64,000 bases of DNA from a virus, in the IMG/VR virus record IMGVR_UViG_3300042991_000201, positions 1 to 64,000 of that record; one strand, written 5' to 3'. A model generated the notes under the pieces. That model worked only from the letters and a program-made list of their open reading frames with translations, was not told the origin of the DNA and ran no database searches. The position numbers and the translations under genes were made by a program. Below, in pieces: positions 1 through 64,000 of the stretch. Each line of letters begins with the position of its first letter. The first letter of the stretch is position 1.

Positions 1-615
1 AACAAGGCTTTTGAGAAGGGTAAGGAATTTGATGCAGGGACATATTCTATGTCAGCACAAAAATTCATGTCTCAAGAATTCTTCCGTGGACTTTCTGCTA
101 AATTGGCACAAAAGAACGCCATGCTGTATCTTGTGAGTCAGGAACGCGACAATGTAGGTGCTGGGATGTATGCCGCAAAAAATCGTCTTGGTGGTGGCAG
201 AGCAGTACAGTTCTATGAGAGTGTTCGCATATATAGCAAGAAAAAGCAGACTATTGAAAAGAACAAAAAAGCTATCGGCGTTGTGATTGGCATTGAAGCA
301 CAGAAAACTAGGCATCCTCGTCCTTTCCGCGAATGCCTCATCCCTATTATGTTTACTACAGGAGCAGATAATACTGGTGCCAATATAGATTATCTATTTG
401 ATCTTCGTTCCGACAAAACTGGGGAATTACTAAAAAAGGCAGATGCTATTACTTGGTCAGACGATACAGAGTCTATGGATAGAGACACGCTCATTACTTA
501 TGTGGAAGAGAATCGACTACGTGGCGAATTGATTCGTAAAGTCATTGCCAAATGGGAAGAAGAAGAAGCGGCTATTGTAGTTACTCGTCGGCCAAAGTAC
601 GAGGATGACGAATAA
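1..615 (+). CDS. RecA/UvsX-like recombinase, C-terminal part (5' truncated)
   Basis: The frame is open from base 1, so the gene starts upstream and its Walker A region is missing. The visible 204 residues include the RecA core end: an LYLVSQERDN strand, a GGGRAVQFYESVRI segment resembling the RecA L2/ssDNA-binding region, and a PFRECLIPIMF stretch matching the RecA 'PFREAEFDI' region. The tail is acidic, as in RecA proteins. Such proteins form ATP-dependent filaments on single-stranded DNA for strand exchange. The TAA overlaps the next ATG (TAATG), so the two are translationally coupled. It heads a recombination block with SbcC/SbcD-like genes. Whether it is closer to RecA or UvsX cannot be decided from this fragment. 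Confidence 0.85.
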   Translation, partial: NKAFEKGKEFDAGTYSMSAQKFMSQEFFRGLSAKLAQKNAMLYLVSQERDNVGAGMYAAKNRLGGGRAVQFYESVRIYSKKKQTIEKNKKAIGVVIGIEAQKTRHPRPFRECLIPIMFTTGADNTGANIDYLFDLRSDKTGELLKKADAITWSDDTESMDRDTLITYVEENRLRGELIRKVIAKWEEEEAAIVVTRRPKYEDDE

Positions 616-1007
616 TGGGCCGAGGTCAAAAAAAGAAAGACCCTGTACTTCCTGAGCATTGTCAAAATATAAAACAGTATGAATCATCAAAATTTTGGCA
701 TACCTATTCTTCCAACTTATTAGATAATAAAGAATGTGTATGTCATATTTGCGGTAGGAGAAGATGGAAATGGCTACCAAGAAAACAGCAGTGGAAACGT
801 GTTCTCAGATTTTCATGCCATCATGTTACATATAAACATGTCGGACATGAATTACCAGAAGACATAGTAACTCTTTGTAGTCTATGTCATACCACAGCCC
901 ACAAACTTGTACGCTATAGAGGCATATCTTCTATGTATAATAAATTGGCTGAGGTAGTAGATATTTATTTTCAGTATGAGGGTGCTAATACGTTTGTGCC
1001 ATGGTAG
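615..1007 (+). CDS. HNH-type zinc-binding protein
   Basis: A 130-residue basic protein with a compact HNH/zinc signature: CHIC near residue 44, an HH pair near residue 70, and CSLCHTTAH near residue 96. This order (CxxC, HH, CxxC, H) is that of HNH endonucleases of the McrA/homing type. Its ATG overlaps the stop of the recA-like gene, which argues for a resident repair function rather than a free-standing mobile gene. It could be a nuclease of the recombination block, such as a junction or flap nuclease, or a selfish homing enzyme; the first is favoured by the coupling. Confidence 0.7.
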   Translation: MGRGQKKKDPVLPEHCQNIKQYESSKFWHTYSSNLLDNKECVCHICGRRRWKWLPRKQQWKRVLRFSCHHVTYKHVGHELPEDIVTLCSLCHTTAHKLVRYRGISSMYNKLAEVVDIYFQYEGANTFVPW

Positions 1008-1016
1008 GAGGTACCT

Positions 1017-1529
1017 ATGTTAGTTCCAGCAATTAGATACAAAGACGAACTTGCAAAATTCCATAGGGATGTAATATATGGTAATCCGTTATATCAATAT
1101 TGGAATTACAGTTCTTATTGGAAAGAATACGATCCCCCATGTTCCGATGATTGGAGTAGTATATGTAGGGTTTCCATAGACAGCTCTAAAAAACTTTTGG
1201 GATACCTGTCTGCTCATGTTTCAAGATCAGATACGTCTGTATCTTCTATTAGTATGTATAAAATGAATTTAGATACTATCGGTTTTACATTTGTTCGTGA
1301 TTTAGAGAAGTTTATTACGTCCTTATTTGAAGAACATAGGATGAAGAAAATATCATTCAGTGTAGTCATAGGCAATCCCGCTGAAAGATTATATGATGCT
1401 GGAATTTCTAAATTTGGAGGAAGGGTAGTAGGTACTAAATTACAAGAAGTTATATTGACAGACGGCAATACCTATGATGTTAAATTGTACGAAATTCTTA
1501 CGTATTGTATAAGTAGGAGGTGTAAATGA
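1017..1529 (+). CDS. GNAT-like N-acetyltransferase fold protein
   Basis: 170 residues, start preceded by AGGAGG (GGTAGGAGGTACCT). The C-terminal half reads like a GNAT fold: a central LLGYLSAHVSR strand, then GNPAERLYDAGISKFGGR resembling the 'N..A..Y...GF...G' acetyl-CoA/substrate region, then a DG..YDV.LYEIL strand. Phage proteins of this type lie near replication genes; their substrate is generally unknown. The end overlaps the next start by 4 bp (ATGA). The assignment rests on pattern only and could be wrong. Confidence 0.5.
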   Translation: MLVPAIRYKDELAKFHRDVIYGNPLYQYWNYSSYWKEYDPPCSDDWSSICRVSIDSSKKLLGYLSAHVSRSDTSVSSISMYKMNLDTIGFTFVRDLEKFITSLFEEHRMKKISFSVVIGNPAERLYDAGISKFGGRVVGTKLQEVILTDGNTYDVKLYEILTYCISRRCK

Positions 1530-2590
1530 TAAAGACACTGGAGATTAAGAATTTCCAGTCCCACAAAGATACTGTTATAGAGTTTCATCCCGGTGTGAAC
1601 GTAATTCAAGGTTCTTCAAGGAATGGCAAGTCTGCCATCTTGAGGGCTTTGAATTATGTCATAAATAATAAACCATCCGGGATGAGGCACATATCCTTTT
1701 GGGCAAAGGAAAAAACAAAGATACTTGACCCTTGTAAAGTATCCATAACCTTCGGGGAAGGGCATACCGTATCCCGTATTCGTGGAGACATAAACGGATA
1801 CCAGATTGATGATGGAAAGCCCCTAGAGGCTATAGAACAATCTGTCCCTGATGCCGTTTCTCAGCTCTGCAACTTCTCTGAGATTAACATACAGAAGCAG
1901 ATGGATGCTCCATTCCTTCTAGCTACTTCTTCAGGGGAAGTATCCAAATTCTTCAACCGTGTCTTGCGGTTGGAAGATGCCGATGAATACCAGAGTCTTG
2001 TGGAAGGCAAACGTCGTAAGTGCAATGCAGATGTGAAGGCTGTGGAAGAGATTATCCCCTCCCTCCAGAAAGAGCTGGCAGAGTATTCATGGATAGAAGA
2101 AGCGGAATACATCCTATCCAAGATTGTCATACAGGAAGCGGTTGTACAAGGACTTGAAACACAGAATTCCAAGATACGTATTGCCATATCTGATATGGAT
2201 GATCTGGAATCCAAGTTGGAACGATATGCTGTGATAGGACAGGCAGAGGAGATTTGTACACAGATACTATTGTGTTTGGAGGAAGTCAAATCACTTAGGG
2301 TACAGACTGATGCTTTGGCTAGTGCGTGTGAAAAACTCACACAGTACAATAGTGTCTGTGAGCAAGGGTTGAAGATTTCAGGGGCAGAAAAGCTCATTGC
2401 CAAACTAGAAGTTGCTCTGGAATATATTATAGGGCTTGAGAGTGATATGGAAGCTCTTAGGGCTGCTATAGCTAAAGAATGTACTTTGGTAGTTCATATA
2501 AAGATGTATGAAGAGGATATAGCAAAACTTGAGAAAAGTTTACCTGCTGTCTGTCCTCTTTGTGGAAAGGAGCTAAATAAATGTATTTAG
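1526..2590 (+). CDS. SbcC/Rad50-like ATPase, N-terminal half ending at the zinc hook
   Basis: 354 residues. Residues 1-60 carry the Rad50/SbcC N-terminal lobe with Walker A GSSRNGKS (29-36). Residues about 170-335 are heptad-rich coiled coil. The protein ends with CPLCGKEL, giving a CxxC (Cys343, Cys346) like the Rad50 zinc-hook apex, eight residues before the stop. A normal SbcC continues through a returning coil and a C-terminal lobe with signature and Walker B; here those lie in a separate gene 4.7 kb downstream (7273-7905). Expected role: the ATPase partner of the SbcD-like nuclease at 3291, clearing DNA ends and hairpins during replication and recombination. The stop overlaps the next start. 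Confidence 0.85.
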   Translation: MIKTLEIKNFQSHKDTVIEFHPGVNVIQGSSRNGKSAILRALNYVINNKPSGMRHISFWAKEKTKILDPCKVSITFGEGHTVSRIRGDINGYQIDDGKPLEAIEQSVPDAVSQLCNFSEINIQKQMDAPFLLATSSGEVSKFFNRVLRLEDADEYQSLVEGKRRKCNADVKAVEEIIPSLQKELAEYSWIEEAEYILSKIVIQEAVVQGLETQNSKIRIAISDMDDLESKLERYAVIGQAEEICTQILLCLEEVKSLRVQTDALASACEKLTQYNSVCEQGLKISGAEKLIAKLEVALEYIIGLESDMEALRAAIAKECTLVVHIKMYEEDIAKLEKSLPAVCPLCGKELNKCI

Positions 2591-3291
2591 CAATTAACGC
2601 ATCGCAACAAGAGCCCCCTAGCATTATCCACGATGAATTGTGTATTCGTATGGGGAAGCGCATACCCTTTGGACTCATGGCCGCTATAGGACTTGAAACT
2701 GTGTTTGTTGGTGGTAACTCCTGTAACCGGGATACCCCTAACGATATAGATATGTTTCCTGTGGGAGAATATGACTTCAGACTATTGGATGCAACGTGTG
2801 CCGAACAGAATATAGAAATTCTAAGTAAGACTTCCAACGCTCTTACCATATCTTATCGTGGATTGGTGGTACAGTTCTGTAATTTTCATCACCCCAATCT
2901 TAAAACTCTAGTGGAGTCATTTGACTTCGCTCATATCCAGATTGGAGTACTTGCAGATAGCTCCGATAACAGCATCCTGAGTTCCTATGTTTCCCCTGCT
3001 TGGACGAAGTATCATCTTTTGCAGTCAACGGCTTATATAGGATCAAAGTACCCTGTATCCAGTCTCATACGTTCATACAAATACGTCAAGCGGGGAGACT
3101 TTAGTGGCAAGTCTTATCTTTTCTCTGTTATGGCTATACTAGCTGACATAGTAGAACGGGGATTTGAAAACTACAAGGATTTTAAGGATCAGTTGGATGC
3201 TGTGGATTTGGGGCTTCTTCCAGAAGAGTATTCAGCATTTGATCGTAGTGAGCTTCTGAGATTCTTCAATGCTCTAAGGAAGGACAAATAA
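2581..3291 (+). CDS. Nucleotidyltransferase-fold protein
   Basis: 236 residues. Near residue 38 there is VFVGGNSCNRDTPNDIDMF, matching the Pol-beta-type nucleotidyltransferase pattern (GG/GS, about ten residues, then DxD). Such enzymes add NMP to RNA, protein or small molecules; the target cannot be told here. It overlaps the SbcC-N gene by 10 bp and the SbcD-like gene by 1 bp, so it is embedded in that operon. With the downstream RNA ligase it could belong to an RNA end-repair set, or be an MNT-like AMP-transferase. The fold is moderately supported; the function is open. Confidence 0.6.
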   Translation: MYLAINASQQEPPSIIHDELCIRMGKRIPFGLMAAIGLETVFVGGNSCNRDTPNDIDMFPVGEYDFRLLDATCAEQNIEILSKTSNALTISYRGLVVQFCNFHHPNLKTLVESFDFAHIQIGVLADSSDNSILSSYVSPAWTKYHLLQSTAYIGSKYPVSSLIRSYKYVKRGDFSGKSYLFSVMAILADIVERGFENYKDFKDQLDAVDLGLLPEEYSAFDRSELLRFFNALRKDK

Positions 3292-4238
3292 TGTCTCGAT
3301 ACATAGTAACAGCAGACAATCACTTACGGTTTGATCCTCCTATATGCCGTCTCGATGACGATTGGCTTGCTTTTCAGCAGAAAGCTCTCCTTGACATAGT
3401 AAGCAAGGCCAATGAGTATGAATGTGATCTGATAATTGTAGGTGATCTTTTTGATTCGTATGCAGTTCATTCTGTTATAGTCTCCATGTTTATAGACTCT
3501 ATGTCTGCGCTTCTTGGTCGATGCCACATCATAGGAGGTAATCATACTCTCAAGTATCACCGTGAAGAAAACATAAGTGAATCCTCTATCGGCATCATCA
3601 AAGCCATTGCTGGAGATAACACAGGGAAGATTAGGTATTACACTTGTCAAGAAGAAAGTATAGAGGGGCGCTTTGAACATTCCTATCGACTGGATGATGA
3701 TATTACTCTTGTGCATACTCTTGTATTTCCCAACGAAGATGCCATTCCTTTTGGAGCTAAGGGGGTAGCACCTGAATATCTCTTAGAGAAGTTTGACACT
3801 CCGTGGATATTCACTGGAGACATGCACCACAACTTTGTCTATGAAAATGGGGGGCGTAGAGTTATCAATCCCGGATGTATGGCCATCCAGAATGCAGATG
3901 AGCTTGACTATATTCCCGGTGTATACTATGTAGATACGGGGGATAAGATTGATGTGTCTACGTTGGCAGATAAACATAAGCCGGTCTATCGTATTTCAAA
4001 TTTCGAGATTGCCTTCATCCCTATATTCAATGATACCACTATGGTGACACGAAACCACCTTGAGCGGAATCAGAAGCGGGATGCTAGGATGGAAGCATTT
4101 GTAGAATTGATTCAGCTTGGTAGGAATGTGAAGCTGTCGTTTATGGACAACCTTGCAGAAACTCTCAAAAAAACCTTGACAAGTGAAGAAGTTGATAGTA
4201 TATTTGATGAACTCAAGGAGGAATCACATGGCGTTTAG
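3291..4238 (+). CDS. SbcD/Mre11-like metallophosphoesterase nuclease
   Basis: 315 residues with calcineurin-like motifs in order: TADNHLR (D9, H11), VGDLFDSY (GDxxD near 51-55), GGNHTLKYH (GNH near 83-85) and TGDMHHN near residue 180. These bind the two metals of the Mre11/SbcD family. The C-terminal part is probably the capping or SbcC-binding region. The start lies in a TAATG overlap with the gene before. Together with the two SbcC halves it would make an SbcCD-type exo/endonuclease. The usual D of GNHD is T here, a variation near the active site worth noting. Confidence 0.85.
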   Translation: MSRYIVTADNHLRFDPPICRLDDDWLAFQQKALLDIVSKANEYECDLIIVGDLFDSYAVHSVIVSMFIDSMSALLGRCHIIGGNHTLKYHREENISESSIGIIKAIAGDNTGKIRYYTCQEESIEGRFEHSYRLDDDITLVHTLVFPNEDAIPFGAKGVAPEYLLEKFDTPWIFTGDMHHNFVYENGGRRVINPGCMAIQNADELDYIPGVYYVDTGDKIDVSTLADKHKPVYRISNFEIAFIPIFNDTTMVTRNHLERNQKRDARMEAFVELIQLGRNVKLSFMDNLAETLKKTLTSEEVDSIFDELKEESHGV

Positions 4239-4554
4239 AGTACGGATTGAAGATACGGAATTCAATATGCATGAGTTTATGGTCAATGATACAGACAGTA
4301 TTCAGGCATCTCTTAATTGTGATGGTCGGTTCAAGCCTATAGAACCAGATATTCCAGATTTGGAGATGGTAAAAGAAACGATTAAATATGAGGGCTGGAC
4401 TGCGGATGATCTAGGTCTTATCCTTGATGAGAAAGATATTGATGATTTTGATATGGACACGATATATGAATACATCATGGATAGAGACCATCGACGCAGA
4501 AAATTCATCAATAAGATGGAAGATGATGGCTATATCCCTACAAAGGAGGCATAA
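4228..4554 (+). CDS. Acidic hypothetical protein
   Basis: 108 residues, strongly acidic. The start chosen is the ATG with AAGGAGG eight bases upstream; a longer frame from 4183 has no comparable site. It overlaps the end of the SbcD-like gene by 11 bp. The second half has many Asp/Glu (for example LDEKDIDDFDMDTIYEYIMD). No family recognised. As a small acidic protein inside the SbcCD/ligase operon it could be a regulatory subunit or DNA mimic, but nothing shows this directly. Confidence 0.7.
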   Translation: MAFRVRIEDTEFNMHEFMVNDTDSIQASLNCDGRFKPIEPDIPDLEMVKETIKYEGWTADDLGLILDEKDIDDFDMDTIYEYIMDRDHRRRKFINKMEDDGYIPTKEA

Positions 4555-4555
4555 G

Positions 4556-4711
4556 ATGGAGAAAACTTCAATCACTAAATTCATTTCCGATGGTATTTCA
4601 GGATTTCTTGCTGGTGTACTTCTACTTGGAATGACAGCAGGGGCTCTCTGGTTCAGTCTTTGGAGCATACAAGGGCTTATTGATAAGATCACTTCTATTC
4701 TAGCGAGGTAG
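4556..4711 (+). CDS. Small single-span membrane protein
   Basis: 51 residues; ATG preceded by AAGGAGGCATAAG. Residues about 16-40 form one hydrophobic span (FLAGVLLLGMTAGALWFSL) flanked by short polar ends. It directly follows the acidic protein gene and precedes the RNA ligase gene by 4 bp. No family recognised; it is placed in the operon by spacing and ribosome site alone. A membrane protein amid repair genes is unusual. Confidence 0.65.
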   Translation: MEKTSITKFISDGISGFLAGVLLLGMTAGALWFSLWSIQGLIDKITSILAR

Positions 4712-4715
4712 GAAT

Positions 4716-7046
4716 ATGGAAAACAACAAAGCATTTGTAGCCATATTGAAACACATTACACCAATAGAAGGTGCTGATAAAATCGTGCAAGCCCAAGTGT
4801 ATCTCAATGGTGTACCTATTACTCAAGTTATAGTCGGAGTAAATACCAAGGAAGATACTCCTGTTGTTTACTTTGATAGCAATGTATGTCTATCTGACAG
4901 ACTCGTTACGGACTATCCTGACCTTGCTACCTATCTTGCCAAAGATAATCGTGTGCGATGTATCAAATTACGTGGGGTAGTGTCTAATGGATTGTGCATA
5001 GATATTGTCAAATTTGCAAAGTACACTGCCGTAGAGATGCCTGAAGGTTACGCTTTTGACAAATTAGGGGATGTAGAGATTTGTCACAAGTTCATCCCCC
5101 TGAAGCTGGAGCCTACTGTGAAACATAAGAATCGGGAACGGAAAGCCAAAAAGCCTTCTCGTATCATTCCAGAGATGTTTCACTTTCATATCGATACGGA
5201 ACAGCTTCCAAGGAATATGCACAAACTTCATATTGATGATGTAGTATCTATTAGCAGAAAATACCATGGATGCTTCACGGGTAGAACACTGGTATCTATG
5301 GGAGACGGGACTAAAAAGAGAATAAAGGATATTGTCGTTGGGGATAGTATATTGGGATGCACAGAAGAAGGTGGAGTTGTACTTAGTAAAGTATTGAATA
5401 CTTTTATGAATGGGACTACTGACAAGTGGTATCGTATTAAATATAGAGGGAGAAAAATTCTACATGCCACAGGAACTCATCGCATATATACTCAACGTGG
5501 TTATGTAGAAGTACAAGACCTTACCCCACAGGATAAGATAATATATCCTACAACAGTTCCAATCCTAGATATAGATGCAAAGTCTGTGCTACTAGGTAAA
5601 GCATTGGGAGACGGATGCCTTCAGTCAAACGCAGACTCTTTAATGCTTCAGGTATCTCATAAAAATGACCATGAGCAATATTTAGATTATTGCATCTCTC
5701 TTCTACATCCTATTGACTGTGGTAGTAGTAAGACACACAAGACTTCCGGGTATGGCACAGATATGATTCGCTGGCATAGCTCACAAACACACGCAATAAA
5801 CCATACTTTGAAAGCCTATCTGTCAGATAAGAAGTTTAAGATAACTGAGGCACTTGTTAATGATTTAACCCCGCTCGCTTTAGCTATTTGGTACATGGAC
5901 GATGGTAGTTTAATACATTCCGAGTTACAACAGGATCGTGCTGGGCTTGCTATTTGCTCTTTTGGCCCAGAAGTATATCCCATCATAGGCAGAGCTTTAG
6001 CTCAGTATGGTATAGAAAATGTGACTTTCTATACTTCGCATAATAAGGGCAATCCCAAAGCACATTCCCGTATTCGATTTAATTTGGATGCCGCTTGTAA
6101 GCTATTTGAGTTAATAAAGGAGTATATACCTCCATGTATGCAATACAAACTTCCAGTAGAGTACAGAGGATACTATAAGTCTCCTACTATACGTACATCT
6201 ATAGAATATGAGCAAATACTGGTTCCTTATTCTGTTGTTTCTGTAGAACAGGTAATTGCAGATGGATACACGGGGAATGGTAAGTATGACATAGAGACTG
6301 AGACTCACAACTATATTGCAAATGGAATTGTAGTGCATAACTGTTCTGCCATTACTAGCCATACGCAGGTCAAGAAATCTCTATCTATATTTGAAAAAGT
6401 TTTGAAGGTTTTCAAGTTTCCCGTGGGGGATAGGGAATGGACATACTTGTATGCAAGTCGTAGCGTAGTGAAAAATGACGCTGTATCTACAGGATTTTAC
6501 AAGTATGATTTATGGACGGAGACAGGTAAGAAGTATTTTGATGGTAAACTGCATAAGGGCGAGACAGTATACTATGAAATTATTGGATATATCCCCGGTA
6601 CCAAGAGTTTTATCCAGAAGAACTACGATTATGCTAACCTTCCCGGAGATTGTTCCATTGTTGTGTATCGTATCACTTCCACTAATACTGACGGGGTAGT
6701 GTATGAATATTCTTGGGCGGCTATAAAAGACCGCTGTAAAGAGTTGGGTGTTCATATGGTACAAGAATATTATTACGGAACTATTCGTTCTCTACTCTTT
6801 GGATATTCTATAAGACCGAATCCAGAGTGGAATGCTGATCTACTTGCCCTACTTCAAAAGCGATACCTTGAACGAGATTGCCCCGACAATCTTTGCAAGA
6901 AGATGCCTGATGAAGGTATTGTACTTAGGGTAGAGGCAAAAGACATTCAGGTATACAAGTATAAGAGTGAAAAATTTTTGACTCAGGAATCTAAAGCCAA
7001 GGAAGATGAAGTTCCAGATATTGAAGAACAGGAAGGAGTACTCTAA
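4716..7046 (+). CDS. RNA ligase (DRB0094/Rnl2-like) interrupted by an intein
   Basis: 776-residue precursor. Residues 1-125 look like the N-terminal OB-type domain of DRB0094-family (Deinococcus Rnl5-like) RNA ligases (LKHITPIEGADKI...). The nucleotidyl-lysine motif KYHG (KxHG) is at 182-185 and is followed at once by an intein (186-542). After excision the 419-residue enzyme reads KYHG-CSAITS. The C-extein carries the rest of the adenylyltransferase domain. RNA ligases of this family seal nicks in RNA or RNA/DNA duplexes through a lysine-AMP intermediate. In phages such enzymes can repair RNA cut by host defence nucleases; that role is inferred. The start follows GAGGTAGGAAT; the stop overlaps the next start (TAATG). 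Confidence 0.8.
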   Translation: MENNKAFVAILKHITPIEGADKIVQAQVYLNGVPITQVIVGVNTKEDTPVVYFDSNVCLSDRLVTDYPDLATYLAKDNRVRCIKLRGVVSNGLCIDIVKFAKYTAVEMPEGYAFDKLGDVEICHKFIPLKLEPTVKHKNRERKAKKPSRIIPEMFHFHIDTEQLPRNMHKLHIDDVVSISRKYHGCFTGRTLVSMGDGTKKRIKDIVVGDSILGCTEEGGVVLSKVLNTFMNGTTDKWYRIKYRGRKILHATGTHRIYTQRGYVEVQDLTPQDKIIYPTTVPILDIDAKSVLLGKALGDGCLQSNADSLMLQVSHKNDHEQYLDYCISLLHPIDCGSSKTHKTSGYGTDMIRWHSSQTHAINHTLKAYLSDKKFKITEALVNDLTPLALAIWYMDDGSLIHSELQQDRAGLAICSFGPEVYPIIGRALAQYGIENVTFYTSHNKGNPKAHSRIRFNLDAACKLFELIKEYIPPCMQYKLPVEYRGYYKSPTIRTSIEYEQILVPYSVVSVEQVIADGYTGNGKYDIETETHNYIANGIVVHNCSAITSHTQVKKSLSIFEKVLKVFKFPVGDREWTYLYASRSVVKNDAVSTGFYKYDLWTETGKKYFDGKLHKGETVYYEIIGYIPGTKSFIQKNYDYANLPGDCSIVVYRITSTNTDGVVYEYSWAAIKDRCKELGVHMVQEYYYGTIRSLLFGYSIRPNPEWNADLLALLQKRYLERDCPDNLCKKMPDEGIVLRVEAKDIQVYKYKSEKFLTQESKAKEDEVPDIEEQEGVL
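5271..6341 (+). mobile_element. Intein with LAGLIDADG homing endonuclease
   Basis: 357 residues within the RNA ligase. It starts with Cys (CFTGRTLV, block A) and has block B-like HATGTHRIY. Two LAGLIDADG helices follow (LLGKALGDGCL near intein residue 107 and LALAIWYMDDGSL near 205). It ends with a block F/G stretch finishing VVHN, and the next extein residue is Cys. All features of a class 1 self-splicing, probably still mobile intein are present. Splicing restores the ligase active site, because insertion is directly after the KxHG motif. Confidence 0.93.
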
Positions 7047-7288
7047 TGGATGCACGAGAATTTGAGACTATCAAGAATAAGGTATCTATCCTCAAGGAGA
7101 AGTTCACCAAGGCCCAAGGTGCTTTGGAGACTCTTCGTGAAACCAATTTGAAGGACTTCGGTACGAACGATGTTGCTGATATGCATAAAATGGTGAAAGA
7201 CAATGATACCGTCATCCTTCAGGTAGAAGCCAAGATAGATAGTTTGTACGAGGAATTGAAAGGACTCACAAATTGGAATCTGCTGTAG
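7046..7288 (+). CDS. Coiled-coil protein, probable SbcC hook-to-lobe coil segment
   Basis: 80 residues, almost wholly heptad-like (FETIKNKVSILKEKFTKAQGALETL), beginning in a TAATG overlap with the RNA ligase gene. It precedes the SbcC C-terminal lobe gene and overlaps it by 16 bp in the -1 frame. In a continuous SbcC this segment would be the coil returning from the zinc hook to the ATPase head. It could be a separate subunit, or the N-terminus of the next protein if a frameshift joins them; no clear slippery heptamer was seen at the overlap. Confidence 0.7.
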   Translation: MDAREFETIKNKVSILKEKFTKAQGALETLRETNLKDFGTNDVADMHKMVKDNDTVILQVEAKIDSLYEELKGLTNWNLL

Positions 7289-7905
7289 CTTTTCAGTCTC
7301 GTATAGACAGGGCTAAGGGAATGCGCTCCACAATATCCCGCAAGCTGGAGGAGGCAGAGACGAAAAAAGCTCTGCTCCTCAAGCGACAGATTGCTGTGGA
7401 ATTCGCACAAGCCATTATTCAACAAGTTGCACGTGAAACACAAGAGTCTGTACGTGTTCACTTAGAGGACATTGTGCAGAAGTGTCTTGACACTGTATTC
7501 CCTGATGAATACACATTCAAAATGGACTTTGCAATCTCTCGTGGTAAGACGGAGATTAAACTGCAATTCTTTGTGGATGGGGAAGAGACAGACCCAATGG
7601 AAGCAGAAGGTGGGGGGCTTGTAGACATAGCCGCCCTTGGACTTCGCATAGCTTCTTGGACTCTCTCTGGTACGAGGAATACCATGATCTTTGATGAGAA
7701 TATGAAGTTCTTGTCTAAAGACTTGCAACCACGGGGGGCAGAAGTAATCAAGGAGCTATCAAAGGGACTTGGACTACAATTTATCTTTGCCTCACATAGT
7801 CCAGACATTCTTGCTGTAGCTGATAAGATTATCGAAGTGAAGATTGCTAAAGAGATAATCAATGGCAAGGAATATCGAGTATCCAAAGTATCCATAGGAG
7901 AGTAA
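7273..7905 (+). CDS. SbcC/Rad50-like ATPase, C-terminal half
   Basis: 210 residues from a TTG start with AAAGGA about eight bases upstream; an ATG at 7321 is the alternative. Residues 1-70 are coiled coil. Residues 110-128 (EAEGGGLVDIAALGLRIAS) match the ABC signature helix region, TMIFDEN (137-143) is Walker B with the catalytic Glu, and FASHSPDI near 175 is the switch His. It lacks Walker A, which sits in the gene at 1526. The two products should assemble into composite ATP sites, with the nuclease at 3291 as partner. Confidence 0.83.
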   Translation: MESAVAFQSRIDRAKGMRSTISRKLEEAETKKALLLKRQIAVEFAQAIIQQVARETQESVRVHLEDIVQKCLDTVFPDEYTFKMDFAISRGKTEIKLQFFVDGEETDPMEAEGGGLVDIAALGLRIASWTLSGTRNTMIFDENMKFLSKDLQPRGAEVIKELSKGLGLQFIFASHSPDILAVADKIIEVKIAKEIINGKEYRVSKVSIGE

Positions 7906-7906
7906 C

Positions 7907-8113
7907 ATGAAGAGTATACTGGACAAGTTAGAAGGGGAGATATTTCCTTTCCCAAAACTAATGGAGACAGATGAAGGATTGATAGTGCTTATGCTATATG
8001 ATGGTCACGGAACTGTGGTACATTCCGATGTTGAATATTCAATGGGGCAGTATAGTGTATGGGATTTAGGATTATTCAAAGAATACAAGGGTTCTATAAC
8101 TCTACGGAATTGA
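7907..8113 (+). CDS. Hypothetical protein
   Basis: 68 residues, the last rightward gene before the convergent terminator. The ATG follows GGAGAGTAAC and sits one base after the SbcC-C stop. The composition is soluble and slightly acidic, with repeated GHGTVVHSD / SMGQYSVWD strands that could be a small beta domain. No family recognised. Confidence 0.6.
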   Translation: MKSILDKLEGEIFPFPKLMETDEGLIVLMLYDGHGTVVHSDVEYSMGQYSVWDLGLFKEYKGSITLRN

Positions 8114-8120
8114 GGAATAT

Positions 8121-8157
8121 AATAGCCGGTGAGATTCATCAAGTTTCACCGGCTATT
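8121..8157. terminator. Bidirectional terminator hairpin between convergent operons
   Basis: A perfect 12-bp inverted repeat (AATAGCCGGTGA at 8121-8132, TCACCGGCTATT at 8146-8157) with a 13-base loop lies between the rightward repair block and the leftward late block. U-tracts on either side are weak, so it may act mainly by its strong GC stem. Confidence 0.75.
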
Positions 8158-8162
8158 GTACT

Positions 8163-8705
8163 TTAGAATACAACAAGAGCAAGTATCATGCCCAGAGTTA
8201 TGACCCCCGTCAGTGACGTAACTTTCACAGTATAATCCTGATCTGGTTCCAACTCTATAAATCCACCAACTTCAGCAGAAGCTGCTGCCTTGTAGGCTCC
8301 TTGCACCACCCCTGCCAAATATCTTGATGGGGCTGCAATGCCTCCAATGATAGTGGTAAGGGGTACTACGTTTGATACCCCAACTTTCAAATCTGTGAGG
8401 CCACTCGCTTGATTTTTGAAGCGTCTATTGGTATTCCACTCGGTAGTGGGGGTGCCTCCTGTATATGTTCCACCTTCAATGAGAGTTATGTTTCCATCTT
8501 CTCCTACCCTATCCAGCGTTGTATATGTATAGTATACTCCATGAGGGGAAGCGGGGGTATGAAAATGTAATGTAGAATATATTCCTGCCGCAGATAAAAC
8601 ATGCTTATTGAATCCTATTCGGTAGATTCTACCATTCATAACCTCCAATTCGTCTAAGCGGATATTGTTGATACGAGTAAATACACTATTGATAACAGGA
8701 TTCAT
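8163..8705 (-). CDS. Putative virion/tail-associated protein
   Basis: 180 residues, last gene of the leftward late operon; start with AGGGGGTGTGGT upstream. Rich in Thr/Gly/Val short strands (ITLIEGGTYTGGTPTTEW), typical of beta-structured virion or receptor-binding accessories, with a hydrophobic C-terminal 15 residues that could be a membrane span. No family recognised. It follows a similar small structural-looking gene (8718-9056). Confidence 0.6.
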   Translation of the reverse strand: MNPVINSVFTRINNIRLDELEVMNGRIYRIGFNKHVLSAAGIYSTLHFHTPASPHGVYYTYTTLDRVGEDGNITLIEGGTYTGGTPTTEWNTNRRFKNQASGLTDLKVGVSNVVPLTTIIGGIAAPSRYLAGVVQGAYKAAASAEVGGFIELEPDQDYTVKVTSLTGVITLGMILALVVF

Positions 8706-8717
8706 ACCACACCCCCT

Positions 8718-9056
8718 TTAGGAAGCATATAAAGTCTTTACCGTTACTCCAATGGTTACATCTCCTGTTAGTCTCTTGCATTTGAAAGCTGTGACACCGG
8801 GATTAACTTCTGCTATACCATCCCAAGAATACCACACAGCATTCTCGGTTTCTATATCTGTATAAGAAGAGGCAGTGAAATCCAATTTACCATCACCCAC
8901 CATAAACATTACAATATTGCCAATAGGCTGTAGGGGTAATAGATATGGGGTGGTGTAGTCTGTTCCAGACGTAGCAACAAATTTAGTGTGGAATACCCCA
9001 CCACTGTCTGTGTCATCTCGCGCAATCAGTTCCATTTGTAAAGGGGTTACTGCCAT
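8718..9056 (-). CDS. Putative structural protein
   Basis: 112 residues; AAGGAGG ten bases before the ATG. The sequence (FVATSGTDYTTPYLLPLQPIG...) alternates polar and aromatic residues like small beta-sandwich virion proteins. No family recognised. It lies between lysis-type genes and another beta-rich gene, consistent with a head decoration or fibre accessory, which is inference only. Confidence 0.6.
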   Translation of the reverse strand: MAVTPLQMELIARDDTDSGGVFHTKFVATSGTDYTTPYLLPLQPIGNIVMFMVGDGKLDFTASSYTDIETENAVWYSWDGIAEVNPGVTAFKCKRLTGDVTIGVTVKTLYAS

Positions 9057-9113
9057 AATGATGCCTCCTTATTTAGCGGAGATCGTCGTGCTATCTCGTG
9101 AGTTAATCTGGTA

Positions 9114-9200
9114 CTAGTAGTCAATTACTCCAACAGCCGCATCGAAATTTTCATCTTTCCATTGTGCGTCCGGCGTATATCTGTAGATGGTTTGATTCAT
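9114..9200 (-). CDS. 28-residue small protein
   Basis: A short frame starting ATG-AAT-CAA just after the stop of the signal-peptide gene, with GGAGGGG six bases upstream. The strong ribosome site and tight fit between neighbours support expression. It begins MNQTIYRYTPDAQWKDENF; no function recognised. Confidence 0.5.
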   Translation of the reverse strand: MNQTIYRYTPDAQWKDENFDAAVGVIDY

Positions 9201-9647
9201 CTATGCCCCTCCATTCGCTAGTATATATAGGGTCTCTCCAGTAACAATCACTCCAAGAACAAGCACAGTGATTTCATAAACTTTCAACCAGAATGATAAT
9301 CTCTGAAATTCCTTCAATAACGTCGTGTAGCTCTGTTCCTGCTCCCGTAAGGTCTGTTCCGATAGTCCCAAGAGTCGCTTTGATTCGATCAAGTTCTGCT
9401 CTATGAGCGATACTCTCTTTAAGTATATCTGCTCGGAGTCTTGCAACTGTTTTTCCAAGTTCTGTATTGAGGTTTGTAAGTCCATTATTGTATTCTTGGA
9501 GGACTCTATTTGCATCAATACTTGCGTCAAGTTCTCTTGATATTGTGTCAATCGATTTACGATAATTTCTTTGGCCGATTGCCCATGTGACAGCACTGGC
9601 ACAAAGAGAACCAAGTATAAAAGACACAATAATCGCTTTCCACACAT
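9201..9647 (-). CDS. Spanin-like protein with signal peptide, coiled coil and C-terminal membrane span
   Basis: 148 residues. Residues 1-23 are a signal sequence (LLCLLYLVLFVPVLSHGQ), 30-110 are coiled coil, and 117-140 are a membrane span (YEITVLVLGVIVTGETLYIL). Its first 374 bases are also coding in another frame (9274-9666). The topology, an exported N-terminus with a periplasmic coil and a C-terminal inner-membrane anchor, resembles a unimolecular spanin, but no lipobox Cys follows the hydrophobic stretch. It lies directly after the holin-like gene. Function inferred from position and topology. Confidence 0.6.
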   Translation of the reverse strand: MCGKRLLCLLYLVLFVPVLSHGQSAKEIIVNRLTQYQENLTQVLMQIESSKNTIMDLQTSIQNLEKQLQDSEQIYLKRVSLIEQNLIESKRLLGLSEQTLREQEQSYTTLLKEFQRLSFWLKVYEITVLVLGVIVTGETLYILANGGA

Positions 9648-9666
9648 CGCTACTCTTTTCGGCCAT
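9274..9666 (-). CDS. i-spanin (Rz)-like protein
   Basis: 130 residues: an N-terminal membrane anchor (residues 10-29, AIIVSFILGSLCASAVTWAI) followed by a periplasmic coiled coil, the layout of Rz inner-membrane spanins. It starts inside the last codons of the holin-like gene (17-bp overlap) and is overlapped for 374 bp by the signal-peptide gene 9201-9647. Spanins fuse inner and outer membranes at the end of lysis, so this implies a diderm host. Family by topology and neighbourhood, not by sequence match. Confidence 0.65.
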   Translation of the reverse strand: MAEKSSDVWKAIIVSFILGSLCASAVTWAIGQRNYRKSIDTISRELDASIDANRVLQEYNNGLTNLNTELGKTVARLRADILKESIAHRAELDRIKATLGTIGTDLTGAGTELHDVIEGISEIIILVESL

Positions 9667-9865
9667 TCTTTAGCTCTGATATTTTGTCCATCATAATAGA
9701 CAGATAGATTGGACTAAAAGCACCCGCAATAGTAACGCCAGACAGGATTATATCTGCCATAGGAATTCCATTTTTTGACAAGAAGGCATAGGAAGTCCAT
9801 CCCGCTACCCATAGGGCCATGACAATCTGCCCAAACAGTGAAATTCGTTTTGCTTTATTTGCCAT
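9650..9865 (-). CDS. Holin-like membrane protein
   Basis: 71 residues from the ATG at 9865, which has GAGGAG seven bases upstream; a longer frame to 9916 lacks such a site. Two hydrophobic spans (IVMALWVAGWTSYAF near 11-25 and ADIILSGVTIAGAFSPIYLSI near 33-53) and a charged tail (DKISELKNGRKE) give a class II holin layout. It sits directly before the two spanin-like genes. Holins permeabilise the inner membrane to release the endolysin. Confidence 0.65.
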   Translation of the reverse strand: MANKAKRISLFGQIVMALWVAGWTSYAFLSKNGIPMADIILSGVTIAGAFSPIYLSIMMDKISELKNGRKE

Positions 9866-9977
9866 ACATAATCTCCTCAGCGTTAGGTGTATTTGCAAAT
9901 GCCCCAAAGTATTCATCTAACCAGTGCACATCCTGTGCACCTATACCTACTTGCAATCCATTTAATTCAATCTTCAT
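9855..9977 (-). CDS. 40-residue small protein
   Basis: Starts MKIELNGLQVGIGAQDVHWL with GGGGAGG nine bases upstream, and overlaps both the phosphoesterase gene (11 bp) and the holin-like gene (11 bp). The chained overlaps are typical of real phage genes. No function recognised. Confidence 0.55.
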   Translation of the reverse strand: MKIELNGLQVGIGAQDVHWLDEYFGAFANTPNAEEIMYGK

Positions 9978-10938
9978 AGTGAATATCCTCCCCTAGTGTA
10001 TAGAATGTAGGTTGAAATTTAAGTATTCTTCCATTACGAACAGTCATCTTAATAATCCAAAAGCCTGTATAAGCATCCATACGTCTACCTCTCATAAATC
10101 CTGTTTGTTTCTGTATACACCCCCCTGCAACTACATAGGAACCCTTATACTTAAAAGATATGGCTTTATGGTCATGTGCCGTTATCAATATACTAGGTCG
10201 ATCTGATATAGGTATTGAATCTAAGATTCTCTGTCCTCTATGAGATAATGCCGCACTCGCCCCAGCATCCGTACCATGGAATAATGTTATTTTAATATCA
10301 TTTACTACGATAGACCCATCGTTAGTACCTAGATATCTTAAATTGCCTACAGCATTGCACACCTCTTCTACTATATCAACTCCCATGCCTATTTTAGTAT
10401 TAAAGGATTCATCGTGATTTCCATTTATAACATACATAGGCAGTGGGCATTGTTTGAATATGCGGATAGCCTCATCTCTCTGTGCTTTATACCCAATAGA
10501 TGACAACTCATATACATGAGAGGGTCTATTCATCATACCTTCTACAACGTCACCAGCATGAACTACAAATGAACAGTTCTCAGTTTGAAACTCCCTAAAA
10601 GCTGATAAAATATCTTGAGGGTCAGTATCAATACTACCTATGTGGGTATCTGCTAATACGCCAAATGTAATGGTCTCCCCCGCATACGATACATCCGGGA
10701 CTTGCTTAGTTACAGGAGTTATTCTACTTGAAGATATAATCCCTTTCAACTCACTGTCTGTAAATCTCTTCTTGAGTGCTAGATATATTAAAGCCCCTTC
10801 TCCATAAATCTCTTTGTACTTTCTGCGATACCTTTCCAGTGTAGATATAGGTAATCCATATACTTCTGATGCTCGGGTATCCCCATGAGTCAGTGCATAG
10901 TCTATTACTTCAGTTACTCTTTCTTTACCAACTGGCAT
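9967..10938 (-). CDS. Metallophosphoesterase with N-terminal helix-turn-helix-like region
   Basis: 323 residues. The first 45 residues look like a small HTH (EVYGLPISTLERYRRKY). The catalytic domain has VLADTHIGS near 93, HAGDVVEG near 127, INGNHDES near 171, LFHGTD near 220 and TAHDHKA near 250, all the metal ligands of a calcineurin-like phosphoesterase. It is a second such enzyme in the window, separate from the SbcD-like one and placed among late genes. Possible roles are a DNA endonuclease used in packaging or host DNA turnover, or a phosphatase. The DNA-binding-like N-terminus favours a nucleic acid substrate. Confidence 0.8.
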   Translation of the reverse strand: MPVGKERVTEVIDYALTHGDTRASEVYGLPISTLERYRRKYKEIYGEGALIYLALKKRFTDSELKGIISSSRITPVTKQVPDVSYAGETITFGVLADTHIGSIDTDPQDILSAFREFQTENCSFVVHAGDVVEGMMNRPSHVYELSSIGYKAQRDEAIRIFKQCPLPMYVINGNHDESFNTKIGMGVDIVEEVCNAVGNLRYLGTNDGSIVVNDIKITLFHGTDAGASAALSHRGQRILDSIPISDRPSILITAHDHKAISFKYKGSYVVAGGCIQKQTGFMRGRRMDAYTGFWIIKMTVRNGRILKFQPTFYTLGEDIHYED

Positions 10939-10957
10939 CGTACAAACCCCTTGATGT

Positions 10958-10984
10958 AAAAAATAGACAGAGCTATATGCTCTG
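10958..10984 (-). terminator. Intrinsic terminator abutting a promoter
   Basis: On the minus strand the stem CAGAGC / GCTCTG with a 5-base loop is followed by TCTATTTTTT. It ends transcription from the late genes upstream. The promoter at 10990-11017 would start transcription at about the first base of this hairpin, so its transcripts would be subject to it as well. Confidence 0.65.
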
Positions 10985-10989
10985 CCTCT

Positions 10990-11017
10990 ATTATATAATA
11001 CCTACCTTATATGTCAA
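10990..11017 (-). promoter_or_regulatory. Sigma70-like promoter for the phosphoesterase/lysis genes
   Basis: Minus strand TTGACA (11017-11012), 16-bp spacer, TATAAT (10995-10990): both boxes are perfect consensus. It lies between the gene ending at 11024 and the phosphoesterase start at 10938. Confidence 0.75.
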
Positions 11018-11023
11018 GTGTCC

Positions 11024-11362
11024 CTAGATTGGGTCACGTACTGTATCCCTACAACTGAAAGAAGCCTCTTCTCTATACGGTAGTCCTGTTCCGTATGTAC
11101 CTGTATACGTTCCTTCTACGGTAAATACTCTTCTACCTTTATCATTTGCGAATAACAAGTCATCTCCGCTCATTACAAACGAATATAAGGTTCCAGTTAT
11201 GGTTACTGCAATCCTGTCTCGTGCATTGATGACAAGTCCTTTGGTGTCTGTTAAACTCCATACACACGTTGTCGGTATAAATGCAGTTCCATTTAGATCA
11301 AGGAAATTAACTATGATGACGAAGGTGCTTCCTTCATTCGGCGATTCTGATAATACGGTCAT
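11024..11362 (-). CDS. Putative virion protein with Ig-like features
   Basis: 112 residues of alternating strands (VWSLTDTKGLVINARDRIAVTITGTLYSFVMSGDDL), resembling small immunoglobulin-like or capsid/tail decoration domains. ATG overlaps the stop of the small gene upstream (ATGA). No named family; structural role inferred from composition and the late operon. Confidence 0.6.
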   Translation of the reverse strand: MTVLSESPNEGSTFVIIVNFLDLNGTAFIPTTCVWSLTDTKGLVINARDRIAVTITGTLYSFVMSGDDLLFANDKGRRVFTVEGTYTGTYGTGLPYREEASFSCRDTVRDPI

Positions 11363-11493
11363 GCCTCCCCCTTAATAGATGTAGTATATGTCTTGGCAGT
11401 CAACCCTATTCTGTGGGTACTGCCTAGCATACTTATAGCTGACTTCTTTGCAGAAACCAATAAATTGAATACTCGTGATATGATAGTAGTCAT
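11359..11493 (-). CDS. 44-residue basic small protein
   Basis: Begins MTTIISRVFNLLVSAKKSA with AGAGGA six bases upstream and ends in an ATGA overlap with the next gene. Short amphipathic, basic N-terminus; no function recognised. Confidence 0.5.
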   Translation of the reverse strand: MTTIISRVFNLLVSAKKSAISMLGSTHRIGLTAKTYTTSIKGEA

Positions 11494-11525
11494 TTATGTC
11501 CTCTTTTCTTTCATGCAGTTCATCT

Positions 11526-11930
11526 CTATACTTTCCAGAATATTCTTTTAGAGACTAACCGTCCCGTTCTAACCGTCTTTGAATCCCCGTAAGGATCATA
11601 CTCTACTTTACCAGTACCATCTCCACATACAAAATGCCCTATTGTAGACCGCCCTTCTGTATATTCAAAACGAAGAATCTCATATTCATCTTTTTTGGTG
11701 ATATATGTATTAAGTCCTTTTGCCATTGCCCACTTTGTACCTGTCATCATCTCCATGAGTTTGACTGGCTCTTTCACGTAGCAATCAGCCTCTATATACC
11801 CCAATTCAAGTGCTTGCCTATATACGTCGAGAGCATCTACATTCTTACGTGTCACCTTCTCTGCAAGATATACAAGACTGAATATATAGCAACCGTCCTT
11901 GCCCATTATTTCTGCTATTTTCTGATACAT
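11526..11930 (-). CDS. DUF261-like / C39-like cysteine peptidase-fold protein
   Basis: 134 residues. Residues 12-24 (KDGCYIFSLVYLA) place a Cys at the start of a helix as in papain/C39-like folds; GHFVCGDG near 97 supplies a candidate His and EYDPYGDS near 108 a candidate Asp. Small phage proteins of this kind are found near lysis genes. Sitting two genes from the holin/spanin cluster, it is one candidate for a murein peptidase (endolysin). Its start overlaps the upstream gene by 16 bp. Catalysis is inferred from residue placement only. Confidence 0.4.
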   Translation of the reverse strand: MYQKIAEIMGKDGCYIFSLVYLAEKVTRKNVDALDVYRQALELGYIEADCYVKEPVKLMEMMTGTKWAMAKGLNTYITKKDEYEILRFEYTEGRSTIGHFVCGDGTGKVEYDPYGDSKTVRTGRLVSKRIFWKV

Positions 11931-12661
11931 GAGTCCTCCTTACCGAGTGTATACTTTATATATGCGCTATAGTCTTTTTCCATGGCATCTAAATCTGCAT
12001 ATGTAGTACGTGCCAGCTTGAAGGCTCTGTTGAAGATGGTATTAACAGATTCTTCTAATATTGGCATATTCTCTTTGTGGATGGCATATAATTCTGGACG
12101 GGTCACGAGCCTTCCTCTCCAATACACGTTTAGTCCTTCAGTCACTTTCTGCATTACTACGCCACATTTCTTGTCTATGTATGCAATCTGTTCTTCCATA
12201 GATAACTCTGCATAGTGATTTGCTTTGAACGCGGTACGCACATACGATTTTATCTCCACAGCAATAGCCATAAGGGTAACTGTATATGCAGTATATTCTG
12301 GATGCTGAACGTATGAATCCACACCCTCTAATTTTTTACTAAGGATAGACAGGAAAAGATATTTCATAGTACCCTGTATCTCTTCTGCTGTCTCTTCGTA
12401 GAATCTCATCTGCTCTTCAAGAAGGATGTTTTTTCGCTCTTGTCGAGATTCAATATACTCTGTGGTACGGTATATCAGCTCCACGATATCTCCAGCGTAG
12501 GGGCATTTTGCGTGTGGTGAAACTTTTGGTAATGAAGATTTGCCTATAAGGATACCGGCCTTTGACAAAGACAGATATCCAACACGCCATATGATAACAA
12601 TAAGCGCCATAGATATGACCGAGATAGAAGCGAAACCCCAAGGGGTAGCAAGCATTTCCAT
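11915..12661 (-). CDS. Membrane-anchored hypothetical protein
   Basis: 248 residues; AAGGAG eight bases before the ATG. One N-terminal span (residues 10-30, FASISVISMALIVIIWRVGYLSL), then a long helical, charged region (about 55-240) with coiled-coil character. No family recognised. Position between tail and lysis genes suggests a membrane-associated late function, for example a lysis accessory. Confidence 0.65.
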   Translation of the reverse strand: MEMLATPWGFASISVISMALIVIIWRVGYLSLSKAGILIGKSSLPKVSPHAKCPYAGDIVELIYRTTEYIESRQERKNILLEEQMRFYEETAEEIQGTMKYLFLSILSKKLEGVDSYVQHPEYTAYTVTLMAIAVEIKSYVRTAFKANHYAELSMEEQIAYIDKKCGVVMQKVTEGLNVYWRGRLVTRPELYAIHKENMPILEESVNTIFNRAFKLARTTYADLDAMEKDYSAYIKYTLGKEDSCIRK

Positions 12662-12680
12662 TATGACAACTCCTTATGCC

Positions 12681-12908
12681 TCAGATTCTATAGATTTTTT
12701 GTGCTTCATGCAATTCCGAGATCCTGTCCCTTGACTGCTGTCTTGCCAGTATGACATCCTCCGGCACCGCCTTGCCCGTCTCCGCCTTTCTCACCGCATA
12801 CCAGTCGGTCGATGAGAGATATGCAGTCAGGGTGGCAATCTCGGTCAGCTTGTCGGCTTCAAGCTTTTCAGTATCCAGCGTGGCTTGCGTCTTCCCAGTC
12901 AAAAGCAT
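12681..12908 (-). CDS. Small tail-region protein
   Basis: 75 residues, helical, with LTAYLSSTDWYAVRKAETGKA, a stretch typical of small proteins encoded after phage tail fibres (XkdW/tail fibre assembly type). GGAGGGG eight bases before the ATG. Base composition is more GC-rich than the rest of the window, matching the neighbouring 3' part of the tail-tip gene. Role not shown. Confidence 0.6.
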   Translation of the reverse strand: MLLTGKTQATLDTEKLEADKLTEIATLTAYLSSTDWYAVRKAETGKAVPEDVILARQQSRDRISELHEAQKIYRI

Positions 12909-13217
12909 TTAATCATCCCCTCCAAAAATCATTCCACCTACGCTATTGTTATAGTACTCGGGGTTTACATCCCAGTATTCGGTGGTGTCCCAGCCCGTGC
13001 AGGAACCAGAATAATATCTCCGCACCGTAACAAACAATTCGCCATTCTCACGGTGCGCTTCAAGGATTACACCTTCCGTCTGTTCATTTATTTCTGGCCA
13101 TGTTACTGATGCAAGGTCGAACTCGTAATCTTCGCCGTCGATACGGAGCGTGTTCTCTCCGGTTGCTTCGATGAGGGTATCTTTGGTGTCATGCACTGGT
13201 CTGTACTTCAGTTTCAT
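12909..13217 (-). CDS. Hypothetical tail-region protein
   Basis: 102 residues following the tail-tip gene, start with AAAGGAG. Beta-rich and acidic (ENTLRIDGEDYEFDLASVTW), ending in a Gly/Asp tail. Belongs to the GC-richer module 12.7-14.9 kb, so it was probably acquired with the receptor-binding end of the tail-tip protein. No family recognised. Confidence 0.6.
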   Translation of the reverse strand: MKLKYRPVHDTKDTLIEATGENTLRIDGEDYEFDLASVTWPEINEQTEGVILEAHRENGELFVTVRRYYSGSCTGWDTTEYWDVNPEYYNNSVGGMIFGGDD

Positions 13218-13230
13218 TGTTTCTCCTTTA

Positions 13231-16200
13231 TTACTTCCAGCGGCCTATTACGTGGATATATGCGGCCTGTGCATATTGACTACGGTATACTAACGTGTAC
13301 CCATTCACCTGCATCCAGACATCAAAATAACCCCCTGTCCCATTACTCGGAACCTGGGATTTACCTATCCCTATACTGTTGTCCGAAACGCCATAGCTCC
13401 CATCAAATATGAAGGTCACAGGTAATGTCACGGCTGTTGAAACCCCTCCGCCAACGCAAGCGTTGATGGTTTTCCAGCACTCCATCGTCCCGTCGCTGTA
13501 CTTTATCCATGAGCCGTTGGTGTTCGAGCCTGATTCGATGATCCCCGCGCCGATCTGGGCATAGCGCTGGAGGACTGCTAATCTTATGCTGTATACGACC
13601 CCTGCGATTTTTAGGTATACAATCGCTATTTCGCCATTGGTGGTTTGCACGGCATTAGGCTGGGCATTAACATCAGACGCGTCGATTGTGTTGTATGTAG
13701 ACTTCTCGGCCCCCGTGTAGTCTACCCACCCCAAATCGCCCGTAGAGTCGTGGTTGAAGTAGATCTGTATATTATCGCTAACATCAACGGTCACGCATGG
13801 TTGATTTATGTAATACGACGTTTCTACGCTTGGCCCGTAAAACCCAGAACTCCCGATATCCATATATATTTTTATAGTCGCTAATTTGGCATTGGAATTC
13901 TTATATGCCATGACAAAATGATTGTCGTGTAGATGTGCAAACGATATTGACGCACTCATGGTTGATGTTCCCACAGTCATCACATCAGCGATAGGTGTGG
14001 CGTCCCAATTATCTGCAACAAAATGATTGTACTGGTTTATTTTTAATTTTTTATTAGCACCATCAATATACTCCCACATTGCGAATAATCTGTTATCGGG
14101 AGTTTCAAATAGCGCGACGTTTTCATCGTTCGCTATGATTGAAGCAACTTTTTGCCTGCTGGTATACCCGGAGCCGTCCCACTTCGTGGATATGATAGCT
14201 GTGCCATACGTTGGGTCTGAAACAACCTCATACACCAACATCCTGTCGCCATTATTTCGCGAGAAATATTTCGGACAGTGCCCTTGCGCCATGGGCGATC
14301 CAAGAGTGTCTATCGTCACCGTACTCCCGGTTGCGCTACGATACTCCAGCAATTTATTACTAAGACTGTACGCAATTAAAAAGCTACCATCGTTCAAAAA
14401 TATTATGGCCGGGTGAGGATGAGGGCCCGCCCCGGTTGCCAGAATGATTGATAGTTCCGGCGACAGATCACACTTAGCCAGATGATCTCCGTCGTATAGT
14501 ATCGCGCCTACCCCAAGCCGTCCGATTCGAGCGCGTAACTGCTCATTAGAAGCGGGAACAGTATCAGGAATATCAACCCAGTCAATTTTCTCGTCATGGA
14601 GCCGCACCGCGCGTTTCTGGACGCCAGAGCCTGTCTCATATTGTATCCTTCCACCGTTAGGGACAACAATGGATTGAGCGAATAGCTCATTGACAAAAGC
14701 CGTAACTACGCCAAGAGTCTGAAATAAAGTAGCGATCCCGTAATCAGCCGCAACACCATAACTATTACTCTCGGCCCATGCCACATCCGTAAGTGCCTCA
14801 ACAAATTTAGCTTGTATTGATGTGCTTGAAGCTGTAGTTATTCTCTCGTATGTCCAATCATTGTTCCACCAAACTCCCCGTTGTGGGGCAGTATCATCAG
14901 TGTGATATACTGTCCACCAATCACCCAAATTTGGGGAAGCAGGGTGAGCATGATCGTACCGACCTTTGTATGATGGTGCGGTACTTGCAGTCACCCCGCC
15001 AGTGGTTATAAGTTTAGATACTCTTCTCAAAGCAATCCTATCTGCAAATCCCGCCCTACTTGCCGTGAATTGTACTGACCCCGTTAAAGTTGCATCACTA
15101 GCAAAGGCAGATACCGTCCACCTGTTAGCAAATTCTCCAGTACCGAATGAACCAGATATCCCATTCACACTTACAGTAATACTCCATCCGGGAGTATCAT
15201 CAACCCCATCACGTAATATAGACACATCAAAATACGCATTGGTCAATATAGGGCTTGATCCATCGACATTAGCGGATACATTGATATCACTCTGGGCAAC
15301 CGATATTGCTATCACTTCAGGCACAGGTGCAACAGGGTTAGCACTAAAGGTTTGGGCGGTTAGGGTACCCATATCTTCGCTGTATGCACGAACACGGTAT
15401 CTATATTGTTCTGTGGACTCATTCCAAGCCTTCTCAGTTACAATGCTCACTTGATCAGTACCATCACCAAGTAGCACCCTAACAAATTCTCCGACAGGTC
15501 GATTCTCTTCACTGATAAAACCATATTGGGTAGAGTTTATGAGATGTTGTGCGGCAAGTTTAATAGCAAGGACATCTGCTATAGTCTTAGAAAATATAAA
15601 TGTACTTACATACTTATCCAAGTCCTCTGCGGTTGTCACATTCTTTACTATGGCTTTACGCTCTGCTGTCTTATAGAGGACTTTACCGTAGACGTTAAGA
15701 TAATATAAACTTAGATATCCTGCTGTAGGATTATTGACTACCAGCTCTGCCCTACGATTCTCAAATACCGATTTAGTCAACGTAAGTCCTGCATCCCCAC
15801 GCCAATCCACACGATGTTCGGATGTAGCAACTATGGCGGAGAAATCGGAAGAAAACGCTTTGTAATTATAATCGAGTTTGTCAACTATAGCTTTATTTGT
15901 CCAATACTTTACGGCATTGTCATCATATTCTTGATATACGATCTGATTCAGTCCCGTAGTTTCGTCAATTACATTTGTTTCTGGGGGGTATGAGAATCCA
16001 TTGGGGATCGGGTATCCTGCAAAACTACCATCACTTGCATAGGGCAATTCTCCGTCTCTATAGAGGAGCATTTCATTATTGCCTTCTGTGGTTACTGCCG
16101 CACCTAACTCGTAATATATGACTTCAGCACCATCATACGATTTTAGTGTATCCCCAATATCTATCTGCTGGATTATGTTTGTCTCATTAAATTCAAAGGT

Positions 16201-16827
16201 CGTGGTGGCATTCTGTATCCAACGAAGTGGGCTTATTTGTCCACCAAGAGACATATTCAAGACCCACCCATACTCAAATAGAAGGGTATCAAGGAGGTCT
16301 TTACATAAATCGTTAGGATCAGGTGGAGTGAATGCTTCTATAACATCGCTGATAACTATATTAGAGTCAATCTGACTGTCAGACAATCCACACAGATAAC
16401 ATAATTGGTGAACTATGGATTGAGTCTTATTAGCAGGATTCATTATCTGATAATTCCTATAACAAATATCACCAGCGGCTTTGTCCAAGAGAGTCAATTC
16501 ATCTACAGCCTCTACATTGAAAAAAGTGTTGTCCAATATGCCATTATAGGTACGAGATTTAGTTGGGGGAATTCGACCATAGAATATAACATTGAACCCT
16601 ACATCGAGAACTTCTGTTATATGCACTATAACTTCTTTTTCATTATAGTGTAATAGTGGGAAGATTACTGAATCATATATAAGAGAGAAAGAAGCAGTGT
16701 TCTGTGCAAAATGCCAATTATCAGAGAAAGCCCTTGTGGAGATTTGCAGGGTATCGTATTTAACATACGAGGAAACATCACGGAATCCAGAGCCATCTTG
16801 AAAATCCAGATATACTTTGCGGTACAT
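13231..16827 (-). CDS. Tail-tip / tail-associated host-specificity protein
   Basis: 1198 residues, start with GGAGG eight bases upstream. The N-terminal 400 residues resemble baseplate hub/tail-associated proteins (VYLDFQDGSGFRDVSSYVKY...). The middle (about 500-620) holds Ig/fibronectin-like strands. Residues about 770-1080 contain repeated beta-blades with SFAHLHDNHFVMAYKN-type motifs. The C-terminal 90 residues (GSWIKYSDGTMECWKTI...) look like the distal receptor-binding domain of many tail fibres. The C-terminal third is clearly GC-richer than the N-terminal part, indicating exchange of the receptor-binding end. It follows the tape measure and lipase genes. Confidence 0.8.
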   Translation of the reverse strand: MYRKVYLDFQDGSGFRDVSSYVKYDTLQISTRAFSDNWHFAQNTASFSLIYDSVIFPLLHYNEKEVIVHITEVLDVGFNVIFYGRIPPTKSRTYNGILDNTFFNVEAVDELTLLDKAAGDICYRNYQIMNPANKTQSIVHQLCYLCGLSDSQIDSNIVISDVIEAFTPPDPNDLCKDLLDTLLFEYGWVLNMSLGGQISPLRWIQNATTTFEFNETNIIQQIDIGDTLKSYDGAEVIYYELGAAVTTEGNNEMLLYRDGELPYASDGSFAGYPIPNGFSYPPETNVIDETTGLNQIVYQEYDDNAVKYWTNKAIVDKLDYNYKAFSSDFSAIVATSEHRVDWRGDAGLTLTKSVFENRRAELVVNNPTAGYLSLYYLNVYGKVLYKTAERKAIVKNVTTAEDLDKYVSTFIFSKTIADVLAIKLAAQHLINSTQYGFISEENRPVGEFVRVLLGDGTDQVSIVTEKAWNESTEQYRYRVRAYSEDMGTLTAQTFSANPVAPVPEVIAISVAQSDINVSANVDGSSPILTNAYFDVSILRDGVDDTPGWSITVSVNGISGSFGTGEFANRWTVSAFASDATLTGSVQFTASRAGFADRIALRRVSKLITTGGVTASTAPSYKGRYDHAHPASPNLGDWWTVYHTDDTAPQRGVWWNNDWTYERITTASSTSIQAKFVEALTDVAWAESNSYGVAADYGIATLFQTLGVVTAFVNELFAQSIVVPNGGRIQYETGSGVQKRAVRLHDEKIDWVDIPDTVPASNEQLRARIGRLGVGAILYDGDHLAKCDLSPELSIILATGAGPHPHPAIIFLNDGSFLIAYSLSNKLLEYRSATGSTVTIDTLGSPMAQGHCPKYFSRNNGDRMLVYEVVSDPTYGTAIISTKWDGSGYTSRQKVASIIANDENVALFETPDNRLFAMWEYIDGANKKLKINQYNHFVADNWDATPIADVMTVGTSTMSASISFAHLHDNHFVMAYKNSNAKLATIKIYMDIGSSGFYGPSVETSYYINQPCVTVDVSDNIQIYFNHDSTGDLGWVDYTGAEKSTYNTIDASDVNAQPNAVQTTNGEIAIVYLKIAGVVYSIRLAVLQRYAQIGAGIIESGSNTNGSWIKYSDGTMECWKTINACVGGGVSTAVTLPVTFIFDGSYGVSDNSIGIGKSQVPSNGTGGYFDVWMQVNGYTLVYRSQYAQAAYIHVIGRWK

Positions 16828-16860
16828 TCCTATGTCCTCCTATGGGGTCTACGTTATAGA

Positions 16861-16889
16861 AAATAAACTAGAATATACCGCTCTGTCAA
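16861..16889 (-). promoter_or_regulatory. Weak sigma70-like promoter upstream of tail-tip gene
   Basis: Minus-strand TTGACA (16889-16884) is perfect, but the -10 at 17-bp spacing is TTATTT, a poor match. It lies between the lipase and tail-tip genes. Confidence 0.4.
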
Positions 16890-16893
16890 GACC

Positions 16894-17646
16894 CTAGAGT
16901 ATTATAAATGTAAATACAATAAGAGATAGTACAATAGCAATGCCAAGATATATTCGTTTGAATATCTTGACAGCTATGGGATATAAATAATTGTTCTCTG
17001 CTGATTCAACTCTCGCATTGTCTAGGAACCCTCTATATGCTTCAGTATCATGGGCATACACAAGAGAAGACATTGGCAATAGAGAAGTCTTACCCTTCTT
17101 TATTGCTGGAACTATATGTGTATACAGCATCCAGACTGGCGCCAATTTTGGCACTATATCGTTTCCATTAACAAGACGCACAATGCCAGCACACCGTTGT
17201 TTAACTAACCTAGAACCAAGCAAGCCAAATACTCTTGGAGAACCTGTAACAAGACACGATACTGGAACGGTGACTGTACCTATCTCTTTCAGATACGCCA
17301 TATCCTCATAACACAGAGTTGCTATAGCGGCTCCGAGAGAATGGCCTGAGATATGAATTGAATCAAACTCTGATTTACGAGTAGATACAAACAAAAGAAT
17401 ATCATCTCGACAAATTTTATATATTTTCAGAAATCCAGCATGGACGAAGAATGTGCGTTTCATCTGTTTATATGGCTTTTTCCAGAACATAAAATTGTGA
17501 ATCCAGTCTTTCGCAGACACAGAACCTAGGAACCCTATATAGAGAGTACGGTCTTTAATCCCTATAGACAATTCCACATCTTTAGAAGGGTCTATTGTCT
17601 TGTAGGGGAAAGTGGGATTAAAGCATAAATCAATTTCTTTTTGCAT
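16894..17646 (-). CDS. Class 3 lipase-like alpha/beta hydrolase with C-terminal membrane anchor
   Basis: 250 residues. ISGHSLGAAIATL near residue 98 is the lipase nucleophile elbow (GxSxG). VTGSPRVFG near 134 and VNGNDIVPKLAP near 157 match the Lipase_3 region with its Asp. YAHDTEAY near 199 supplies the catalytic His. A single membrane span (IYLGIAIVLSLIVFTFIIL) ends the protein. It should cleave lipid or other acyl esters. A phage protein of this type could act on the outer membrane during lysis or entry; that is inference. GGAG nine bases upstream; the ATG abuts the upstream stop. Confidence 0.85.
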   Translation of the reverse strand: MQKEIDLCFNPTFPYKTIDPSKDVELSIGIKDRTLYIGFLGSVSAKDWIHNFMFWKKPYKQMKRTFFVHAGFLKIYKICRDDILLFVSTRKSEFDSIHISGHSLGAAIATLCYEDMAYLKEIGTVTVPVSCLVTGSPRVFGLLGSRLVKQRCAGIVRLVNGNDIVPKLAPVWMLYTHIVPAIKKGKTSLLPMSSLVYAHDTEAYRGFLDNARVESAENNYLYPIAVKIFKRIYLGIAIVLSLIVFTFIIL

Positions 17647-17781
17647 TTATACAGTCTCCAATTCATTTAGTGTCAGACGAGCTTCTTCCCTTTTAGTCAA
17701 TTTATCAACATACTTCCCAAGCAAAGCTATGATGTTTCTCCTATACACTATAACTTCGCTTATCTGTACACTATCAGCCAT
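17647..17781 (-). CDS. 44-residue small protein
   Basis: Lies exactly between the tape measure and lipase genes, with AAAGGAG ten bases before its ATG and its TAA adjacent to the lipase ATG. Begins MADSVQISEVIVYRRNI and is helical and charged. Possibly a short tail assembly factor; no family recognised. Confidence 0.55.
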   Translation of the reverse strand: MADSVQISEVIVYRRNIIALLGKYVDKLTKREEARLTLNELETV

Positions 17782-17796
17782 ATTAGTGTGTCTCCT

Positions 17797-20700
17797 TTAT
17801 ACCGTGAGTAATCCACGGCTCCTTTGGGTATGTATGCGCTTTGCTATTGCGGATGCAAGATCGTTTTCAGCTGTGACGGAACCCGAAACTTGCACGGTTA
17901 TATAAGTATCACCGGAAGAAGTGTTTGCACCCTTTCCAGACAGGGTTAATTCTCCACCACGGATACCTTCAGCAAAAGTCTTGGGGATGATAGCTTCACC
18001 TTTATGTACCATACCCATCTGATCTGCTTTTATGTTTGGAGAACCTACATCCCACCAACCAAAAAGATCACCAAGACCACCACCAATAGCTCCGATAGCC
18101 CCACCAACTGCGGCACCAATGGCGGTACCAACTATGGGGATAAACGAACCTATACCTGCACCTATAGCCGCACCAGCAAGTCCACCAGAGGCGGCATCTG
18201 ATAACATACTTGTAGTATCTGGAGCTACAGTAGTATTCGATATTGGTTCCGGTACCGGAGAAGGTACGGGTGTTACATAAGGAACCTGTTGGTTTGTGGA
18301 CACAAGGCCAAGTCCAGATAATAGTGTTATTTTTTCTGCATCAGTCAATTCAGTATTACCCATTATTTTTTGTGCGTCAAGGAGAGCATCGAGTCTAAGA
18401 GCAATAGCACCTTGATCCCCAAGCGCAGCAAGCTGTTTATCCGCAATGTTTACCAAATCATCATCAGCAGAACGACGAGTAGCATTCGCGGCATCGACCA
18501 TAGCCCCATATTGAGTACCAGATATAGCACCGACTTCATATAAATCTTGAGCAGACTGTATCTGTGCGTCTGCAAGATCATCGAGGGTCTTTATGAGAAA
18601 TGCAATGGTGGAATTGAGAGCGTCTGTCAATCCTGTTGCACGTAACTCTTCTACTTTTTTAGACAATTCTTGATTATAAGCTTCTTCCGATGTGAGTAAG
18701 TGGTTCAATGTGGCAATTAGTCGTATATGAGTTCCTAGATATGTATTGAGAAATTTAAAGACTGCATTCATCGCGCCTATAAGTCCGTTTAATATATCAA
18801 TTATAACATTACCAATAGGTACCAATACTTTATCACTTAGCCATATAAATACTGTACTAAATATCTTAACAACTCCTGTGACCAACTTCATTACACCAGC
18901 AAATATTTGCATAACGATGCCTAGTAATGTAAATACCGGGAGCAATATCTGTGCTATAGTATCTCCCATTTCCATAAGAGCAGAAACGAATCCCGAGAAT
19001 ACTGTATTCAAAACAGGCTCTAATAAAGCTCTCATGCCTTCAAAGATAGTCCCTATAAAGTTTAGAGATTTGGATACATTCTCTATAGATGATAGGAATT
19101 GAGCGGCGCTCGCGGCGATCATAGTTAAAGGATTAGCCTTCATAGCTAGTTTACCCACATCCGTACCGGACATTTCGATCCCCATAGTAGCCCCAGCACC
19201 TGACAACCCACCCTTACCCGCGGTAGCCTTTAACCCTGCTAACTTAGCGGCACTGCCATTTTTCATGTCCTCATATCGCATCTTAGCTACATCCTTATAG
19301 TATTTTTTATCTATAGCCGTAAGAGCATTAGCTAACTGTTCTGCTGATATAATTTTAGCTTTATTTTTATCAAATGCATCAACAATATCTTTGTCACGTT
19401 GTAGGGCTATATCATCATACGCGGATTCTGTAGCCTTTACCATTAGATCAAGGTCAAACCACTGATCCAGTTTTACATGGTCTTCAGCGGCACCTTTATC
19501 TAGGAAACTAGAAGCCTCATTCATCAATTTAACAAGCTCTGCCTTCAATGCGGCTTTATCTGCTTTATTTGGAAATAATAACTGTATAGCAGAGAATGCG
19601 GTCTGTAGCTTATCAAACCTTTCCTGATAAACCCTAGCATAAGCATTCTCCACAATATCCGCTGTAGCACCAGCGGCTTTAAGTGCTTGAGGTAGTGTTG
19701 TTTGAGGTAGAGTCCCTTCCATAGCAGATACATACTGTTTAGCACTTGGTTCTACCGAACCCCCAACAGTAGCAGGGTCCACACCAAGTGCTGTCAATGT
19801 CTTGGAAAATTCACGCTTGTCTATGAACTCTATGTACTTCTCAAGCATACCAGCTTGAACAGCGGCCATTCTCTTAGCTTCAGCCGTAGCGCGTTCTTGG
19901 TATGACAACGCTCTCTGTGACAATCGCAATGCATCGGCTTTTGCTTTAATGTCATACCCAGCTTGTAAGGCTATCTCTGCTGTTATAAATTTGTTCTCAT
20001 ACAATATCTTAGCTACTACATCAGAAGTAGTTTTATATATGCTAGCATACGCTGTTATGTCTCTTAGTTGTTCTTTTGAGGACATGCCAGACATTGAAGT
20101 CCCTAGTCCTTCAAATCGAGCTGATTCTTTTTCAAGAATAGTCTTAGAAAGTCCTTCCTGACTTCCCCTAGCTTTAGCTAATTCTGCCGCCTGACCTTGT
20201 ATTGCTTTAGTTACTAAATATACACTTCCAGCGATACCAGCAAACGTAACACCGAGTGTTAAAATAATCCCACCAGCAGAAGTGGCAAAAAAAGCACCCA
20301 ACTGCCCAAAGGCAGTAGTAAGCGAAGATACTCCCGTAGCCATTGTTATAAATTTTCCAGTAGCTAGTGCTGCACCAAAGGCCATAACTCCATCTGCCGC
20401 CATAAACAGTGCTTTAGGGATTCCCATGAGAGCTTTTGCACCCATTATAGCTATAAATATGGGAATCAACTTAGTGAGTATGGGGGTAATCTTTATAAGA
20501 CCTATACCTAATTGCAAAGCACCTTCAGCCACTTTACCCATAGTAGCACCCATATCTGCAATATACTCTTGGATATCAGCTTGCCCAAGAATAGTAGTTA
20601 AACTTTCAATGCCTTTTTTCAGTCCATCAAACAGGGACGCTGTAAAAACACCACTACTCTTTTCAGCTATGTCTTTCAACATAGACAATTTACCACTGAA

Positions 20701-21402
20701 AGTTTTCATATACTCATCCAGTAATCCACCAAAACGTCCACCTTCACTGGTCATATTCTTAAATGCCTGTTCTACTTCCTTGAATCCAACTTTACCTTCT
20801 TCTGTCAATTTCTTGAGTGCTTTCTGATCTACACCCATTACCTTTGCTAACTCTTCATATATCGGAATACCACGCATACCAAACTGCATCAAGTCACGAG
20901 TGTATGCCCTGCCCTGTGATTTTAGTGTTCCATATACATAAGATATATCGTCAAGCGAATGGCCTGTAGCTTTTGCCACAGTACCAAGTGTTTTCATTGT
21001 TGGAACTAATTCTTCAGCCGCAAAACCATAAGCCATAAGTTGTTTAGAAGCACTTACAGTTTCTTTGAAGGTTAGTGGAGAGTTTACTGCAAATTTATAT
21101 AATTCATCTAACTTAGCTTTTGCCAAGTCAGCAGATTTCATCATCACGGTAAACGCCATAGTCTGCTCTTCTACGAATCTATTGAAGTTTACGCCGCTGG
21201 TGATTGCTTTGCTTGCCATTTGAATTCCCTTGGCAAGACCGAGATAGGAAACCGCCATTCTAGCTAGATTCCTCTCTGTAGAGGAACCTGCCTTAGACAT
21301 CTCCTTCTCGGTCGTCATGCCAAAAGAACGCATCAACCTTTCAGCTTGTGCAGTACCTTGAACTTCAACCTTTAGAACCGCCTTTTCTTGTGTCATGCCC
21401 AT
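17797..21402 (-). CDS. Tail tape measure protein
   Basis: 1201 residues. The N-terminal third is the conserved phage tape-measure domain (FVEEQTMAFTVMMKSADLAK..., SLDDISYVYGTLKSQGRAYTRDL). The middle holds several hydrophobic helices and a long helical coil. A Gly/Ala-rich hydrophobic segment near 1090-1125 resembles the membrane-active part. The C-terminus has the common WWDVGSPNIKADQMGMVHKGEAIIPKTF motif. It sets tail length and helps DNA pass the membrane. Its start overlaps the end of the frameshifted chaperone. By the usual 0.15 nm per residue, a tail near 180 nm would be expected. Confidence 0.95.
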   Translation of the reverse strand: MGMTQEKAVLKVEVQGTAQAERLMRSFGMTTEKEMSKAGSSTERNLARMAVSYLGLAKGIQMASKAITSGVNFNRFVEEQTMAFTVMMKSADLAKAKLDELYKFAVNSPLTFKETVSASKQLMAYGFAAEELVPTMKTLGTVAKATGHSLDDISYVYGTLKSQGRAYTRDLMQFGMRGIPIYEELAKVMGVDQKALKKLTEEGKVGFKEVEQAFKNMTSEGGRFGGLLDEYMKTFSGKLSMLKDIAEKSSGVFTASLFDGLKKGIESLTTILGQADIQEYIADMGATMGKVAEGALQLGIGLIKITPILTKLIPIFIAIMGAKALMGIPKALFMAADGVMAFGAALATGKFITMATGVSSLTTAFGQLGAFFATSAGGIILTLGVTFAGIAGSVYLVTKAIQGQAAELAKARGSQEGLSKTILEKESARFEGLGTSMSGMSSKEQLRDITAYASIYKTTSDVVAKILYENKFITAEIALQAGYDIKAKADALRLSQRALSYQERATAEAKRMAAVQAGMLEKYIEFIDKREFSKTLTALGVDPATVGGSVEPSAKQYVSAMEGTLPQTTLPQALKAAGATADIVENAYARVYQERFDKLQTAFSAIQLLFPNKADKAALKAELVKLMNEASSFLDKGAAEDHVKLDQWFDLDLMVKATESAYDDIALQRDKDIVDAFDKNKAKIISAEQLANALTAIDKKYYKDVAKMRYEDMKNGSAAKLAGLKATAGKGGLSGAGATMGIEMSGTDVGKLAMKANPLTMIAASAAQFLSSIENVSKSLNFIGTIFEGMRALLEPVLNTVFSGFVSALMEMGDTIAQILLPVFTLLGIVMQIFAGVMKLVTGVVKIFSTVFIWLSDKVLVPIGNVIIDILNGLIGAMNAVFKFLNTYLGTHIRLIATLNHLLTSEEAYNQELSKKVEELRATGLTDALNSTIAFLIKTLDDLADAQIQSAQDLYEVGAISGTQYGAMVDAANATRRSADDDLVNIADKQLAALGDQGAIALRLDALLDAQKIMGNTELTDAEKITLLSGLGLVSTNQQVPYVTPVPSPVPEPISNTTVAPDTTSMLSDAASGGLAGAAIGAGIGSFIPIVGTAIGAAVGGAIGAIGGGLGDLFGWWDVGSPNIKADQMGMVHKGEAIIPKTFAEGIRGGELTLSGKGANTSSGDTYITVQVSGSVTAENDLASAIAKRIHTQRSRGLLTV

Positions 21403-22098
21403 GTTTTTCCAAAGCCTCCTGTTCTATCGCTTTAGCTTCCAGTTCAAGGGCAGTAATGGCATCAAGCACATCACACGGTTCATTCGCCCAGCCTTGTCCA
21501 TTCGGCAATCCCCACAGCTTAGTATAATTGTAGTATTCAAGTGCTACAATAAACTCTGGATTTTCTAAATATGTTTTTACATCTTTTCGTAATACAATCG
21601 TCGTCTCATCGTTAAACTTTCTTGCATATACAGGAACATCACCTTTGTCCTTCCTGTACTTTTCATTAGAGCGCCTACCATCATAAAGAAGATGATAGGC
21701 AATTCTTAGTTTTTTTCGTTCACCTTACCGTTCAAGACTTCATTCAGGAACGTAAAGATTTCTTCTACAAGAGCATCGAATTCCACAGAAGCACTGAAAA
21801 GTTGTTCAACCGTAACAATCTTTTTCTCTTCAACCTTGCCATCTGCCTCTTCAATAGCGTATGAAAGATTCTCAATGCCTGTGACAAGCTCTTTGAGTAG
21901 TTTCACACGATCAATGGCAATGCTAATTTGCGGCTTACCATCGATGTAATCAATCTGCCTCGGGAAGAGCTTTTCCTTCATGGAGATAGTTGGGGCCTTG
22001 TATTTAACCCTTATCTGCTCTCCAGAAGGAAGGTCTTTGTTGTCATCAAACTCAGGTACAAAAATACGATTGCTAGAAACGGAAAGAATCTTCATCAT
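21365..22098 (-). CDS. Tail assembly chaperone frameshift product (G-GT type)
   Basis: Ribosomes shifting -1 at A_AAA_AAC (21715-21709) avoid the TAA that follows immediately. They continue through an open frame of 114 further codons (LRIAYHLLYDGRRSNEKYRK...) to TGA at 21365, giving a 244-residue protein. The extension has no start codon of its own and fills the gap to the tape measure gene, overlapping its start by 38 bp. This is the conserved layout of the phage tail chaperone pair, in which the long form binds the tape measure protein and the short form recruits tube protein. Confidence 0.88.
21673..21715 (-). promoter_or_regulatory. -1 ribosomal frameshift signal
   Basis: Three elements in order on the minus strand: the slippery heptamer A_AAA_AAC (21715-21709), an 8-base spacer that includes the zero-frame stop TAA, and a stem-loop of 10 bp with an 8-base loop (21700-21691 pairs with 21682-21673, two G-U pairs). 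Spacing and heptamer are textbook for efficient -1 shifting. Confidence 0.88.
21706..22098 (-). CDS. Tail assembly chaperone, short form
   Basis: 130 residues lying between the tail tube and tape measure genes, as gpG-type chaperones do. It is acidic and helical toward the end (VEQLFSASVEFDALVEEIFTFLNEVLNG). Start with GGAGATACCACT upstream. It ends NEKN at the frameshift site. It keeps tail tube protein and tape measure competent for assembly and is absent from the finished virion, as known for this family. Confidence 0.85.
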   Translation of the reverse strand: MMKILSVSSNRIFVPEFDDNKDLPSGEQIRVKYKAPTISMKEKLFPRQIDYIDGKPQISIAIDRVKLLKELVTGIENLSYAIEEADGKVEEKKIVTVEQLFSASVEFDALVEEIFTFLNEVLNGKVNEKN

Positions 22099-22141
22099 AG
22101 TGGTATCTCCTATCTATGTATTGTTGTGACTATAGCCGATA

Positions 22142-22795
22142 TTAGTTAGCTATAACGTAAACGATTGGGTCAGCGCCAATAAAACGCAGACCCGATTCCC
22201 ATGCCTGAGCAGAACCCATATCGGCACCGAGAGAGTAGCCAAAGAGTTCAACTTCACCGAAGAGGAATACTGCGTCTTCACCTGTGGTGACATCATCATC
22301 CTGAAGCATGGCTTTGATATAGTAGGAATCACCGGCTACAGTGTTCATAATGGCATCGGCAGTACTGAGTTTGTCACCAGTAACTACACGAAGGAATCTA
22401 TTCAGGAGAGAGCCCGCCTTCTTCATCTCGGATACCATGTTGATACCACGAACAGTCCCAGAAAGGTCTGTCTTGCCCTTACGATACTTCTTTACACCAT
22501 CTACAAGAACGGTTACTTCTATCTCATCCGCACTGAACTGCATGTCGAAAGAAGAACAATCTGCGACAGTGGTGAAAGTAGCAAGAGCGCCAGAATTGGT
22601 AGCGGAGAAGGTAACAGTTCCGTCACCCTGCCAGAGATCACCAACAATATATCCAGCGGGGAATACAGTGTCTCCAGTTTTAATTGCGATCTTGTACCAA
22701 GCTCCAGCGACTGCGGTACCTGTAGTGAGAGGAGCGGCAAAAGACGCCTTTGCCAACGATGCGTCTGATCCAACCAATTTATCAAGTCGTGCCAT
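22142..22795 (-). CDS. Major tail (tube) protein
   Basis: 217 residues, beta-rich, with FDMQFSADEIEVTVLVDGVKKYRKGKTDLSGTVRG in the middle, a pattern of tail tube monomers in which a long loop contacts the next ring. It is directly upstream of the chaperone pair and downstream of the head-tail completion genes, the standard place of the tube gene. AGGAGG precedes the ATG. Confidence 0.85.
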   Translation of the reverse strand: MARLDKLVGSDASLAKASFAAPLTTGTAVAGAWYKIAIKTGDTVFPAGYIVGDLWQGDGTVTFSATNSGALATFTTVADCSSFDMQFSADEIEVTVLVDGVKKYRKGKTDLSGTVRGINMVSEMKKAGSLLNRFLRVVTGDKLSTADAIMNTVAGDSYYIKAMLQDDDVTTGEDAVFLFGEVELFGYSLGADMGSAQAWESGLRFIGADPIVYVIAN

Positions 22796-22851
22796 TTCAT
22801 AGCCTCCTATATAAGATGTAATCTATATATGCTTATACATATATGCCTTTA

Positions 22852-22880
22852 CTTATATAGGAGAATTACTATTTTGTCAA
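22852..22880 (-). promoter_or_regulatory. Sigma70-like promoter for the tail operon
   Basis: Minus strand TTGACA (22880-22875), 17-bp spacer, TATAAG (22857-22852), just upstream of the tail tube gene and downstream of the inserted HNH gene. Confidence 0.72.
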
Positions 22881-22885
22881 GAGGG

Positions 22886-23746
22886 TTAAGTTATATTGTT
22901 ATATTTTTTTGCATTATCTTCCCACCATAAGGGCTGTAAATTAGTATAATGAAAACATTTAAGAATTTGCTCGGGGTCAGATAAATCAAAAGAGGATACA
23001 GGCACTATATGATCGATCTGCCACGCTGATATGCCTCGTCTAGCATTTCCATAATTTTCCCAAGTCATGCCTTCCTTCCACAAAGCTTTTATGTATTCTC
23101 TAAAAAATTCTGCTGAACACCCAACCAACTTATCGTTTTTTGAATGGGGCTTAGTACCAAATAAAATACCACGTACCTTAATTCGTAGTTTATTAGGAAG
23201 TAGAGCTAAAGCGTTGCCTATATGAGAAGCATGTTTCTTTCGACTATACTCCAAATACTGTTCGATGTGTTCCCTGTAATACTCTTTTCCCTTATGCCTA
23301 TAGTAGTCGTGGTTCGCATAATAGTGCCGCTTTTTCCCTTCAAGTAGCATATCTCTATTTTCTTCTCTATACGCCTTATTCTTTTCCTTGTATTCATCTC
23401 CTCCATCTTTAACCCACTTACTTTTGTATGCTCTAGCACAAGTCTTACACCTAAAAGTATGACCCAACTCCTTCCGCTTATCTATCTCGAATTCATCCAA
23501 AGGTTTCTCTTCTCCACATAAAGTGCATACTCTATATCCTTCTTTTGAAGCTATGGGGGAATCTAAAGTATGTCGTTTCACAGTTTCGGTCTTATTCATC
23601 TTTTTTAGATAAGCCAGATGTGCTTTTTCCCTAACACAATCAGAACAAGTCCCTTGTCTACCATCAGATACTGTGCTACAGACATAGAACTCTGTAAGTG
23701 GTTTGACTGCACCACACCGATTGCACCGTTTCATTCCTTCTTCCAT
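22886..23746 (-). CDS. Free-standing HNH homing endonuclease-like protein
   Basis: 286 residues. The N-terminus has repeated zinc ribbons (CNRCGAVK..., CSDC; CTLCGEEK..., CKTC). A basic linker rich in Lys/Arg/Tyr follows. The C-terminal nuclease has QIDHIVPVSSFD near 243 and FHYTNLQPLWWEDNAKK near 263, the H-N-K residues of an HNH active site. It is inserted between the tail terminator and tail tube genes with its own promoter and hairpin upstream, as expected of a selfish homing gene. It is probably dispensable. Confidence 0.85.
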   Translation of the reverse strand: MEEGMKRCNRCGAVKPLTEFYVCSTVSDGRQGTCSDCVREKAHLAYLKKMNKTETVKRHTLDSPIASKEGYRVCTLCGEEKPLDEFEIDKRKELGHTFRCKTCARAYKSKWVKDGGDEYKEKNKAYREENRDMLLEGKKRHYYANHDYYRHKGKEYYREHIEQYLEYSRKKHASHIGNALALLPNKLRIKVRGILFGTKPHSKNDKLVGCSAEFFREYIKALWKEGMTWENYGNARRGISAWQIDHIVPVSSFDLSDPEQILKCFHYTNLQPLWWEDNAKKYNNIT

Positions 23747-23761
23747 GAACCCTCCAAATAC

Positions 23762-23807
23762 AAAAAAGAGATGCTAAGAATATAGCATCTCTTCTAAAAT
23801 ATGTCAA
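23762..23807 (-). promoter_or_regulatory. Promoter nested in a terminator hairpin
   Basis: Minus strand TTGACA (23807-23802), 17 bp, TATATT (23784-23779). The -10 overlaps the loop of a perfect 9-bp inverted repeat GAGATGCTA / TAGCATCTC (23791-23783 and 23776-23768), which is followed by TTTTTT. The hairpin can end transcripts from the neck genes while the same DNA starts transcription of the HNH gene. Confidence 0.72.
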
Positions 23808-23817
23808 GTGACTCTTG

Positions 23818-24231
23818 TTACGGTTTCTGTAAAGTCTCTATCCAACGTATGCGGCATTCAAACTGGTATCGATATGTACTTATGACACCAGCATAGCTTC
23901 GTATAGACGAACAAGTAATATACAGATCATTTGCATCACCAAGTAATCCCCTGTAATGCTCTAATTCATGTAGAGCTATTTCTGCTATCTCTCGACCTAA
24001 AACCCATTGAGCGGGGCCAGCATCTACAGAGATACGGACGTTGGCAACTTCTTCAATAAGGCCACTAGTTATCTGTGTTCTAGTACCCCCTGAATTTTCT
24101 ATAACTAGCCAAGGCAGTTTGAAGTTCTCAGCAATAGGGGCTTGGACAATAACTATCTTGTTATCACCACCAAGAGGAGTTGTGAGAGCGGCTTGTCCTT
24201 GTAGGTATGTAAGTAAGTCTTTCTCTATCAT
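23818..24231 (-). CDS. Tail terminator / completion protein (DUF3168-like)
   Basis: 137 residues. The N-terminal helix with a short LQGQAALTTPLG loop, the central RISVDAGPAQWVLGREIAEIALHELEH helix and the final RYQFECRIRWIE strand match the alpha/beta fold of tail terminator proteins that cap the tail tube at the neck. TAATG overlap with the gene before. Position between an HK97 gp10-like protein and the tube gene supports the call. Confidence 0.75.
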   Translation of the reverse strand: MIEKDLLTYLQGQAALTTPLGGDNKIVIVQAPIAENFKLPWLVIENSGGTRTQITSGLIEEVANVRISVDAGPAQWVLGREIAEIALHELEHYRGLLGDANDLYITCSSIRSYAGVISTYRYQFECRIRWIETLQKP

Positions 24232-24812
24232 TATTGTCTCCCCTTTACTTTCTTGAAGGCTCTGATGGATTGTCTAATTGCTGTTTCCCACGCCTTCGTC
24301 ATTACAGGGCCAACTTCTTGTATCATAGGTGATACGAAGGGGTGTGCATCGTATGTTCTTGTACGGATACTATTGATTATCCACCAGAAATGTTGTTGTT
24401 CTGCGGGACTGCCATCAGCATCTATATTTAGTTCTCGCTGTACCCATTCTTTCATATTTTTTATGAATTCGTCTGTACCCTTATCGGTCTTATGTGGGCC
24501 TTGTGGGTATTCTCGGGCAACAGCAGAAGGAGCCTCAGAACCTATCCATACTTCATCTGAAGATGCAGGGGCAGATATACGGTCACTGGATATAGCCGGA
24601 GCGGATATATTACTACCTGTTTTCTTGGTTCTCCATGTAATAGAGTTTGTAGTTCTACCAGAAGAATCGTATGGAGTGGTCAATTCTCGCATCTTGTCTC
24701 GGATTATAGCGCCAGTAGTATTGAGACAACCCTGCTTGGCAATATCAAAGGTTGTTGCCCAATCCCGGTTTGTTATTTCTCCCGATAAGGTGTAGGCGGA
24801 TTTCCTAGCCAT
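24231..24812 (-). CDS. HK97 gp10-like neck/tail completion protein
   Basis: 193 residues. N-terminal helix with GCLNTTGAIIRDKMRELTTPYDSSGRTTNSITW, a pattern of gp10-family proteins (helix, then 'T..L..SI'). The C-terminus carries THAxPFV-like YDAHPFVSPMIQEV and a basic helix, also typical. It joins the head connector to the tail. It lies between the stopper-like and tail terminator genes, as in many siphoviruses. Confidence 0.75.
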   Translation of the reverse strand: MARKSAYTLSGEITNRDWATTFDIAKQGCLNTTGAIIRDKMRELTTPYDSSGRTTNSITWRTKKTGSNISAPAISSDRISAPASSDEVWIGSEAPSAVAREYPQGPHKTDKGTDEFIKNMKEWVQRELNIDADGSPAEQQHFWWIINSIRTRTYDAHPFVSPMIQEVGPVMTKAWETAIRQSIRAFKKVKGRQ

Positions 24813-24813
24813 A

Positions 24814-25149
24814 TCATCCTATATCCCATTGAGCGCGTTCAAGCATGAACATGGCGTATGGATTGATGTTGCGCCATATTTCGGGGGAACCTATGACTTT
24901 ACGTTTTATCCCGTATGAATCAATAAAACCATCTCCGGGAAGTACAACAGAAGCGGCACTTACTGGAGAGAAACATACTTCAGTCACGTTCTGGAATATC
25001 TGCTGGTTACGTAAATTCTCATCCGCCGCTACAGGCTCTATACGTCCAGATATAGTAGCAATAAGCACCCAAGCACTATCACTCCAACCCGTAGTCGGAG
25101 TAAGACGGTATACTTTAATTTCTGCATCTTGGTATTCTGGAAATATCAT
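24814..25149 (-). CDS. Head closure (stopper)-like protein
   Basis: 111 residues, beta-barrel-like pattern (IKVYRLTPTTGW..., ISGRIEPVAADENLRNQQIFQNVTEVCFSP) resembling head-tail joining proteins that close the portal channel. It begins after GGGGGC and is placed between the DUF4054-like adaptor and the gp10-like gene. Family inferred from position and secondary structure pattern. Confidence 0.65.
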   Translation of the reverse strand: MIFPEYQDAEIKVYRLTPTTGWSDSAWVLIATISGRIEPVAADENLRNQQIFQNVTEVCFSPVSAASVVLPGDGFIDSYGIKRKVIGSPEIWRNINPYAMFMLERAQWDIG

Positions 25150-25524
25150 TTATGCCCCCGCTAGGAAAGTGTTATACACATCCTCAGAGGTTGTGGTTAT
25201 TCCAACTCTAGTATTCTGTATGAGCTTTTTTAACTGCCGTCCATAATTAGTCAGTTCCCATTCATCACGGATAACACCAGTACCACCATAAGACACTGCA
25301 AGACGACCCTCCATCTTGTAAGTAACGGCCCCCGTTTCACTTCCACTTCTAACAGTGAGCAATGCCCACGTATGTGCAACTCTAAGCGCTACAGCCAAAC
25401 TATACTTATCGCCGAAGAAGCTGGCGCTTGTCTCTGCCTGTGCCATTGTTATACGAGTATCCACGTTAGCTAACAATAACACATCTGGGGCTATTACGCC
25501 AAGAACTTCTTCGACTGATAACAT
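25150..25524 (-). CDS. DUF4054-like head-tail adaptor
   Basis: 124 residues. Helices near 21-60 (TRITMAQAETSASFFGDKYSLAVALRVAHTWALL) and a C-terminal YGGTGVIRDEWELTNYGRQLKKLIQN stretch fit the DUF4054/adaptor fold that docks below the portal. Order portal, capsid, adaptor, stopper, gp10, terminator is conserved. Confidence 0.75.
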   Translation of the reverse strand: MLSVEEVLGVIAPDVLLLANVDTRITMAQAETSASFFGDKYSLAVALRVAHTWALLTVRSGSETGAVTYKMEGRLAVSYGGTGVIRDEWELTNYGRQLKKLIQNTRVGITTTSEDVYNTFLAGA

Positions 25525-25528
25525 GGTA

Positions 25529-25969
25529 TTACCCCTTTATGCTTCCATCGTTGATACCTTTGACCTGCTTTTCAATCTCAAGACGCACATCCTGTCGGCC
25601 TTCTGGATCACTACCATTAAGCCAAGCGTCAAGGCATTTCAGATCATAAGTATTACGAACAATTTCAAATACACGATTACCCTTACGGTCACAGTCCTTG
25701 AGCCTTGCAGGGACACGCACCTTAGCAGTCTCACGGGCATCATCAGACTCAATAGCAAAAGCATATTGACTTGCTTCTGCTTTATCTACTTTCTTGAATT
25801 CTTCTACAAGTATGCCAGCGGCAATCTTGTCTGATACATAATCACGAGCGCCCTTCCAATTCTCATCTGCCACTTCGGTATATCCGGGAGGAAGATCAAT
25901 GAAGAGTGACACTTCAAAACCCTTAACAGGAATTCCGATTGAACCACGATTCTTGTTCTGTACTATCAT
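25529..25969 (-). CDS. Hypothetical protein after the capsid gene
   Basis: 146 residues, 65 bp downstream of the capsid gene. It starts MIVQNKNRGSIGIPVKG and ends with a helical basic/acidic mix (RQDVRLEIEKQVKGIND). Short capsid-adjacent proteins of this size are sometimes head fibre or connector factors. No family recognised. Confidence 0.7.
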   Translation of the reverse strand: MIVQNKNRGSIGIPVKGFEVSLFIDLPPGYTEVADENWKGARDYVSDKIAAGILVEEFKKVDKAEASQYAFAIESDDARETAKVRVPARLKDCDRKGNRVFEIVRNTYDLKCLDAWLNGSDPEGRQDVRLEIEKQVKGINDGSIKG

Positions 25970-26034
25970 AGGTATCTCCTTGTTGATAGAAAAATCCCTC
26001 CCCCGATTAAGAGGGAGGAGGTTACTAGATCAGC

Positions 26035-26964
26035 TTACGAAAAAACTCCAAATGCTACACTCTTAGGATAGAAAACCGTTACACCCGCAGTCTTTGCACG
26101 GCAGGGAACCACATAGCGAAGGCCATCACGGTCAATATCTTCCTGAGTAAAGGGAAGGGGCATATCGAACACGAGGTGGTCACTATCATTCTTCCAAGCC
26201 ACCATCATAAGACCACCAGTGGAGCTGGCAGTTGCGAGCTGTGCGAACCACTCCACACGCTTCACATACTGTGATACACGAAGGAAGTAGGAAAGGACAG
26301 TCTCTTCAGAGTCAGCATCAAGGCGCTTGGTGGCGATGAGGTTGAAATACTCAAGGGGCAGAGCCAGAACATCGGGAACCTCAATACCATTAGTGGCATT
26401 GACGATGTAATTCTGAATACCAAACAGATCAGTCAGAATCTGGTCAGAAGTCTTGTTTGTCCAGAGCTTGCTGGTGCCCGTGCCGGTAGCAGGAACGGCG
26501 TACTCGGAAATGCCGGGATAATTGAATAGACCATACAGGCCCGTAGCAGTTTCACCACTACGAGCTATTTCATCGAGCTTCATATCCATAGCCTTACGAG
26601 CAGCATTAGCCCTCATTGACTCAAGGGGCTTGCCCACGCGCATAGCGGCCATAATCTCGTCCTTGTTGTAGCCGTAACTGTTATGCACGGGCTTAACCTT
26701 GACCGAGATTTCAGTACCATATACATCGACAGGAGGAAAATCAGTTGCATACATAGTGCCGCCCATCTTGGCAATACCAACACGGGTATACACACGATGG
26801 GTAATGGTATCTACGGTAGGATCACCTTCCATAGAAATTGGAAGAATGTTCAGGAGTTTAGGTTCCTGAAACTTCACATCATAAGTCTTTGCACGGATGG
26901 TTTCAAGCTCTCGGTCAAAAAAAACCGACTCGCCAGAATCCAGCTTTAGGTAATTATCACTCAC
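26035..26964 (-). CDS. Major capsid protein (DUF2184-like, HK97 fold)
   Basis: 309 residues. Early LETIRAKTYDVKFQEPKLLNILPIS and later VHNSYGYNKDEIMAAMRVGKPLESMRANAARKAMD are typical of DUF2184 capsid proteins with the HK97 fold (spine helix region). It lies after the protease/scaffold and cement genes and before the head-tail adaptor. It is not preceded by a removable N-terminal delta domain; scaffolding appears to be part of the protease gene. Confidence 0.9.
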   Translation of the reverse strand: MSDNYLKLDSGESVFFDRELETIRAKTYDVKFQEPKLLNILPISMEGDPTVDTITHRVYTRVGIAKMGGTMYATDFPPVDVYGTEISVKVKPVHNSYGYNKDEIMAAMRVGKPLESMRANAARKAMDMKLDEIARSGETATGLYGLFNYPGISEYAVPATGTGTSKLWTNKTSDQILTDLFGIQNYIVNATNGIEVPDVLALPLEYFNLIATKRLDADSEETVLSYFLRVSQYVKRVEWFAQLATASSTGGLMMVAWKNDSDHLVFDMPLPFTQEDIDRDGLRYVVPCRAKTAGVTVFYPKSVAFGVFS

Positions 26965-26979
26965 GGTATTTCTCCTTTG

Positions 26980-27720
26980 TTACTTCAGGCCACGGACTTC
27001 AAGTACCGCAAGGCCACCAGAAATGGTGCTACGGAAATATCCACCGATATCATAGTTAGCGGTAGAAACATCAGAGAACTTACCAAGAGTACCAGTGCCG
27101 ATAGACACATAAGCGGCATCCTTGTCAGCAACGGTGGATTCAGCAAGAACCCAAATCTTACCATCACGGAGAATAGAAACAGAGTCCTTGTTCTTCCAGC
27201 TAGATGTACCAGCTCCAAAGTTATTGCCACCAGTCTGAATGAAACAAGCGGCACCAAGGAATTTACCATTGGTACCATAGGTGATGGTTGCAGTAGCCTG
27301 ACTAGCACCGAGAGTAACAACCTGAGTCATGGTAAGGTCTAGCCCAGCAGGGCCGGAGATCACGATGCCCCGGTTAGTACCACCAACAACAGCAGAAATG
27401 CCGAGAGTTATAAGTTCAGCCTTGGCATTGATAGCTGCGATATGTGCGGCCATCGTGGTGGCATGGTCGGTAGCAAAAGTATTAGCAACCGAAATACCAT
27501 TGATAACCGAAGTGATTACGTTGGAAGCTACAAGGTCAGCACTGAGAAGGGTAGTGATCTTGTCCTTGTGAGGGCCGTAACACTTATTCTCAGAACCGAC
27601 GAAACCGAACACTGGAGCGCCAAAGGCAATGTCCTCCTGTGCAATAGCAGATTCTACATCATGGTTATAGCCATAAAGCAGACCCGCAAGAGCGATATCC
27701 ATAGTACCGTATTCAGCCAT
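26980..27720 (-). CDS. Structural cement / head decoration protein
   Basis: 246 residues, Ala/Gly/Thr-rich. The N-terminal AYGxxDIALAGLLYGYNHDVESAIAQEDIAFGAPVFGF pattern resembles cement proteins of the DUF2190 type encoded between the DUF2213 protease and DUF2184 capsid genes. A long insertion (about 70-150) with TMAAHIAAINAKAELI is present. It would bind the capsid surface and stabilise it. Confidence 0.75.
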   Translation of the reverse strand: MAEYGTMDIALAGLLYGYNHDVESAIAQEDIAFGAPVFGFVGSENKCYGPHKDKITTLLSADLVASNVITSVINGISVANTFATDHATTMAAHIAAINAKAELITLGISAVVGGTNRGIVISGPAGLDLTMTQVVTLGASQATATITYGTNGKFLGAACFIQTGGNNFGAGTSSWKNKDSVSILRDGKIWVLAESTVADKDAAYVSIGTGTLGKFSDVSTANYDIGGYFRSTISGGLAVLEVRGLK

Positions 27721-27734
27721 TATAATCCTCCCTT

Positions 27735-28898
27735 TTACTTTTCAGCCTTGTGCTGATTCTTGAGACGTTCAATCATATTGCCACGAGCAGACTTAGCAGT
27801 AAGAGCCTCATCTACTTTGACAGTACTAGTACCGGCGGCGCGAACCGTAGCATCGGCCTTGCTATCAAGGAATTCCAGAGCACCATCAAAACGACCAGTA
27901 AGATAAACCCCATCATGGCCATCGAGCTTGGCATTGGGGAAAACCTTCATAATGACAGCCTTCTGAATGTCAACATCTGCTTCATCACCCTTCAGTTCTA
28001 TCTCGGCCTTCTCAGCGGCTTTGATGAGGGCAATCTTCTTCTCTACACCGGCATTGATAGCGGCGATATCAAGATGACTAGCCTTGACTTCAGCCAGTTC
28101 CTTCTCCAGAGCATCAACACGATCCTTGAAAGTATCACGAGCGGCTTCAACCGACTGCATATCAGCCTTAGAACTCGCAATAACTTTCTCGGCAGCATCT
28201 GCTCTTGACTTCTCAGCGTTGAGAGCCTTGATTACTGCCTCTTCAGCTTCGTAATCAATACCATCAAGCACTATCTTCTTGAGAGTAGGCATGTTAGCCT
28301 CCTTAGTGTCTATATTTTTCTCATCCTCTTTAACAAGAGGAGGTTCAACCATAATTGCATCAGCAGAATCAAATCTAATCCTAGCCGCTTCACCGGCACG
28401 GGCATTGTCTACAATAGCTACATGATTATAGCGTATATTCTTCTGGCGCTTATCATAAGGGACACCAAGCCATGCACCAGCCTCATCTACAAGATCACAA
28501 GAATACCCACAAGACAATTCTCGCTTACCAGAAAGCACATTAGCTATGGCATCATTATCTTGCACAACCATATCTATAGTAAGATGAATGTTATCCCCAT
28601 TAAAGGGGTTGTCTCCAAGATTACCAACCTGATATTCCTTGACATTTGTAGCATCTACAAATACAGCAGGATGATCATTGGTAAGTGGTTTCAGACGGAG
28701 AGAGTCCATAGACACATCAGCAAATACATCGTCTGGATGCCGAAGTTCCCATTCGATAGTACCATCGGCTTTCTGATAAGGAAACACACCTATGCTAGTA
28801 ACACAAGCACGGCCCTTCAGAAATCCTTCAGGGGTAGTTGTGAAAATATCAGTCATCCAACTAGGAGCATCTATTCGATCAAGTCTATTTACACTCAT
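27735..28898 (-). CDS. DUF2213-like prohead protease with C-terminal scaffold
   Basis: 387 residues. Residues 15-185 match the DUF2213 region: RPxDDVF-like RHPDDVFADVSMDSLRLKPLTNDHP (His in the LTNDHP motif), SCGYSCDL (Ser) and NHVAIVDNARAG (second His), the set expected of a Ser-His-His assemblin-type protease. Residues 210-330 are coiled coil acting as built-in scaffold. Cleavage would free the scaffold during head maturation. There is a possible internal start, MPTLKKIVLDG near 202, preceded by GGAGG, that could give a separate scaffold as in lambda Nu3. Confidence 0.88.
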   Translation of the reverse strand: MSVNRLDRIDAPSWMTDIFTTTPEGFLKGRACVTSIGVFPYQKADGTIEWELRHPDDVFADVSMDSLRLKPLTNDHPAVFVDATNVKEYQVGNLGDNPFNGDNIHLTIDMVVQDNDAIANVLSGKRELSCGYSCDLVDEAGAWLGVPYDKRQKNIRYNHVAIVDNARAGEAARIRFDSADAIMVEPPLVKEDEKNIDTKEANMPTLKKIVLDGIDYEAEEAVIKALNAEKSRADAAEKVIASSKADMQSVEAARDTFKDRVDALEKELAEVKASHLDIAAINAGVEKKIALIKAAEKAEIELKGDEADVDIQKAVIMKVFPNAKLDGHDGVYLTGRFDGALEFLDSKADATVRAAGTSTVKVDEALTAKSARGNMIERLKNQHKAEK

Positions 28899-29002
28899 TA
28901 TTTCTCCTTTGGCTTTTTCTTATCTATAGGTTTCTTTTAGTTGGCTTTGTTCCACATGACATATTGAGCCTCCTATATATAGTAAAACTCTAATGTATAT
29001 AC

Positions 29003-29031
29003 TCTATAACATAAGAATGTAATCTTGTCAA
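29003..29031 (-). promoter_or_regulatory. Sigma70-like promoter for the head genes
   Basis: Minus strand TTGACA (29031-29026), 17 bp, TATAGA (29008-29003). It lies between the small gene ending at 29038 and the protease gene. Confidence 0.68.
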
Positions 29032-29037
29032 GTGGGA

Positions 29038-29199
29038 CTAGCCTCTATGGTAATCCTCTGATTTATTGACACGTCGTTTATCTTTTACTATGATTTCGAC
29101 GTAATTACCCTTCTCGGCAAGAGTAATTTCCACACTGCCATATTCCACACTCTCTATTGCCCGTTTAAGGGCTGTCAACATCTCTGGCGTACATCGCAT
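29038..29199 (-). CDS. 53-residue hypothetical protein
   Basis: The ATG at 29199 with AAGGAG eight bases upstream is chosen over a longer frame from 29268. It overlaps the MuF stop by 7 bp. It begins MRCTPEMLTALKRAIESV and continues with a strand-rich GSVEITLAEKGNYVEIIVKD part. No family recognised. Confidence 0.6.
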   Translation of the reverse strand: MRCTPEMLTALKRAIESVEYGSVEITLAEKGNYVEIIVKDKRRVNKSEDYHRG

Positions 29200-29204
29200 A
29201 GGGG

Positions 29205-30179
29205 TTACTCCTTTATCTCGTCGTCTAAATCTTTGGCATATATATTCCAGACCGGCTCCGCACTGCAACGACAGGCAATTGGGCGACCCGGATGATCATG
29301 TTCCATTAACTGTGTACGGGGTTTCCATGTTTTACCACTATCTGAAGAATAGACATTGAAGTCATTCCAAGTACAAAATAGATCATCCATAATATAGTGA
29401 CTTGGGATGGCTTTGGGAAATTTGCCAAGGGGATTACCACGCACACGCTCATCTTGTGCTGTACGCCATATATAAAATTCCATACCTATATTACGGAATT
29501 GACGTTCTGCCACGTAGCTATTAAGTTTACCAACTTGATCCCGTGCTATGAGTCTAGCTCTATATCCCATAATCTTATCCGATAACTTCTGTATCTCTGT
29601 AGCGAATTCCTCTATAGTCCAACCAGACTGAAGCCCATTCGTAATTAGAGTATTGAGTTTTGTTACATACTCGGTTGAAAGACTTTTTATCAATCGATAG
29701 TTTTCGTTGGCCCATACCTTAGATACTTCAGGGAACCAATTAGAAGAAGTATCAAGAGGAATTCCTGCAAGCACTTCTATCTTCTTCTCGAATTGAACTT
29801 TATATCTATTGAATATCTTCTCGGCTACAGCAGTCAATTCGCGGAATAGAATAGAAGAAGGTATGAGTTTTGCTCCATAAACTATTGCAAGTTCTTCCTG
29901 TAATTCAGACATGAGTTGTTCTATATCATCATTAAGATCATCGTATCTGGTATCTACGCGACTCTTTGTCATCATTCTTGGGAGATATGTATTAAGCCTG
30001 TCCATTGTAAACTGCACGAAATCTACTTGATATTTTCGTATGAGACGAGCATACTCCCGCTCTGCCCCTAGAGGGTATAAAATGGGTTTATGCCCTATAT
30101 GGTATATTTTTTTTCGTTGTACTGAAGTCATAAGACTCCTATACATTTTTATAGCATTACGAAATTCAGTTGGTGCCAT
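29205..30179 (-). CDS. MuF-like head morphogenesis protein
   Basis: 324 residues. A long helical N-terminus precedes the MuF domain. The domain has RLIARDQVGKLNSYVAERQFRNIGMEFYIWRTAQDERVR near 210-250 and HDHPGRPIACRCSAEPVW near 295-312, with the conserved 'G.PI.CRC' ending. MuF proteins are minor head components bound near the portal. The start overlaps the portal gene by 14 bp. Confidence 0.9.
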   Translation of the reverse strand: MAPTEFRNAIKMYRSLMTSVQRKKIYHIGHKPILYPLGAEREYARLIRKYQVDFVQFTMDRLNTYLPRMMTKSRVDTRYDDLNDDIEQLMSELQEELAIVYGAKLIPSSILFRELTAVAEKIFNRYKVQFEKKIEVLAGIPLDTSSNWFPEVSKVWANENYRLIKSLSTEYVTKLNTLITNGLQSGWTIEEFATEIQKLSDKIMGYRARLIARDQVGKLNSYVAERQFRNIGMEFYIWRTAQDERVRGNPLGKFPKAIPSHYIMDDLFCTWNDFNVYSSDSGKTWKPRTQLMEHDHPGRPIACRCSAEPVWNIYAKDLDDEIKE

Positions 30180-31623
30180 TTACAGGTTCCTCCACAGACT
30201 TCTCAAGTGGGGTGGCATTTTCTGGTATTTCATCTTCGGGTGGTTCCCATCCATGTTCCCTAGACAATTCAGCACTATCACGAATTCCAGATTCAACATA
30301 TAACAATTCGGTCTCGGCAAGGAGTTTTTCTGTCTCAGCAGTTCGCTTGTCAATCTCGGATTTCTCGGTTTCAGTAAGCTGGTAGAGTGAATTGAAAGTT
30401 ATATCTAATTTAGATGTAACCCCCTTCCACTGCATAATCATATCTATAAGTTTACGAAGTGCTGGCATAAGTCTATTGCGCTGTGATGCTTCTACAAGAT
30501 CATAATAGTTACGAAGGTCATTCTCACCCGTGGCATTTAGACCAGCAGGACTTCGACCGAATAGACGAGTTACAGGGATTGAAGTAGAACCAGAGAGTTT
30601 AAGCATGAAACGATCAATTACTTCAGGAAGTCCAGCAAGGGTAGCATACTGCCGAGTATACTCCTCTTCCTTGTCCAATACAATACCATTTAATATTGAC
30701 TTGGAAACATTTATAGCATTAAGGCGTTCCACAAGAAGAGACTGCCCCGTCTTTCCGTCTTTATCTGGAACAGAAGCAAGTAGTTCCGAGAGTCCTTCAA
30801 ACTTGTATGTACCAATCATAAATTCATAGAGAAGATTTACTGTAGATTGAGTTACACCACCAAGATCACGCACATCTTCGTATATACGCTGTATAGATGA
30901 CATCCCCCAATAACGAATATCAGGCGGTAGTGTGGTGTATAACTTGTTTGGGATAGGATCATTGAAGAAAGGAATTACACGGGAGTAATGCACGTACTGT
31001 TCTATGATAGCTGTACCTACATACAATCGAATCTTATATAAAAGTATCTGGCCGAAAGTAGGTGACATTAAATTCTCATCAAATTTGCACTCTGTCACGT
31101 TAATAGCAGTACGGTCTATTGGACGAAGATACTCTATCGTCTTTATGGACTTGAGCTTCAAAGGCTTATCCATAGTCTGTCCATCCATAGCGCCTATAAG
31201 AAGTATAGAACCACCAAAAAGTCTCTGCCAACGAATAGCGGTGTTAAACTTCTCTTCTGCATCAAGACGAATCAACTCATCCATTACAATTTGTGATGGC
31301 GCATCCAAGGGGGATTCATCCAGAGGCTTCTTTTTGATCTCGTCCGATTTATCGTCTAGGTATATCCACTCCCGAGTCATATCGTCAGCTATAATGTCAA
31401 CGATACGAGAAGCAAGACCATCACCCAAATACATTTCAGCAAGTGTCGCATCGTCGAGGACGGTGGCCGTGCCATATTTAGTATACTGAGATTTGTCCTG
31501 TTTTTGGTTCAGACCAATTAAAGCGTTACTCCAACTGTCAGTACGAACGGCATTAAGACGCTCTAGGGGCTTTGGAATTTCTTGTGCTGGAGTGGATATT
31601 TTTCTCGGACGACCTCTTGGCAT
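30166..31623 (-). CDS. Portal protein (DUF1073-like)
   Basis: 485 residues. LGDGLASRIVDIIADDMTREWIYLD near 69 and RLFGRSPAGLNATGENDLRNYYDLVEASQRNRLMPALRKL near 365-405 are hallmark stretches of DUF1073 phage portals. The dodecameric portal is the DNA entry channel and binds terminase. The N-terminus is basic and Pro-rich. It is directly downstream of the large terminase gene. Confidence 0.92.
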   Translation of the reverse strand: MPRGRPRKISTPAQEIPKPLERLNAVRTDSWSNALIGLNQKQDKSQYTKYGTATVLDDATLAEMYLGDGLASRIVDIIADDMTREWIYLDDKSDEIKKKPLDESPLDAPSQIVMDELIRLDAEEKFNTAIRWQRLFGGSILLIGAMDGQTMDKPLKLKSIKTIEYLRPIDRTAINVTECKFDENLMSPTFGQILLYKIRLYVGTAIIEQYVHYSRVIPFFNDPIPNKLYTTLPPDIRYWGMSSIQRIYEDVRDLGGVTQSTVNLLYEFMIGTYKFEGLSELLASVPDKDGKTGQSLLVERLNAINVSKSILNGIVLDKEEEYTRQYATLAGLPEVIDRFMLKLSGSTSIPVTRLFGRSPAGLNATGENDLRNYYDLVEASQRNRLMPALRKLIDMIMQWKGVTSKLDITFNSLYQLTETEKSEIDKRTAETEKLLAETELLYVESGIRDSAELSREHGWEPPEDEIPENATPLEKSVEEPVNGTN

Positions 31624-31659
31624 ATATAAATCCCCCTATATTACAAATAGAATATGTAA

Positions 31660-31688
31660 AAAATACTATACATAACCTATTTCGTCAA
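31660..31688 (-). promoter_or_regulatory. Sigma70-like promoter upstream of portal gene
   Basis: Minus strand TTGACG (31688-31683), 17 bp, TATTTT (31665-31660), between terminase and portal genes; moderate match. Confidence 0.5.
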
Positions 31689-31722
31689 GGGGGATTAGTT
31701 TATTATAACAAGAAATACTTAT

Positions 31723-33036
31723 TTACCAGCGATACAAGTCTTTGATGTTCCTTGTCTGTATGAATTTACCTTGCCTCAGGCAGGAAGCCGCAGAATCTGG
31801 TGCGTCATCATGTACGTCTGCATCTACTGACCAATCCTTTATCTGCTCCAAATAAAATAAGTCAGTCTCCTTTGCCCAAGATATACGGGGCCATGCCTCA
31901 TATAGATATTTGGAGATTTTCAATTCCTTCTTCATCGACTCAGTGTATGGTCTAGGCCAAACTCCATTAGATACAGCTAGTGGAGTAGAGGTAATGGCTT
32001 CAAGAGAGAATCCCCTGTCACTATTATCCTCCATAAAAAGTTTCTTAGCTCTATACAGAACCATCTTTTCAACAACAAAAGGTATCCAGTCCTTTATGTG
32101 TGTTTTTGCGAGGAATCCAATAGCACAAATACGGCCATTAGCAAGGGGCTTCATTATCGTGAGAGCGCAACTATCCTTACCTCCATAAGCGGCATCTATG
32201 TGTGCTATAGGTTCAGAACGATATGCGTAATCCCATTCACCAATTTCAGGTTCTTGGAATAAGTTATCCTCTTCATTTTGGAATTCAAGATCATAGTTAA
32301 TAGCATAGATGGTTGCGGGTAGTTCTGATTTCTTACTTGCTATTTGCTCATCTGTCAATAGTCCAGTAACCGCTACGGGAAATTTCAATGCTGTAGGCAT
32401 GACCGAGAATAGTCCATCTCTAGCCCAAGGAGTGCCTACTATTCTAAAGCGTCCACCCGGATCAAGGATATTTACTTGCATTTCCTTCATAATCATTTTT
32501 GTCTTTTCACGCTCTGCGGAAGATATGCGGTCTATAAGAGCTTCACAATCGTCTCCAAGAATTTCGGTAAAGTGACTTCCCGTCATACTTGAATCAAGAC
32601 CATATGCAGTTAGAGAACCTTCTTTAGTCTTGGTTTTCTTTACGGAGAATTCAATCTTACCGGCTTTACGAGTTGTGAACGACCACTCCTCCCCCCATAC
32701 GAGGGTGAGAAGATCGTGCACATTATCAAGCATACATATATTGGATATGTTTCTAAGCATTTCACTTGCTTCTGTGAACGTTTTACGCACTATAGCAATA
32801 CGAGCATCTGGGTTCTGCATGAGATACCATATTGTACCTATCTCAGTTATCGCTGTACTTTTGTAGCTACCACGATGCCCCATAAGGGTTCTAACTTCTG
32901 TTGCCCCGTCTTTACCCCAGATATAGTGTATCCATTGAGAGTGCATTTTGGTTAGTTTGTCTTTACCAGCTAGATGTCCAAGCAGATGTGGGTATTTTGC
33001 TATCTTCTTTACATCATCCCAAGTGTAATTTGCCAT
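31723..33036 (-). CDS. Terminase large subunit
   Basis: 437 residues. The ATPase part has MGHRGSYKSTAI near 51 (Walker A-like, G.RGSYKST), TEILGDDCEALI near 158 (Walker B with acidic pair) and FRIVGTPWARDGLF near 197. The nuclease part has AHIDAAYGGKDSCAL near 275 (RNase H-like first Asp), KLFMEDNSDRGF near 330, and a late VDADVHDDAPDSAASC. It drives DNA packaging and cuts concatemers. The usual small subunit is not adjacent but about 8.2 kb upstream in the leftward reading order (41235-41909). Confidence 0.93.
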   Translation of the reverse strand: MANYTWDDVKKIAKYPHLLGHLAGKDKLTKMHSQWIHYIWGKDGATEVRTLMGHRGSYKSTAITEIGTIWYLMQNPDARIAIVRKTFTEASEMLRNISNICMLDNVHDLLTLVWGEEWSFTTRKAGKIEFSVKKTKTKEGSLTAYGLDSSMTGSHFTEILGDDCEALIDRISSAEREKTKMIMKEMQVNILDPGGRFRIVGTPWARDGLFSVMPTALKFPVAVTGLLTDEQIASKKSELPATIYAINYDLEFQNEEDNLFQEPEIGEWDYAYRSEPIAHIDAAYGGKDSCALTIMKPLANGRICAIGFLAKTHIKDWIPFVVEKMVLYRAKKLFMEDNSDRGFSLEAITSTPLAVSNGVWPRPYTESMKKELKISKYLYEAWPRISWAKETDLFYLEQIKDWSVDADVHDDAPDSAASCLRQGKFIQTRNIKDLYRW

Positions 33037-33071
33037 GTGGCCTCCCTATATGAAATTTGCCCCATATAGTG

Positions 33072-33101
33072 AATATACTATATAGGGTACATCTCTGTCA
33101 A
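33072..33101 (-). promoter_or_regulatory. Sigma70-like promoter for terminase/portal
   Basis: Minus strand TTGACA (33101-33096), 18 bp, TATATT (33077-33072), just before the large terminase gene. Confidence 0.65.
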
Positions 33102-33113
33102 GGAGGGTATGAA

Positions 33114-33329
33114 TTATGCTTTATTTTTCCATTCATCAAAGTATGCTTTAATGGTGGCATCGGCATGGACACCGTTCTGATTGAAGTAGGTATCCTGTGC
33201 CATAGCAAGGATGAAGTGTTCTGGTACCTTCAACATCTTGCCCGTATCAAATGCTTTGAACATCAGTTGTCGTGCCACATCCCAAGCCATCTTAGTCTCT
33301 GCTTCATCAAAAGCCTTCTGTATGTCCAT
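33114..33329 (-). CDS. Hypothetical protein
   Basis: 71 residues, helical and acidic (FDEAETKMAWDVARQLMFKAFDTG), start with GGAGAACACAAG upstream. It precedes the terminase promoter. No family recognised. Confidence 0.65.
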   Translation of the reverse strand: MDIQKAFDEAETKMAWDVARQLMFKAFDTGKMLKVPEHFILAMAQDTYFNQNGVHADATIKAYFDEWKNKA

Positions 33330-33351
33330 CTTGTGTTCTCCTATAGGTACT

Positions 33352-33380
33352 ATAGTAATGAATTACCTCTTATCAGTCAA
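33352..33380 (-). promoter_or_regulatory. Sigma70-like promoter
   Basis: Minus strand TTGACT (33380-33375), 17 bp, TACTAT (33357-33352), reading into the 71-residue gene at 33329; it overlaps the end of the transglycosylase gene. Confidence 0.5.
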
Positions 33381-33875
33381 GTAGGAAAACACGAAAGTTG
33401 TCATATTCTTTGTGGGCTGTGGCAATGTACGCTTTCCACGAGCAAAAGCCATATACGCACTAAGCCCCATATTATATGCCGCAACCATGCCCCATTGTGT
33501 CCCTGTATGTCTTTTCAGCACGGCAAGATGCTTAATCCCGACCTCCATACTGGCTTTCCAGTCATATGGATCGAATGGAACTCCACCACGATACTTATAT
33601 GTGAACTCATCGATATAAGCACTATTGAGTTGCATAAGACCTATATCAAGGGTACCATTTGGATTTACATTCAGGGCATTTGCATCCCAAGCTGATTCCC
33701 ACTCAATGAGTTTCGCTATCGTATACGGAGAAAGATCATACTCCTTGCATAGTAGCAGCAGTTCCAGTACATACTTCTTTGGTACAGGGGTTACTTGAGC
33801 GTTCACATATATACTAGGAGCCGTCGTGAATATCCACAATAGAATAATTGACTTTATGAACGAAGAACGAAACAT
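33363..33875 (-). CDS. Lytic transglycosylase (SLT type) with signal peptide
   Basis: 170 residues from the ATG at 33875 with AGGAG eight bases upstream (a longer frame to 33899 is less likely). Residues 1-26 are a signal peptide (FIKSIILLWIFTTAPSIYVNAQ). LIEWESAWDANALN near 55 holds the catalytic Glu of the SLT fold; GLMQLNS near 79 and VAAYNMG near 140 are the other SLT motifs. It would cut peptidoglycan glycan strands in the periplasm, either as the endolysin (signal-exported) or as a virion lysin. The 22-bp overlap with the gene upstream fits operon coding. Confidence 0.87.
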   Translation of the reverse strand: MFRSSFIKSIILLWIFTTAPSIYVNAQVTPVPKKYVLELLLLCKEYDLSPYTIAKLIEWESAWDANALNVNPNGTLDIGLMQLNSAYIDEFTYKYRGGVPFDPYDWKASMEVGIKHLAVLKRHTGTQWGMVAAYNMGLSAYMAFARGKRTLPQPTKNMTTFVFSYLTDKR

Positions 33876-34066
33876 GATGGTACTCCTGCAAATTCGCATA
33901 TAGGGGGATTATCTTTTCCCCACCATTCTCGGGCCTCTTTAAGTACTTTTGGTGTCAGCGCCCTCTTACATTCTTCTGGATGATGTGCACACTGCTCATA
34001 GTAGCGACAAAATGTAGAATCTCTGAAACACAACACTATATCATCCCTCCATTCGGTTTCTTCCAC
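33854..34066 (-). CDS. Cys-rich small protein
   Basis: 70 residues; a GTG at 34066 with GGAGG seven bases upstream is preferred over another GTG at 34081. It contains four spaced Cys within CFRDSTFCRYYEQCAHHPEEC, which may bind metal. It overlaps both neighbours. No family recognised. Confidence 0.55.
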   Translation of the reverse strand: MEETEWRDDIVLCFRDSTFCRYYEQCAHHPEECKRALTPKVLKEAREWWGKDNPPICEFAGVPSCFVLRS

Positions 34067-34068
34067 TT

Positions 34069-34206
34069 CTAATCCTCCCACTGCCGTTCCAATACCCGTA
34101 TACGTTCCAACAGATCAAGAAGATCATCGTCTAAAGTAGACACTGTATTTTCAAGGTCATGCACTCTGCACTCTAGGGTGCTTATTCTATTGAAATCATC
34201 CCTCAT
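34069..34206 (-). CDS. 45-residue coiled-coil protein
   Basis: Starts MRDDFNRISTLECRVHDLEN with AGGAGG eight bases upstream, and is one continuous heptad-rich helix. It overlaps the ribosome site of the next gene. Function unknown. Confidence 0.6.
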   Translation of the reverse strand: MRDDFNRISTLECRVHDLENTVSTLDDDLLDLLERIRVLERQWED

Positions 34207-34209
34207 AAT

Positions 34210-34602
34210 TCAATCCTCCTTATATAAAATCAGTTCTCCTGACTTTCCCGTGTAGTATACTACATTTATCCGGGCTTCGGCAATAGCCATAGCGCATATT
34301 TCACATGGTTTTGCCATAGCCCATGAACCATCTTTCAGAAGTCGCCCCACAATAAGGGTTTTAGCCTGTCCACGTGCTTTAAGGATGCACGAAACTTCAG
34401 CATGAAGATATTGTTTTGCGCCTCGACCAACTTTCTCAGCAAGCTCTTTCATACGTGGATGGGTTTTGACGTAGGAATTACATCCCATAGCTATTATATT
34501 GTCGTTGTCATCCAAAGCCACAGCCCCAACAAGGTAAGCACCTAGATGTTCCATAGGGAGTAAGTACGTACAGAGTTTATCAAGAGCGATGTAAGGAGTC
34601 AT
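34210..34602 (-). CDS. dCMP/cytidine deaminase-family protein
   Basis: 130 residues with the zinc-dependent deaminase signature: LHAEVSCIL near residue 66 (HAE) and KPCEICAMAI near 97 (PCxxC). The order and spacing match deoxycytidylate deaminases, which make dUMP for thymidylate synthesis. The N-terminus is unlike canonical dCMP deaminases, so the substrate could be another cytosine compound. Start overlaps the upstream stop (ATGA). Confidence 0.83.
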   Translation of the reverse strand: MTPYIALDKLCTYLLPMEHLGAYLVGAVALDDNDNIIAMGCNSYVKTHPRMKELAEKVGRGAKQYLHAEVSCILKARGQAKTLIVGRLLKDGSWAMAKPCEICAMAIAEARINVVYYTGKSGELILYKED

Positions 34603-34757
34603 ACGCCTGTATACCCTTTAAGAATAAATTCCAACACAGCCTCAGTAGCCTGAATAGCATCTAGGAGATTTTCCGGCACTTCATCCATAGGTATGATCCG
34701 CAGTGCATCTTTCATGGCCTCCAAATTCTGTTCAAGCAGTTCTATTACGTCTTTCAT
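34599..34757 (-). CDS. 52-residue hypothetical protein
   Basis: Starts MKDVIELLEQNLEAMKDALR with AAGGAG eight bases upstream; ATGA overlaps at both ends. Helical and acidic. No family recognised. Confidence 0.6.
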   Translation of the reverse strand: MKDVIELLEQNLEAMKDALRIIPMDEVPENLLDAIQATEAVLEFILKGYTGV

Positions 34758-34927
34758 ATCTCTTTCTCCTTCACTATAAGCATTTCTCCAGTTAGTGACT
34801 CTATGTACCGTATAACCTCCATAGAGAGCAAGAGAGCATCTATTTCACCACATGATAGCGTCTCTTTCTCAGCGTACCAGTTATACACACCCAAAGCCCG
34901 TTTTGTCAGGATGGGTATTTTATCCAT
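34754..34927 (-). CDS. 57-residue hypothetical protein
   Basis: Begins MDKIPILTKRALGVYNWYAE in a TAATG overlap with the DUF551-like gene and ends in an ATGA-type overlap with the next gene. Helical, with a Lys/Glu-rich tail. No family recognised. Confidence 0.6.
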   Translation of the reverse strand: MDKIPILTKRALGVYNWYAEKETLSCGEIDALLLSMEVIRYIESLTGEMLIVKEKEI

Positions 34928-35154
34928 TACACAATCCCCTTTGGTGGCTCAGGAAGGGGCATCCAGTGAGTTGCATCACGTATACAAGAATATCCACTAT
35001 GATAGGGACTAAAGAAACTATTGCCTTTGTTACCTTTATAGTCTTGTTCATATACATAGTCACAACAGATTTCTCCATAGACAGGGACATATAGAATAAC
35101 CCTCTGTCTCGATTTGGGCATCCTTTCTCTACATGGTATCCACTTATCCAACAT
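34927..35154 (-). CDS. DUF551-like protein
   Basis: 75 residues. WIPCRERMPKSRQRVILYV at the start and THWMPLPEPP at the end are the defining ends of DUF551, a small family common in phages and prophages with unknown function. First gene of the leftward operon with the deaminase; promoter directly upstream. Confidence 0.8.
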   Translation of the reverse strand: MLDKWIPCRERMPKSRQRVILYVPVYGEICCDYVYEQDYKGNKGNSFFSPYHSGYSCIRDATHWMPLPEPPKGIV

Positions 35155-35185
35155 TTTTCACCCCCCAGATATAGCGATACACAAG

Positions 35186-35214
35186 AATATACTACATTTC
35201 ACGATAAAAGGCAA
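35186..35214 (-). promoter_or_regulatory. Sigma70-like promoter for the deaminase operon
   Basis: Minus strand TTGCCT (35214-35209), 17 bp, TATATT (35191-35186), 32 bp upstream of the DUF551-like start. Confidence 0.6.
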
Positions 35215-35631
35215 GCCATAATCGCCTATAAGGGTCAAAATTCCTGAAAATTTCTAGTTGCCTTCAATACCCCTATATACGTTTTTGTCCTATATAGCAT
35301 CTTGTATACCCGATCTGGCACAATAGGGATCATTTAGATGCTATTGGTATGTAAGAGGGGGTATAAACCCATATATAGAGAAAAATATATATGAGAAACT
35401 TCGATAAGAGAAATTTGGAGTACTAGCTTGGCATCATTCGGGAGATGTAGACTATCAACTAAGGGTGCCTATAGGCCACTACCCTCCCCCCTCTGTTAAA
35501 AATAATTATTCCTAACATAAAAACTTATATAACATAATAATATATATGCTACATAATATACATACTAATAGCTCCCATAAAACATTAACCTAGATAGTAC
35601 TGCTCTATGCTATGCTCTATGGTAGCAATAC

Positions 35632-35674
35632 GAGCCACTGCATAGGTATCTATGGGAGCCACTGCATAGGTATC
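35632..35674. repeat. 19-bp direct repeat, two copies
   Basis: GAGCCACTGCATAGGTATC occurs exactly at 35632-35650 and 35656-35674 with a 24-bp period. Confidence 0.85.
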
Positions 35675-35996
35675 CTATATAAACAAAAATATATGCACTA
35701 TAACCAGTATCTGGTACTTGTTGAACCTATACTAGGAATATCTGTATGGCACGATAGAACAATAGTATATGCTCATTGACAGGTATGAATACTATAAATG
35801 TATGAAAAAGTATACAGATATAGGAACCTTACTGTATGCTATATGTACTATTCTATCTAATAATATATATATAACTATGTATCTTATTGTGGTATTGTAG
35901 TACCAGAATACCTACTAGACTTACTATAATCATACCTATAAACCATGCAAGAAAACAAAAATAAGAAACAAAAAAACTACCATAATCGGAAACTAT

Positions 35997-36030
35997 AAAA
36001 AAAACTACCATAGCTCAATACTATGGTAGT
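35997..36030 (-). terminator. Intrinsic terminator of the small-gene operon
   Basis: Minus strand 10-bp perfect stem (36030-36021 with 36013-36004, 7-base loop) followed by eight T. It ends the leftward operon 36067-37463. Confidence 0.85.
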
Positions 36031-36066
36031 AAGTAGACAATATATATATTTGGAATTACATTATTA

Positions 36067-36324
36067 CTATAATATATTCCAGACTATACCGCCACGTTTA
36101 CCACGTGTAATTTCATAATCAGGGTATATGCCTTGAATATCCAATAGATTGCCCTTCCATGCCAACAATGTGGCGTCATTGGAGTCTGAGCCTACTTTAT
36201 TATGTTCACGCTCCCAGAAATATAAAATACTATCAGCACTTTTTTTAGTACCGTACAATATATCGGTACTGCATGGTGGACTAAAACTACCGCTAGCACT
36301 AATTGTTTGGTACGAAATAACCAT
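36067..36324 (-). CDS. Hypothetical protein
   Basis: 85 residues, last gene of the small-gene operon, directly before the terminator. Starts MVISYQTISASGSFSPPCST; ends with ITRGKRGGIVWNIL. No family recognised. Confidence 0.65.
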   Translation of the reverse strand: MVISYQTISASGSFSPPCSTDILYGTKKSADSILYFWEREHNKVGSDSNDATLLAWKGNLLDIQGIYPDYEITRGKRGGIVWNIL

Positions 36325-36336
36325 GATTTACCGCCT

Positions 36337-36669
36337 CTAATAAGTAGAAATACAACCTATATATAATCCAGTATCTTCATCAAAACTAGGATATTGCTCA
36401 TCATTCTGCATATCAAAGGCATTGCCGGCCGCGAGCCAGAGAATGTATTGGTATACAGTATCATTTTTCATTAAATTTATATCGTTAATGCCATAGGATA
36501 CTAAAACTTTACAAGCATTGTTAATAGGTATAGTCGATAGTAACTCACGATTGATTGACTGTATATATCTAGTACCACTATCGCAAGTACCACTATGGTA
36601 GCAAGTAATCATTTCATCATGAGTGAAATAAATAGAAATGTCACTACTAGCAGCGTCAAGTATTTTCAT
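36337..36669 (-). CDS. Hypothetical protein
   Basis: 110 residues; AAGGAGAGATAATTGT precedes the ATG. Mixed alpha/beta pattern with several Cys (CYHSGTCDSGTRY). Like its neighbours it is AT-rich and unlike known families. Confidence 0.65.
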   Translation of the reverse strand: MKILDAASSDISIYFTHDEMITCYHSGTCDSGTRYIQSINRELLSTIPINNACKVLVSYGINDINLMKNDTVYQYILWLAAGNAFDMQNDEQYPSFDEDTGLYIGCISTY

Positions 36670-36673
36670 ACAA

Positions 36674-37051
36674 TTATCTCTCCTTATATTCTATGCTCAG
36701 ATTTCCGTCAAGAGTAAATATTCTCCTGTCAGTGTATAGCATACCATCAGTCCAGTACCATATATGATTTTCTTGATATATTCCAGATACACTATAATAT
36801 TTAGCTATAGCATTTATTCTATGTTTAGTAGTTATCGTTCTCCATGCGCCATCAATTACACCTAAAAATAACTCACTATCATGCACAGAGGCAAGCAATG
36901 TACCATGTAAAAAATAATCCATTGCTTTAGTGACATCATTATACTGTACCGTATCTCTGTTCCATTTAGTCCACGAATTCAATGGCTTGCCTATTGATAG
37001 TGATTTCTTATTAACCAGAGCGTCAAGAATTTGTGTTTCAATAACTCGCAT
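36674..37051 (-). CDS. Hypothetical protein with 'LDGNLSI' C-terminus
   Basis: 125 residues. It starts MRVIETQILDALVNKKSLSI and ends FTLDGNLSIEYKER. The next gene ends in a closely similar LDGNLSIVFKEGR, and the DNA encoding the two tails is nearly identical, so this C-terminal piece has been duplicated. Function unknown. Confidence 0.65.
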   Translation of the reverse strand: MRVIETQILDALVNKKSLSIGKPLNSWTKWNRDTVQYNDVTKAMDYFLHGTLLASVHDSELFLGVIDGAWRTITTKHRINAIAKYYSVSGIYQENHIWYWTDGMLYTDRRIFTLDGNLSIEYKER

Positions 37052-37054
37052 AGT

Positions 37055-37198
37055 TTACCGCCCTTCCTTAAAAACTATGCTCAGATTTCCGTCGAGAGCA
37101 TAATTAGAACAATAGAATTTTCGAGCCTTACATGCCTTGACATACGACACAAATTTTCCAAGAACTACGCCGGTAAAATCATCTATAAGAATAAACAT
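37055..37198 (-). CDS. Small hypothetical protein sharing the 'LDGNLSI' tail
   Basis: 47 residues from the ATG at 37198 (AGGTGA upstream); the frame extends to 37276 without a better site. It begins MFILIDDFTGVVLGKFVSYV and ends in the same motif as the gene before it, indicating a partial duplication within the operon. Confidence 0.6.
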   Translation of the reverse strand: MFILIDDFTGVVLGKFVSYVKACKARKFYCSNYALDGNLSIVFKEGR

Positions 37199-37202
37199 AA
37201 TA

Positions 37203-37463
37203 TCACCTGTACTTTCGTGGCATATCCGCCAGCATGACGATATTCTGAAGTGTGTCAATGGAAACACTCTCACCATTATGGAAATATTGTATTGTTACAT
37301 ATACTCCATGACCTATAGACTGCTCGACCGTAGACAAAAACTCACTGGCCTTACGTACCGACATAGTATCAACACTCCACGTGGATTTCTGGCCATCATA
37401 GCCAAAATTTGCTGGATTTGTCGTCCAAAATACCTTAATTTTTGACCGCATAGATAGAGACAT
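37203..37463 (-). CDS. Hypothetical protein
   Basis: 86 residues, starting MSLSMRSKIKVFWTTNPANF, with an aromatic, strand-rich pattern (GHGVYVTIQYFHNGESVSID). First gene after the hairpin at 37478. No family recognised. Confidence 0.6.
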   Translation of the reverse strand: MSLSMRSKIKVFWTTNPANFGYDGQKSTWSVDTMSVRKASEFLSTVEQSIGHGVYVTIQYFHNGESVSIDTLQNIVMLADMPRKYR

Positions 37464-37477
37464 AGTATACCGCCTTC

Positions 37478-37508
37478 AAAAATGATACTGTATACGAAAG
37501 TATACAGT
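37478..37508 (-). terminator. Intrinsic terminator
   Basis: Minus strand: perfect 9-bp stem ACTGTATAC / GTATACAGT with TTTC loop, then ATCATTTTT. It overlaps the stop of the gene at 37508. Confidence 0.75.
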
Positions 37509-37648
37509 TAGTTTCCTCGCCTTACAATCAGCAATGTCTTGCCTTTATTGTATATTTTGTCTTTTTTTGGCTCCGGCTTGCTTGCCTGCATAGCACGTGC
37601 TAAAGCGGCGCAAGCATCATTCAACTGGCTCGTATAAGCATTGCTCAT
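37508..37648 (-). CDS. 46-residue basic protein
   Basis: Starts MSNAYTSQLNDACAALARAM with AGAGG eight bases upstream; the second half is Lys/Arg-rich (KPEPKKDKIYNKGKTLLIVR). It has its own promoter and terminator, so it is a single-gene unit. Possibly nucleic-acid binding, judged by charge only. Confidence 0.6.
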   Translation of the reverse strand: MSNAYTSQLNDACAALARAMQASKPEPKKDKIYNKGKTLLIVRRGN

Positions 37649-37668
37649 CTCTCATACCTCTTGATACC

Positions 37669-37697
37669 ACAATAGTCGATTATTGCCATACTGTCAA
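37669..37697 (-). promoter_or_regulatory. Sigma70-like promoter
   Basis: Minus strand TTGACA (37697-37692), 17 bp, TATTGT (37674-37669), 21 bp upstream of the 46-residue gene. Confidence 0.65.
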
Positions 37698-37716
37698 CCA
37701 CTATTTTACATTATTA

Positions 37717-37809
37717 CTAGTTTTTTGACGATTTCTTGACGATTTCTGTTCTAAATTTTGCCAAATAGATATAAAAATCATAAAAAGAATGAATTCTGGT
37801 ATGTTTCAT
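37717..37809 (-). CDS. 30-residue small protein
   Basis: ATG at 37809 has AAGGAG eight bases upstream. Basic, Tyr/Phe-rich (HSFYDFYIYLAKFRTEIV). It has a promoter just upstream and no family resemblance. Confidence 0.45.
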   Translation of the reverse strand: MKHTRIHSFYDFYIYLAKFRTEIVKKSSKN

Positions 37810-37830
37810 AGTTTTATCTCCTTGCCTGTA

Positions 37831-37859
37831 ATTACACAATATAGCATCATAATAGTCAA
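37831..37859 (-). promoter_or_regulatory. Sigma70-like promoter
   Basis: Minus strand TTGACT (37859-37854), 17 bp, TGTAAT (37836-37831), 22 bp before the 30-residue gene. Confidence 0.5.
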
Positions 37860-37891
37860 TATAAGCAATGGTATGCAAAAAATATATACCA

Positions 37892-38299
37892 TTATAGATA
37901 CGCTCCAATATTGTCACTGTCTTGCATTGTGCGAGTTAAACTGTAGTTATACAAATCTAGCAAATAATCTTTTAGTCCGTAACTTTTAGGCTTTATGCCA
38001 TGAAAATTTATCGATATTGAAAAAGTAGATAGCAAAGAAGAAGTAACCACAATAGTAAACTCATTCCAGCCACAATAACTGTCATTATCCATGCTATGAT
38101 ATGCAGAATTTATCACTATTCTACTGGAATTCGATTTAACCATATCAATAGAATTTCCGCTATCAATGCCGCTTCCACTAGGCAAATAATTTTTAACTAT
38201 ATCGTCAAGATAATCCATCCAGTCAATACTGTGGCTTCCGATATAATTTTTAGACTCGATGCACTGAGCAATTTCTCTGTAGACTTTCCTGTCAATCAT
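37892..38299 (-). CDS. Hypothetical protein
   Basis: 135 residues from the ATG at 38299 (GGAAGGG seven bases upstream). Beta-rich middle with WNEFTIVVTSSLLSTFSISINFHG. No family recognised; part of the AT-rich small-gene group. Confidence 0.65.
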   Translation of the reverse strand: MIDRKVYREIAQCIESKNYIGSHSIDWMDYLDDIVKNYLPSGSGIDSGNSIDMVKSNSSRIVINSAYHSMDNDSYCGWNEFTIVVTSSLLSTFSISINFHGIKPKSYGLKDYLLDLYNYSLTRTMQDSDNIGAYL

Positions 38300-38312
38300 T
38301 GTGTTTCCCTTC

Positions 38313-38549
38313 CTATTCGACAAAAAATAGCGCCTTCAATTCGGCAAGCGCCGATTCAGCTTCCATTATACTTTCTATACAAGACAGTATAATTCCATGA
38401 CCATTGTATACGATATTGTAACAGCCTGAATTTGCTATAGATTTTTCGATAGTCAACGAAAAAATTGTAATCGGTAGACAACGATAGTTATTGTCAGTGT
38501 GCACCATTGTTACACGATTTCCCAAAATTTCAACCGTTCTACTCCTCAT
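38313..38549 (-). CDS. Hypothetical protein
   Basis: 78 residues, overlapping the upstream gene by 4 bp (ATGA). Ends in an acidic helix (CIESIMEAESALAELKALFFVE). No family recognised. Confidence 0.6.
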   Translation of the reverse strand: MRSRTVEILGNRVTMVHTDNNYRCLPITIFSLTIEKSIANSGCYNIVYNGHGIILSCIESIMEAESALAELKALFFVE

Positions 38550-39142
38550 ATTATGTTTCCATCAATATAAAATTCATAATTACTTGCTTTAATTGTTTCT
38601 ATAATACTTTCTTCACTGGACAAATAATCGTATTCTTCCGACAATTTGCTATAAAATTCTTGCATAATTGAACGGAAAATTTCTGTCATGTCATTATCCA
38701 ATTCAACCGAAAAACTTGCACTATACCTGTCACAGTCAAATTTGACAGTCTGCTCATGGCAATAATGGTGGGAATATCGGTATAAATCGCCTTCAATTCT
38801 ATAAAAATTTCGACGCTGAATTGCTTGCAAATCTTTTATACTTGAGTGCAGGTCCACCCATGTAGGAAATTCCGCTATAATTTTATGTAAAGAATTCTTT
38901 GCATAGCTATAATGTCCAGTAAATGATAGGCCAGCTCCTTGACTGCCAAATCCACAAAATTGGATATCTTTTGATCGAGTGTCGAATCCTATTATATGCA
39001 AAATTTCCACAAATTCATCAAGAATACTTTCGTACCAAAATTCGTCCGATATATTTATATCATATAAAATATCTAGGACATTTTGTTGCACTTTTCCTGA
39101 CAATTCCGCAAAACTATAAACTGTTGTTTCAATTTTCCGCAT
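38546..39142 (-). CDS. Hypothetical phage/plasmid protein with GFGSQGAG motif
   Basis: 198 residues from the ATG at 39142. The stretch IQFCGFGSQGAGLSFTGHY near 59 resembles the 'FxGFxSQGDGASF' motif shared by a family of phage and plasmid proteins of unknown function, often found with anti-restriction or plasmid maintenance genes. The C-terminal half is acidic and helical. Confidence 0.65.
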   Translation of the reverse strand: MRKIETTVYSFAELSGKVQQNVLDILYDINISDEFWYESILDEFVEILHIIGFDTRSKDIQFCGFGSQGAGLSFTGHYSYAKNSLHKIIAEFPTWVDLHSSIKDLQAIQRRNFYRIEGDLYRYSHHYCHEQTVKFDCDRYSASFSVELDNDMTEIFRSIMQEFYSKLSEEYDYLSSEESIIETIKASNYEFYIDGNII

Positions 39143-39156
39143 GTTCTGCCCCTTTA

Positions 39157-39495
39157 TCAAAATTCTGAATTAAAAACTACGATTTCGTCATCATAGCCGC
39201 AAATTGTAGTACAATCACTCAACCAATCTATAATCGCGGAATTTCGATCATCTATATCGACATACTCCGCGGAGTTAATACCAGTATCATACTCTCGCAA
39301 AATATCATCATAGGTACATTCGACAAATTCGCAACAGAGACTTATAGCGTCAAGCTCCATTTCTTTTCCAGTATCCTCTTCGTATTGTTCCAAATAGTCA
39401 AACAAGTATCCTAGTCCAGAAAATGAAAATTGATTTGCCCTATTAGCAGCAACAAAGGCCGTTCGAAATTCATTAAAATTAACTGTTACATACAT
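39157..39495 (-). CDS. Acidic hypothetical protein of a phage/plasmid family
   Basis: 112 residues, strongly acidic. FSFSGLGYLFDYLEQYEEDTG followed by ELDAISLCCEFVECTYDDIL matches a pattern widespread in mobile elements ('LFDYLEQYEEDTG..IELD.I..CCEF.E') with no settled function. The charge resembles DNA-mimic proteins. First gene of its operon. Confidence 0.7.
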   Translation of the reverse strand: MYVTVNFNEFRTAFVAANRANQFSFSGLGYLFDYLEQYEEDTGKEMELDAISLCCEFVECTYDDILREYDTGINSAEYVDIDDRNSAIIDWLSDCTTICGYDDEIVVFNSEF

Positions 39496-39549
39496 TGTGT
39501 ACCTGCCTACAATAATCAGTTGAGGACACTATATTTGTCCTATGCAAGT

Positions 39550-39578
39550 ATACTAAGCATAGTTCGAGTTTTAGTCAA
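39550..39578 (-). promoter_or_regulatory. Sigma70-like promoter for the small-gene operon
   Basis: Minus strand TTGACT (39578-39573), 17 bp, TAGTAT (39555-39550), about 55 bp before the gene at 39495. Confidence 0.6.
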
Positions 39579-39647
39579 GCGAATTCGAATTATTTTAGTT
39601 CAATATGAACTAGATATAAATTTTATGTATTATATAGAAGATTTCAG

Positions 39648-39743
39648 TTATCCACAGGTTTATGCACAATAGCCTTGACTTATGCACAGGAAACATTTAT
39701 ATTATCCACAGGTTAAACACAATTTGAATCGGCCTGTGTATAA
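39648..39743 (+). repeat. Five DnaA-box-like sites
   Basis: TTATCCACA at 39648-39656 and 39702-39710 (perfect consensus), TTATGCACA at 39660-39668 and 39680-39688, and TTATACACA on the minus strand at 39743-39735. Four are in the same orientation within 63 bp. Confidence 0.85.
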
Positions 39744-40128
39744 GTCTACAAAACAGCCGAAAAGAAAAGATAAATTTATTATGTTATTAAACTATATAAT
39801 TTTTTATACCATGAATTTATTATTCATGTTTAGAATATATTATGTGAATAAAGTTTTTTGTGGCATGAAGAATTTATTATGTAGTTAAAAATTCATTATG
39901 TTAATAAATATTTTGTTATATGGTAACTTATTCTTGGCATAAATTGTTTATAGCCTCAGTTTGGCACTATGCCCACTGCCCTGAAGAACCAACAAGTACA
40001 CCTTAGAAAAATTTGAAGAAACTTTAGAAAAATTCACCAGTACACTTTTGAAAAAAATTGCTCTCATACATATAGGGAAATTCGTTTTTCCAATTTTCCC
40101 TATATACATTATTTTCCCTTTACTGTAT

Positions 40129-40243
40129 AATTATTTTTCTCTTTTGCATAGAATTATTTTTGTCTCTTATATATAATTACTTTTCTCGCCCGTGCATAAT
40201 TACTTTTCTGATTTTACAGAAATTATTTTTTTGTCTTTCATAT
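40129..40243 (+). repeat. Iteron array: five 23-bp repeats
   Basis: AATTAYTTTTYT starts at 40129, 40152, 40175, 40198 and 40221, an exact 23-bp period. A degenerate copy may precede at 40106. The variable halves are T-rich and often end in CAT/TAT. Confidence 0.88.
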
Positions 40244-40699
40244 TATTGATTTATTTTGTATATAATCTTTATATATTTTTATATCTATTAAGTCTTTTTA
40301 TCAATATCAATTCATTATAGTATATATAATTAACTATGTTTTATGTTTTATATTATTTATTTATTGTATATTTAATTTATTTAATCTCAAGTAATTATCT
40401 TAATATCTTTTCATGTATATTAGTCTTTCATATTGCATGATATTTTATTTCATACTGTTATTCATGTATATTTTATTCTCTTTCTCGCTTCATATTCTTA
40501 TTGTATATTTATAATTATATTATTCTCTCTTACTACTCTCTTATATACATTCCCGTTCGTCTCTCCCTTACTACCCTATTCCCGTGCATTAGATTAGTTT
40601 TCTGAATTTCTGGATGAACTTTTTTTCAATTCAATACCCCAGCAGGGACACTCTGTAAGGATATGTAGTATTCTATGCTAGTTTGGCCTGTACGAGAAG

Positions 40700-40927
40700 C
40701 TACTTTTTTTCGGAAGCTCTCATATAATCAATATCCTCTACAAAGGTATTCTTTTCATCCTCATCAAGTCTGTCAGCAGTGTGAGTTATACCCCTGACAG
40801 CCGTATCTCTACAAAAATCCGCTACATGTTTACAATATATAACTTTATCCCGACCCGTCGTCTGTACGGGGTAGGGAATAATTCCCAAAACATCCCGGAC
40901 TTCTTTAGATTGATGTAGCCTATGCAT
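40700..40927 (-). CDS. Possible small hypothetical protein
   Basis: 75 residues, basic then acidic (HTADRLDEDEKNTFVEDIDYM). It follows the gene at 40954 closely, but its ribosome site is weak, so it is less certain than its neighbours. Confidence 0.4.
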   Translation of the reverse strand: MHRLHQSKEVRDVLGIIPYPVQTTGRDKVIYCKHVADFCRDTAVRGITHTADRLDEDEKNTFVEDIDYMRASEKK

Positions 40928-40953
40928 ACCATAGGCTCTTGTTATCTATCACC

Positions 40954-41193
40954 TTATATACCATGACAACCTTCGTAAGACTCCAAATAAATGAAGGGCT
41001 TAGGAAGTTGTGCCTCTTCCCTGATTCTTTTATTCAAGGTAAGAAAATACTTAACAAAGTGAGCAGACGAGTATAAGAATTCCCATCCGCTCTTCTTATA
41101 CATATACACATCCTCTATGTATCCATGATTATCAAAACACACTTTGAAAGTGTTGCCAGTAGAAGTATCACGTAATAGCCTAACAATTCCCAT
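40954..41193 (-). CDS. Hypothetical protein
   Basis: 79 residues, ATG preceded by GGAGAAATAGAT. Strand-rich N-terminus (MGIVRLLRDTSTGNTFKVCF) and a helical middle. It has its own promoter overlapping the end of the terminase small subunit gene. No family recognised. Confidence 0.65.
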   Translation of the reverse strand: MGIVRLLRDTSTGNTFKVCFDNHGYIEDVYMYKKSGWEFLYSSAHFVKYFLTLNKRIREEAQLPKPFIYLESYEGCHGI

Positions 41194-41228
41194 ATCTATT
41201 TCTCCTACAATAGTTCTGACTTGTATCT

Positions 41229-41257
41229 AATATACTAAATTCTATCCAGATTGTCAA
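41229..41257 (-). promoter_or_regulatory. Sigma70-like promoter
   Basis: Minus strand TTGACA (41257-41252), 17 bp, TATATT (41234-41229), both near-perfect. It reads into the gene at 41193 and overlaps the last codons of the terminase small subunit gene. Confidence 0.72.
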
Positions 41258-41909
41258 CTCTTTTCATATCAGAATCGTCAAAGTCCACAGACCCGAATAT
41301 CTCTCGGCGCTTCTTCTCTGCATCAATGTCATTTCCCTTAGTGCTATCTCCACCAATCTCACCATGCAGTTTAATCAAAGCAAGTAGAGCCGCCAATGCC
41401 TTCTCTTTTGTGGGGAGGACATAGCGGGTAAACGTTGCGCCCGTCTTGCTATTGATGACGTACTCGATATTCTCTATGAGTTGTCTATGTTGCTTAGGTA
41501 TCTCAGATAAAGGACGAGCATAGTTATCGTCCGTGTAATAATTCCCTATATCGAGATTCACTATTGCTTCGTACTGAGCCATAACCCTATGAGGGAGCCT
41601 GACTACGGCACTACGCCAGACCTCCCCAAGTATCCTCTGATATGCCTGTTGTACGTTTGGTTTATCAATGAGTTTCTTTGCCGCTAATTTAGCATATTGC
41701 TTATTTACAGTATCAAATGCCTTCATATATGCGGCGGCACCATCGAAAGACGATTCAATATAATAATATACAAAAATTATCTCAGCAGGAGACAACCCCA
41801 AGCCCTCCACCAGAGCATTACTATACTCTGGGAGGACTGCCTGTATCTCTTTCTCGTTCTCAAGGGCTATCTCTTCCATAACTTCGTGGTCAAGTTTATG
41901 TTCTTTCAT
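41235..41909 (-). CDS. Terminase small subunit-like protein
   Basis: 224 residues. YYYIESSFDGAAAYMKAFDTVNKQYAKLAAKKLIDKPNVQQAYQRI near 47-95 follows the small terminase pattern (helix-turn-helix, 'A.....SxxxA..KL..P.V...'). Terminase_2-type proteins bind pac/cos DNA. The C-terminal part with TKEKALAALLALIKLHGE is typical as well. It is separated from the large subunit by the origin region and the small-gene operons, an unusual arrangement. Confidence 0.75.
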   Translation of the reverse strand: MKEHKLDHEVMEEIALENEKEIQAVLPEYSNALVEGLGLSPAEIIFVYYYIESSFDGAAAYMKAFDTVNKQYAKLAAKKLIDKPNVQQAYQRILGEVWRSAVVRLPHRVMAQYEAIVNLDIGNYYTDDNYARPLSEIPKQHRQLIENIEYVINSKTGATFTRYVLPTKEKALAALLALIKLHGEIGGDSTKGNDIDAEKKRREIFGSVDFDDSDMKRVDNLDRI

Positions 41910-42360
41910 GTGTATACTCCTGTAACTGTGCGATTTTCTTGGTATATTCTACACACAGAGTAAGGAGTTTGTCAATAGAGAAGTATACCCTATTACTACG
42001 AGTTGCCATATCACGAAGATTCCGTAAATCCTCTACACTGTAGTGTTCCCGCATCCAGTCAGGGTATAACTCTGGATCACCCCCAGAACACAGAGCTTGT
42101 GCGGCAAGACCCATGGTATGAGCATTACGTTCATCCCATCTCAGAGCGGGAGCGTATGAAGGGGGGTAATAGTATACCAGCACAAGGCGCTTGGTTATCC
42201 CAGAGATAACACATTTTCTATCTCGGAGACGTATATACTTCTTGAACAACTTATCAAGACCTCGCTCCAGCTTTTCCCGATTGGCTTCTGCTGGATCATT
42301 CTTACCCCTCACCCCCCGAGCATTAGTTTTAGGGGTGAGGGTAATAGACTTATAGTTCAT
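41896..42360 (-). CDS. NinG-like protein with degenerate zinc site
   Basis: 154 residues. The N-terminus is basic, then KYIRLRDRKCVISG and the segment WDERNAHTMGLAAQAL...YPDWMREHYSVEDLRNLRD follow the NinG/Rap layout. The expected first CxxC is CVIS, and the downstream HxxxH/Cys ligands are replaced (YYYPPSY). It may have lost the nuclease zinc site. Overlaps both neighbours. Confidence 0.45.
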   Translation of the reverse strand: MNYKSITLTPKTNARGVRGKNDPAEANREKLERGLDKLFKKYIRLRDRKCVISGITKRLVLVYYYPPSYAPALRWDERNAHTMGLAAQALCSGGDPELYPDWMREHYSVEDLRNLRDMATRSNRVYFSIDKLLTLCVEYTKKIAQLQEYTHERT

Positions 42361-42707
42361 CGCCCCCTCTCTAGCATTATCTCCTCTGCCCTCGCTATGG
42401 CTGTAGCTTCCATGCTATGCCTGTTATTGGTGTTTAGAACCTTCACATAACAGATATCATTTTCCTCATCATATCCTTCTACCAGATCAGCACCAGTCAC
42501 ACGATAATTCTCGTCTACACAAAACCATACAGAATCAGGTATGACATAAGGCACATCCACATTACCCTTGTCGATATGGAAATCCCCATCTACACTAGAT
42601 GACATATCCGCTACGAATTTATCTGCTTTCTCTTGGGTTGAAAAATAGAATGCACCCATGTCCTCTTCGTAAGAGTATAGCGTAACTATATAGATTTTAT
42701 CAATCAT
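42357..42707 (-). CDS. Hypothetical protein
   Basis: 116 residues from the ATG at 42707, six bases after AAAGGAGG. It starts MIDKIYIVTLYSYEEDMGAF with FSTQEKADKFVADM, a pattern seen in small phage proteins that carry one alpha/beta domain. Overlaps the NinG-like start by 4 bp. Confidence 0.65.
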   Translation of the reverse strand: MIDKIYIVTLYSYEEDMGAFYFSTQEKADKFVADMSSSVDGDFHIDKGNVDVPYVIPDSVWFCVDENYRVTGADLVEGYDEENDICYVKVLNTNNRHSMEATAIARAEEIMLERGR

Positions 42708-42744
42708 GCATAACCTCCTTTGCGTTTGGCCCCGTAACCCACTT

Positions 42745-42918
42745 CTAATAAACACTCTTAGCATCATAGTTCATTTCGGGTATCATGTCAAATACTTTAT
42801 GATAGTAGTTACCTCCTTGACATTGCCTATGAAATTTAGCCGCTTTGACTGCATCATCTTCTGATGAATCTATCCCAACTGGAAAACTGTATACATTAGT
42901 TCCATATCGATATGCCAT
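42745..42918 (-). CDS. 57-residue hypothetical protein
   Basis: Open frame starting MAYRYGTNVYSFPVGIDSSE; ribosome site weak. It fills the gap between two genes and contains the promoter for the next one. Probably real but short. Confidence 0.5.
   Translation of the reverse strand: MAYRYGTNVYSFPVGIDSSEDDAVKAAKFHRQCQGGNYYHKVFDMIPEMNYDAKSVY
42763..42791 (-). promoter_or_regulatory. Sigma70-like promoter inside a small gene
   Basis: Minus strand TTGACA (42791-42786), 17 bp, TATGAT (42768-42763), about 56 bp upstream of the gene at 42707. Confidence 0.55.
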
Positions 42919-42953
42919 TACTAGATATACACGCTATGACTGGGGTATATCAC

Positions 42954-43565
42954 TCATACTTCTGTTTTCTTTTTTTGTGCTTCAACGAATTCCTGTCTCA
43001 TTGCCTCTTTACGTTCTCTAGCTTGCTGATGGAAGTATGTATACATTTCTATCCGCATCCTCCGGCGCTCATCTCTTGGTATCTCCATGTATGTAGGGAT
43101 ATCTACACCCCAATAGTTCAAGAGCTTATCCTCAAACAGATCATAGCTTTCCTGCTTGTAATTCCTTGGCTCTATGAAGTACATCCTCTTGGCATCTTTC
43201 ATGTGCCTTACCAGATCACTATGGTTCTGACCCATATACCTATTCATTCGGGTCTTGAGCCTCCAGCGCCACTTCTGTCTACGTCTATGCACTTCTGGCG
43301 CTCTGTCTCGATGCTCTAGATACTCACTATCAATACGACCAAATCCGGGAATTATGACATTACGTTTACCAAAGTACAAGGCGAAAGACAGGGCATAAAG
43401 GATGGCCTTGGTCATCTTTTTGTAATCGACACGAGATGCCAGTTCTGGTTCACACAGAAAAGCGAGATTGGCAAGATGTGTATACTCATAATCCTTTGTG
43501 GAAATGGAGTCCATGTAAGCATCAAGTCGTTGTGCCCTGTTGCCGTCCTTGTAATACTGAAGCAT
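42954..43565 (-). CDS. Basic hypothetical protein
   Basis: 203 residues from the ATG at 43565, in a TAATG overlap with the small membrane protein gene. Central and C-terminal parts are strikingly basic (HRRRQKWRWRLKTRMNRYMG; RDERRRMRIEMYTYFHQQARERKEAMR), suggesting nucleic-acid binding. No family recognised. Confidence 0.65.
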   Translation of the reverse strand: MLQYYKDGNRAQRLDAYMDSISTKDYEYTHLANLAFLCEPELASRVDYKKMTKAILYALSFALYFGKRNVIIPGFGRIDSEYLEHRDRAPEVHRRRQKWRWRLKTRMNRYMGQNHSDLVRHMKDAKRMYFIEPRNYKQESYDLFEDKLLNYWGVDIPTYMEIPRDERRRMRIEMYTYFHQQARERKEAMRQEFVEAQKKKTEV

Positions 43566-43675
43566 TAGTTGTGTCCTATGTAATACTTGAAGTATTTCTG
43601 GACAAGTACGGTAACACATACTCCAGCAAAGAAGCAACAGGCAAAGCAGATATACATTCGATCTATGAGACTCAT
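43565..43675 (-). CDS. 36-residue membrane protein
   Basis: Starts MSLIDRMYICFACCFFAGVC and is one Cys-rich hydrophobic span followed by a basic tail. ATGA overlap upstream, TAATG overlap downstream and AAGGA six bases before the ATG support expression. Confidence 0.6.
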   Translation of the reverse strand: MSLIDRMYICFACCFFAGVCVTVLVQKYFKYYIGHN

Positions 43676-44001
43676 TTTGATTCCTTATTTGTGGGTATAC
43701 GACCAAAGGCATCACACTCCGTTAAGTATTCATCTTCAGTCAATACTTGAGATTCCTTCTGTCTGATTGCATCTGGGGCGATGGTGGAGAGAGCTTTCTT
43801 CAGCCTGTTAAGTTCGTATACTATAGATTTCAGATCGCGGAAGAATGTTCTGTCCTCTGGCTCTGTTAAAACACAAGTAAACCCTTCTGGCCCTATAAGC
43901 AACTCGTAGTATTCACACACCCCAAACAGTTCTCGTTCGTCTGGTGTAGCAACTCGGTATTCAACAAGGGACTCGCGGATCATATCGATGTTGGATTTCA
44001 T
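43672..44001 (-). CDS. Hypothetical protein
   Basis: 109 residues, acidic. It contains RTFFRDLKSIVYELNRLKKAL, an amphipathic helix, and ends TNKESK. No family recognised. It is the second gene of the operon starting at 44240. Confidence 0.65.
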   Translation of the reverse strand: MKSNIDMIRESLVEYRVATPDERELFGVCEYYELLIGPEGFTCVLTEPEDRTFFRDLKSIVYELNRLKKALSTIAPDAIRQKESQVLTEDEYLTECDAFGRIPTNKESK

Positions 44002-44006
44002 ATCGA

Positions 44007-44240
44007 CTACTCCCTAAATCCATTGTAAATTTCAATGGTGTTTTTATTCAGAACGACACGACCATATCGTTTGATGAAAGTTTGCAGTTCTTCAATGGTG
44101 CTAATCTCTACATAGAGGGGGGTATACAATTCATCCCATTCATCTATAAGCTCTTCATTCTCGTCAAAATCGAATCCAAGAGCAATCTGCTGTTCCTTAT
44201 CCAAACTAAACGCATTAGTAACTGTCAACCTGTATTGCAT
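44007..44240 (-). CDS. Acidic hypothetical protein
   Basis: 77 residues from the ATG at 44240. Strongly acidic middle (FDFDENEELIDEWDELYTPL). GGAGG five bases upstream lies in the loop of an inverted repeat (ATTGCAT...ATGCAAT) whose second arm includes the start codon, so translation may be controlled by folding. First gene of the leftward operon. Confidence 0.7.
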   Translation of the reverse strand: MQYRLTVTNAFSLDKEQQIALGFDFDENEELIDEWDELYTPLYVEISTIEELQTFIKRYGRVVLNKNTIEIYNGFRE

Positions 44241-44259
44241 GTGTGCCTCCATGCAATAG

Positions 44260-44288
44260 AAGATACCACAATACTTATAAAATGTCAA
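44260..44288 (-). promoter_or_regulatory. Sigma70-like promoter, first of the leftward genes
   Basis: Minus strand TTGACA (44288-44283), 17 bp, TATCTT (44265-44260), about 20 bp before the start at 44240. Confidence 0.65.
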
Positions 44289-44521
44289 GAAGAAAAACGT
44301 GGGGCGGCGAGGATATCGATAAGATGCTAGGAGCGAGTGCAAGCGCACTGAACAAGGATAGTGCGCCATTGCGTTTATTACGTCCATTTGACGGAAAGTA
44401 CGCACTACCTATAACAAATGTCACCACAGCCCGCCTCGTTAAACTGGTGGGATATTTGCCTGAAGTATATGGGGTAAAATCTTTGCATACTCCCAGCATA
44501 GCCAAAAAACGGAAACAGTAG
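44282..44521 (+). CDS. Possible small basic protein
   Basis: 79 residues, MSRRKTWGGEDIDKMLGASA onwards, ending with KKRKQ. The composition is protein-like and it could be a small DNA-binding protein, but no ribosome site precedes the ATG, which overlaps the minus-strand promoter. Low certainty. Confidence 0.35.
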   Translation: MSRRKTWGGEDIDKMLGASASALNKDSAPLRLLRPFDGKYALPITNVTTARLVKLVGYLPEVYGVKSLHTPSIAKKRKQ

Positions 44522-44655
44522 CGAAAGCATAAAGCTAGGTAGACCAATAGGACAAGGCAGAAAAGTGCCGGAAGCGGCGGCGGCGGGGCAATCCTCCTAT
44601 AATTTTTCCTATTTAGGAGAATAGTAGGATTTATACTTACATAGGGAACTATATA

Positions 44656-44745
44656 GCACTCTATTTTATAGCACTCTATTCTATAGCACTCTATTTTATA
44701 GCACTCTATTCTATAGCACTCTATTCTATAGCACTCTATTTATAT
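44656..44745 (+). repeat. 15-bp tandem repeat, six copies
   Basis: GCACTCTATTYTATA begins at 44656, 44671, 44686, 44701, 44716 and 44731, an exact 15-bp period with only one T/C variable position; the last copy diverges at its end. Confidence 0.9.
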
Positions 44746-44938
44746 TATATCTATAGTCTATTCTAAGTATCCTAGTTTCTCAAGTATTCAAATCTCAAAT
44801 TTATATTATATAGTTTTTATTAGGAATTTATGACCATGAACGAAGTGAATGGTCTAGGACAAAGATAAATACGAAGTATTTTCTGAAGTCCTATATTCTC
44901 TTATATTCTCTTCTCTTATATTATATTATATTAGTTAG

Positions 44939-45073
44939 ATGCATTTTCTGCACGGGTCTACATGGAAAAATTCATCAAAATCCCTAAAAAGCTATGCACT
45001 TTCTGCATACCCATGCACTTTCTGCACGGCTTTTGGGTAAGTCCTTATTAGATGCACTTTCTGCACGGGTCTA
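44939..45073 (+). repeat. Four dispersed copies of ATGCACTTTCTGCACGG
   Basis: Copies at 44939 (ATGCATTTTCTGCACGGG), 44994 (ATGCACTTTCTGCATACC), 45013 and 45052, all in the same orientation; the first and last extend to ...GGGTCTA. Each contains TGCA-N5-TGCA, which has operator-like symmetry. Confidence 0.85.
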
Positions 45074-45137
45074 GTAGATTGGAATTTGTTTCCGTCTATC
45101 TCTATTGTATATAGGTTCATATAAGTCAGTACCCCCC

Positions 45138-45166
45138 TTGACATTTTATATGTACTTCATTATTGG
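45138..45166 (+). promoter_or_regulatory. Weak sigma70-like promoter
   Basis: TTGACA (45138-45143), 17 bp, TATTGG (45161-45166), 65 bp downstream of the last TGCA-repeat. Confidence 0.4.
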
Positions 45167-45315
45167 GATTTCAGGCTCCACATATAGTGGCCGGAAAATT
45201 GGAAGAGAATGAGCGAAGTCAGGTTTCGATCATGTATCTTCTATATTATTCTAGTGCCCATTGACAGATTTTCAAGAATCTGTTATTTTTATTCGCGTTA
45301 AGTGGCTGCAACCCC

Positions 45316-45344
45316 TTGACAATGCTTTCTTGTGACGGCATAAT
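45316..45344 (+). promoter_or_regulatory. Early rightward promoter
   Basis: TTGACA (45316-45321), 17 bp, CATAAT (45339-45344). It drives the KilAC/KilA-N genes through a structured leader. Confidence 0.7.
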
Positions 45345-45350
45345 GATAGA

Positions 45351-45421
45351 GCGTTATTTGATTCTAAAGGAAGTCGTCACCTTCCTTGAACCTTTGCAGA
45401 GGGGAATCAAATAGCGCTTTT
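45351..45421 (+). promoter_or_regulatory. Structured leader / possible attenuator
   Basis: A 14-bp stem (45351-45364 with 45404-45417, one G-U) begins at about the transcription start and is followed by TTTT. A second hairpin AAGGAAG / CTTCCTT (45367-45373, 45381-45387) is nested inside. It ends 20 bp before the next ATG. Confidence 0.6.
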
Positions 45422-45440
45422 CTATTTAGAGGGGTCAGAT

Positions 45441-46046
45441 ATGGACAATGACATGAGTGTCTATGGAGACAAGAGGATGACAGTTAAGGAAGTAGCAGAT
45501 ATCCTTGGTTATGAGTATGATACCATACGAAAAAAGATCAAGGAACTATTTCCAGAGAACGTAGAACAGGGTAAGTCTACGTTGCTCACAGAAGTACAGG
45601 TGGTTGAATTGAAGAAACGCCTAGTTCCACGCACTGCGGCATTGAAATCCGGGGTTGATTCTGCATCTACTGAACTCGAAATGAAGCAGAAAACCGTTGA
45701 AGTAATGGCTTGGCTTATGGGACAAGTAGAACAAGAAAAAGCCGCTCGTATGGAAGCAGAGCGTAAACATGCCATATTGATGCACGTTTCAAAGACGTAT
45801 ACCGCTACTGAGATTGCTAAAGAGCTTAATCTGAAGTCAGCACAGGAGTTGAACAGACTCCTTGTGGATAGGAAAATTCAGTATAAACAGAATAATACTT
45901 GGGTGCTGTATTCAGACTATTCCGATTTAGGTTATACTGAAATAAAGCAGAAGGTATTAGATACAGGGCGCATCGTATATGATCGACATTTTACTCAGGA
46001 TGGTCGTGCATTCCTTCTAGGTCTATTTTCTAAGGAATTGGTATGA
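45441..46046 (+). CDS. Antirepressor-like protein with KilAC domain
   Basis: 201 residues. The N-terminus is a HTH of the MerR/Rha-like type (MTVKEVADILGYEYDTIRKKI). A linker helix follows. Residues 110-200 form a KilAC/ANT domain (YTATEIAKELNLKSAQELNRLLVDRKIQYKQNNTWVLY...), as in phage antirepressors. It is the first rightward early gene and probably a transcription regulator of the lysis/early switch. The stop overlaps the next start (ATGA). Confidence 0.83.
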   Translation: MDNDMSVYGDKRMTVKEVADILGYEYDTIRKKIKELFPENVEQGKSTLLTEVQVVELKKRLVPRTAALKSGVDSASTELEMKQKTVEVMAWLMGQVEQEKAARMEAERKHAILMHVSKTYTATEIAKELNLKSAQELNRLLVDRKIQYKQNNTWVLYSDYSDLGYTEIKQKVLDTGRIVYDRHFTQDGRAFLLGLFSKELV

Positions 46047-46618
46047 AATCTTCGGATTATGAAATGATAGAATATAATGGAATAAAAGTAAATGCCATTT
46101 ATTATGGAGAAGGGCAACTGGCCCTTATATGCCTTACAGATATATGTAAGTATTTCGGTAGACGTATTGATAAATATGTTTCTACTAATTATTGTGATCG
46201 AAGTTCATGGGAAGCCTATAGGGGGAAAGGAGGAGGTACTTATGGGTCTAGGGAGGATGCTGATGCAATTATAGCTTGGTGTACATACAAACCAGCATCT
46301 AAATTTCGCAGATTGGAGTTAGACTTTTTAGATGTGGTAGAAGCAATCCTTCCTAGTATGCCTCAACGCCCTTTAACTCTGTTACGTCAATATGAAGTTG
46401 TTTCCTATCGTTTGGATGGGTACATTCCCGAATGGCAGATCGCTATTGAGTATGATGAGGCATATCATAAGAATAAGTGGCAACAACGGTTGGATGAGGA
46501 TAGACAAAAAGCAATTATTAAAGCATTACATGGTAAAGTGCATTTTGTGCGGATAGCAGAAGGAGAGGAAGCAGAAGGCTTGGCAGAAATTATAAAACTT
46601 CTGTTGGGGAAGGAGTAG
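46043..46618 (+). CDS. KilA-N-like protein fused to a PD-(D/E)XK/DUF559-like nuclease
   Basis: 191 residues. Residues 5-100 follow the KilA-N pattern (NGIKVNAIYYGEGQLALICLTDICKYFG ... FLDVVEAI). Residues 110-180 (YRLDGYIPEWQIAIEYDEAYHKNKWQQRLDEDRQKAIIKAL, then VHFVRI) resemble DUF559/Vsr-like nucleases (D ... IEYDE..H ... D..R). The fusion would target a nuclease to specific DNA, a homing-like or exclusion function. Both halves are inferred from pattern. Confidence 0.6.
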   Translation: MKSSDYEMIEYNGIKVNAIYYGEGQLALICLTDICKYFGRRIDKYVSTNYCDRSSWEAYRGKGGGTYGSREDADAIIAWCTYKPASKFRRLELDFLDVVEAILPSMPQRPLTLLRQYEVVSYRLDGYIPEWQIAIEYDEAYHKNKWQQRLDEDRQKAIIKALHGKVHFVRIAEGEEAEGLAEIIKLLLGKE

Positions 46619-46671
46619 TCCTATGATAAAAGGAGAATTGGAAAATAGTTTTTATTGAAGGGTGTCTGGCA

Positions 46672-46736
46672 GATCGACACCCTTGGGGGCAAGTAAGAAG
46701 TAACTATCATCAATGAATTTGGATTATATTTTGTCA
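46672..46736 (+). pseudogene. Decayed fragment of a BRO gene
   Basis: About 65 bp closely match 47237-47300 of the intact BRO-type gene (GATCGACACCCTTGGGGG...AACTATCATCAATGA) but with stops and no full frame. It is a relic of a tandem duplication. Confidence 0.75.
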
Positions 46737-46761
46737 TATTTTGCTATAGCAAGGAGTAAAT

Positions 46762-46911
46762 ATGAGTAATAAGCTACAACTTTTCGGTTTTGAAGCTCAA
46801 GATATTAGGGTATTCGTCAGAGGGATGTCTTGTGGGGTACTTAAAGTAACTCATTCTATAATGACGAGAGCCAAAAAATTGGCCGTTCTCCTAAATTCTG
46901 GGGAAAAGTAA
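46762..46911 (+). CDS. Truncated BRO-N paralogue, 49 residues
   Basis: AAGGAG six bases upstream. The first 17 residues (MSNKLQLFGFEAQDIRV) nearly equal those of the gene at 47070 (MNNELQLFGFDGQDIRV), after which the frame diverges and stops. It is either a broken copy or a short regulator made from the BRO N-terminus. Confidence 0.55.
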   Translation: MSNKLQLFGFEAQDIRVFVRGMSCGVLKVTHSIMTRAKKLAVLLNSGEK

Positions 46912-46921
46912 CTAAACCCCC

Positions 46922-46950
46922 TTGACTTTTCTGTGACTATGTATTATATT
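46922..46950 (+). promoter_or_regulatory. Promoter of the BRO-type gene
   Basis: TTGACT (46922-46927), 17 bp, TATATT (46945-46950). Confidence 0.7.
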
Positions 46951-46966
46951 CATGGGCGTACCATAG

Positions 46967-47054
46967 ATTGATTACGCGAGAGTGACAGCTTACGCAATCA
47001 ATTAGTCGCTTTTACCCCTCTAAGCCGTCTGTCACCGGCAAGGAGGGGTTTTTT
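46967..47054 (+). promoter_or_regulatory. Leader with terminator and alternative hairpin (attenuator)
   Basis: A strong hairpin (ACCCCTC 47014-47020 with GAGGGGT 47043-47049, inner GCCG/CGGC) followed by six T is a full intrinsic terminator lying between the promoter and the BRO gene. Its loop sequence CTGTCAC (47029-47035) can pair with GTGACAG (46982-46988), and ATTGATT/AATCAAT (46967-46973, 46996-47002) can form another stem. The structures exclude each other, as in transcription attenuators. Confidence 0.7.
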
Positions 47055-47069
47055 ATATAAGGAGTCTCT

Positions 47070-47819
47070 ATGAATAATGAACTGCAACTTTTCGGTTTTG
47101 ATGGTCAGGACATTAGGGTATCCATGCAGAATGGAGAGCCGTGGTTTGTACTCAAGGATGTGTGTGGAGTGCTTGGGGTGGGTAATTCTAGGGATGTGTC
47201 TGCTAGACTTGCTGATGATGAGAAGGGGGTAGATTTGATCGACACCCTTGGGGGTAAACAAGAAGTAACTATCATCAATGAGTTTGGGCTATATTCTGTT
47301 CTAAGTCGTTCGGATAAGCCAGAAGCAAAACGATTCCAGCGATGGGTCAACCACGAAGTTCTTCCATCTATTCGTAAGCATGGCGGCTATATTGTAGGTC
47401 AGAGTGAGATGAGTAGGGAGGAATTTCTAGCTAAAGCTCTTCGTATATCTGATGATATTCTCAAAGAAAAAGACGTTCTCATTGCTAAACAGGGTCAAGA
47501 ACTTATAGTGGCACAACCAAAGATAGAGAGCTTTGATGCTCTTATGCGTAGTACAGATCACATGAGTATTACAGAATGCGCCAAGCATTTCAATCTTCAT
47601 CCAAAAGTTTATGTATTCCCTTATCTTAGGGAGCATGGCTATCTAACTTCTAAAGAGCTTCCTAGCCAGAAGGCGCTTGATGGGGGTTATATGGTACTTC
47701 GCCAAAATCCTATTCCCGGAACAGATAGATTCAACTCCCAAGCTATTGTACTTAAAAAACACTTGGAGGTTTGGAGGACTAAACTGGTTCCTAAAATTAT
47801 GAAAGAGTTTGATCTATGA
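47070..47819 (+). CDS. BRO-type antirepressor (BRO-N plus KilAC)
   Basis: 249 residues. Residues 1-110 are a BRO-N domain (VSMQNGEPWFVLKDVCGVLGV ... INEFGLYSVLSRSDKPEAKRFQRWVNHEVLPSIRKHGGY), which is a textbook match. Residues 150-245 are a C-terminal KilAC-like domain. The DNA-binding regulator is common in phages. Read from a promoter with an attenuator-like leader; upstream lie two fragments of a duplicated copy. The stop overlaps the next start. Confidence 0.93.
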   Translation: MNNELQLFGFDGQDIRVSMQNGEPWFVLKDVCGVLGVGNSRDVSARLADDEKGVDLIDTLGGKQEVTIINEFGLYSVLSRSDKPEAKRFQRWVNHEVLPSIRKHGGYIVGQSEMSREEFLAKALRISDDILKEKDVLIAKQGQELIVAQPKIESFDALMRSTDHMSITECAKHFNLHPKVYVFPYLREHGYLTSKELPSQKALDGGYMVLRQNPIPGTDRFNSQAIVLKKHLEVWRTKLVPKIMKEFDL

Positions 47820-49132
47820 TCCCTGAACACACTCCAGACTATAATACTTTCGACATTCATCTAAATATCATTGACAAAAAGAAGATGAAGGAATTGAATC
47901 TTGATATTACCGATCTTCTTATTGTCCGATGGTTTTATAATTGGTACACTTACCATAAGATGTTGAAAGAAATAGAAGGCGGGGTACCTTATTATTGGGT
48001 GAATTATAGTGCGGTTGTCAGGGAATTCGACATAGCTGGTATCACATCCGTGTCGGGGGCAAGACGAAGGTTATTGAGGCTATGTGGAGAAGAAGGTAAT
48101 GACATAGCTACTCCTCTACTAAAACGTATAACTCGTAATTACAAAGCATACTCATCACAAGTATTCTTTCACCTAGATGAAGCTCTATTTTTCTCTATAG
48201 TCTCTTATGGACATATAGGGAGTGGGGTTTTACCCCTTGAGATAGAAGAAGAGCTAGGGACTACCCAGCAAGACAAAGCCATTGAAGTCCCGGTAGAGGC
48301 CCTTGCTAACCTCATCACCCCCGAAACTATTGCTTTCATTGACAAAGGTTTATCCTTTAATTCCCAATTCTCTAAGCCACGAATCAATCTTACAGAGCCA
48401 TCTAAAGCCCTTATGAATATCCAGACGTATCGTGAAGAGTTGTTGGATGGGACTTTCGTACAGAAGCATCAGAATCAGTTACCATCTAATCTACGTTCTG
48501 TGGTATTACCTTCATTGACAGAAGATGACATATTATCTCGTATGGCGGGGGTGAAACTGGCTAATAAAATTGGCATTGGAGATTATTTTTTGTCATATAA
48601 TCACAATACTAAATCGTATAGCTCTATGTTTATTTCATATATGTCGAAAGCTACCAAGGACAACGCCCCTGCACCAGCACCAAAAGCGGTTGTCACAGAA
48701 GTCAAGACATCCGGGATGCATCCAAAAGCCATAGTGTATATGTCAGATGGCCAAAAGGAAGCACATAGGAAATTAGGGGTTACAGATATGAACACTGTAG
48801 CTCGTGTTGCAGATATCGTGTATACTTGGTACGATTCATACCCTAATATAGTAAAGACTTGGTACGAACAGAATACGGGTAAGAAACTCATGTATAATAT
48901 GAAGAATTTCATGGAGGCTTGGAAAGAGCGTGTCGGTAAAACTGCTGATGAATTTTACAAGAATGTGGTGCCGTTTGATACAAATAACTATCAATGGTTA
49001 CTTTTTGCTAGATATATGTGGAAACATTCAAATGTCCTCTTGCATAATAAACTAAGTTGTGCTATCATTCAATCCAACGATGGTGCTTGGTATTGGGTGG
49101 ACTACAATTCGTTACGCAAAGACATAGGATGA
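47816..49132 (+). CDS. Possible replication initiation protein (winged-helix N-terminus)
   Basis: 438 residues. Residues 25-110 (LDITDLLIVRWFYNWYTYH ... YYWVNYSAVVREFDIAGITSVSGARRRLLRLC) follow the winged-helix pattern of phage replication initiators such as lambda O or DnaD-like proteins. A variable middle is followed by a helical C-terminal domain (280-435) with WYDSYPNIVKTWYEQNTGKK. It is a candidate binder of the iteron or TGCA repeats. It could instead be a regulator. Confidence 0.45.
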   Translation: MIPEHTPDYNTFDIHLNIIDKKKMKELNLDITDLLIVRWFYNWYTYHKMLKEIEGGVPYYWVNYSAVVREFDIAGITSVSGARRRLLRLCGEEGNDIATPLLKRITRNYKAYSSQVFFHLDEALFFSIVSYGHIGSGVLPLEIEEELGTTQQDKAIEVPVEALANLITPETIAFIDKGLSFNSQFSKPRINLTEPSKALMNIQTYREELLDGTFVQKHQNQLPSNLRSVVLPSLTEDDILSRMAGVKLANKIGIGDYFLSYNHNTKSYSSMFISYMSKATKDNAPAPAPKAVVTEVKTSGMHPKAIVYMSDGQKEAHRKLGVTDMNTVARVADIVYTWYDSYPNIVKTWYEQNTGKKLMYNMKNFMEAWKERVGKTADEFYKNVVPFDTNNYQWLLFARYMWKHSNVLLHNKLSCAIIQSNDGAWYWVDYNSLRKDIG

Positions 49133-49141
49133 GGGGGTAAG

Positions 49142-49276
49142 ATGACTTATCTGAAAACCATAATGAGGGAATACGGGATGTCTCGCAGGGAGGCCCGTAA
49201 AGCCATTAAAGCTGATAGGTGGTACGCAAGATTTATTGTGAAGATTACAAGAAAGTATCACAATAATATTACTTGA
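49142..49276 (+). CDS. 44-residue basic protein
   Basis: Starts MTYLKTIMREYGMSRREARK with GGGGG nearby upstream. The SRREARKAIKADRWYARF stretch is basic and helical. Its end overlaps the next promoter. No family recognised. Confidence 0.55.
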   Translation: MTYLKTIMREYGMSRREARKAIKADRWYARFIVKITRKYHNNIT

Positions 49277-49301
49277 CATTTTCGAGATTCTATGGTATTG
49301 T
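49273..49301 (+). promoter_or_regulatory. Sigma70-like promoter
   Basis: TTGACA (49273-49278), 17 bp, TATTGT (49296-49301), ahead of the gene at 49325. Confidence 0.65.
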
Positions 49302-49324
49302 CTTTATAAAGGTGGTAACCAGAT

Positions 49325-49564
49325 ATGAACATGGACTTATCGAATAAGTATTCCAAAGCAATGGAAGTGTGCGTACAGAATTCGGATCATGCAGTGGCAG
49401 ATGCCCTCCTGTGTGAATTGCTTACGATACTTGGTTATCGTAGTGTATGTGAGATATATAATAGAGTCAGCAAGTATCCCCAGCTCAGTACTCCTTTTGA
49501 AGAGGAGTCAGAGATAGCAAAAGCTATAGAGACTGTGACACACAATAGGAAGTCAAAGAAATGA
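49325..49564 (+). CDS. Hypothetical protein
   Basis: 79 residues, helical, ATG after AAGGTGG. Sequence HAVADALLCELLTILGYRSVCEIY suggests a compact helical bundle. No family recognised. Confidence 0.6.
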   Translation: MNMDLSNKYSKAMEVCVQNSDHAVADALLCELLTILGYRSVCEIYNRVSKYPQLSTPFEEESEIAKAIETVTHNRKSKK

Positions 49565-49618
49565 AGTATGGAGACTTTGTAGTATATAGATGCCCATTAT
49601 AAAATGGGAGGCTATAAC

Positions 49619-50365
49619 ATGGAAGATAGAAACGGGACAATTTACATGTATACATCTCCATCAGGGAAGTGTTACATAGGACAAACATGGAAACCCAATA
49701 AGCGCAAAGCGGCTCATCGCGCTATGAGTGGTAATTCTGTTGCATTTTTTAATGCTATTAAATCCTATGGTTTTGAAAACATGACGTACTCCATCCTACA
49801 TTCAGAGGTGAAAACACAAGATGAAATGAATAGACTTGAATCCCTTGAGATAAAAAATAGGGACACACTAAGTCCAAATGGTTATAATCTGAATGGAGGA
49901 GGGGGTGCACAGGGAGTTCGTAGTGCTGAGACTAGAGCGCGGTTAAGCGCGGCACGGCTAGGGAAACACATGAGTCCAGAATCAAGAGAAAAAATCGGGA
50001 GGGCGGGTAGAGGTCTAAAAAGAAGTCCCGAAACACTAGAAAGAATGAGGGCGGCTAATATAGGTAGAAAGCATAGTCTAGAGACAAGAGAACAGATGAG
50101 TATATCTAGACGGGGTAGAAAGCTAAGTCAAGAAGCAAAAGATAATATTGGTAAAGCAGTGCGAGGTAGGAAGGCAAGTCCAGAAACAAAAGAAAAGCAA
50201 AGGAAATGGAATACAGGTAGAAAAATGAGTCCAGAGGCGATAGAAAAAACGCGGATAGCTAATATTGGCCGGAAGGCGTCTCCTGAGACAAGAGAAAAGA
50301 TACGCCAAGCTGGTCTAATTCGTTGGCAGAAGATACGAGATGCAAAAAATTCTAAATCTGAATAA
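49619..50365 (+). CDS. GIY-YIG homing endonuclease with NUMOD3 repeats
   Basis: 248 residues from the ATG at 49619 with GGGAGG seven bases upstream. Residues 5-90 form a GIY-YIG nuclease (GTIYMYTSPSGKCYIGQTWK...). About eight NUMOD3-like DNA-binding repeats follow, each containing a version of 'SPETREKIRxAxxGRK', from residue 100 to 240. It is a free-standing selfish gene inserted in the early region. The GIY is a slightly changed 'IYMYT'. Confidence 0.93.
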   Translation: MEDRNGTIYMYTSPSGKCYIGQTWKPNKRKAAHRAMSGNSVAFFNAIKSYGFENMTYSILHSEVKTQDEMNRLESLEIKNRDTLSPNGYNLNGGGGAQGVRSAETRARLSAARLGKHMSPESREKIGRAGRGLKRSPETLERMRAANIGRKHSLETREQMSISRRGRKLSQEAKDNIGKAVRGRKASPETKEKQRKWNTGRKMSPEAIEKTRIANIGRKASPETREKIRQAGLIRWQKIRDAKNSKSE

Positions 50366-50445
50366 GACGCATTATTTTAGTATGTGGGAGGGGTTGATTT
50401 TGTATATGGTGTTGAGTAGTGCATGTACTTCAGGAGGATTAACCT

Positions 50446-50925
50446 ATGAAACGTGGTGATTTAGTGGAATGGGCAACAACTAATTCTAATATGCGAATAA
50501 CAGAACGGGCGGGGCGTATTATAGCTACTATCCCTGCTTATGAGCATCCTAACAACATACTGGGGGAGGCTATATTCTCCCCCACACAAGATATACGCAC
50601 TGATGAGAGTTATGTGGTTCTCATCCCCAAATATGGTGTGTATATGTGGCCTAGTTCCAAGGCTCTGAAGATTCTGACCAAAGACAGGGATCATCTCCTT
50701 GAGAGCCAGACAAAGCCTAGCCTCCATGTCAAAGCAGCTATAGATAGAAGTGACCGTAAGAAGATCAAAGCGTTGGCATTGAAACTGGGGGATGAATTCA
50801 TGGAATCAGATGACTTCCTATCCATTCCAGCTTGGAGAAGGCGCTTTACTTTCGAGACCGATCGTGGGGTGGAATTCATATCCAAGGTAGATTATCTTCT
50901 GGAAACAGAATCCGAATTGGCTTGA
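50446..50925 (+). CDS. Hypothetical protein
   Basis: 159 residues; AGGAGG six bases before the ATG. The N-terminal half looks like a small SH3-like barrel (MKRGDLVEWATTNSNMRITERAGRI...), the C-terminal half is helical and charged. No family recognised. Confidence 0.65.
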   Translation: MKRGDLVEWATTNSNMRITERAGRIIATIPAYEHPNNILGEAIFSPTQDIRTDESYVVLIPKYGVYMWPSSKALKILTKDRDHLLESQTKPSLHVKAAIDRSDRKKIKALALKLGDEFMESDDFLSIPAWRRRFTFETDRGVEFISKVDYLLETESELA

Positions 50926-50950
50926 CTTTAATCACGATCTTTATTATATT
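50922..50950 (+). promoter_or_regulatory. Sigma70-like promoter for the replication genes
   Basis: TTGACT (50922-50927), 17 bp, TATATT (50945-50950), upstream of the SSB-like and primase genes; overlaps the stop of the gene before. Confidence 0.7.
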
Positions 50951-50970
50951 CTTTGCAGGAGGATGAAGCA

Positions 50971-51117
50971 ATGGGGCGGTCATACAGGATGAAGGCTCTT
51001 GTATCTAGGCGAAACACTTACTTGAAGGAAGAGTTTGACAAGGTACAAGAAGAGGAAGTTGAAAAGGTCATGGAAGAAGCGGAAATCAACTTTGAATCAA
51101 TCGCAGAAGAAGACTAA
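50971..51117 (+). CDS. 48-residue helical protein
   Basis: Starts MGRSYRMKALVSRRNTYLKE with GGAGG eight bases upstream: a basic N-terminus then a very acidic helix (EEEVEKVMEEAE). First gene after the promoter. Function unknown. Confidence 0.6.
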   Translation: MGRSYRMKALVSRRNTYLKEEFDKVQEEEVEKVMEEAEINFESIAEED

Positions 51118-51131
51118 GGAGTTAGCATATT

Positions 51132-51440
51132 ATGGATGGACTTAATGATCTCAACCTTGTAGTTATGGAAGGCATGGTTTCTTCTGCCAGTGAAATTAAA
51201 GATGGCTCCGGTGTAGCATTTCAGGATTTTACCCTTGAAACTACTCGGAAACATTCAAATGGTATAGGACATTACAAATTTCCTTGTGTACTTTCAGACA
51301 AAGTTCTAGCATCTGTTGAATGTCTTGAAGTGGGGGATAGGATTCGTATTCGTGGACATCTTCAGGAGTCTACATACATGATTGACGAGAATCACAAATT
51401 CACTTATGGAAAAGTCCGAGTGGACTTCATTGAGATATGA
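51132..51440 (+). CDS. SSB-like OB-fold protein
   Basis: 102 residues. The pattern (LNLVVMEGMVSSASEIKDGSGVAFQDFTLETTRK ... FPCVLSDKVLASVECLEVGDRIRIRGHLQE) matches the five-stranded OB fold of single-stranded DNA-binding proteins, with the 'GD.I.I.G.L' turn. It lacks an acidic C-terminal tail. Lies just before the primase gene. The stop overlaps the next start (ATGA). Confidence 0.72.
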   Translation: MDGLNDLNLVVMEGMVSSASEIKDGSGVAFQDFTLETTRKHSNGIGHYKFPCVLSDKVLASVECLEVGDRIRIRGHLQESTYMIDENHKFTYGKVRVDFIEI

Positions 51441-51607
51441 TTTTTGATACGGAATTTGCGGCTATAGAATTGATTATGGATGAGCTTGCATCTATCAATC
51501 TATATAGTAACTGGACTCAGGATGAACGGGATAAAAGAATTATAGAACAGGAAATCCTTGAAGCCCGTGGGTGCCTAGAGAAGCTAAGAAGGAGGGTCGA
51601 TCTATGA
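51437..51607 (+). CDS. 56-residue helical protein
   Basis: MIFDTEFAAIELIMDELASI onward, an all-helical acidic N-terminus and basic end (RGCLEKLRRRVDL). ATGA overlaps at both ends. No family recognised. Confidence 0.6.
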   Translation: MIFDTEFAAIELIMDELASINLYSNWTQDERDKRIIEQEILEARGCLEKLRRRVDL

Positions 51608-51843
51608 ACAAAACATCTGATACTGTAATGGCTATTGTAGGTATGATTTTAAGTATTTTTCTTGCCGCGAGTATAGAAGGGGTCATCCTCTTCTTCGTGT
51701 GGCCTGTAGTTATTCCAGCGACTTTTCCCGGTCTGGTGTCTATGGGGATTCTTGCTCCAAAGTTGTCTATATGGGTGAGTATATGCCTTACATGGGTATT
51801 CAATATCCTATTCAAGCCTATAAAAGCACAGTCAAAGAAGTAA
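51604..51843 (+). CDS. Membrane protein, two or three spans
   Basis: 79 residues from the ATG at 51604 with GGAGGG seven bases upstream. Hydrophobic segments near 8-33 and 40-70. No family recognised. It sits between SSB-like and primase genes. Confidence 0.65.
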   Translation: MNKTSDTVMAIVGMILSIFLAASIEGVILFFVWPVVIPATFPGLVSMGILAPKLSIWVSICLTWVFNILFKPIKAQSKK

Positions 51844-51871
51844 ATTCGCAATAAAGTGTAGGAGTTTTATC

Positions 51872-52762
51872 GTGTTTGATGTGCCGTCTTTCTTATCTGA
51901 TAATCACATTCAGTTTTGGACACATGGTAAGAACTGTCAAGATGGATGGGCTAACATTCAATGCCCCCATGGTTGTGGAGACCACAGTAATCATGGGGGC
52001 TTTAATTTAGCCGAAGGTAGGTATTATTGCTGGAAGTGTGGTGGGCATAGTCTATGGAGTACCATCAAGGCTCTCTTACCTCAAAGTGACCCAACTGCAA
52101 TCATTGAAGAATATGAAGATGCCCCGAGATACTTCATCAAGAAGCGTAGGGCAGAAGCAGTTTCGCTTGAAATGCCGGGAGAACCCCTTAATAAACAGTG
52201 CAAAAAATATCTGATTAAACGAGGATTTGATCCTGATGAATTAGAATTTCGGTATGGATTGAAATTTGGTGGTATCATAGGGGAATGGAAATACCGTATC
52301 CTCATACCTATTTATGATGCCACTGGGAGACTTGTTACTTGGCAAGGTAGAGATATCACAGGGCAACAGGAAGAGCGATATAAGACCCTCTCTATAGAAA
52401 AGAGTGTGGTAAATCCTAAGCATACTCTATATGGGATTGACAAATGTAAGGGGGGTACTGTTGGGGTGGTTGAAGGTCCATTTGATAAAATTCGACTGGG
52501 TGACGGAATACTCTGTACCCTAGGTACTTCTATGACACAACAGCAAATCCGTCTCTTGAGTGCATATTCCAAAATTGTCTTTGTATTTGATCCAGAAGAA
52601 GAAGCACAGCGTAGGGCTATGAAGTATGCACAGATGGTTGCGGCTATGGGGGTTGAAGTAGAAATACTTGATACGGGCTTGACTTATGATGCAGGGGATA
52701 GTACTATAGAGGATGTAGAGATGATTCGTAAAGAAATTTTTGGAGGGGGAGCAAACACATGA
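51872..52762 (+). CDS. DnaG-like primase with zinc finger and TOPRIM domain
   Basis: 296 residues from a GTG with TAGGAG upstream. Zinc finger near 31-60 (CPHGCGDHSNHGG...YYCWKCG), a RNA polymerase-like core (YLIKRGFDPDELEFRYGLKF, YRILIPIYDATGRLVTWQGRDI), then TOPRIM with VVEGPFDKIRLG near 201 and VFDPEEEAQRRA near 240 (the usual DxD is DPE). It makes RNA primers for the DnaB-like helicase partner at 58692. It is shorter than bacterial DnaG and has no helicase domain. Confidence 0.9.
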   Translation: MFDVPSFLSDNHIQFWTHGKNCQDGWANIQCPHGCGDHSNHGGFNLAEGRYYCWKCGGHSLWSTIKALLPQSDPTAIIEEYEDAPRYFIKKRRAEAVSLEMPGEPLNKQCKKYLIKRGFDPDELEFRYGLKFGGIIGEWKYRILIPIYDATGRLVTWQGRDITGQQEERYKTLSIEKSVVNPKHTLYGIDKCKGGTVGVVEGPFDKIRLGDGILCTLGTSMTQQQIRLLSAYSKIVFVFDPEEEAQRRAMKYAQMVAAMGVEVEILDTGLTYDAGDSTIEDVEMIRKEIFGGGANT

Positions 52763-52968
52763 CGACTATTACCGTTGGAGAACTTATGGACTTTCTGAGA
52801 GATTACCCAGAAGATATGGCAGTCATGTCTTTTGCTGAAGGTAGGGTGTATCCAGCACTCAGCGTAGATATGGTACCCAAGGATGATAATATTCCGTTTG
52901 ATAGTATCGAGATAGGGTGTGGATGGGTACCATGTAATATGTATGACGATGATGAGTGGGAAGAGTAA
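52759..52968 (+). CDS. Acidic hypothetical protein
   Basis: 69 residues, TTITVGELMDFLRDYPEDMAV then an acidic, Trp-containing end (YDDDEWEE). The 'L.DYPED..V' pattern occurs in small phage proteins of unknown function. ATGA overlap with the primase gene. Confidence 0.6.
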   Translation: MTTITVGELMDFLRDYPEDMAVMSFAEGRVYPALSVDMVPKDDNIPFDSIEIGCGWVPCNMYDDDEWEE

Positions 52969-52974
52969 ACAGAC

Positions 52975-53589
52975 ATGGCACAAGGTAAAGCATACGCCAA
53001 TAGAAAACCAATAGATCAGCGCCCTGAAGCTGACTTTTATGAAACCCCATATTCACTTACTTGGGAACTAATTAAACTGAATGTGTTTGATATTTCAATT
53101 CCTGTATACGAACCTGCTATGGGTAACGGTGCTATTTCTTCCCAACTAATCAAAGCAGGATTCACTGTGACTGGTGATGATCTTCTGACAACGGGTAAAG
53201 ATTTTCTAATGCACACTGATGAGCACTACCAACAGATGTGTATGAATCCTCCATTTTCATTGTTTGATGAATTTATAATTCAAGCTAAAAAGTGTTCCGA
53301 TAAATTTGCTTCTATTATGAAAACTAACTTCCTTGGAGCGCATAGTCGGACAAAGAAGGGTGTGTGGAAGAATCTCAGGTGTTTATATGTATTTGATCGT
53401 CAGATAGATTATCGTACTCCTATTCTTGAATCTGGAGAGCTTTGCATAGGAAATCTTATAACGGGATGGGGCGTATGGGATATGTCATGGGAAGAGGATT
53501 ACTTTGAGACACGAGTGCTAGATATACAGAAATATTGTACTCTTGGTAGTTTTGAACGATATATTGCATTACAATCAGTAGTATCTTGA
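52975..53589 (+). CDS. DNA adenine methyltransferase-like protein
   Basis: 204 residues. YEPAMGNGAISSQLIKAGF near 44 resembles the SAM-binding motif I, and MCMNPPFSLFDEF near 82 is the catalytic NPPF of N6-adenine methyltransferases. A target-recognition domain is small or absent. Such proteins can guard phage DNA from restriction, but catalytic activity is not certain. Confidence 0.75.
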   Translation: MAQGKAYANRKPIDQRPEADFYETPYSLTWELIKLNVFDISIPVYEPAMGNGAISSQLIKAGFTVTGDDLLTTGKDFLMHTDEHYQQMCMNPPFSLFDEFIIQAKKCSDKFASIMKTNFLGAHSRTKKGVWKNLRCLYVFDRQIDYRTPILESGELCIGNLITGWGVWDMSWEEDYFETRVLDIQKYCTLGSFERYIALQSVVS

Positions 53590-53604
53590 TGCAAGGAGGG
53601 GGAT

Positions 53605-53946
53605 ATGAACAACGACAAAGAGTTTCCCACCACCGTGGCCAGCGTCTGTTTGGTCACATTTGTTATCATTCTTTCACTGGCAATAACATTCGATATTGGG
53701 TTGGCAAAGGGTAAAGCTGAAGCGATTCGGCCCATAGTGAGACAAGGCGAGTTGCCCTATAACACCCCTGTCATAGTCTACACGATCCGCGAAGACGGCA
53801 CCATTGATGGTGAGTCTGCCATACGCATCGATTATACTGAGGTGCTACCGTACTCGACGACTGGGCACAGTATACCGTTTGATAGGTTTGAAGGGTGGGA
53901 TTACTGGACAGAGCTTGACGTTACGTTCGCCGGATGGAAGCCATAA
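53605..53946 (+). CDS. Membrane-anchored hypothetical protein
   Basis: 113 residues; GGAGGGGGAT upstream. One N-terminal span (residues 12-34) and a beta-rich periplasmic-type part. GC-richer than its neighbours, as are the genes up to about 55.8 kb, suggesting a transferred segment. No family recognised. Confidence 0.6.
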   Translation: MNNDKEFPTTVASVCLVTFVIILSLAITFDIGLAKGKAEAIRPIVRQGELPYNTPVIVYTIREDGTIDGESAIRIDYTEVLPYSTTGHSIPFDRFEGWDYWTELDVTFAGWKP

Positions 53947-53996
53947 CCACTGGCCGCGACGCGCGGAGGGCAGATATTGGTGTGAGGAGTAGTTGA

Positions 53997-54455
53997 ATGA
54001 AAAAGATGGTAGTTGTTTTTGCGGCGTTGTGGTTATCAGGGTGTACTATCATGTTTATGTTTCCAGACGTGAAGTACGATGACATATTTCATGGTCTTCC
54101 TGTTGTGGAAACTATAGGCGATGCATGGCATATCGCGTCCAACGTAGAATACGTGTCCGATGGCTCTCAGGAGATATTCAAGGAGCCTAGAGATACATAT
54201 GCTAGTATGGAAGGTGACTGCGAGGATATTGCGGCGCTTATGCTTGCTATCATAATCAATTCAGGATTAGGTGACGGGTATGTTTCAGTTATACAGTCTA
54301 GTGGGAATACATATCATGCGGTTGTCGAAGTAGGCGGGAGACTGTACGAGGCTCAGGTTCTTGGATATATCTATCCAGTAAATACACGAGTAATCAAGCG
54401 TTATACGCTGTTGGAGTATGTCAAGCATCGCGGTATTATGGTGACTACAAAATAA
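53997..54455 (+). CDS. Lipoprotein with transglutaminase-like cysteine peptidase domain
   Basis: 152 residues. Lipoprotein signal peptide with lipobox LSGC (Cys16). GDCEDIAALML near 75 and TYHAVVEVGG near 105 are the Cys and His motifs of transglutaminase-like (BTLCP-type) cysteine peptidases, and a later Asp could be YPVNT-adjacent. It would be anchored at the outer or inner membrane facing the periplasm. A role in exclusion or cell-wall work is possible. Confidence 0.7.
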   Translation: MKKMVVVFAALWLSGCTIMFMFPDVKYDDIFHGLPVVETIGDAWHIASNVEYVSDGSQEIFKEPRDTYASMEGDCEDIAALMLAIIINSGLGDGYVSVIQSSGNTYHAVVEVGGRLYEAQVLGYIYPVNTRVIKRYTLLEYVKHRGIMVTTK

Positions 54456-54508
54456 AATATCTAGACAAAACATTTAGGGAGAACGAAGAGACTAAGGGAG
54501 GAGCGACC

Positions 54509-54652
54509 ATGACCTATAAATCCTACAAGGAAAGGCTGGAGGCCGAACTCATAGAGCGGGCGACTGGAGCCGCAGACTTATATTTGTACCGCCAGCCAAA
54601 AGAGCCGGTGATCAGGGAGATCCTTAGCCCACCGGAAGGAGACGACGAATGA
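54509..54652 (+). CDS. 47-residue small protein
   Basis: Starts MTYKSYKERLEAELIERATG with GGGAGGAG upstream, ending in an ATGA overlap with the next gene. GC-richer segment. No family recognised. Confidence 0.55.
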   Translation: MTYKSYKERLEAELIERATGAADLYLYRQPKEPVIREILSPPEGDDE

Positions 54653-54882
54653 CCGATAAAGAACGTGTGCTGGAATTGCTTACCGCCGTCGACAACGTGA
54701 ACTTCGATATTGCCCGTGTCGAGGAATATGTCAAAAAGAATAAGTATAGCTATTTCAGGGAAAAATGTCAGAAGCAAACCCTTCCGCTTCTTCGCAGCAA
54801 GCGTCAATTGATCATCATGGAGATCGCTGAGGAGATCGACAACGGCGAGGTGGTCAGATTATCAATGGAGGTGAATAAATGA
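54649..54882 (+). CDS. Helical hypothetical protein
   Basis: 77 residues, charged helices (MTDKERVLELLTAVDNVNFD...EVVRLSMEVNK). Overlaps by 4 bp at both ends. No family recognised. Confidence 0.6.
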   Translation: MTDKERVLELLTAVDNVNFDIARVEEYVKKNKYSYFREKCQKQTLPLLRSKRQLIIMEIAEEIDNGEVVRLSMEVNK

Positions 54883-55508
54883 GTGACACTACTATACTTG
54901 CATGGTATTTTTCGGATGAATCACGGACATTGCGACATGGTGACGGTCGGAAAATTGAACTTGGTTGCTCACACGAAGTCGAAGGCAACCCAGTTCTATG
55001 CGAACATGGACTCCATGCCTCAGTAAAACTACTTGATGCCCTCAGATATGCACCGGGGCCTGTTGTATATCGCGTCGAGCTGTCGGGAGAAATTGCTATT
55101 GGCGATGATAAAATCGTTGCGCAAAAACGGACGTATCTGGCAGGAGGCATCGATGTATCCGACGTGCTTATGGCGTTTGCCAGAAAACAGGCATTGTCTG
55201 TAGCGCACCTGTGGGATATGCCTGATGTTGTCAAGGAATATCTGGAAACTGGTAATGAATCCTTAAACACAGAGGCACAGGACGCTGCAAGGGCCGCTAC
55301 GTGGAACGCCGCAAGGGTTACCACAGGGAACGCGGTAGGTGCTGCATGGGCCACTGCAAATGCCGCAAATGCCGCAAATACCGTATGGGATTTAAGGGCT
55401 ACTGCGTGGGCCGACGCAGAGAAAATGTTGACCGATATGATCAATGAAGCGATCGAGGCGGCAAAGAAACAAGGATACATCGGGTTTGAAAAGAAGGAGG
55501 AATTATGA
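54879..55508 (+). CDS. DUF7666-like protein with Ala-rich repeats
   Basis: 209 residues. The first 100 follow the DUF7666 pattern (LCEHGLHASVKLLDALRYAPGPVVYRVELSGEI...DKIVAQKRTYL). Residues 135-175 are Ala-rich with a loose repeat (NAARVTTGNAVGAAWATANAANAAN), as in related phage and plasmid proteins. Function unknown. GC-richer segment. Confidence 0.75.
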   Translation: MSDTTILAWYFSDESRTLRHGDGRKIELGCSHEVEGNPVLCEHGLHASVKLLDALRYAPGPVVYRVELSGEIAIGDDKIVAQKRTYLAGGIDVSDVLMAFARKQALSVAHLWDMPDVVKEYLETGNESLNTEAQDAARAATWNAARVTTGNAVGAAWATANAANAANTVWDLRATAWADAEKMLTDMINEAIEAAKKQGYIGFEKKEEL

Positions 55509-55675
55509 AGTCAATTCTCGGCAAAATGGGTGGGCGATGGGGCAAGTGGTATAGGACTCCGGGGAAAGAGTTCCATTTTATAAAGATACATCGTCCCGAT
55601 GATATTGCACGAGACGTTTATACCATACGATTTTTATGGTGGACAAGGCACTTCCTCTCCGGGATCAAATTATGA
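55505..55675 (+). CDS. Basic small protein
   Basis: 56 residues, MKSILGKMGGRWGKWYRTPG onwards, Trp/Arg-rich. ATGA overlap at both ends, GGAGG eight bases upstream. Possibly nucleic-acid or membrane associated by composition alone. Confidence 0.55.
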   Translation: MKSILGKMGGRWGKWYRTPGKEFHFIKIHRPDDIARDVYTIRFLWWTRHFLSGIKL

Positions 55676-55842
55676 AGATATGACCCACTGCCACCATCGA
55701 TCCTGATACAAAGCCAGTGCGGGAAAAGTCCTGCGAAACCTGCATACACGACGGCAGTCAGATGAGTTTCAGGTCTGGTTGTACTGGGTGCGGATCGTTC
55801 GACGAGTATAAAAACTACGATCCAGTGCAGAAGGACTTATAA
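55672..55842 (+). pseudogene. Zinc-ribbon-like small ORF with an in-frame TGA at codon 4
   Basis: The ATG overlaps the previous stop, then AAG ATA TGA; the frame then stays open for 52 codons, coding a Cys-rich protein (CETCIHDGS ... GCTGCGSFDEY) to TAA at 55840. A TGA where Cys or Trp is likely suggests a nonsense change, recoding, or use of a later GTG near 55717. Confidence 0.5.
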
Positions 55843-55904
55843 TGAAATGCGAATATAGTACAAATACAGGATTCATTCCGCGTAAATGCTTGTGTGGGGG
55901 TTAA
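55842..55904 (+). CDS. Possible 20-residue Cys-rich peptide
   Basis: Starts in a TAATG overlap, MKCEYSTNTGFIPRKCLCGG, with three Cys. Very short; supported only by the overlap. Confidence 0.3.
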   Translation: MKCEYSTNTGFIPRKCLCGG

Positions 55905-56012
55905 TTCTATTGCAGAAGTTGGGTATATATAAAGATGGGTGCCCCTAGCTTACTATAAGAGCTATTACCTTATTGTATACTACAGGAATGGTTGTTGAGG
56001 AGGATGCCACTG

Positions 56013-56195
56013 ATGAACTTTGAAACTCCAGATGAAGCAGAGATAGTCCTTGAACGCTCTGGATGGATCATCTATAAAAGATTCATGCGATCTCCAATCT
56101 TCTTTGAGATCGTTCTGTATACTGTAGAAGAGCAGATGGATGCTATGAATTATCTTATCAGAGAATGGGATTACACTATCGAGGCACAGGGATGA
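56013..56195 (+). CDS. Hypothetical protein
   Basis: 60 residues from the ATG at 56013, nine bases after GAGGAGG. MNFETPDEAEIVLERSGWII with a mixed alpha/beta pattern. Stop overlaps the next ATG (ATGA). Confidence 0.6.
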   Translation: MNFETPDEAEIVLERSGWIIYKRFMRSPIFFEIVLYTVEEQMDAMNYLIREWDYTIEAQG

Positions 56196-56386
56196 CTCCG
56201 GCTATCATTGATGGTTATGGCCCCGTAATAAATCCAGACGATGCTTGTCCTTTCGGGGGAGGGCATAAGTGGGTATTCTATAGGATATTTTATAGTCCTG
56301 TTACTGCTCAATGGTATCAGGATTTGATACGTGAAAAGTGTGGATTCATCTCTCGTGGATGGTCACTAGCTAAACTGGAGTATTGA
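56192..56386 (+). CDS. Hypothetical protein
   Basis: 64 residues from the ATG at 56192. MTPAIIDGYGPVINPDDACP, then aromatic residues (KWVFYRIFYSPVTAQWYQDL). No family recognised; coupled to genes on both sides. Confidence 0.6.
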   Translation: MTPAIIDGYGPVINPDDACPFGGGHKWVFYRIFYSPVTAQWYQDLIREKCGFISRGWSLAKLEY

Positions 56387-57991
56387 TTGAAAAGTGTAGA
56401 GAAAATAGATGATACTCTCGTAGTCAAATTCTACGTCCCTAATGCACAATTCTCATTTGAATTAGGATACATTAAGGGATTCAAGGGGAGAAAATTCGAC
56501 GCTGAAAAAAAGTGTTGGGTGATTCCCTACTCTTACGAAACTATTTGTGACTTGAAGAGTCATGGCTATACGCTTTCGCATACCCTGCAAGGGCTTATGG
56601 AAGATGCTACTAAACAAGAATATGACTACACGACCCCAAGCGAAGAGATTGATCCCACAAAGATGCTATCATCGCTACGTGAGTATCAGCAAGAAGGACT
56701 GGAATTTCTTGAAGCGGTCAATGGTCGCGGCATCGTATCTTTTTCTATGCGTATGGGGAAATCCCTCACGGCTCTCGCTTGGTGCCTCTATAAAGACATC
56801 AGGCGTATCCTCATCATTTGTCCTGCCATTGCCAAACCCGTATGGGAACAGGAAATAAAGAAGTGGACAGATTTGAGATATTTTGCGGCAAAGGGGAGGA
56901 CTGCACATTCTATAGACAAACGAGTAGAAGTGATCATCATAAATTATGACATCCTCTCTGATTGGCTACCTATCCTCGAATTTTGGGATGCAAAAGCATT
57001 GATCGTTGACGAGTCTCATTATGCCGCCAATAAGACTCGTATGGTGTCAAAGAAACAACCAGACGGTACAAACAAGTCTGTAAAAGAACCCGTAAAACGC
57101 ACCGTAGCGGTGACTAGCCTTGGACGAAAAATACAGCATACGATCTGTCTATCTGGCACTCCAATTACGAGTTACCCTAGTCAGTTTTTCCCTGTTTTGA
57201 ATATGCTCTACCCCAATATGTTCCCGAATGAATGGAAGTATCTCCATCGTTATTGTGATCCTGTACGCACACAATGGGGTTGGGAATTCAAAGGGGCTTC
57301 CAATGTCAATGAGTTGCGTTCTAAGTTATCCAAGATTATGATACGCAAGACGAAGCAGGATGCTTTCAATGAATTGCCAGATGAAGAACGTATTGTTCTT
57401 CCCATAGAAATTGACATGAAAGCGTATGAACGGGAATGGGGTGCATTTCAAGAATGGTATAAAGAACATCGTGGTCTTTCTGATGAAGAATTAGATCAGA
57501 AGATAGCTCATCTTGAATCCATAGCCTATCCAAAAAAGAGAGCAACAATACTTGAGTGGGTACAGGAATTCCTGAAAAGCGGGGAACAGCTTATCATATT
57601 CGCATGGTTTAGAGAGACCTGTTTTGACTTGCACACAGCTTTCAAAAAGGAATCTGTACTTGTCTATGGCGGAACTAAAGATAGAGACGCCCAAGTACAG
57701 AAATTCCAGAAAGGGGATGCTCGAATATTCATAGGGCAGATATCAGCAGTGAAGGAGGCCATCACACTAGCCAATGCGAATACGGCTCTCTATGTGGAGT
57801 TGCCATGGTCAGCAGGGGATTTACGGCAATCTGAAGAAAGATTATTTTTGCCGGGGAATTTGCAAAAGAACGCTTATTTCTATGCTATAGCACAAGATAC
57901 GATAGATGAAGAGCGTTACCACAAGCTACAAGAAAGAGTAGAAAATCTTGATAGGGTACTTGACGGTAAGTCCAATGCAGTAGTATCTTAG
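56387..57991 (+). CDS. SNF2-family helicase/ATPase
   Basis: 534 residues from a TTG with GGAG upstream. An N-terminal HARP-like region (about 1-85, FYVPNAQFSFELGYIKGFKGRKFDAEKKCWVIP) is followed by the helicase core: FSMRMGKSLTAL (motif I), VDESHYA (motif II, DESH), LSGTPI (motif III), LIIFAWFRETC, and QSEERLFLPG (motif VI). These are translocases rather than strand-separating helicases, used in DNA repair or fork remodelling. It resembles SMARCAL1-type phage proteins. Confidence 0.9.
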   Translation: MKSVEKIDDTLVVKFYVPNAQFSFELGYIKGFKGRKFDAEKKCWVIPYSYETICDLKSHGYTLSHTLQGLMEDATKQEYDYTTPSEEIDPTKMLSSLREYQQEGLEFLEAVNGRGIVSFSMRMGKSLTALAWCLYKDIRRILIICPAIAKPVWEQEIKKWTDLRYFAAKGRTAHSIDKRVEVIIINYDILSDWLPILEFWDAKALIVDESHYAANKTRMVSKKQPDGTNKSVKEPVKRTVAVTSLGRKIQHTICLSGTPITSYPSQFFPVLNMLYPNMFPNEWKYLHRYCDPVRTQWGWEFKGASNVNELRSKLSKIMIRKTKQDAFNELPDEERIVLPIEIDMKAYEREWGAFQEWYKEHRGLSDEELDQKIAHLESIAYPKKRATILEWVQEFLKSGEQLIIFAWFRETCFDLHTAFKKESVLVYGGTKDRDAQVQKFQKGDARIFIGQISAVKEAITLANANTALYVELPWSAGDLRQSEERLFLPGNLQKNAYFYAIAQDTIDEERYHKLQERVENLDRVLDGKSNAVVS

Positions 57992-58095
57992 GGATATAGC
58001 ATAAGGGGGTATAGATATGCCAAAGATGTAATTGATAAAGAAGATCATAAATCAAGTATGTAGCAATAAAGTGGCTTGAAACCAAGGAGGTTCCC

Positions 58096-58458
58096 GTGGG
58101 TAATGACAAGATACTTGAGAAGATTGAGAAACTTGAACACGAATTGGCAGAATTGAAGGGGGGCCTGAAGCAGAAGAATACAATAATTTTTGACCGAAAT
58201 CATTCTTATGTAGCTATAGATGCTGAAGGATTGCCTTACTATCTCATGGCTTCTGCCGATGACGTTTACTCATATGCTTGGCACAGTTTGATAGAAAGCA
58301 ACCATACCACGTGGGATGGGTTACATGATGATGGACAGGAAGCTCTTAATAGTATAATGGAAGAGGATATTTCTTCTCCATGGACAATACACGAGTTCAA
58401 TAGTGGGGTAGATGCTTTGGAATTCTATCTGTATTGTGCACATATTTATGTAGAATAA
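58096..58458 (+). CDS. Hypothetical protein with coiled-coil start
   Basis: 120 residues from a GTG five bases after AAGGAGG. Residues 5-26 are coiled coil (ILEKIEKLEHELAELKGG); the rest is an acidic, aromatic domain (DVYSYAWHSLIESNHTTWDG). Domain pattern similar to small phage proteins of unknown role. Confidence 0.6.
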   Translation: MGNDKILEKIEKLEHELAELKGGLKQKNTIIFDRNHSYVAIDAEGLPYYLMASADDVYSYAWHSLIESNHTTWDGLHDDGQEALNSIMEEDISSPWTIHEFNSGVDALEFYLYCAHIYVE

Positions 58459-58463
58459 TATAC

Positions 58464-58492
58464 TAGACTATTCCTCAATAGTTAAGTATAAT
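58464..58492 (+). promoter_or_regulatory. Sigma70-like promoter upstream of the helicase gene
   Basis: TAGACT (58464-58469), 17 bp, TATAAT (58487-58492). The -10 is perfect, the -35 moderate. Confidence 0.5.
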
Positions 58493-58526
58493 ATAAACAT
58501 CACTAGATTACGTGGAGGAATATAAT

Positions 58527-58592
58527 ATGGCACACATGATGGAAGAGAATGCCACAATGTTTTCAACACAGGAATTCCTGATGGCGGCATAG
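58527..58592 (+). CDS. Possible 21-residue leader peptide
   Basis: MAHMMEENATMFSTQEFLMA with GGAGG eight bases upstream, then a terminator-like hairpin. Its place between promoter and hairpin suggests a leader peptide, but it is very short. Confidence 0.35.
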   Translation: MAHMMEENATMFSTQEFLMAA

Positions 58593-58610
58593 AGTATTAC
58601 GAGTTTAATA

Positions 58611-58630
58611 GGCTCTCCATACGGGGAGCC
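58611..58630 (+). terminator. Hairpin between leader ORF and helicase gene
   Basis: GGCTCTCC (58611-58618) pairs with GGGGAGCC (58623-58630), 4-base loop, then TTAATATAT; only a weak T run. Possible attenuator. Confidence 0.5.
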
Positions 58631-58691
58631 TTAATATATAGCAATTAGAAGCTCTTTATTTCCAATCTATATCTAGGAGGACTCCACAAAT

Positions 58692-60113
58692 ATGCAGAAG
58701 ATTAAGGTGGATATGTCTATTGAGCGAAAATTCATTACCCTTTTCGTGATGAATGATGAATTTATACAAAAGATGTATCCAATAGTCAATCCCTCCAATC
58801 TCTCCACTCAGTATGCAAAAGAGGTTGCGACATGGTGTGCTGAATTTTATGCTTCGTATCAGAAAGCTCCCGGTGCCGCCATACAGGACATATTCATCTC
58901 CAAGCGTGAATATCTTCAGGACGATGACACTATCAAATCCATAGGGGAATTCCTTTCTAAAGCTCTTGCAGAGTATGATCCCGCTGATTATAGTAATTTG
59001 CATTATTACATTGATGCTTCTGAAAAACACCTGAGACGAAATAGTATCAATGACATGACCGAGAAATTGACAGGATATCTTACTGTAGGTGATGTGGATA
59101 AGTGTGAACAGCTCATTGCCAATTACACTCGTATCGCTATTCCTGCAACTCAAGGTGTGTCTATCATAAGCGACACCCAATCTATCAAAGAGGCTTTCTT
59201 GAATGAACAGGAAGTGGCTTTCAGATTCCCCGGCGATCTTGGAATAGTAATAGGAAACGTGTATCGGGGTGATCTGGTTGGTTGGGTAGCCCCGTTCAAA
59301 GCGGGTAAGACTTGGGCTTTGCTATATTCTGCGGAACAGGCCATGCTCAGTGGAAGGCGAGTCCTCGTGGTGTCACTAGAAATGCGTATGGATCAGCTCC
59401 TTAAACGTGCTTGGCAAGCTATAACGGCTTCTCCTACAAAGTCTGGGGTATATCAAATTCCATACTTCTATAAAGAAGAGTCTGTGGAAACAGATGGTGA
59501 ATACACCGTAGCTATGAAGGATGTGAGAAAAGAAGCTGTAGACCTTGAAGGCATTGAAGGTATCCAGAAGCGTATTAGACTTACAAGTCGTGGTGGGGAT
59601 ATTCGTTTTATGTGTATGCCGAGTAAAGTTACAACGGTAGCTAGTATAGAGGCTGTACTTGACAACCTTATGTATTATGAAAATTATGCGGCAGACGTAG
59701 TGGTACTTGACTATGCTGATATCCTTGGGGCGGCTAAAGGATTCAAGGGTGGGGAGTATCGTCATCTTATGGATGATATCTGGTCGAATCTACGCCGTGT
59801 GGCACAGGAAAGGAATATATCCATTCTGACAGCATCTCAGGTGAATCGAGCTGGTATCGAGCAAGAAGAATTGTCCTCAGCTAACCTTGCAGAAGATATT
59901 CGTAAGGCCGGACACGTATCCAAATTGATTGGGCTCTCAAGACCCAAGGCATACGTCAAAAAGAATATGGCAAGAGTTAGTATGCTCTTTGAACGTGATG
60001 AACCTGAGACGTTTGAACCGGCTGTGATACTTCAGCAATATGCTTTTGGACGTTTCTGTATTGATAGTAAATTCGCATCAAAGATTGACATGGATGAGGT
60101 GACAAATGAATAA
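58692..60113 (+). CDS. DnaB/gp41-like replicative helicase
   Basis: 473 residues. A helical N-terminal domain (1-155) is followed by the RecA-like core: VAPFKAGKTWALL near 200 (Walker A), VLVVSLEMRMDQLL near 226 (H1a), VVVLDYADILG near 338 (Walker B) and ILTASQVNRAG near 378 (H3). The C-terminus with LIGLSRP and FERDEPE completes the fold. It unwinds the fork 5' to 3' as a hexamer, with the primase at 51872. AGGAGG upstream; its stop overlaps the next start. Confidence 0.92.
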   Translation: MQKIKVDMSIERKFITLFVMNDEFIQKMYPIVNPSNLSTQYAKEVATWCAEFYASYQKAPGAAIQDIFISKREYLQDDDTIKSIGEFLSKALAEYDPADYSNLHYYIDASEKHLRRNSINDMTEKLTGYLTVGDVDKCEQLIANYTRIAIPATQGVSIISDTQSIKEAFLNEQEVAFRFPGDLGIVIGNVYRGDLVGWVAPFKAGKTWALLYSAEQAMLSGRRVLVVSLEMRMDQLLKRAWQAITASPTKSGVYQIPYFYKEESVETDGEYTVAMKDVRKEAVDLEGIEGIQKRIRLTSRGGDIRFMCMPSKVTTVASIEAVLDNLMYYENYAADVVVLDYADILGAAKGFKGGEYRHLMDDIWSNLRRVAQERNISILTASQVNRAGIEQEELSSANLAEDIRKAGHVSKLIGLSRPKAYVKKNMARVSMLFERDEPETFEPAVILQQYAFGRFCIDSKFASKIDMDEVTNE

Positions 60114-61056
60114 TGCAGAATTGCTTTCAATCCTTTCAGGTATTGCCTCCCCTACTTGTGACATTCATTTCATAGGGCAGAAAATATATGCTTTAGGGGC
60201 TTCCATGACTTTTTGTTTACCCAATCCTTTTCCTGAAATAGACGGAATGGCTTTCAAGTCTCTCGACATTGTGAACGCACTCAAAAAGTTTCCAGAGTGT
60301 AAAGCGACCCGTAAAGAAGAAACAGTAGTATTTTCTTATAAACGCTCCAAGTTGACTCTTGTGTCTCTTGCATCCAAGTACAGTCCTATTTTATTCCAGA
60401 CGGAAAAGACGCCTCTTACCGTACCAGCATCGTTCCGTACAGGGTTGGAAATCTGTTATACTTCAGGTAATCGCTCCCCCTATTCTGGTGTGTATGTAGA
60501 CGACACAAGGATGATAGCAACCGATGGACAACGTATGTCTTTTTATGATCTTGACACACCTATGGAGACTTTCTGGATCAATGATTCTTGTGTCAAGACG
60601 CTCTTGAAGTATTCTTTTACAGAACACGTTATGCTCCCTGAATATATACTATTCTACACTAAAGAATTCACGATAGCTGTCAAGAGACTCCGAGACACTA
60701 TATATCCTGTATCTAAATTGGAAGCTGTATATAAGACGATGGTCGAATCAGGTACGTTCAATATCCCCAAGGGATTTACAGAGGCCGTAGAGAAGGCGGC
60801 ATCCATGGGTGTGGAGGATGGAATTTGCAAGATATTCTTGACTTTTGAATCTGATTACAGTATCATTACTGGAGACAAGAGAACGGGAACATACGAAGAA
60901 GAAATTGAAGGCGCGGCTATATCGGGAAAATTCATTGGTCTATATAAGCATCTTTCCAGCATAGCAGATGGAGATGAGGCTGGTCTTTGTGGGGGATACC
61001 TTTTTGTGCGGAGACAAGACAGTCTCGTATGTATGGCAGGCTTGCGGGAGGAATAG
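60106..61056 (+). CDS. Sliding clamp (DnaN/beta)-like protein
   Basis: 316 residues with the beta-clamp pattern: YSGVYVDDTRMIATDGQRMSFYDLD near 120-144, which matches the clamp 'gV......ATDghRL' strand/turn, and repeated alpha/beta subdomains before and after. It would tether the phage polymerase. It lies between the helicase gene and the polymerase gene, which supports a replisome role. Shorter than bacterial DnaN (about 366). Confidence 0.75.
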   Translation: MNNAELLSILSGIASPTCDIHFIGQKIYALGASMTFCLPNPFPEIDGMAFKSLDIVNALKKFPECKATRKEETVVFSYKRSKLTLVSLASKYSPILFQTEKTPLTVPASFRTGLEICYTSGNRSPYSGVYVDDTRMIATDGQRMSFYDLDTPMETFWINDSCVKTLLKYSFTEHVMLPEYILFYTKEFTIAVKRLRDTIYPVSKLEAVYKTMVESGTFNIPKGFTEAVEKAASMGVEDGICKIFLTFESDYSIITGDKRTGTYEEEIEGAAISGKFIGLYKHLSSIADGDEAGLCGGYLFVRRQDSLVCMAGLREE

Positions 61057-61059
61057 AGG

Positions 61060-61293
61060 ATGTCACGTTCCCATAAGAAAGTATCACGTTGGGGTTTATT
61101 CCATGAAAGATTCTACAAGCGTCTCGTTCATACTCGTAACAGGATGCTTGCTAGATGTGGTATTTATTTAGAATCTAATCAATACAAACGTACTGTGGAT
61201 GATTATGATATATGTGATTATGATATATGTGATTATAATGGTGTGGAATGGGACAAAGACAGCGAGTGGTATGAAAAAGGATTGAGAAAATGA
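61060..61293 (+). CDS. Small protein with an internal tandem repeat
   Basis: 77 residues; basic N-terminus (MSRSHKKVSRWGLFHERFYK) and an acidic middle in which DYDIC repeats (DYDICDYDICDYN), coded by an 18-bp style ATGATATATGTGATT repeat. GGAGG eleven bases upstream. No family recognised. Confidence 0.6.
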   Translation: MSRSHKKVSRWGLFHERFYKRLVHTRNRMLARCGIYLESNQYKRTVDDYDICDYDICDYNGVEWDKDSEWYEKGLRK

Positions 61294-62003
61294 AATTGAT
61301 ACATGGAGATTGTTTAGAGAAGATGGAAAACCTTCCTGATGGTAGTGTAGATATGGTTTTGTGTGACCCTCCTTATGGTTCAACCAAATGTCGTTGGGAT
61401 ACTGTCATTCCCCTTGAACCTATGTGGATAGAGCTTAAAAGGATCATTAAACCTAAAGGTGCTATTGTATTAACAGCTAGTCAGCCCTTCACTAGCGCTC
61501 TTATTATGAGTAATCCCGATGATTTTAAGTATATTTGGTATTGGAAGAAGCGTCCTGTAAATTTCCTAAATGCCAAGAAACAGCCTCTAAGAAACATAGA
61601 GGATATTCTAGTGTTCAATAGTGGAATATACTATCCACAGGGGCTCATACCTTGTAAGAAAGTCCATAAACGCTCCAATAGCACTGAGACAGTTGGGGTA
61701 CATGGCTTAAAGAATATTTCGGAATTTACAAACTATCCTACTCAAATACTTGAAGTTATGGACGGAGAACGTGGATTGCATCCAACTCAAAAGCCTGTAG
61801 CTCTTTTAGAGTACCTTATAAAGACATACACTTTAGAAGGTGAGACAGTTTTGGATTTTACTATGGGTAGTGGTAGTACGGGGGTAGCCGCGCTAAATAC
61901 AGGGAGAGATTTCATAGGAATAGAGTTAGATGACAAGTATTTTGACGTAGCAATGGATAGAATATCAGACGTAAAGATGGATTTGAAGTCTAAGGAGTTG
62001 TGA
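61290..62003 (+). CDS. Beta-class DNA (N4/N6) methyltransferase
   Basis: 237 residues. VLCDPPYGSTKCRWD near 22 is the DPPY catalytic motif, followed by a target-recognition stretch. LDFTMGSGSTGVAALNTGRDFIGIEL near 188-213 is the SAM-binding FxGxG motif at the C-terminal side, the order of beta-class enzymes. DPPY fits N6-adenine or N4-cytosine. It protects phage DNA or regulates. ATGA overlap upstream. Confidence 0.92.
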   Translation: MKLIHGDCLEKMENLPDGSVDMVLCDPPYGSTKCRWDTVIPLEPMWIELKRIIKPKGAIVLTASQPFTSALIMSNPDDFKYIWYWKKRPVNFLNAKKQPLRNIEDILVFNSGIYYPQGLIPCKKVHKRSNSTETVGVHGLKNISEFTNYPTQILEVMDGERGLHPTQKPVALLEYLIKTYTLEGETVLDFTMGSGSTGVAALNTGRDFIGIELDDKYFDVAMDRISDVKMDLKSKEL

Positions 62004-62007
62004 CATA

Positions 62008-64000
62008 ATGGCATGGAAATTCCAAACTGACATATTCGCAGATGATGCTCCTATCGTCCGTGGGGATGAAGAAATGTCGCACCAGAGCGACAAACATCCA
62101 AAGGCACTCTCTTGTGGTGATTGCCCTCTCAATCTCTCTTGTAAATCTCCAAAGCTCTCCTTTATAGGAGAAGGTGCCAAAGGTGTCCTCATCCTTGGTT
62201 CACATCCTTCCAAAGATGAAGATATGGCGGGAGAACTTGGACACGGTAAAGCATACGAATTCTTATCTGATACACTCAAAAGTGATGGCATAGATATACT
62301 TAAAGATTGTTATTATATGACAGCCGTATCCTGTCGTACCCCAAAAGAACGAGAGCCCACTCTCCGTGAAGTACAGTGTTGTTCCTCTCGTGTCCAAAGG
62401 GTTATAGCAAAATTGAACCCGAAATCCATCATCTTGCTTGGTCAGGGTGCTTTCAACTCCATCATATATCCTAAACTCACTGGACGTATTGGCGGCACAG
62501 GATGGGAGAAATTCTGTGGGGATGTTATTCCAGATCAGGAATATGAAAAGTATCTTATCCCCACTTGGGACTCTCGACACTTCCTTGAGAAGAAAAAGTA
62601 CGATGATGGTAGTGAAGGAAAGCCTCTCTTTGAACAGGACAAGGCTTGGTATAATCTCTGGCGTAAACACATTCTGTCTGCCTTTAATTGTGGAAGAGTA
62701 GTCAAGAATAATTATGCACATGATTGCTTCACAACGACAAAAATAGAACAGGCTATAGCGTGGATACTTGATGCTATGGATTGGAAATTTGTCTCGTTTG
62801 ACTATGAGACGAATAGTATTAAGAGTCAGCGTAAAGGGGCAAAGATACTTGCTATATCTATAAGCAATGGGCTGTTCTCTTTTGCTTTCCCTGTGTTTGA
62901 GGATGAAGCATTTCGTAAGGTATTAAAGAAACTATTAACCTCGAAGATAAAGAAGATCGCACATAACGCTTCCTTTGAGTGGGCATGGACTTATAGTATT
63001 CTAGGGTATTACCCATCCAATCTCCATTGGGATACTATGCTTGGTCAGCACTGCCTAGCGAATACAAAGCCTACAGGATTGAAGTATTGTACCTATGTAT
63101 CGTGTGGAGATATTGGTTATGACGATGCCGTGGATCAATACATTAAATCAGATGAAAGGGAATCTGATATTCATGGCAGTAATGCGTTTAACAAGCTGGA
63201 TCAAGCCCCTATAGCTTCTATGTTGGAATATAATGCTCTTGACTCTCTCTATACGGCAAAGATATATGAACAACAGAAAGCCCGGATGATTGATATGCAG
63301 ATGGCTGGATTCCAGTTATTCTTGGATTCGACTCTTTCTTTTGTCAAGATGCACAATACTGGCGTCCATATTAACATGGAGAAATTCGGGGAAGTCAAAG
63401 CAGAGTTGGAAGCTAAATTGACAGAAGCAGACAGAGTTATTATGGAGTCCTCTGAAGTAGCTCAGTGGGATGGAACTACTTTTAACCATAAATCCTCTAC
63501 ACAGTTAGCACATCTACTTTTTGACATCCTCAAGGTAAAGTCTGTAGTCCTTACGGCAAGTGGAAAACCGGCAGTAGACAAGGATACTCTTCCAAAATTA
63601 CAGCATCCTCTAGTCCCTAAGATTCTCGCATATAGGGAGTTGGACAAGATGCTTGGAACGTATGTAGGACAATATAGTCGAGAGATTGTGAATGGGAAAA
63701 TTCATAGCTTTACAAATCTCAATAGAGTAGAAACTTTTAGAACAAGTATGGACTCCGTAAACTGGCAGAATCAGATAAAGCGCAATAAAGAGGCCAAAAA
63801 GTATTTACGTTCCTATGTACAACCTTCTCTCGGAAATCGAATTATTGAATGTGACCACTCACAATTGGAGGTCAGACTAAATTGTTGTTATTCTGGTGAC
63901 AAGAATTTAATTAAGTTTATAGAGCAGGGGTTAGATATGCACACCCTCACTACACAAGAGACGTTTCTATTGACACCAGAACAGATGAAGAAGGAGTATC
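62008..64000 (+). CDS. DNA polymerase I-type enzyme fused to a family 4-like uracil-DNA glycosylase (3' truncated)
   Basis: The frame is open from ATG 62008 (AAGGAG ten bases upstream) to the end of the window: 664 codons. Residues 30-200 have the family 4 UDG layout with four Fe-S type cysteines (CGDCPLNLSC; AVSCRTPKEREP; EVQCC) and NPKSIILLGQGAF. Residues 265-430 are a 3'-5' exonuclease (FVSFDYETNS, AHNASFEWAW, YNALDSLYT). Residues 440 on are the polymerase (LRSYVQPSLGN, then ECDHSQLEVRL = motif A, TTQETF). It is the replicative polymerase of the phage. The stop lies outside the window. Confidence 0.9.
   Translation, partial: MAWKFQTDIFADDAPIVRGDEEMSHQSDKHPKALSCGDCPLNLSCKSPKLSFIGEGAKGVLILGSHPSKDEDMAGELGHGKAYEFLSDTLKSDGIDILKDCYYMTAVSCRTPKEREPTLREVQCCSSRVQRVIAKLNPKSIILLGQGAFNSIIYPKLTGRIGGTGWEKFCGDVIPDQEYEKYLIPTWDSRHFLEKKKYDDGSEGKPLFEQDKAWYNLWRKHILSAFNCGRVVKNNYAHDCFTTTKIEQAIAWILDAMDWKFVSFDYETNSIKSQRKGAKILAISISNGLFSFAFPVFEDEAFRKVLKKLLTSKIKKIAHNASFEWAWTYSILGYYPSNLHWDTMLGQHCLANTKPTGLKYCTYVSCGDIGYDDAVDQYIKSDERESDIHGSNAFNKLDQAPIASMLEYNALDSLYTAKIYEQQKARMIDMQMAGFQLFLDSTLSFVKMHNTGVHINMEKFGEVKAELEAKLTEADRVIMESSEVAQWDGTTFNHKSSTQLAHLLFDILKVKSVVLTASGKPAVDKDTLPKLQHPLVPKILAYRELDKMLGTYVGQYSREIVNGKIHSFTNLNRVETFRTSMDSVNWQNQIKRNKEAKKYLRSYVQPSLGNRIIECDHSQLEVRLNCCYSGDKNLIKFIEQGLDMHTLTTQETFLLTPEQMKKEY

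Follow-up and report, generated by a model that had tools for sequence, protein, structure and literature searches.

The closest described relatives of the genes studied here are the Rad50/SbcC proteins (archaeal Rad50, E. coli SbcC, T4 gp46), which combine a two-part ABC head, a coiled arm and a CxxC hook, and which have a partner nuclease of the Mre11/SbcD family (gp47 in T4). In T4, gp46/gp47 prepare DNA ends for the recombinase. To our knowledge, Rad50 has been taken as a single chain from phages to humans, and it is debated whether a continuous hook end and arm are needed for passing on ATP-driven changes. Archaeal Rad50 is a single protein, also where it is encoded in the HerA-NurA-Mre11-Rad50 operon. 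Separate N and C lobes form one head in the engineered split Rad50 of P. furiosus (1F2T/1F2U, 1II8, 3QKR), but these are laboratory truncations from which most of the arm was removed. A rearranged Mre11-Rad50 gene structure of another kind is found in proteins of the Mimivirus R555 type, which are Mre11/Rad50 fusions (PMC3175470); the accessible part of PMC3175470 describes neither a split Rad50 nor a separate gene for the C-lobe. No description of a natural split Rad50 was found in open-access full text, which does not prove its absence from the literature, and a two-chain Rad50 in phages and bacteria is apparently unreported so far.

By profile matches and predicted fold, the locus analysed in the current study shares the two-part head with Rad50/SbcC, and it also has the arm, the hook motif and the Mre11-family partner. 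Unlike in those proteins, the head is encoded by two genes cut just after the hook, the signature is of a GGG type, and a separate protein of 80 residues is present whose length is independent of that of the arm. In contrast to the engineered Rad50, the split is natural, the arm and the hook are kept, and the small protein is added.

Organization of the genes in the window

The window, a 64-kb stretch forming the first part of a 73.8-kb virus record, contains portal, terminase and tape-measure genes, indicating a tailed phage. The genes starting at 1526, 3291, 7046 and 7273 are designated N, D, c and C, respectively (Table 1). Family scans also detected a RecA/UvsX-like fragment at 49-615, upstream of N.

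Table 1. Features of the split Rad50 locus (positions in the window)
Feature	Position	Strand	Remarks
N chain: Rad50/SbcC N-lobe, arm, terminal zinc hook	1526..2590	+	354 aa
Walker A GSSRNGKS in N	1610..1633	+	sequence reading
CPLC zinc-hook motif in N	2552..2563	+	8 residues before stop
NTase-like ORF	2581-3291		between N and C
D: Mre11/SbcD-like metallophosphoesterase	3291..4238	+	315 aa
Acidic ORF	4228-4554		between N and C
Short membrane ORF	4556-4711		between N and C
RNA ligase, intein inside	4716-7046		between N and C
c: conserved helix-turn-helix coil subunit	7046..7288	+	80 aa
C chain: Rad50 C-lobe, TTG start	7273..7905	+	210 aa
GGG of ABC signature region (EGGGLVD) in C	7609..7617	+	
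Walker B MIFDE in C	7684..7698	+	

An earlier note on this DNA had proposed a Rad50 in two chains, cut just past the hook and partnered with the neighbouring SbcD-like nuclease, and this proposal is supported by the present results. Its reading of the genes was also correct: N ends eight residues past the CxxC motif (tail AVCPLCGKELNKCI), the signature and Walker B lie in the gene at 7273, the gene at 7046 encodes a coil, and the NTase-like, SbcD-like, acidic, membrane and RNA ligase genes are all present between the halves. The intein in the RNA ligase had been missed.

In the window, c and C share 16 nt in different frames. The TTG start of C is preceded by AAAGGA at 7259-7264, which suggests that C is initiated independently and not by frameshifting. 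A programmed frameshift that would fuse c with C is unlikely, given this ribosome-binding site and the fact that c and C lie apart in many loci.

The earlier note had named a frameshift or assembly error, and halves that never occur together, as findings that would speak against a split. Neither a frameshift nor an intact copy was present among the viral or bacterial relatives, in which N and C do co-occur, and about 100 independent loci, together with phage isolates and RefSeq chromosomes, rule out such an error. The split of Rad50 in the window was thus confirmed as real. The support is far above chance, as it combines Pfam, NCBIfam and PHROG matches and profile matches to PDB entries with the recurrence of the split in contigs, isolates and chromosomes, about 100 in all and independent of each other.

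Properties of the N, C, D and c proteins

The N protein of the window carries Walker A, the Q-loop and the arm, i.e. the parts of a Rad50 N-lobe. In family scans it matched AAA_23 (1.1e-11) and Rad50 PRK03918 (1.1e-14), with a weak match to PF04423 at the hook. The comparison of both halves with Rad50/SbcC profiles, proposed in the earlier note, gave Rad50 3aux as the top PDB match of the N family profile (2.7e-18) and the C half of 3aux as that of the C family profile (7.2e-16). Residues G29, G34 and K35 of N were invariant across 52 relatives. The CxxC motif was terminal in 95 of 97 complete N chains (median of 8 residues to the chain end), at a position varying from about 290 to 470 residues, and the remaining two chains had more widely spaced cysteines. 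By its motif, N thus has a putative hook at the arm's distal end, which is missing in one isolated phage (see below).

The C protein has the motifs of the corresponding C-lobe, namely EGGGLVDIAALGLR in the signature region, MIFDEN as Walker B and ASHS as the H-loop. The usual Rad50 signature is LSGGE, while that of C is of the GGG type. C matched phrog_15167 'ATPase' (1e-25) as well as the SMC_N model, and among 42 relatives G113, G115 and D118 of the signature region and D141 and E142 of Walker B were invariant. When C alone was used as the query, the scan of viral contigs detected no relatives.

In ordinary Rad50 dimers, zinc is shared by two hooks. The CxxC motif was present in none of 84 c proteins and in one of 88 C proteins. 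The suggestion that the two halves are joined to each other through zinc was therefore not borne out: with CxxC confined to N, zinc can pair N with a second N chain, but not N with C.

The phosphoesterase match of D in the window was weak in family scans, and the top PDB match of the D family profile was Mre11 1ii7 (3e-19). The metallophosphoesterase motifs of Mre11/SbcD (DxH, GD, GNH, H, GDxH) are all found in D, and DxH, GD and H were invariant in the alignment of its relatives. This alignment, in which the Rad50-arm-binding helix-loop-helix was looked for, shows a conserved C-terminal segment. Like Mre11/SbcD (T4 gp47), D thus has the motifs, the profile match and the membership in the gene set, but it is short (about 280-330 aa), and the metal-ligand Asn of GNH, kept in the window, is replaced by Gln (GQH) in many phage relatives. 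From its sequence, D is the candidate partner nuclease of the Mre11/SbcD family.

The head was modelled for a bacterial relative. N and C of Tissierella were submitted to AF2 as one chain, joined by the in-frame read-through linker with stops replaced by Gly, and their relatives were entered as unpaired rows of the alignment. Most of the head parts were predicted with a pLDDT of at least 90, and the arm and linker were low. Residues 2-785 of the linked model were compared by VIA-align 2 with residues 1-882 of P. furiosus Rad50 (4ncj_A), giving a Z of 28.6 and 2.9 Å over 295 of 311 residues, with both chains spanned; SMC heads score like Rad50 against this model. The prediction supports a composite head of the Rad50/SMC type built from N and C, as seen in the linked bacterial relative rather than in the free chains of the window. 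Among the PDB matches are Rad50 heads crystallized from N and C chains that were separate (1f2t A/B, 1ii8 and 3qkr A/B), showing that a split head can assemble.

The c protein is 75-100 aa long across loci, with a median of 80 (5th-95th percentile, 76-88). Its consensus consists of two amphipathic helices with a [FYW]-G-x-x-[ST] turn between them. A weakly supported AF2 model of c has two helices, 36 and 32 residues long, with a pLDDT near 95; in the alignment behind it, about 20 N rows fell partly on c, and a fold search with the c-containing model matched the N-lobe only. The c profile also aligned to the start of C (81%, E 1.2e-5, one comparison), and this likeness may reflect either a shared origin or only the composition of coils. 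The gap from c to C was 200 nt or less in 44 of 57 loci, often with an overlap, but in four loci (L063, L079, L098, L103) c follows N rather than C. The length of c showed no correlation with the hook position in N (Spearman 0.09, p 0.44, n = 75). Because of its fixed length, which is uncorrelated with the N arm, and its own turn, c is regarded with moderate confidence as a dedicated small subunit and not as a missing strand of the arm.

Occurrence of the gene set in phages and bacteria

The scan of viral contigs with N as the query gave 28 relatives, and the scan with an N alignment gave at least 544 confirmed matches, of which 80 were taken into the analysis. In the fetched viral loci, the four genes were detected repeatedly with an HMM for each of them. 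Across all loci, N was present in 120, D in 103, C in 91 and c in 89, many of the contigs being short; among the 62 loci with at least 6 kb after N, all four genes were within the fetched stretch in 56. Most phages had the order N-D-c-C, and most bacteria D-N-c-C; further orders were C-D-N-c, N-c-C-D and c-C-N, and the spacing between N and C ranged from 22 nt up to several kb. Pairwise protein distances were correlated for N/C (r = 0.81), N/D (0.76) and c/C (0.63), with 0 of 2000 permutations reaching these values in each case, a result that could also come from shared inheritance alone.

In the viral loci scanned with the HMMs, no ORF joined any two of N, c and C. The bacterial loci likewise had no N-C, c-C or c-N fusion, and the only one-chain protein encountered was an archaeal Rad50 (L126). 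Both lobes on one polypeptide with an antiparallel arm are thus not found here, and owing to the separate genes and the lack of viral and bacterial fusions the system is classified as a split variant and not as an ordinary Rad50.

The genes lying between the halves in the window are largely not part of this set. Among about 120 other loci, the ligase, the acidic gene and two flanking genes had no relatives, and the NTase had a relative in one. The idea of a single DNA/RNA end-processing system made up of all the intervening genes is therefore not supported, as the NTase, acidic and ligase genes fall outside the conserved set.

The set is also present in isolated phages. vB_BboS-125 encodes it as gp32, gp34 and gp35 together with an unannotated D, and in Microcystis phage Mvi-JY20 it consists of four adjacent hypothetical proteins, with a CSQC hook. 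In the 133-kb genome of phage Magritte, N (at 94 kb) and C (at 0.3 kb) are tens of kb apart, and N lacks CxxC, indicating that the hook is not universal.

In bacterial chromosomes, the genome scan detected the genes as compact operons of the order D-N-c-C. These were present in Tissierella praeacuta, Thermosyntropha lipolytica, Tepidibacter and Miniphocaeibacter, as well as in several MAGs. According to gene identities assigned from the sequences, the operon of Tissierella is flanked by recA and rny. In Thermosyntropha, NurA (PF09376, 3.2e-20), a HerA-type helicase, D, N, c and C lie in a row, resembling the archaeal operon except that Rad50 is one protein there. A long N chain was found in 10 of 118 Clostridia genomes drawn evenly. 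SbcC_Walker_B (PF13558) was over the cut-off in one of 10 N-carrying Clostridia, compared with 10 of 20 without N, and in none of four split-carrying genomes tested directly. This hints that the split set may replace SbcC in Clostridia, PF13558 being an imperfect marker that was over the cut-off in only 10 of the 20 genomes without the split.

Proposed complex and alternative explanations

The module most probably (about 0.85) encodes a four-protein complex of the Mre11-Rad50 type for DNA end processing, in which the Rad50 subunit is present as separate chains. This reading is based on the genes, their motifs, homology and co-occurrence, and on the predicted composite head of the bacterial relative. 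N would give the ascending arm with its hook as well as Walker A and the Q-loop, while C would give the base of the descending arm, the signature, Walker B and the H-loop, so that both would fold into a single ABC head. Two such heads would sandwich ATP in the manner of Rad50, with D docked at the base of the arm, where it would cut or resect ends. The hook ends of two N chains could be clasped by a zinc site made of two CxxC motifs, and c may pack on the arms as a small helix-turn-helix subunit. The complex would most likely prepare ends for the adjacent UvsX/RecA-like recombinase in phage recombination.

With regard to the arm, one tentative arrangement is that two N chains lie next to each other past a short N-C base and are clasped by CxxC at their free C-termini, with c as a detachable regulatory or bracing hairpin. 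If so, this arm would be built unlike that of every known Rad50/SMC protein, and a Rad50 ring or clamp with free arm ends could open while the zinc and ATP contacts remain intact. A doubtful but possible alternative is that the descending arm has c as its distal half. An ordinary Rad50 arm, cut at two places, would then be restored strand for strand from N, c and C. Such a role would suit a coil-like protein encoded for the most part just before C, whose profile falls on the start of C, and the lengths in the window add up roughly. It is difficult to reconcile with an N hook position that varies widely while c stays near 80 aa, with the internal turn of c, and with the loci in which c follows N; as a missing arm matched in length to N, c is not supported.

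The remaining alternatives concern the partnership and the role of the proteins. It is unlikely that the complex serves defence, counter-defence or genome segregation instead of recombination-linked end processing. Lamassu, Gabija and retron systems contain ATPases of a Rad50/SMC-like kind, and N has weak similarity to such ATPases, with low-ranking fold matches, but N, C and D all match Rad50/Mre11 best, and their neighbours are recA, NurA/HerA or UvsX. It is even less probable that N and C are not partners and that each has been kept for another role as what is left of one half of an SbcC. The case of Magritte, hookless and with distant N and C, would agree with this, but both halves of the nucleotide site are invariant among relatives, the N/C pair co-occurs with D and c, and the linked model predicts one Rad50-like head. 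Least probable of all, and at odds with the present data, is a single chain in the cell, broken up only apparently by a sequencing error, a programmed frameshift or an intein or intron. The overlap of c and C in different frames and the intein in the neighbouring ligase could be taken in its favour, but D and other genes lie between N and C, C is sometimes located before N, the split is identical in isolates and RefSeq chromosomes, and C has its own ribosome-binding site. The family scan matched no intein family in N or C.

A two-chain Rad50 with an extra subunit that occurs naturally and widely, in phages as well as in bacterial chromosomes, makes the question of arm continuity testable on native proteins. 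The present results also give likely functions to genes whose current annotation is hypothetical protein, exonuclease, ATPase or chromosome segregation protein. Moreover, the split set may account for Mre11/Rad50 fusions of phages and Clostridia that seemingly are without one half of the ATPase. PMC3175470 states that one P-loop NTPase segment was not observed in two cases, Anaerostipes and Bacillus phage 0305phi8-36. A fusion of D with N, and C encoded elsewhere, would fit this observation. The BFVD match A7KV18 is tied to the fusion case of 0305phi8-36.

Arm length and gene content among the fetched loci

Across all loci, the arm lengths of the N chains (the separate Rad50/SbcC N-lobes) appear to be grouped at steps of about 45 residues, with zinc hooks near residues 297, 340 and 387, as if a helical unit had been gained or lost.

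Some loci depart from the full set. By HMM scan within the fetched stretch, c (the helix-turn-helix protein of about 80 residues) was undetectable in L084 and L027, and in L029 N was found by itself. In Microbacterium phage Magritte (L128, L129) N has no CxxC, the genes for N and C (the C-lobe chain) are widely separated, and gene 1, adjoining C, was not recognisable as c.

A NurA-HerA-Mre11-Rad50 row is present on the Thermosyntropha lipolytica chromosome (L112:6090-12370). It is alike in style to the archaeal arrangement of these genes, but its Rad50 is split.

Other genes near the split Rad50 set

The NTase-like ORF had a single relative among the fetched loci (7e-51). The RecA/UvsX-like fragment lies at the extreme start of the record and is probably truncated by the contig end. 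The second phosphoesterase ORF is surrounded by minus-strand genes.

Features of the window near the split Rad50 genes
Feature	Position	Strand	Evidence
RecA/UvsX-like fragment, C-terminal part	49-615		family-profile matches
NTase-like ORF	2581-3291		relative at L038:6606-7343
RNA ligase gene with intein	4716-7046 (intein 5271-6341)		Pfam Intein_splicing and LAGLIDADG_2 matches
Second calcineurin-like phosphoesterase ORF	9967-10938	minus	weak match to D (Mre11/SbcD-like) profile, 5e-6

The RNA ligase intein is of the LAGLIDADG type and is inserted immediately 3' of the KYHG (nucleotidyl-lysine) motif, with junctions KYHG|C...HN|C.
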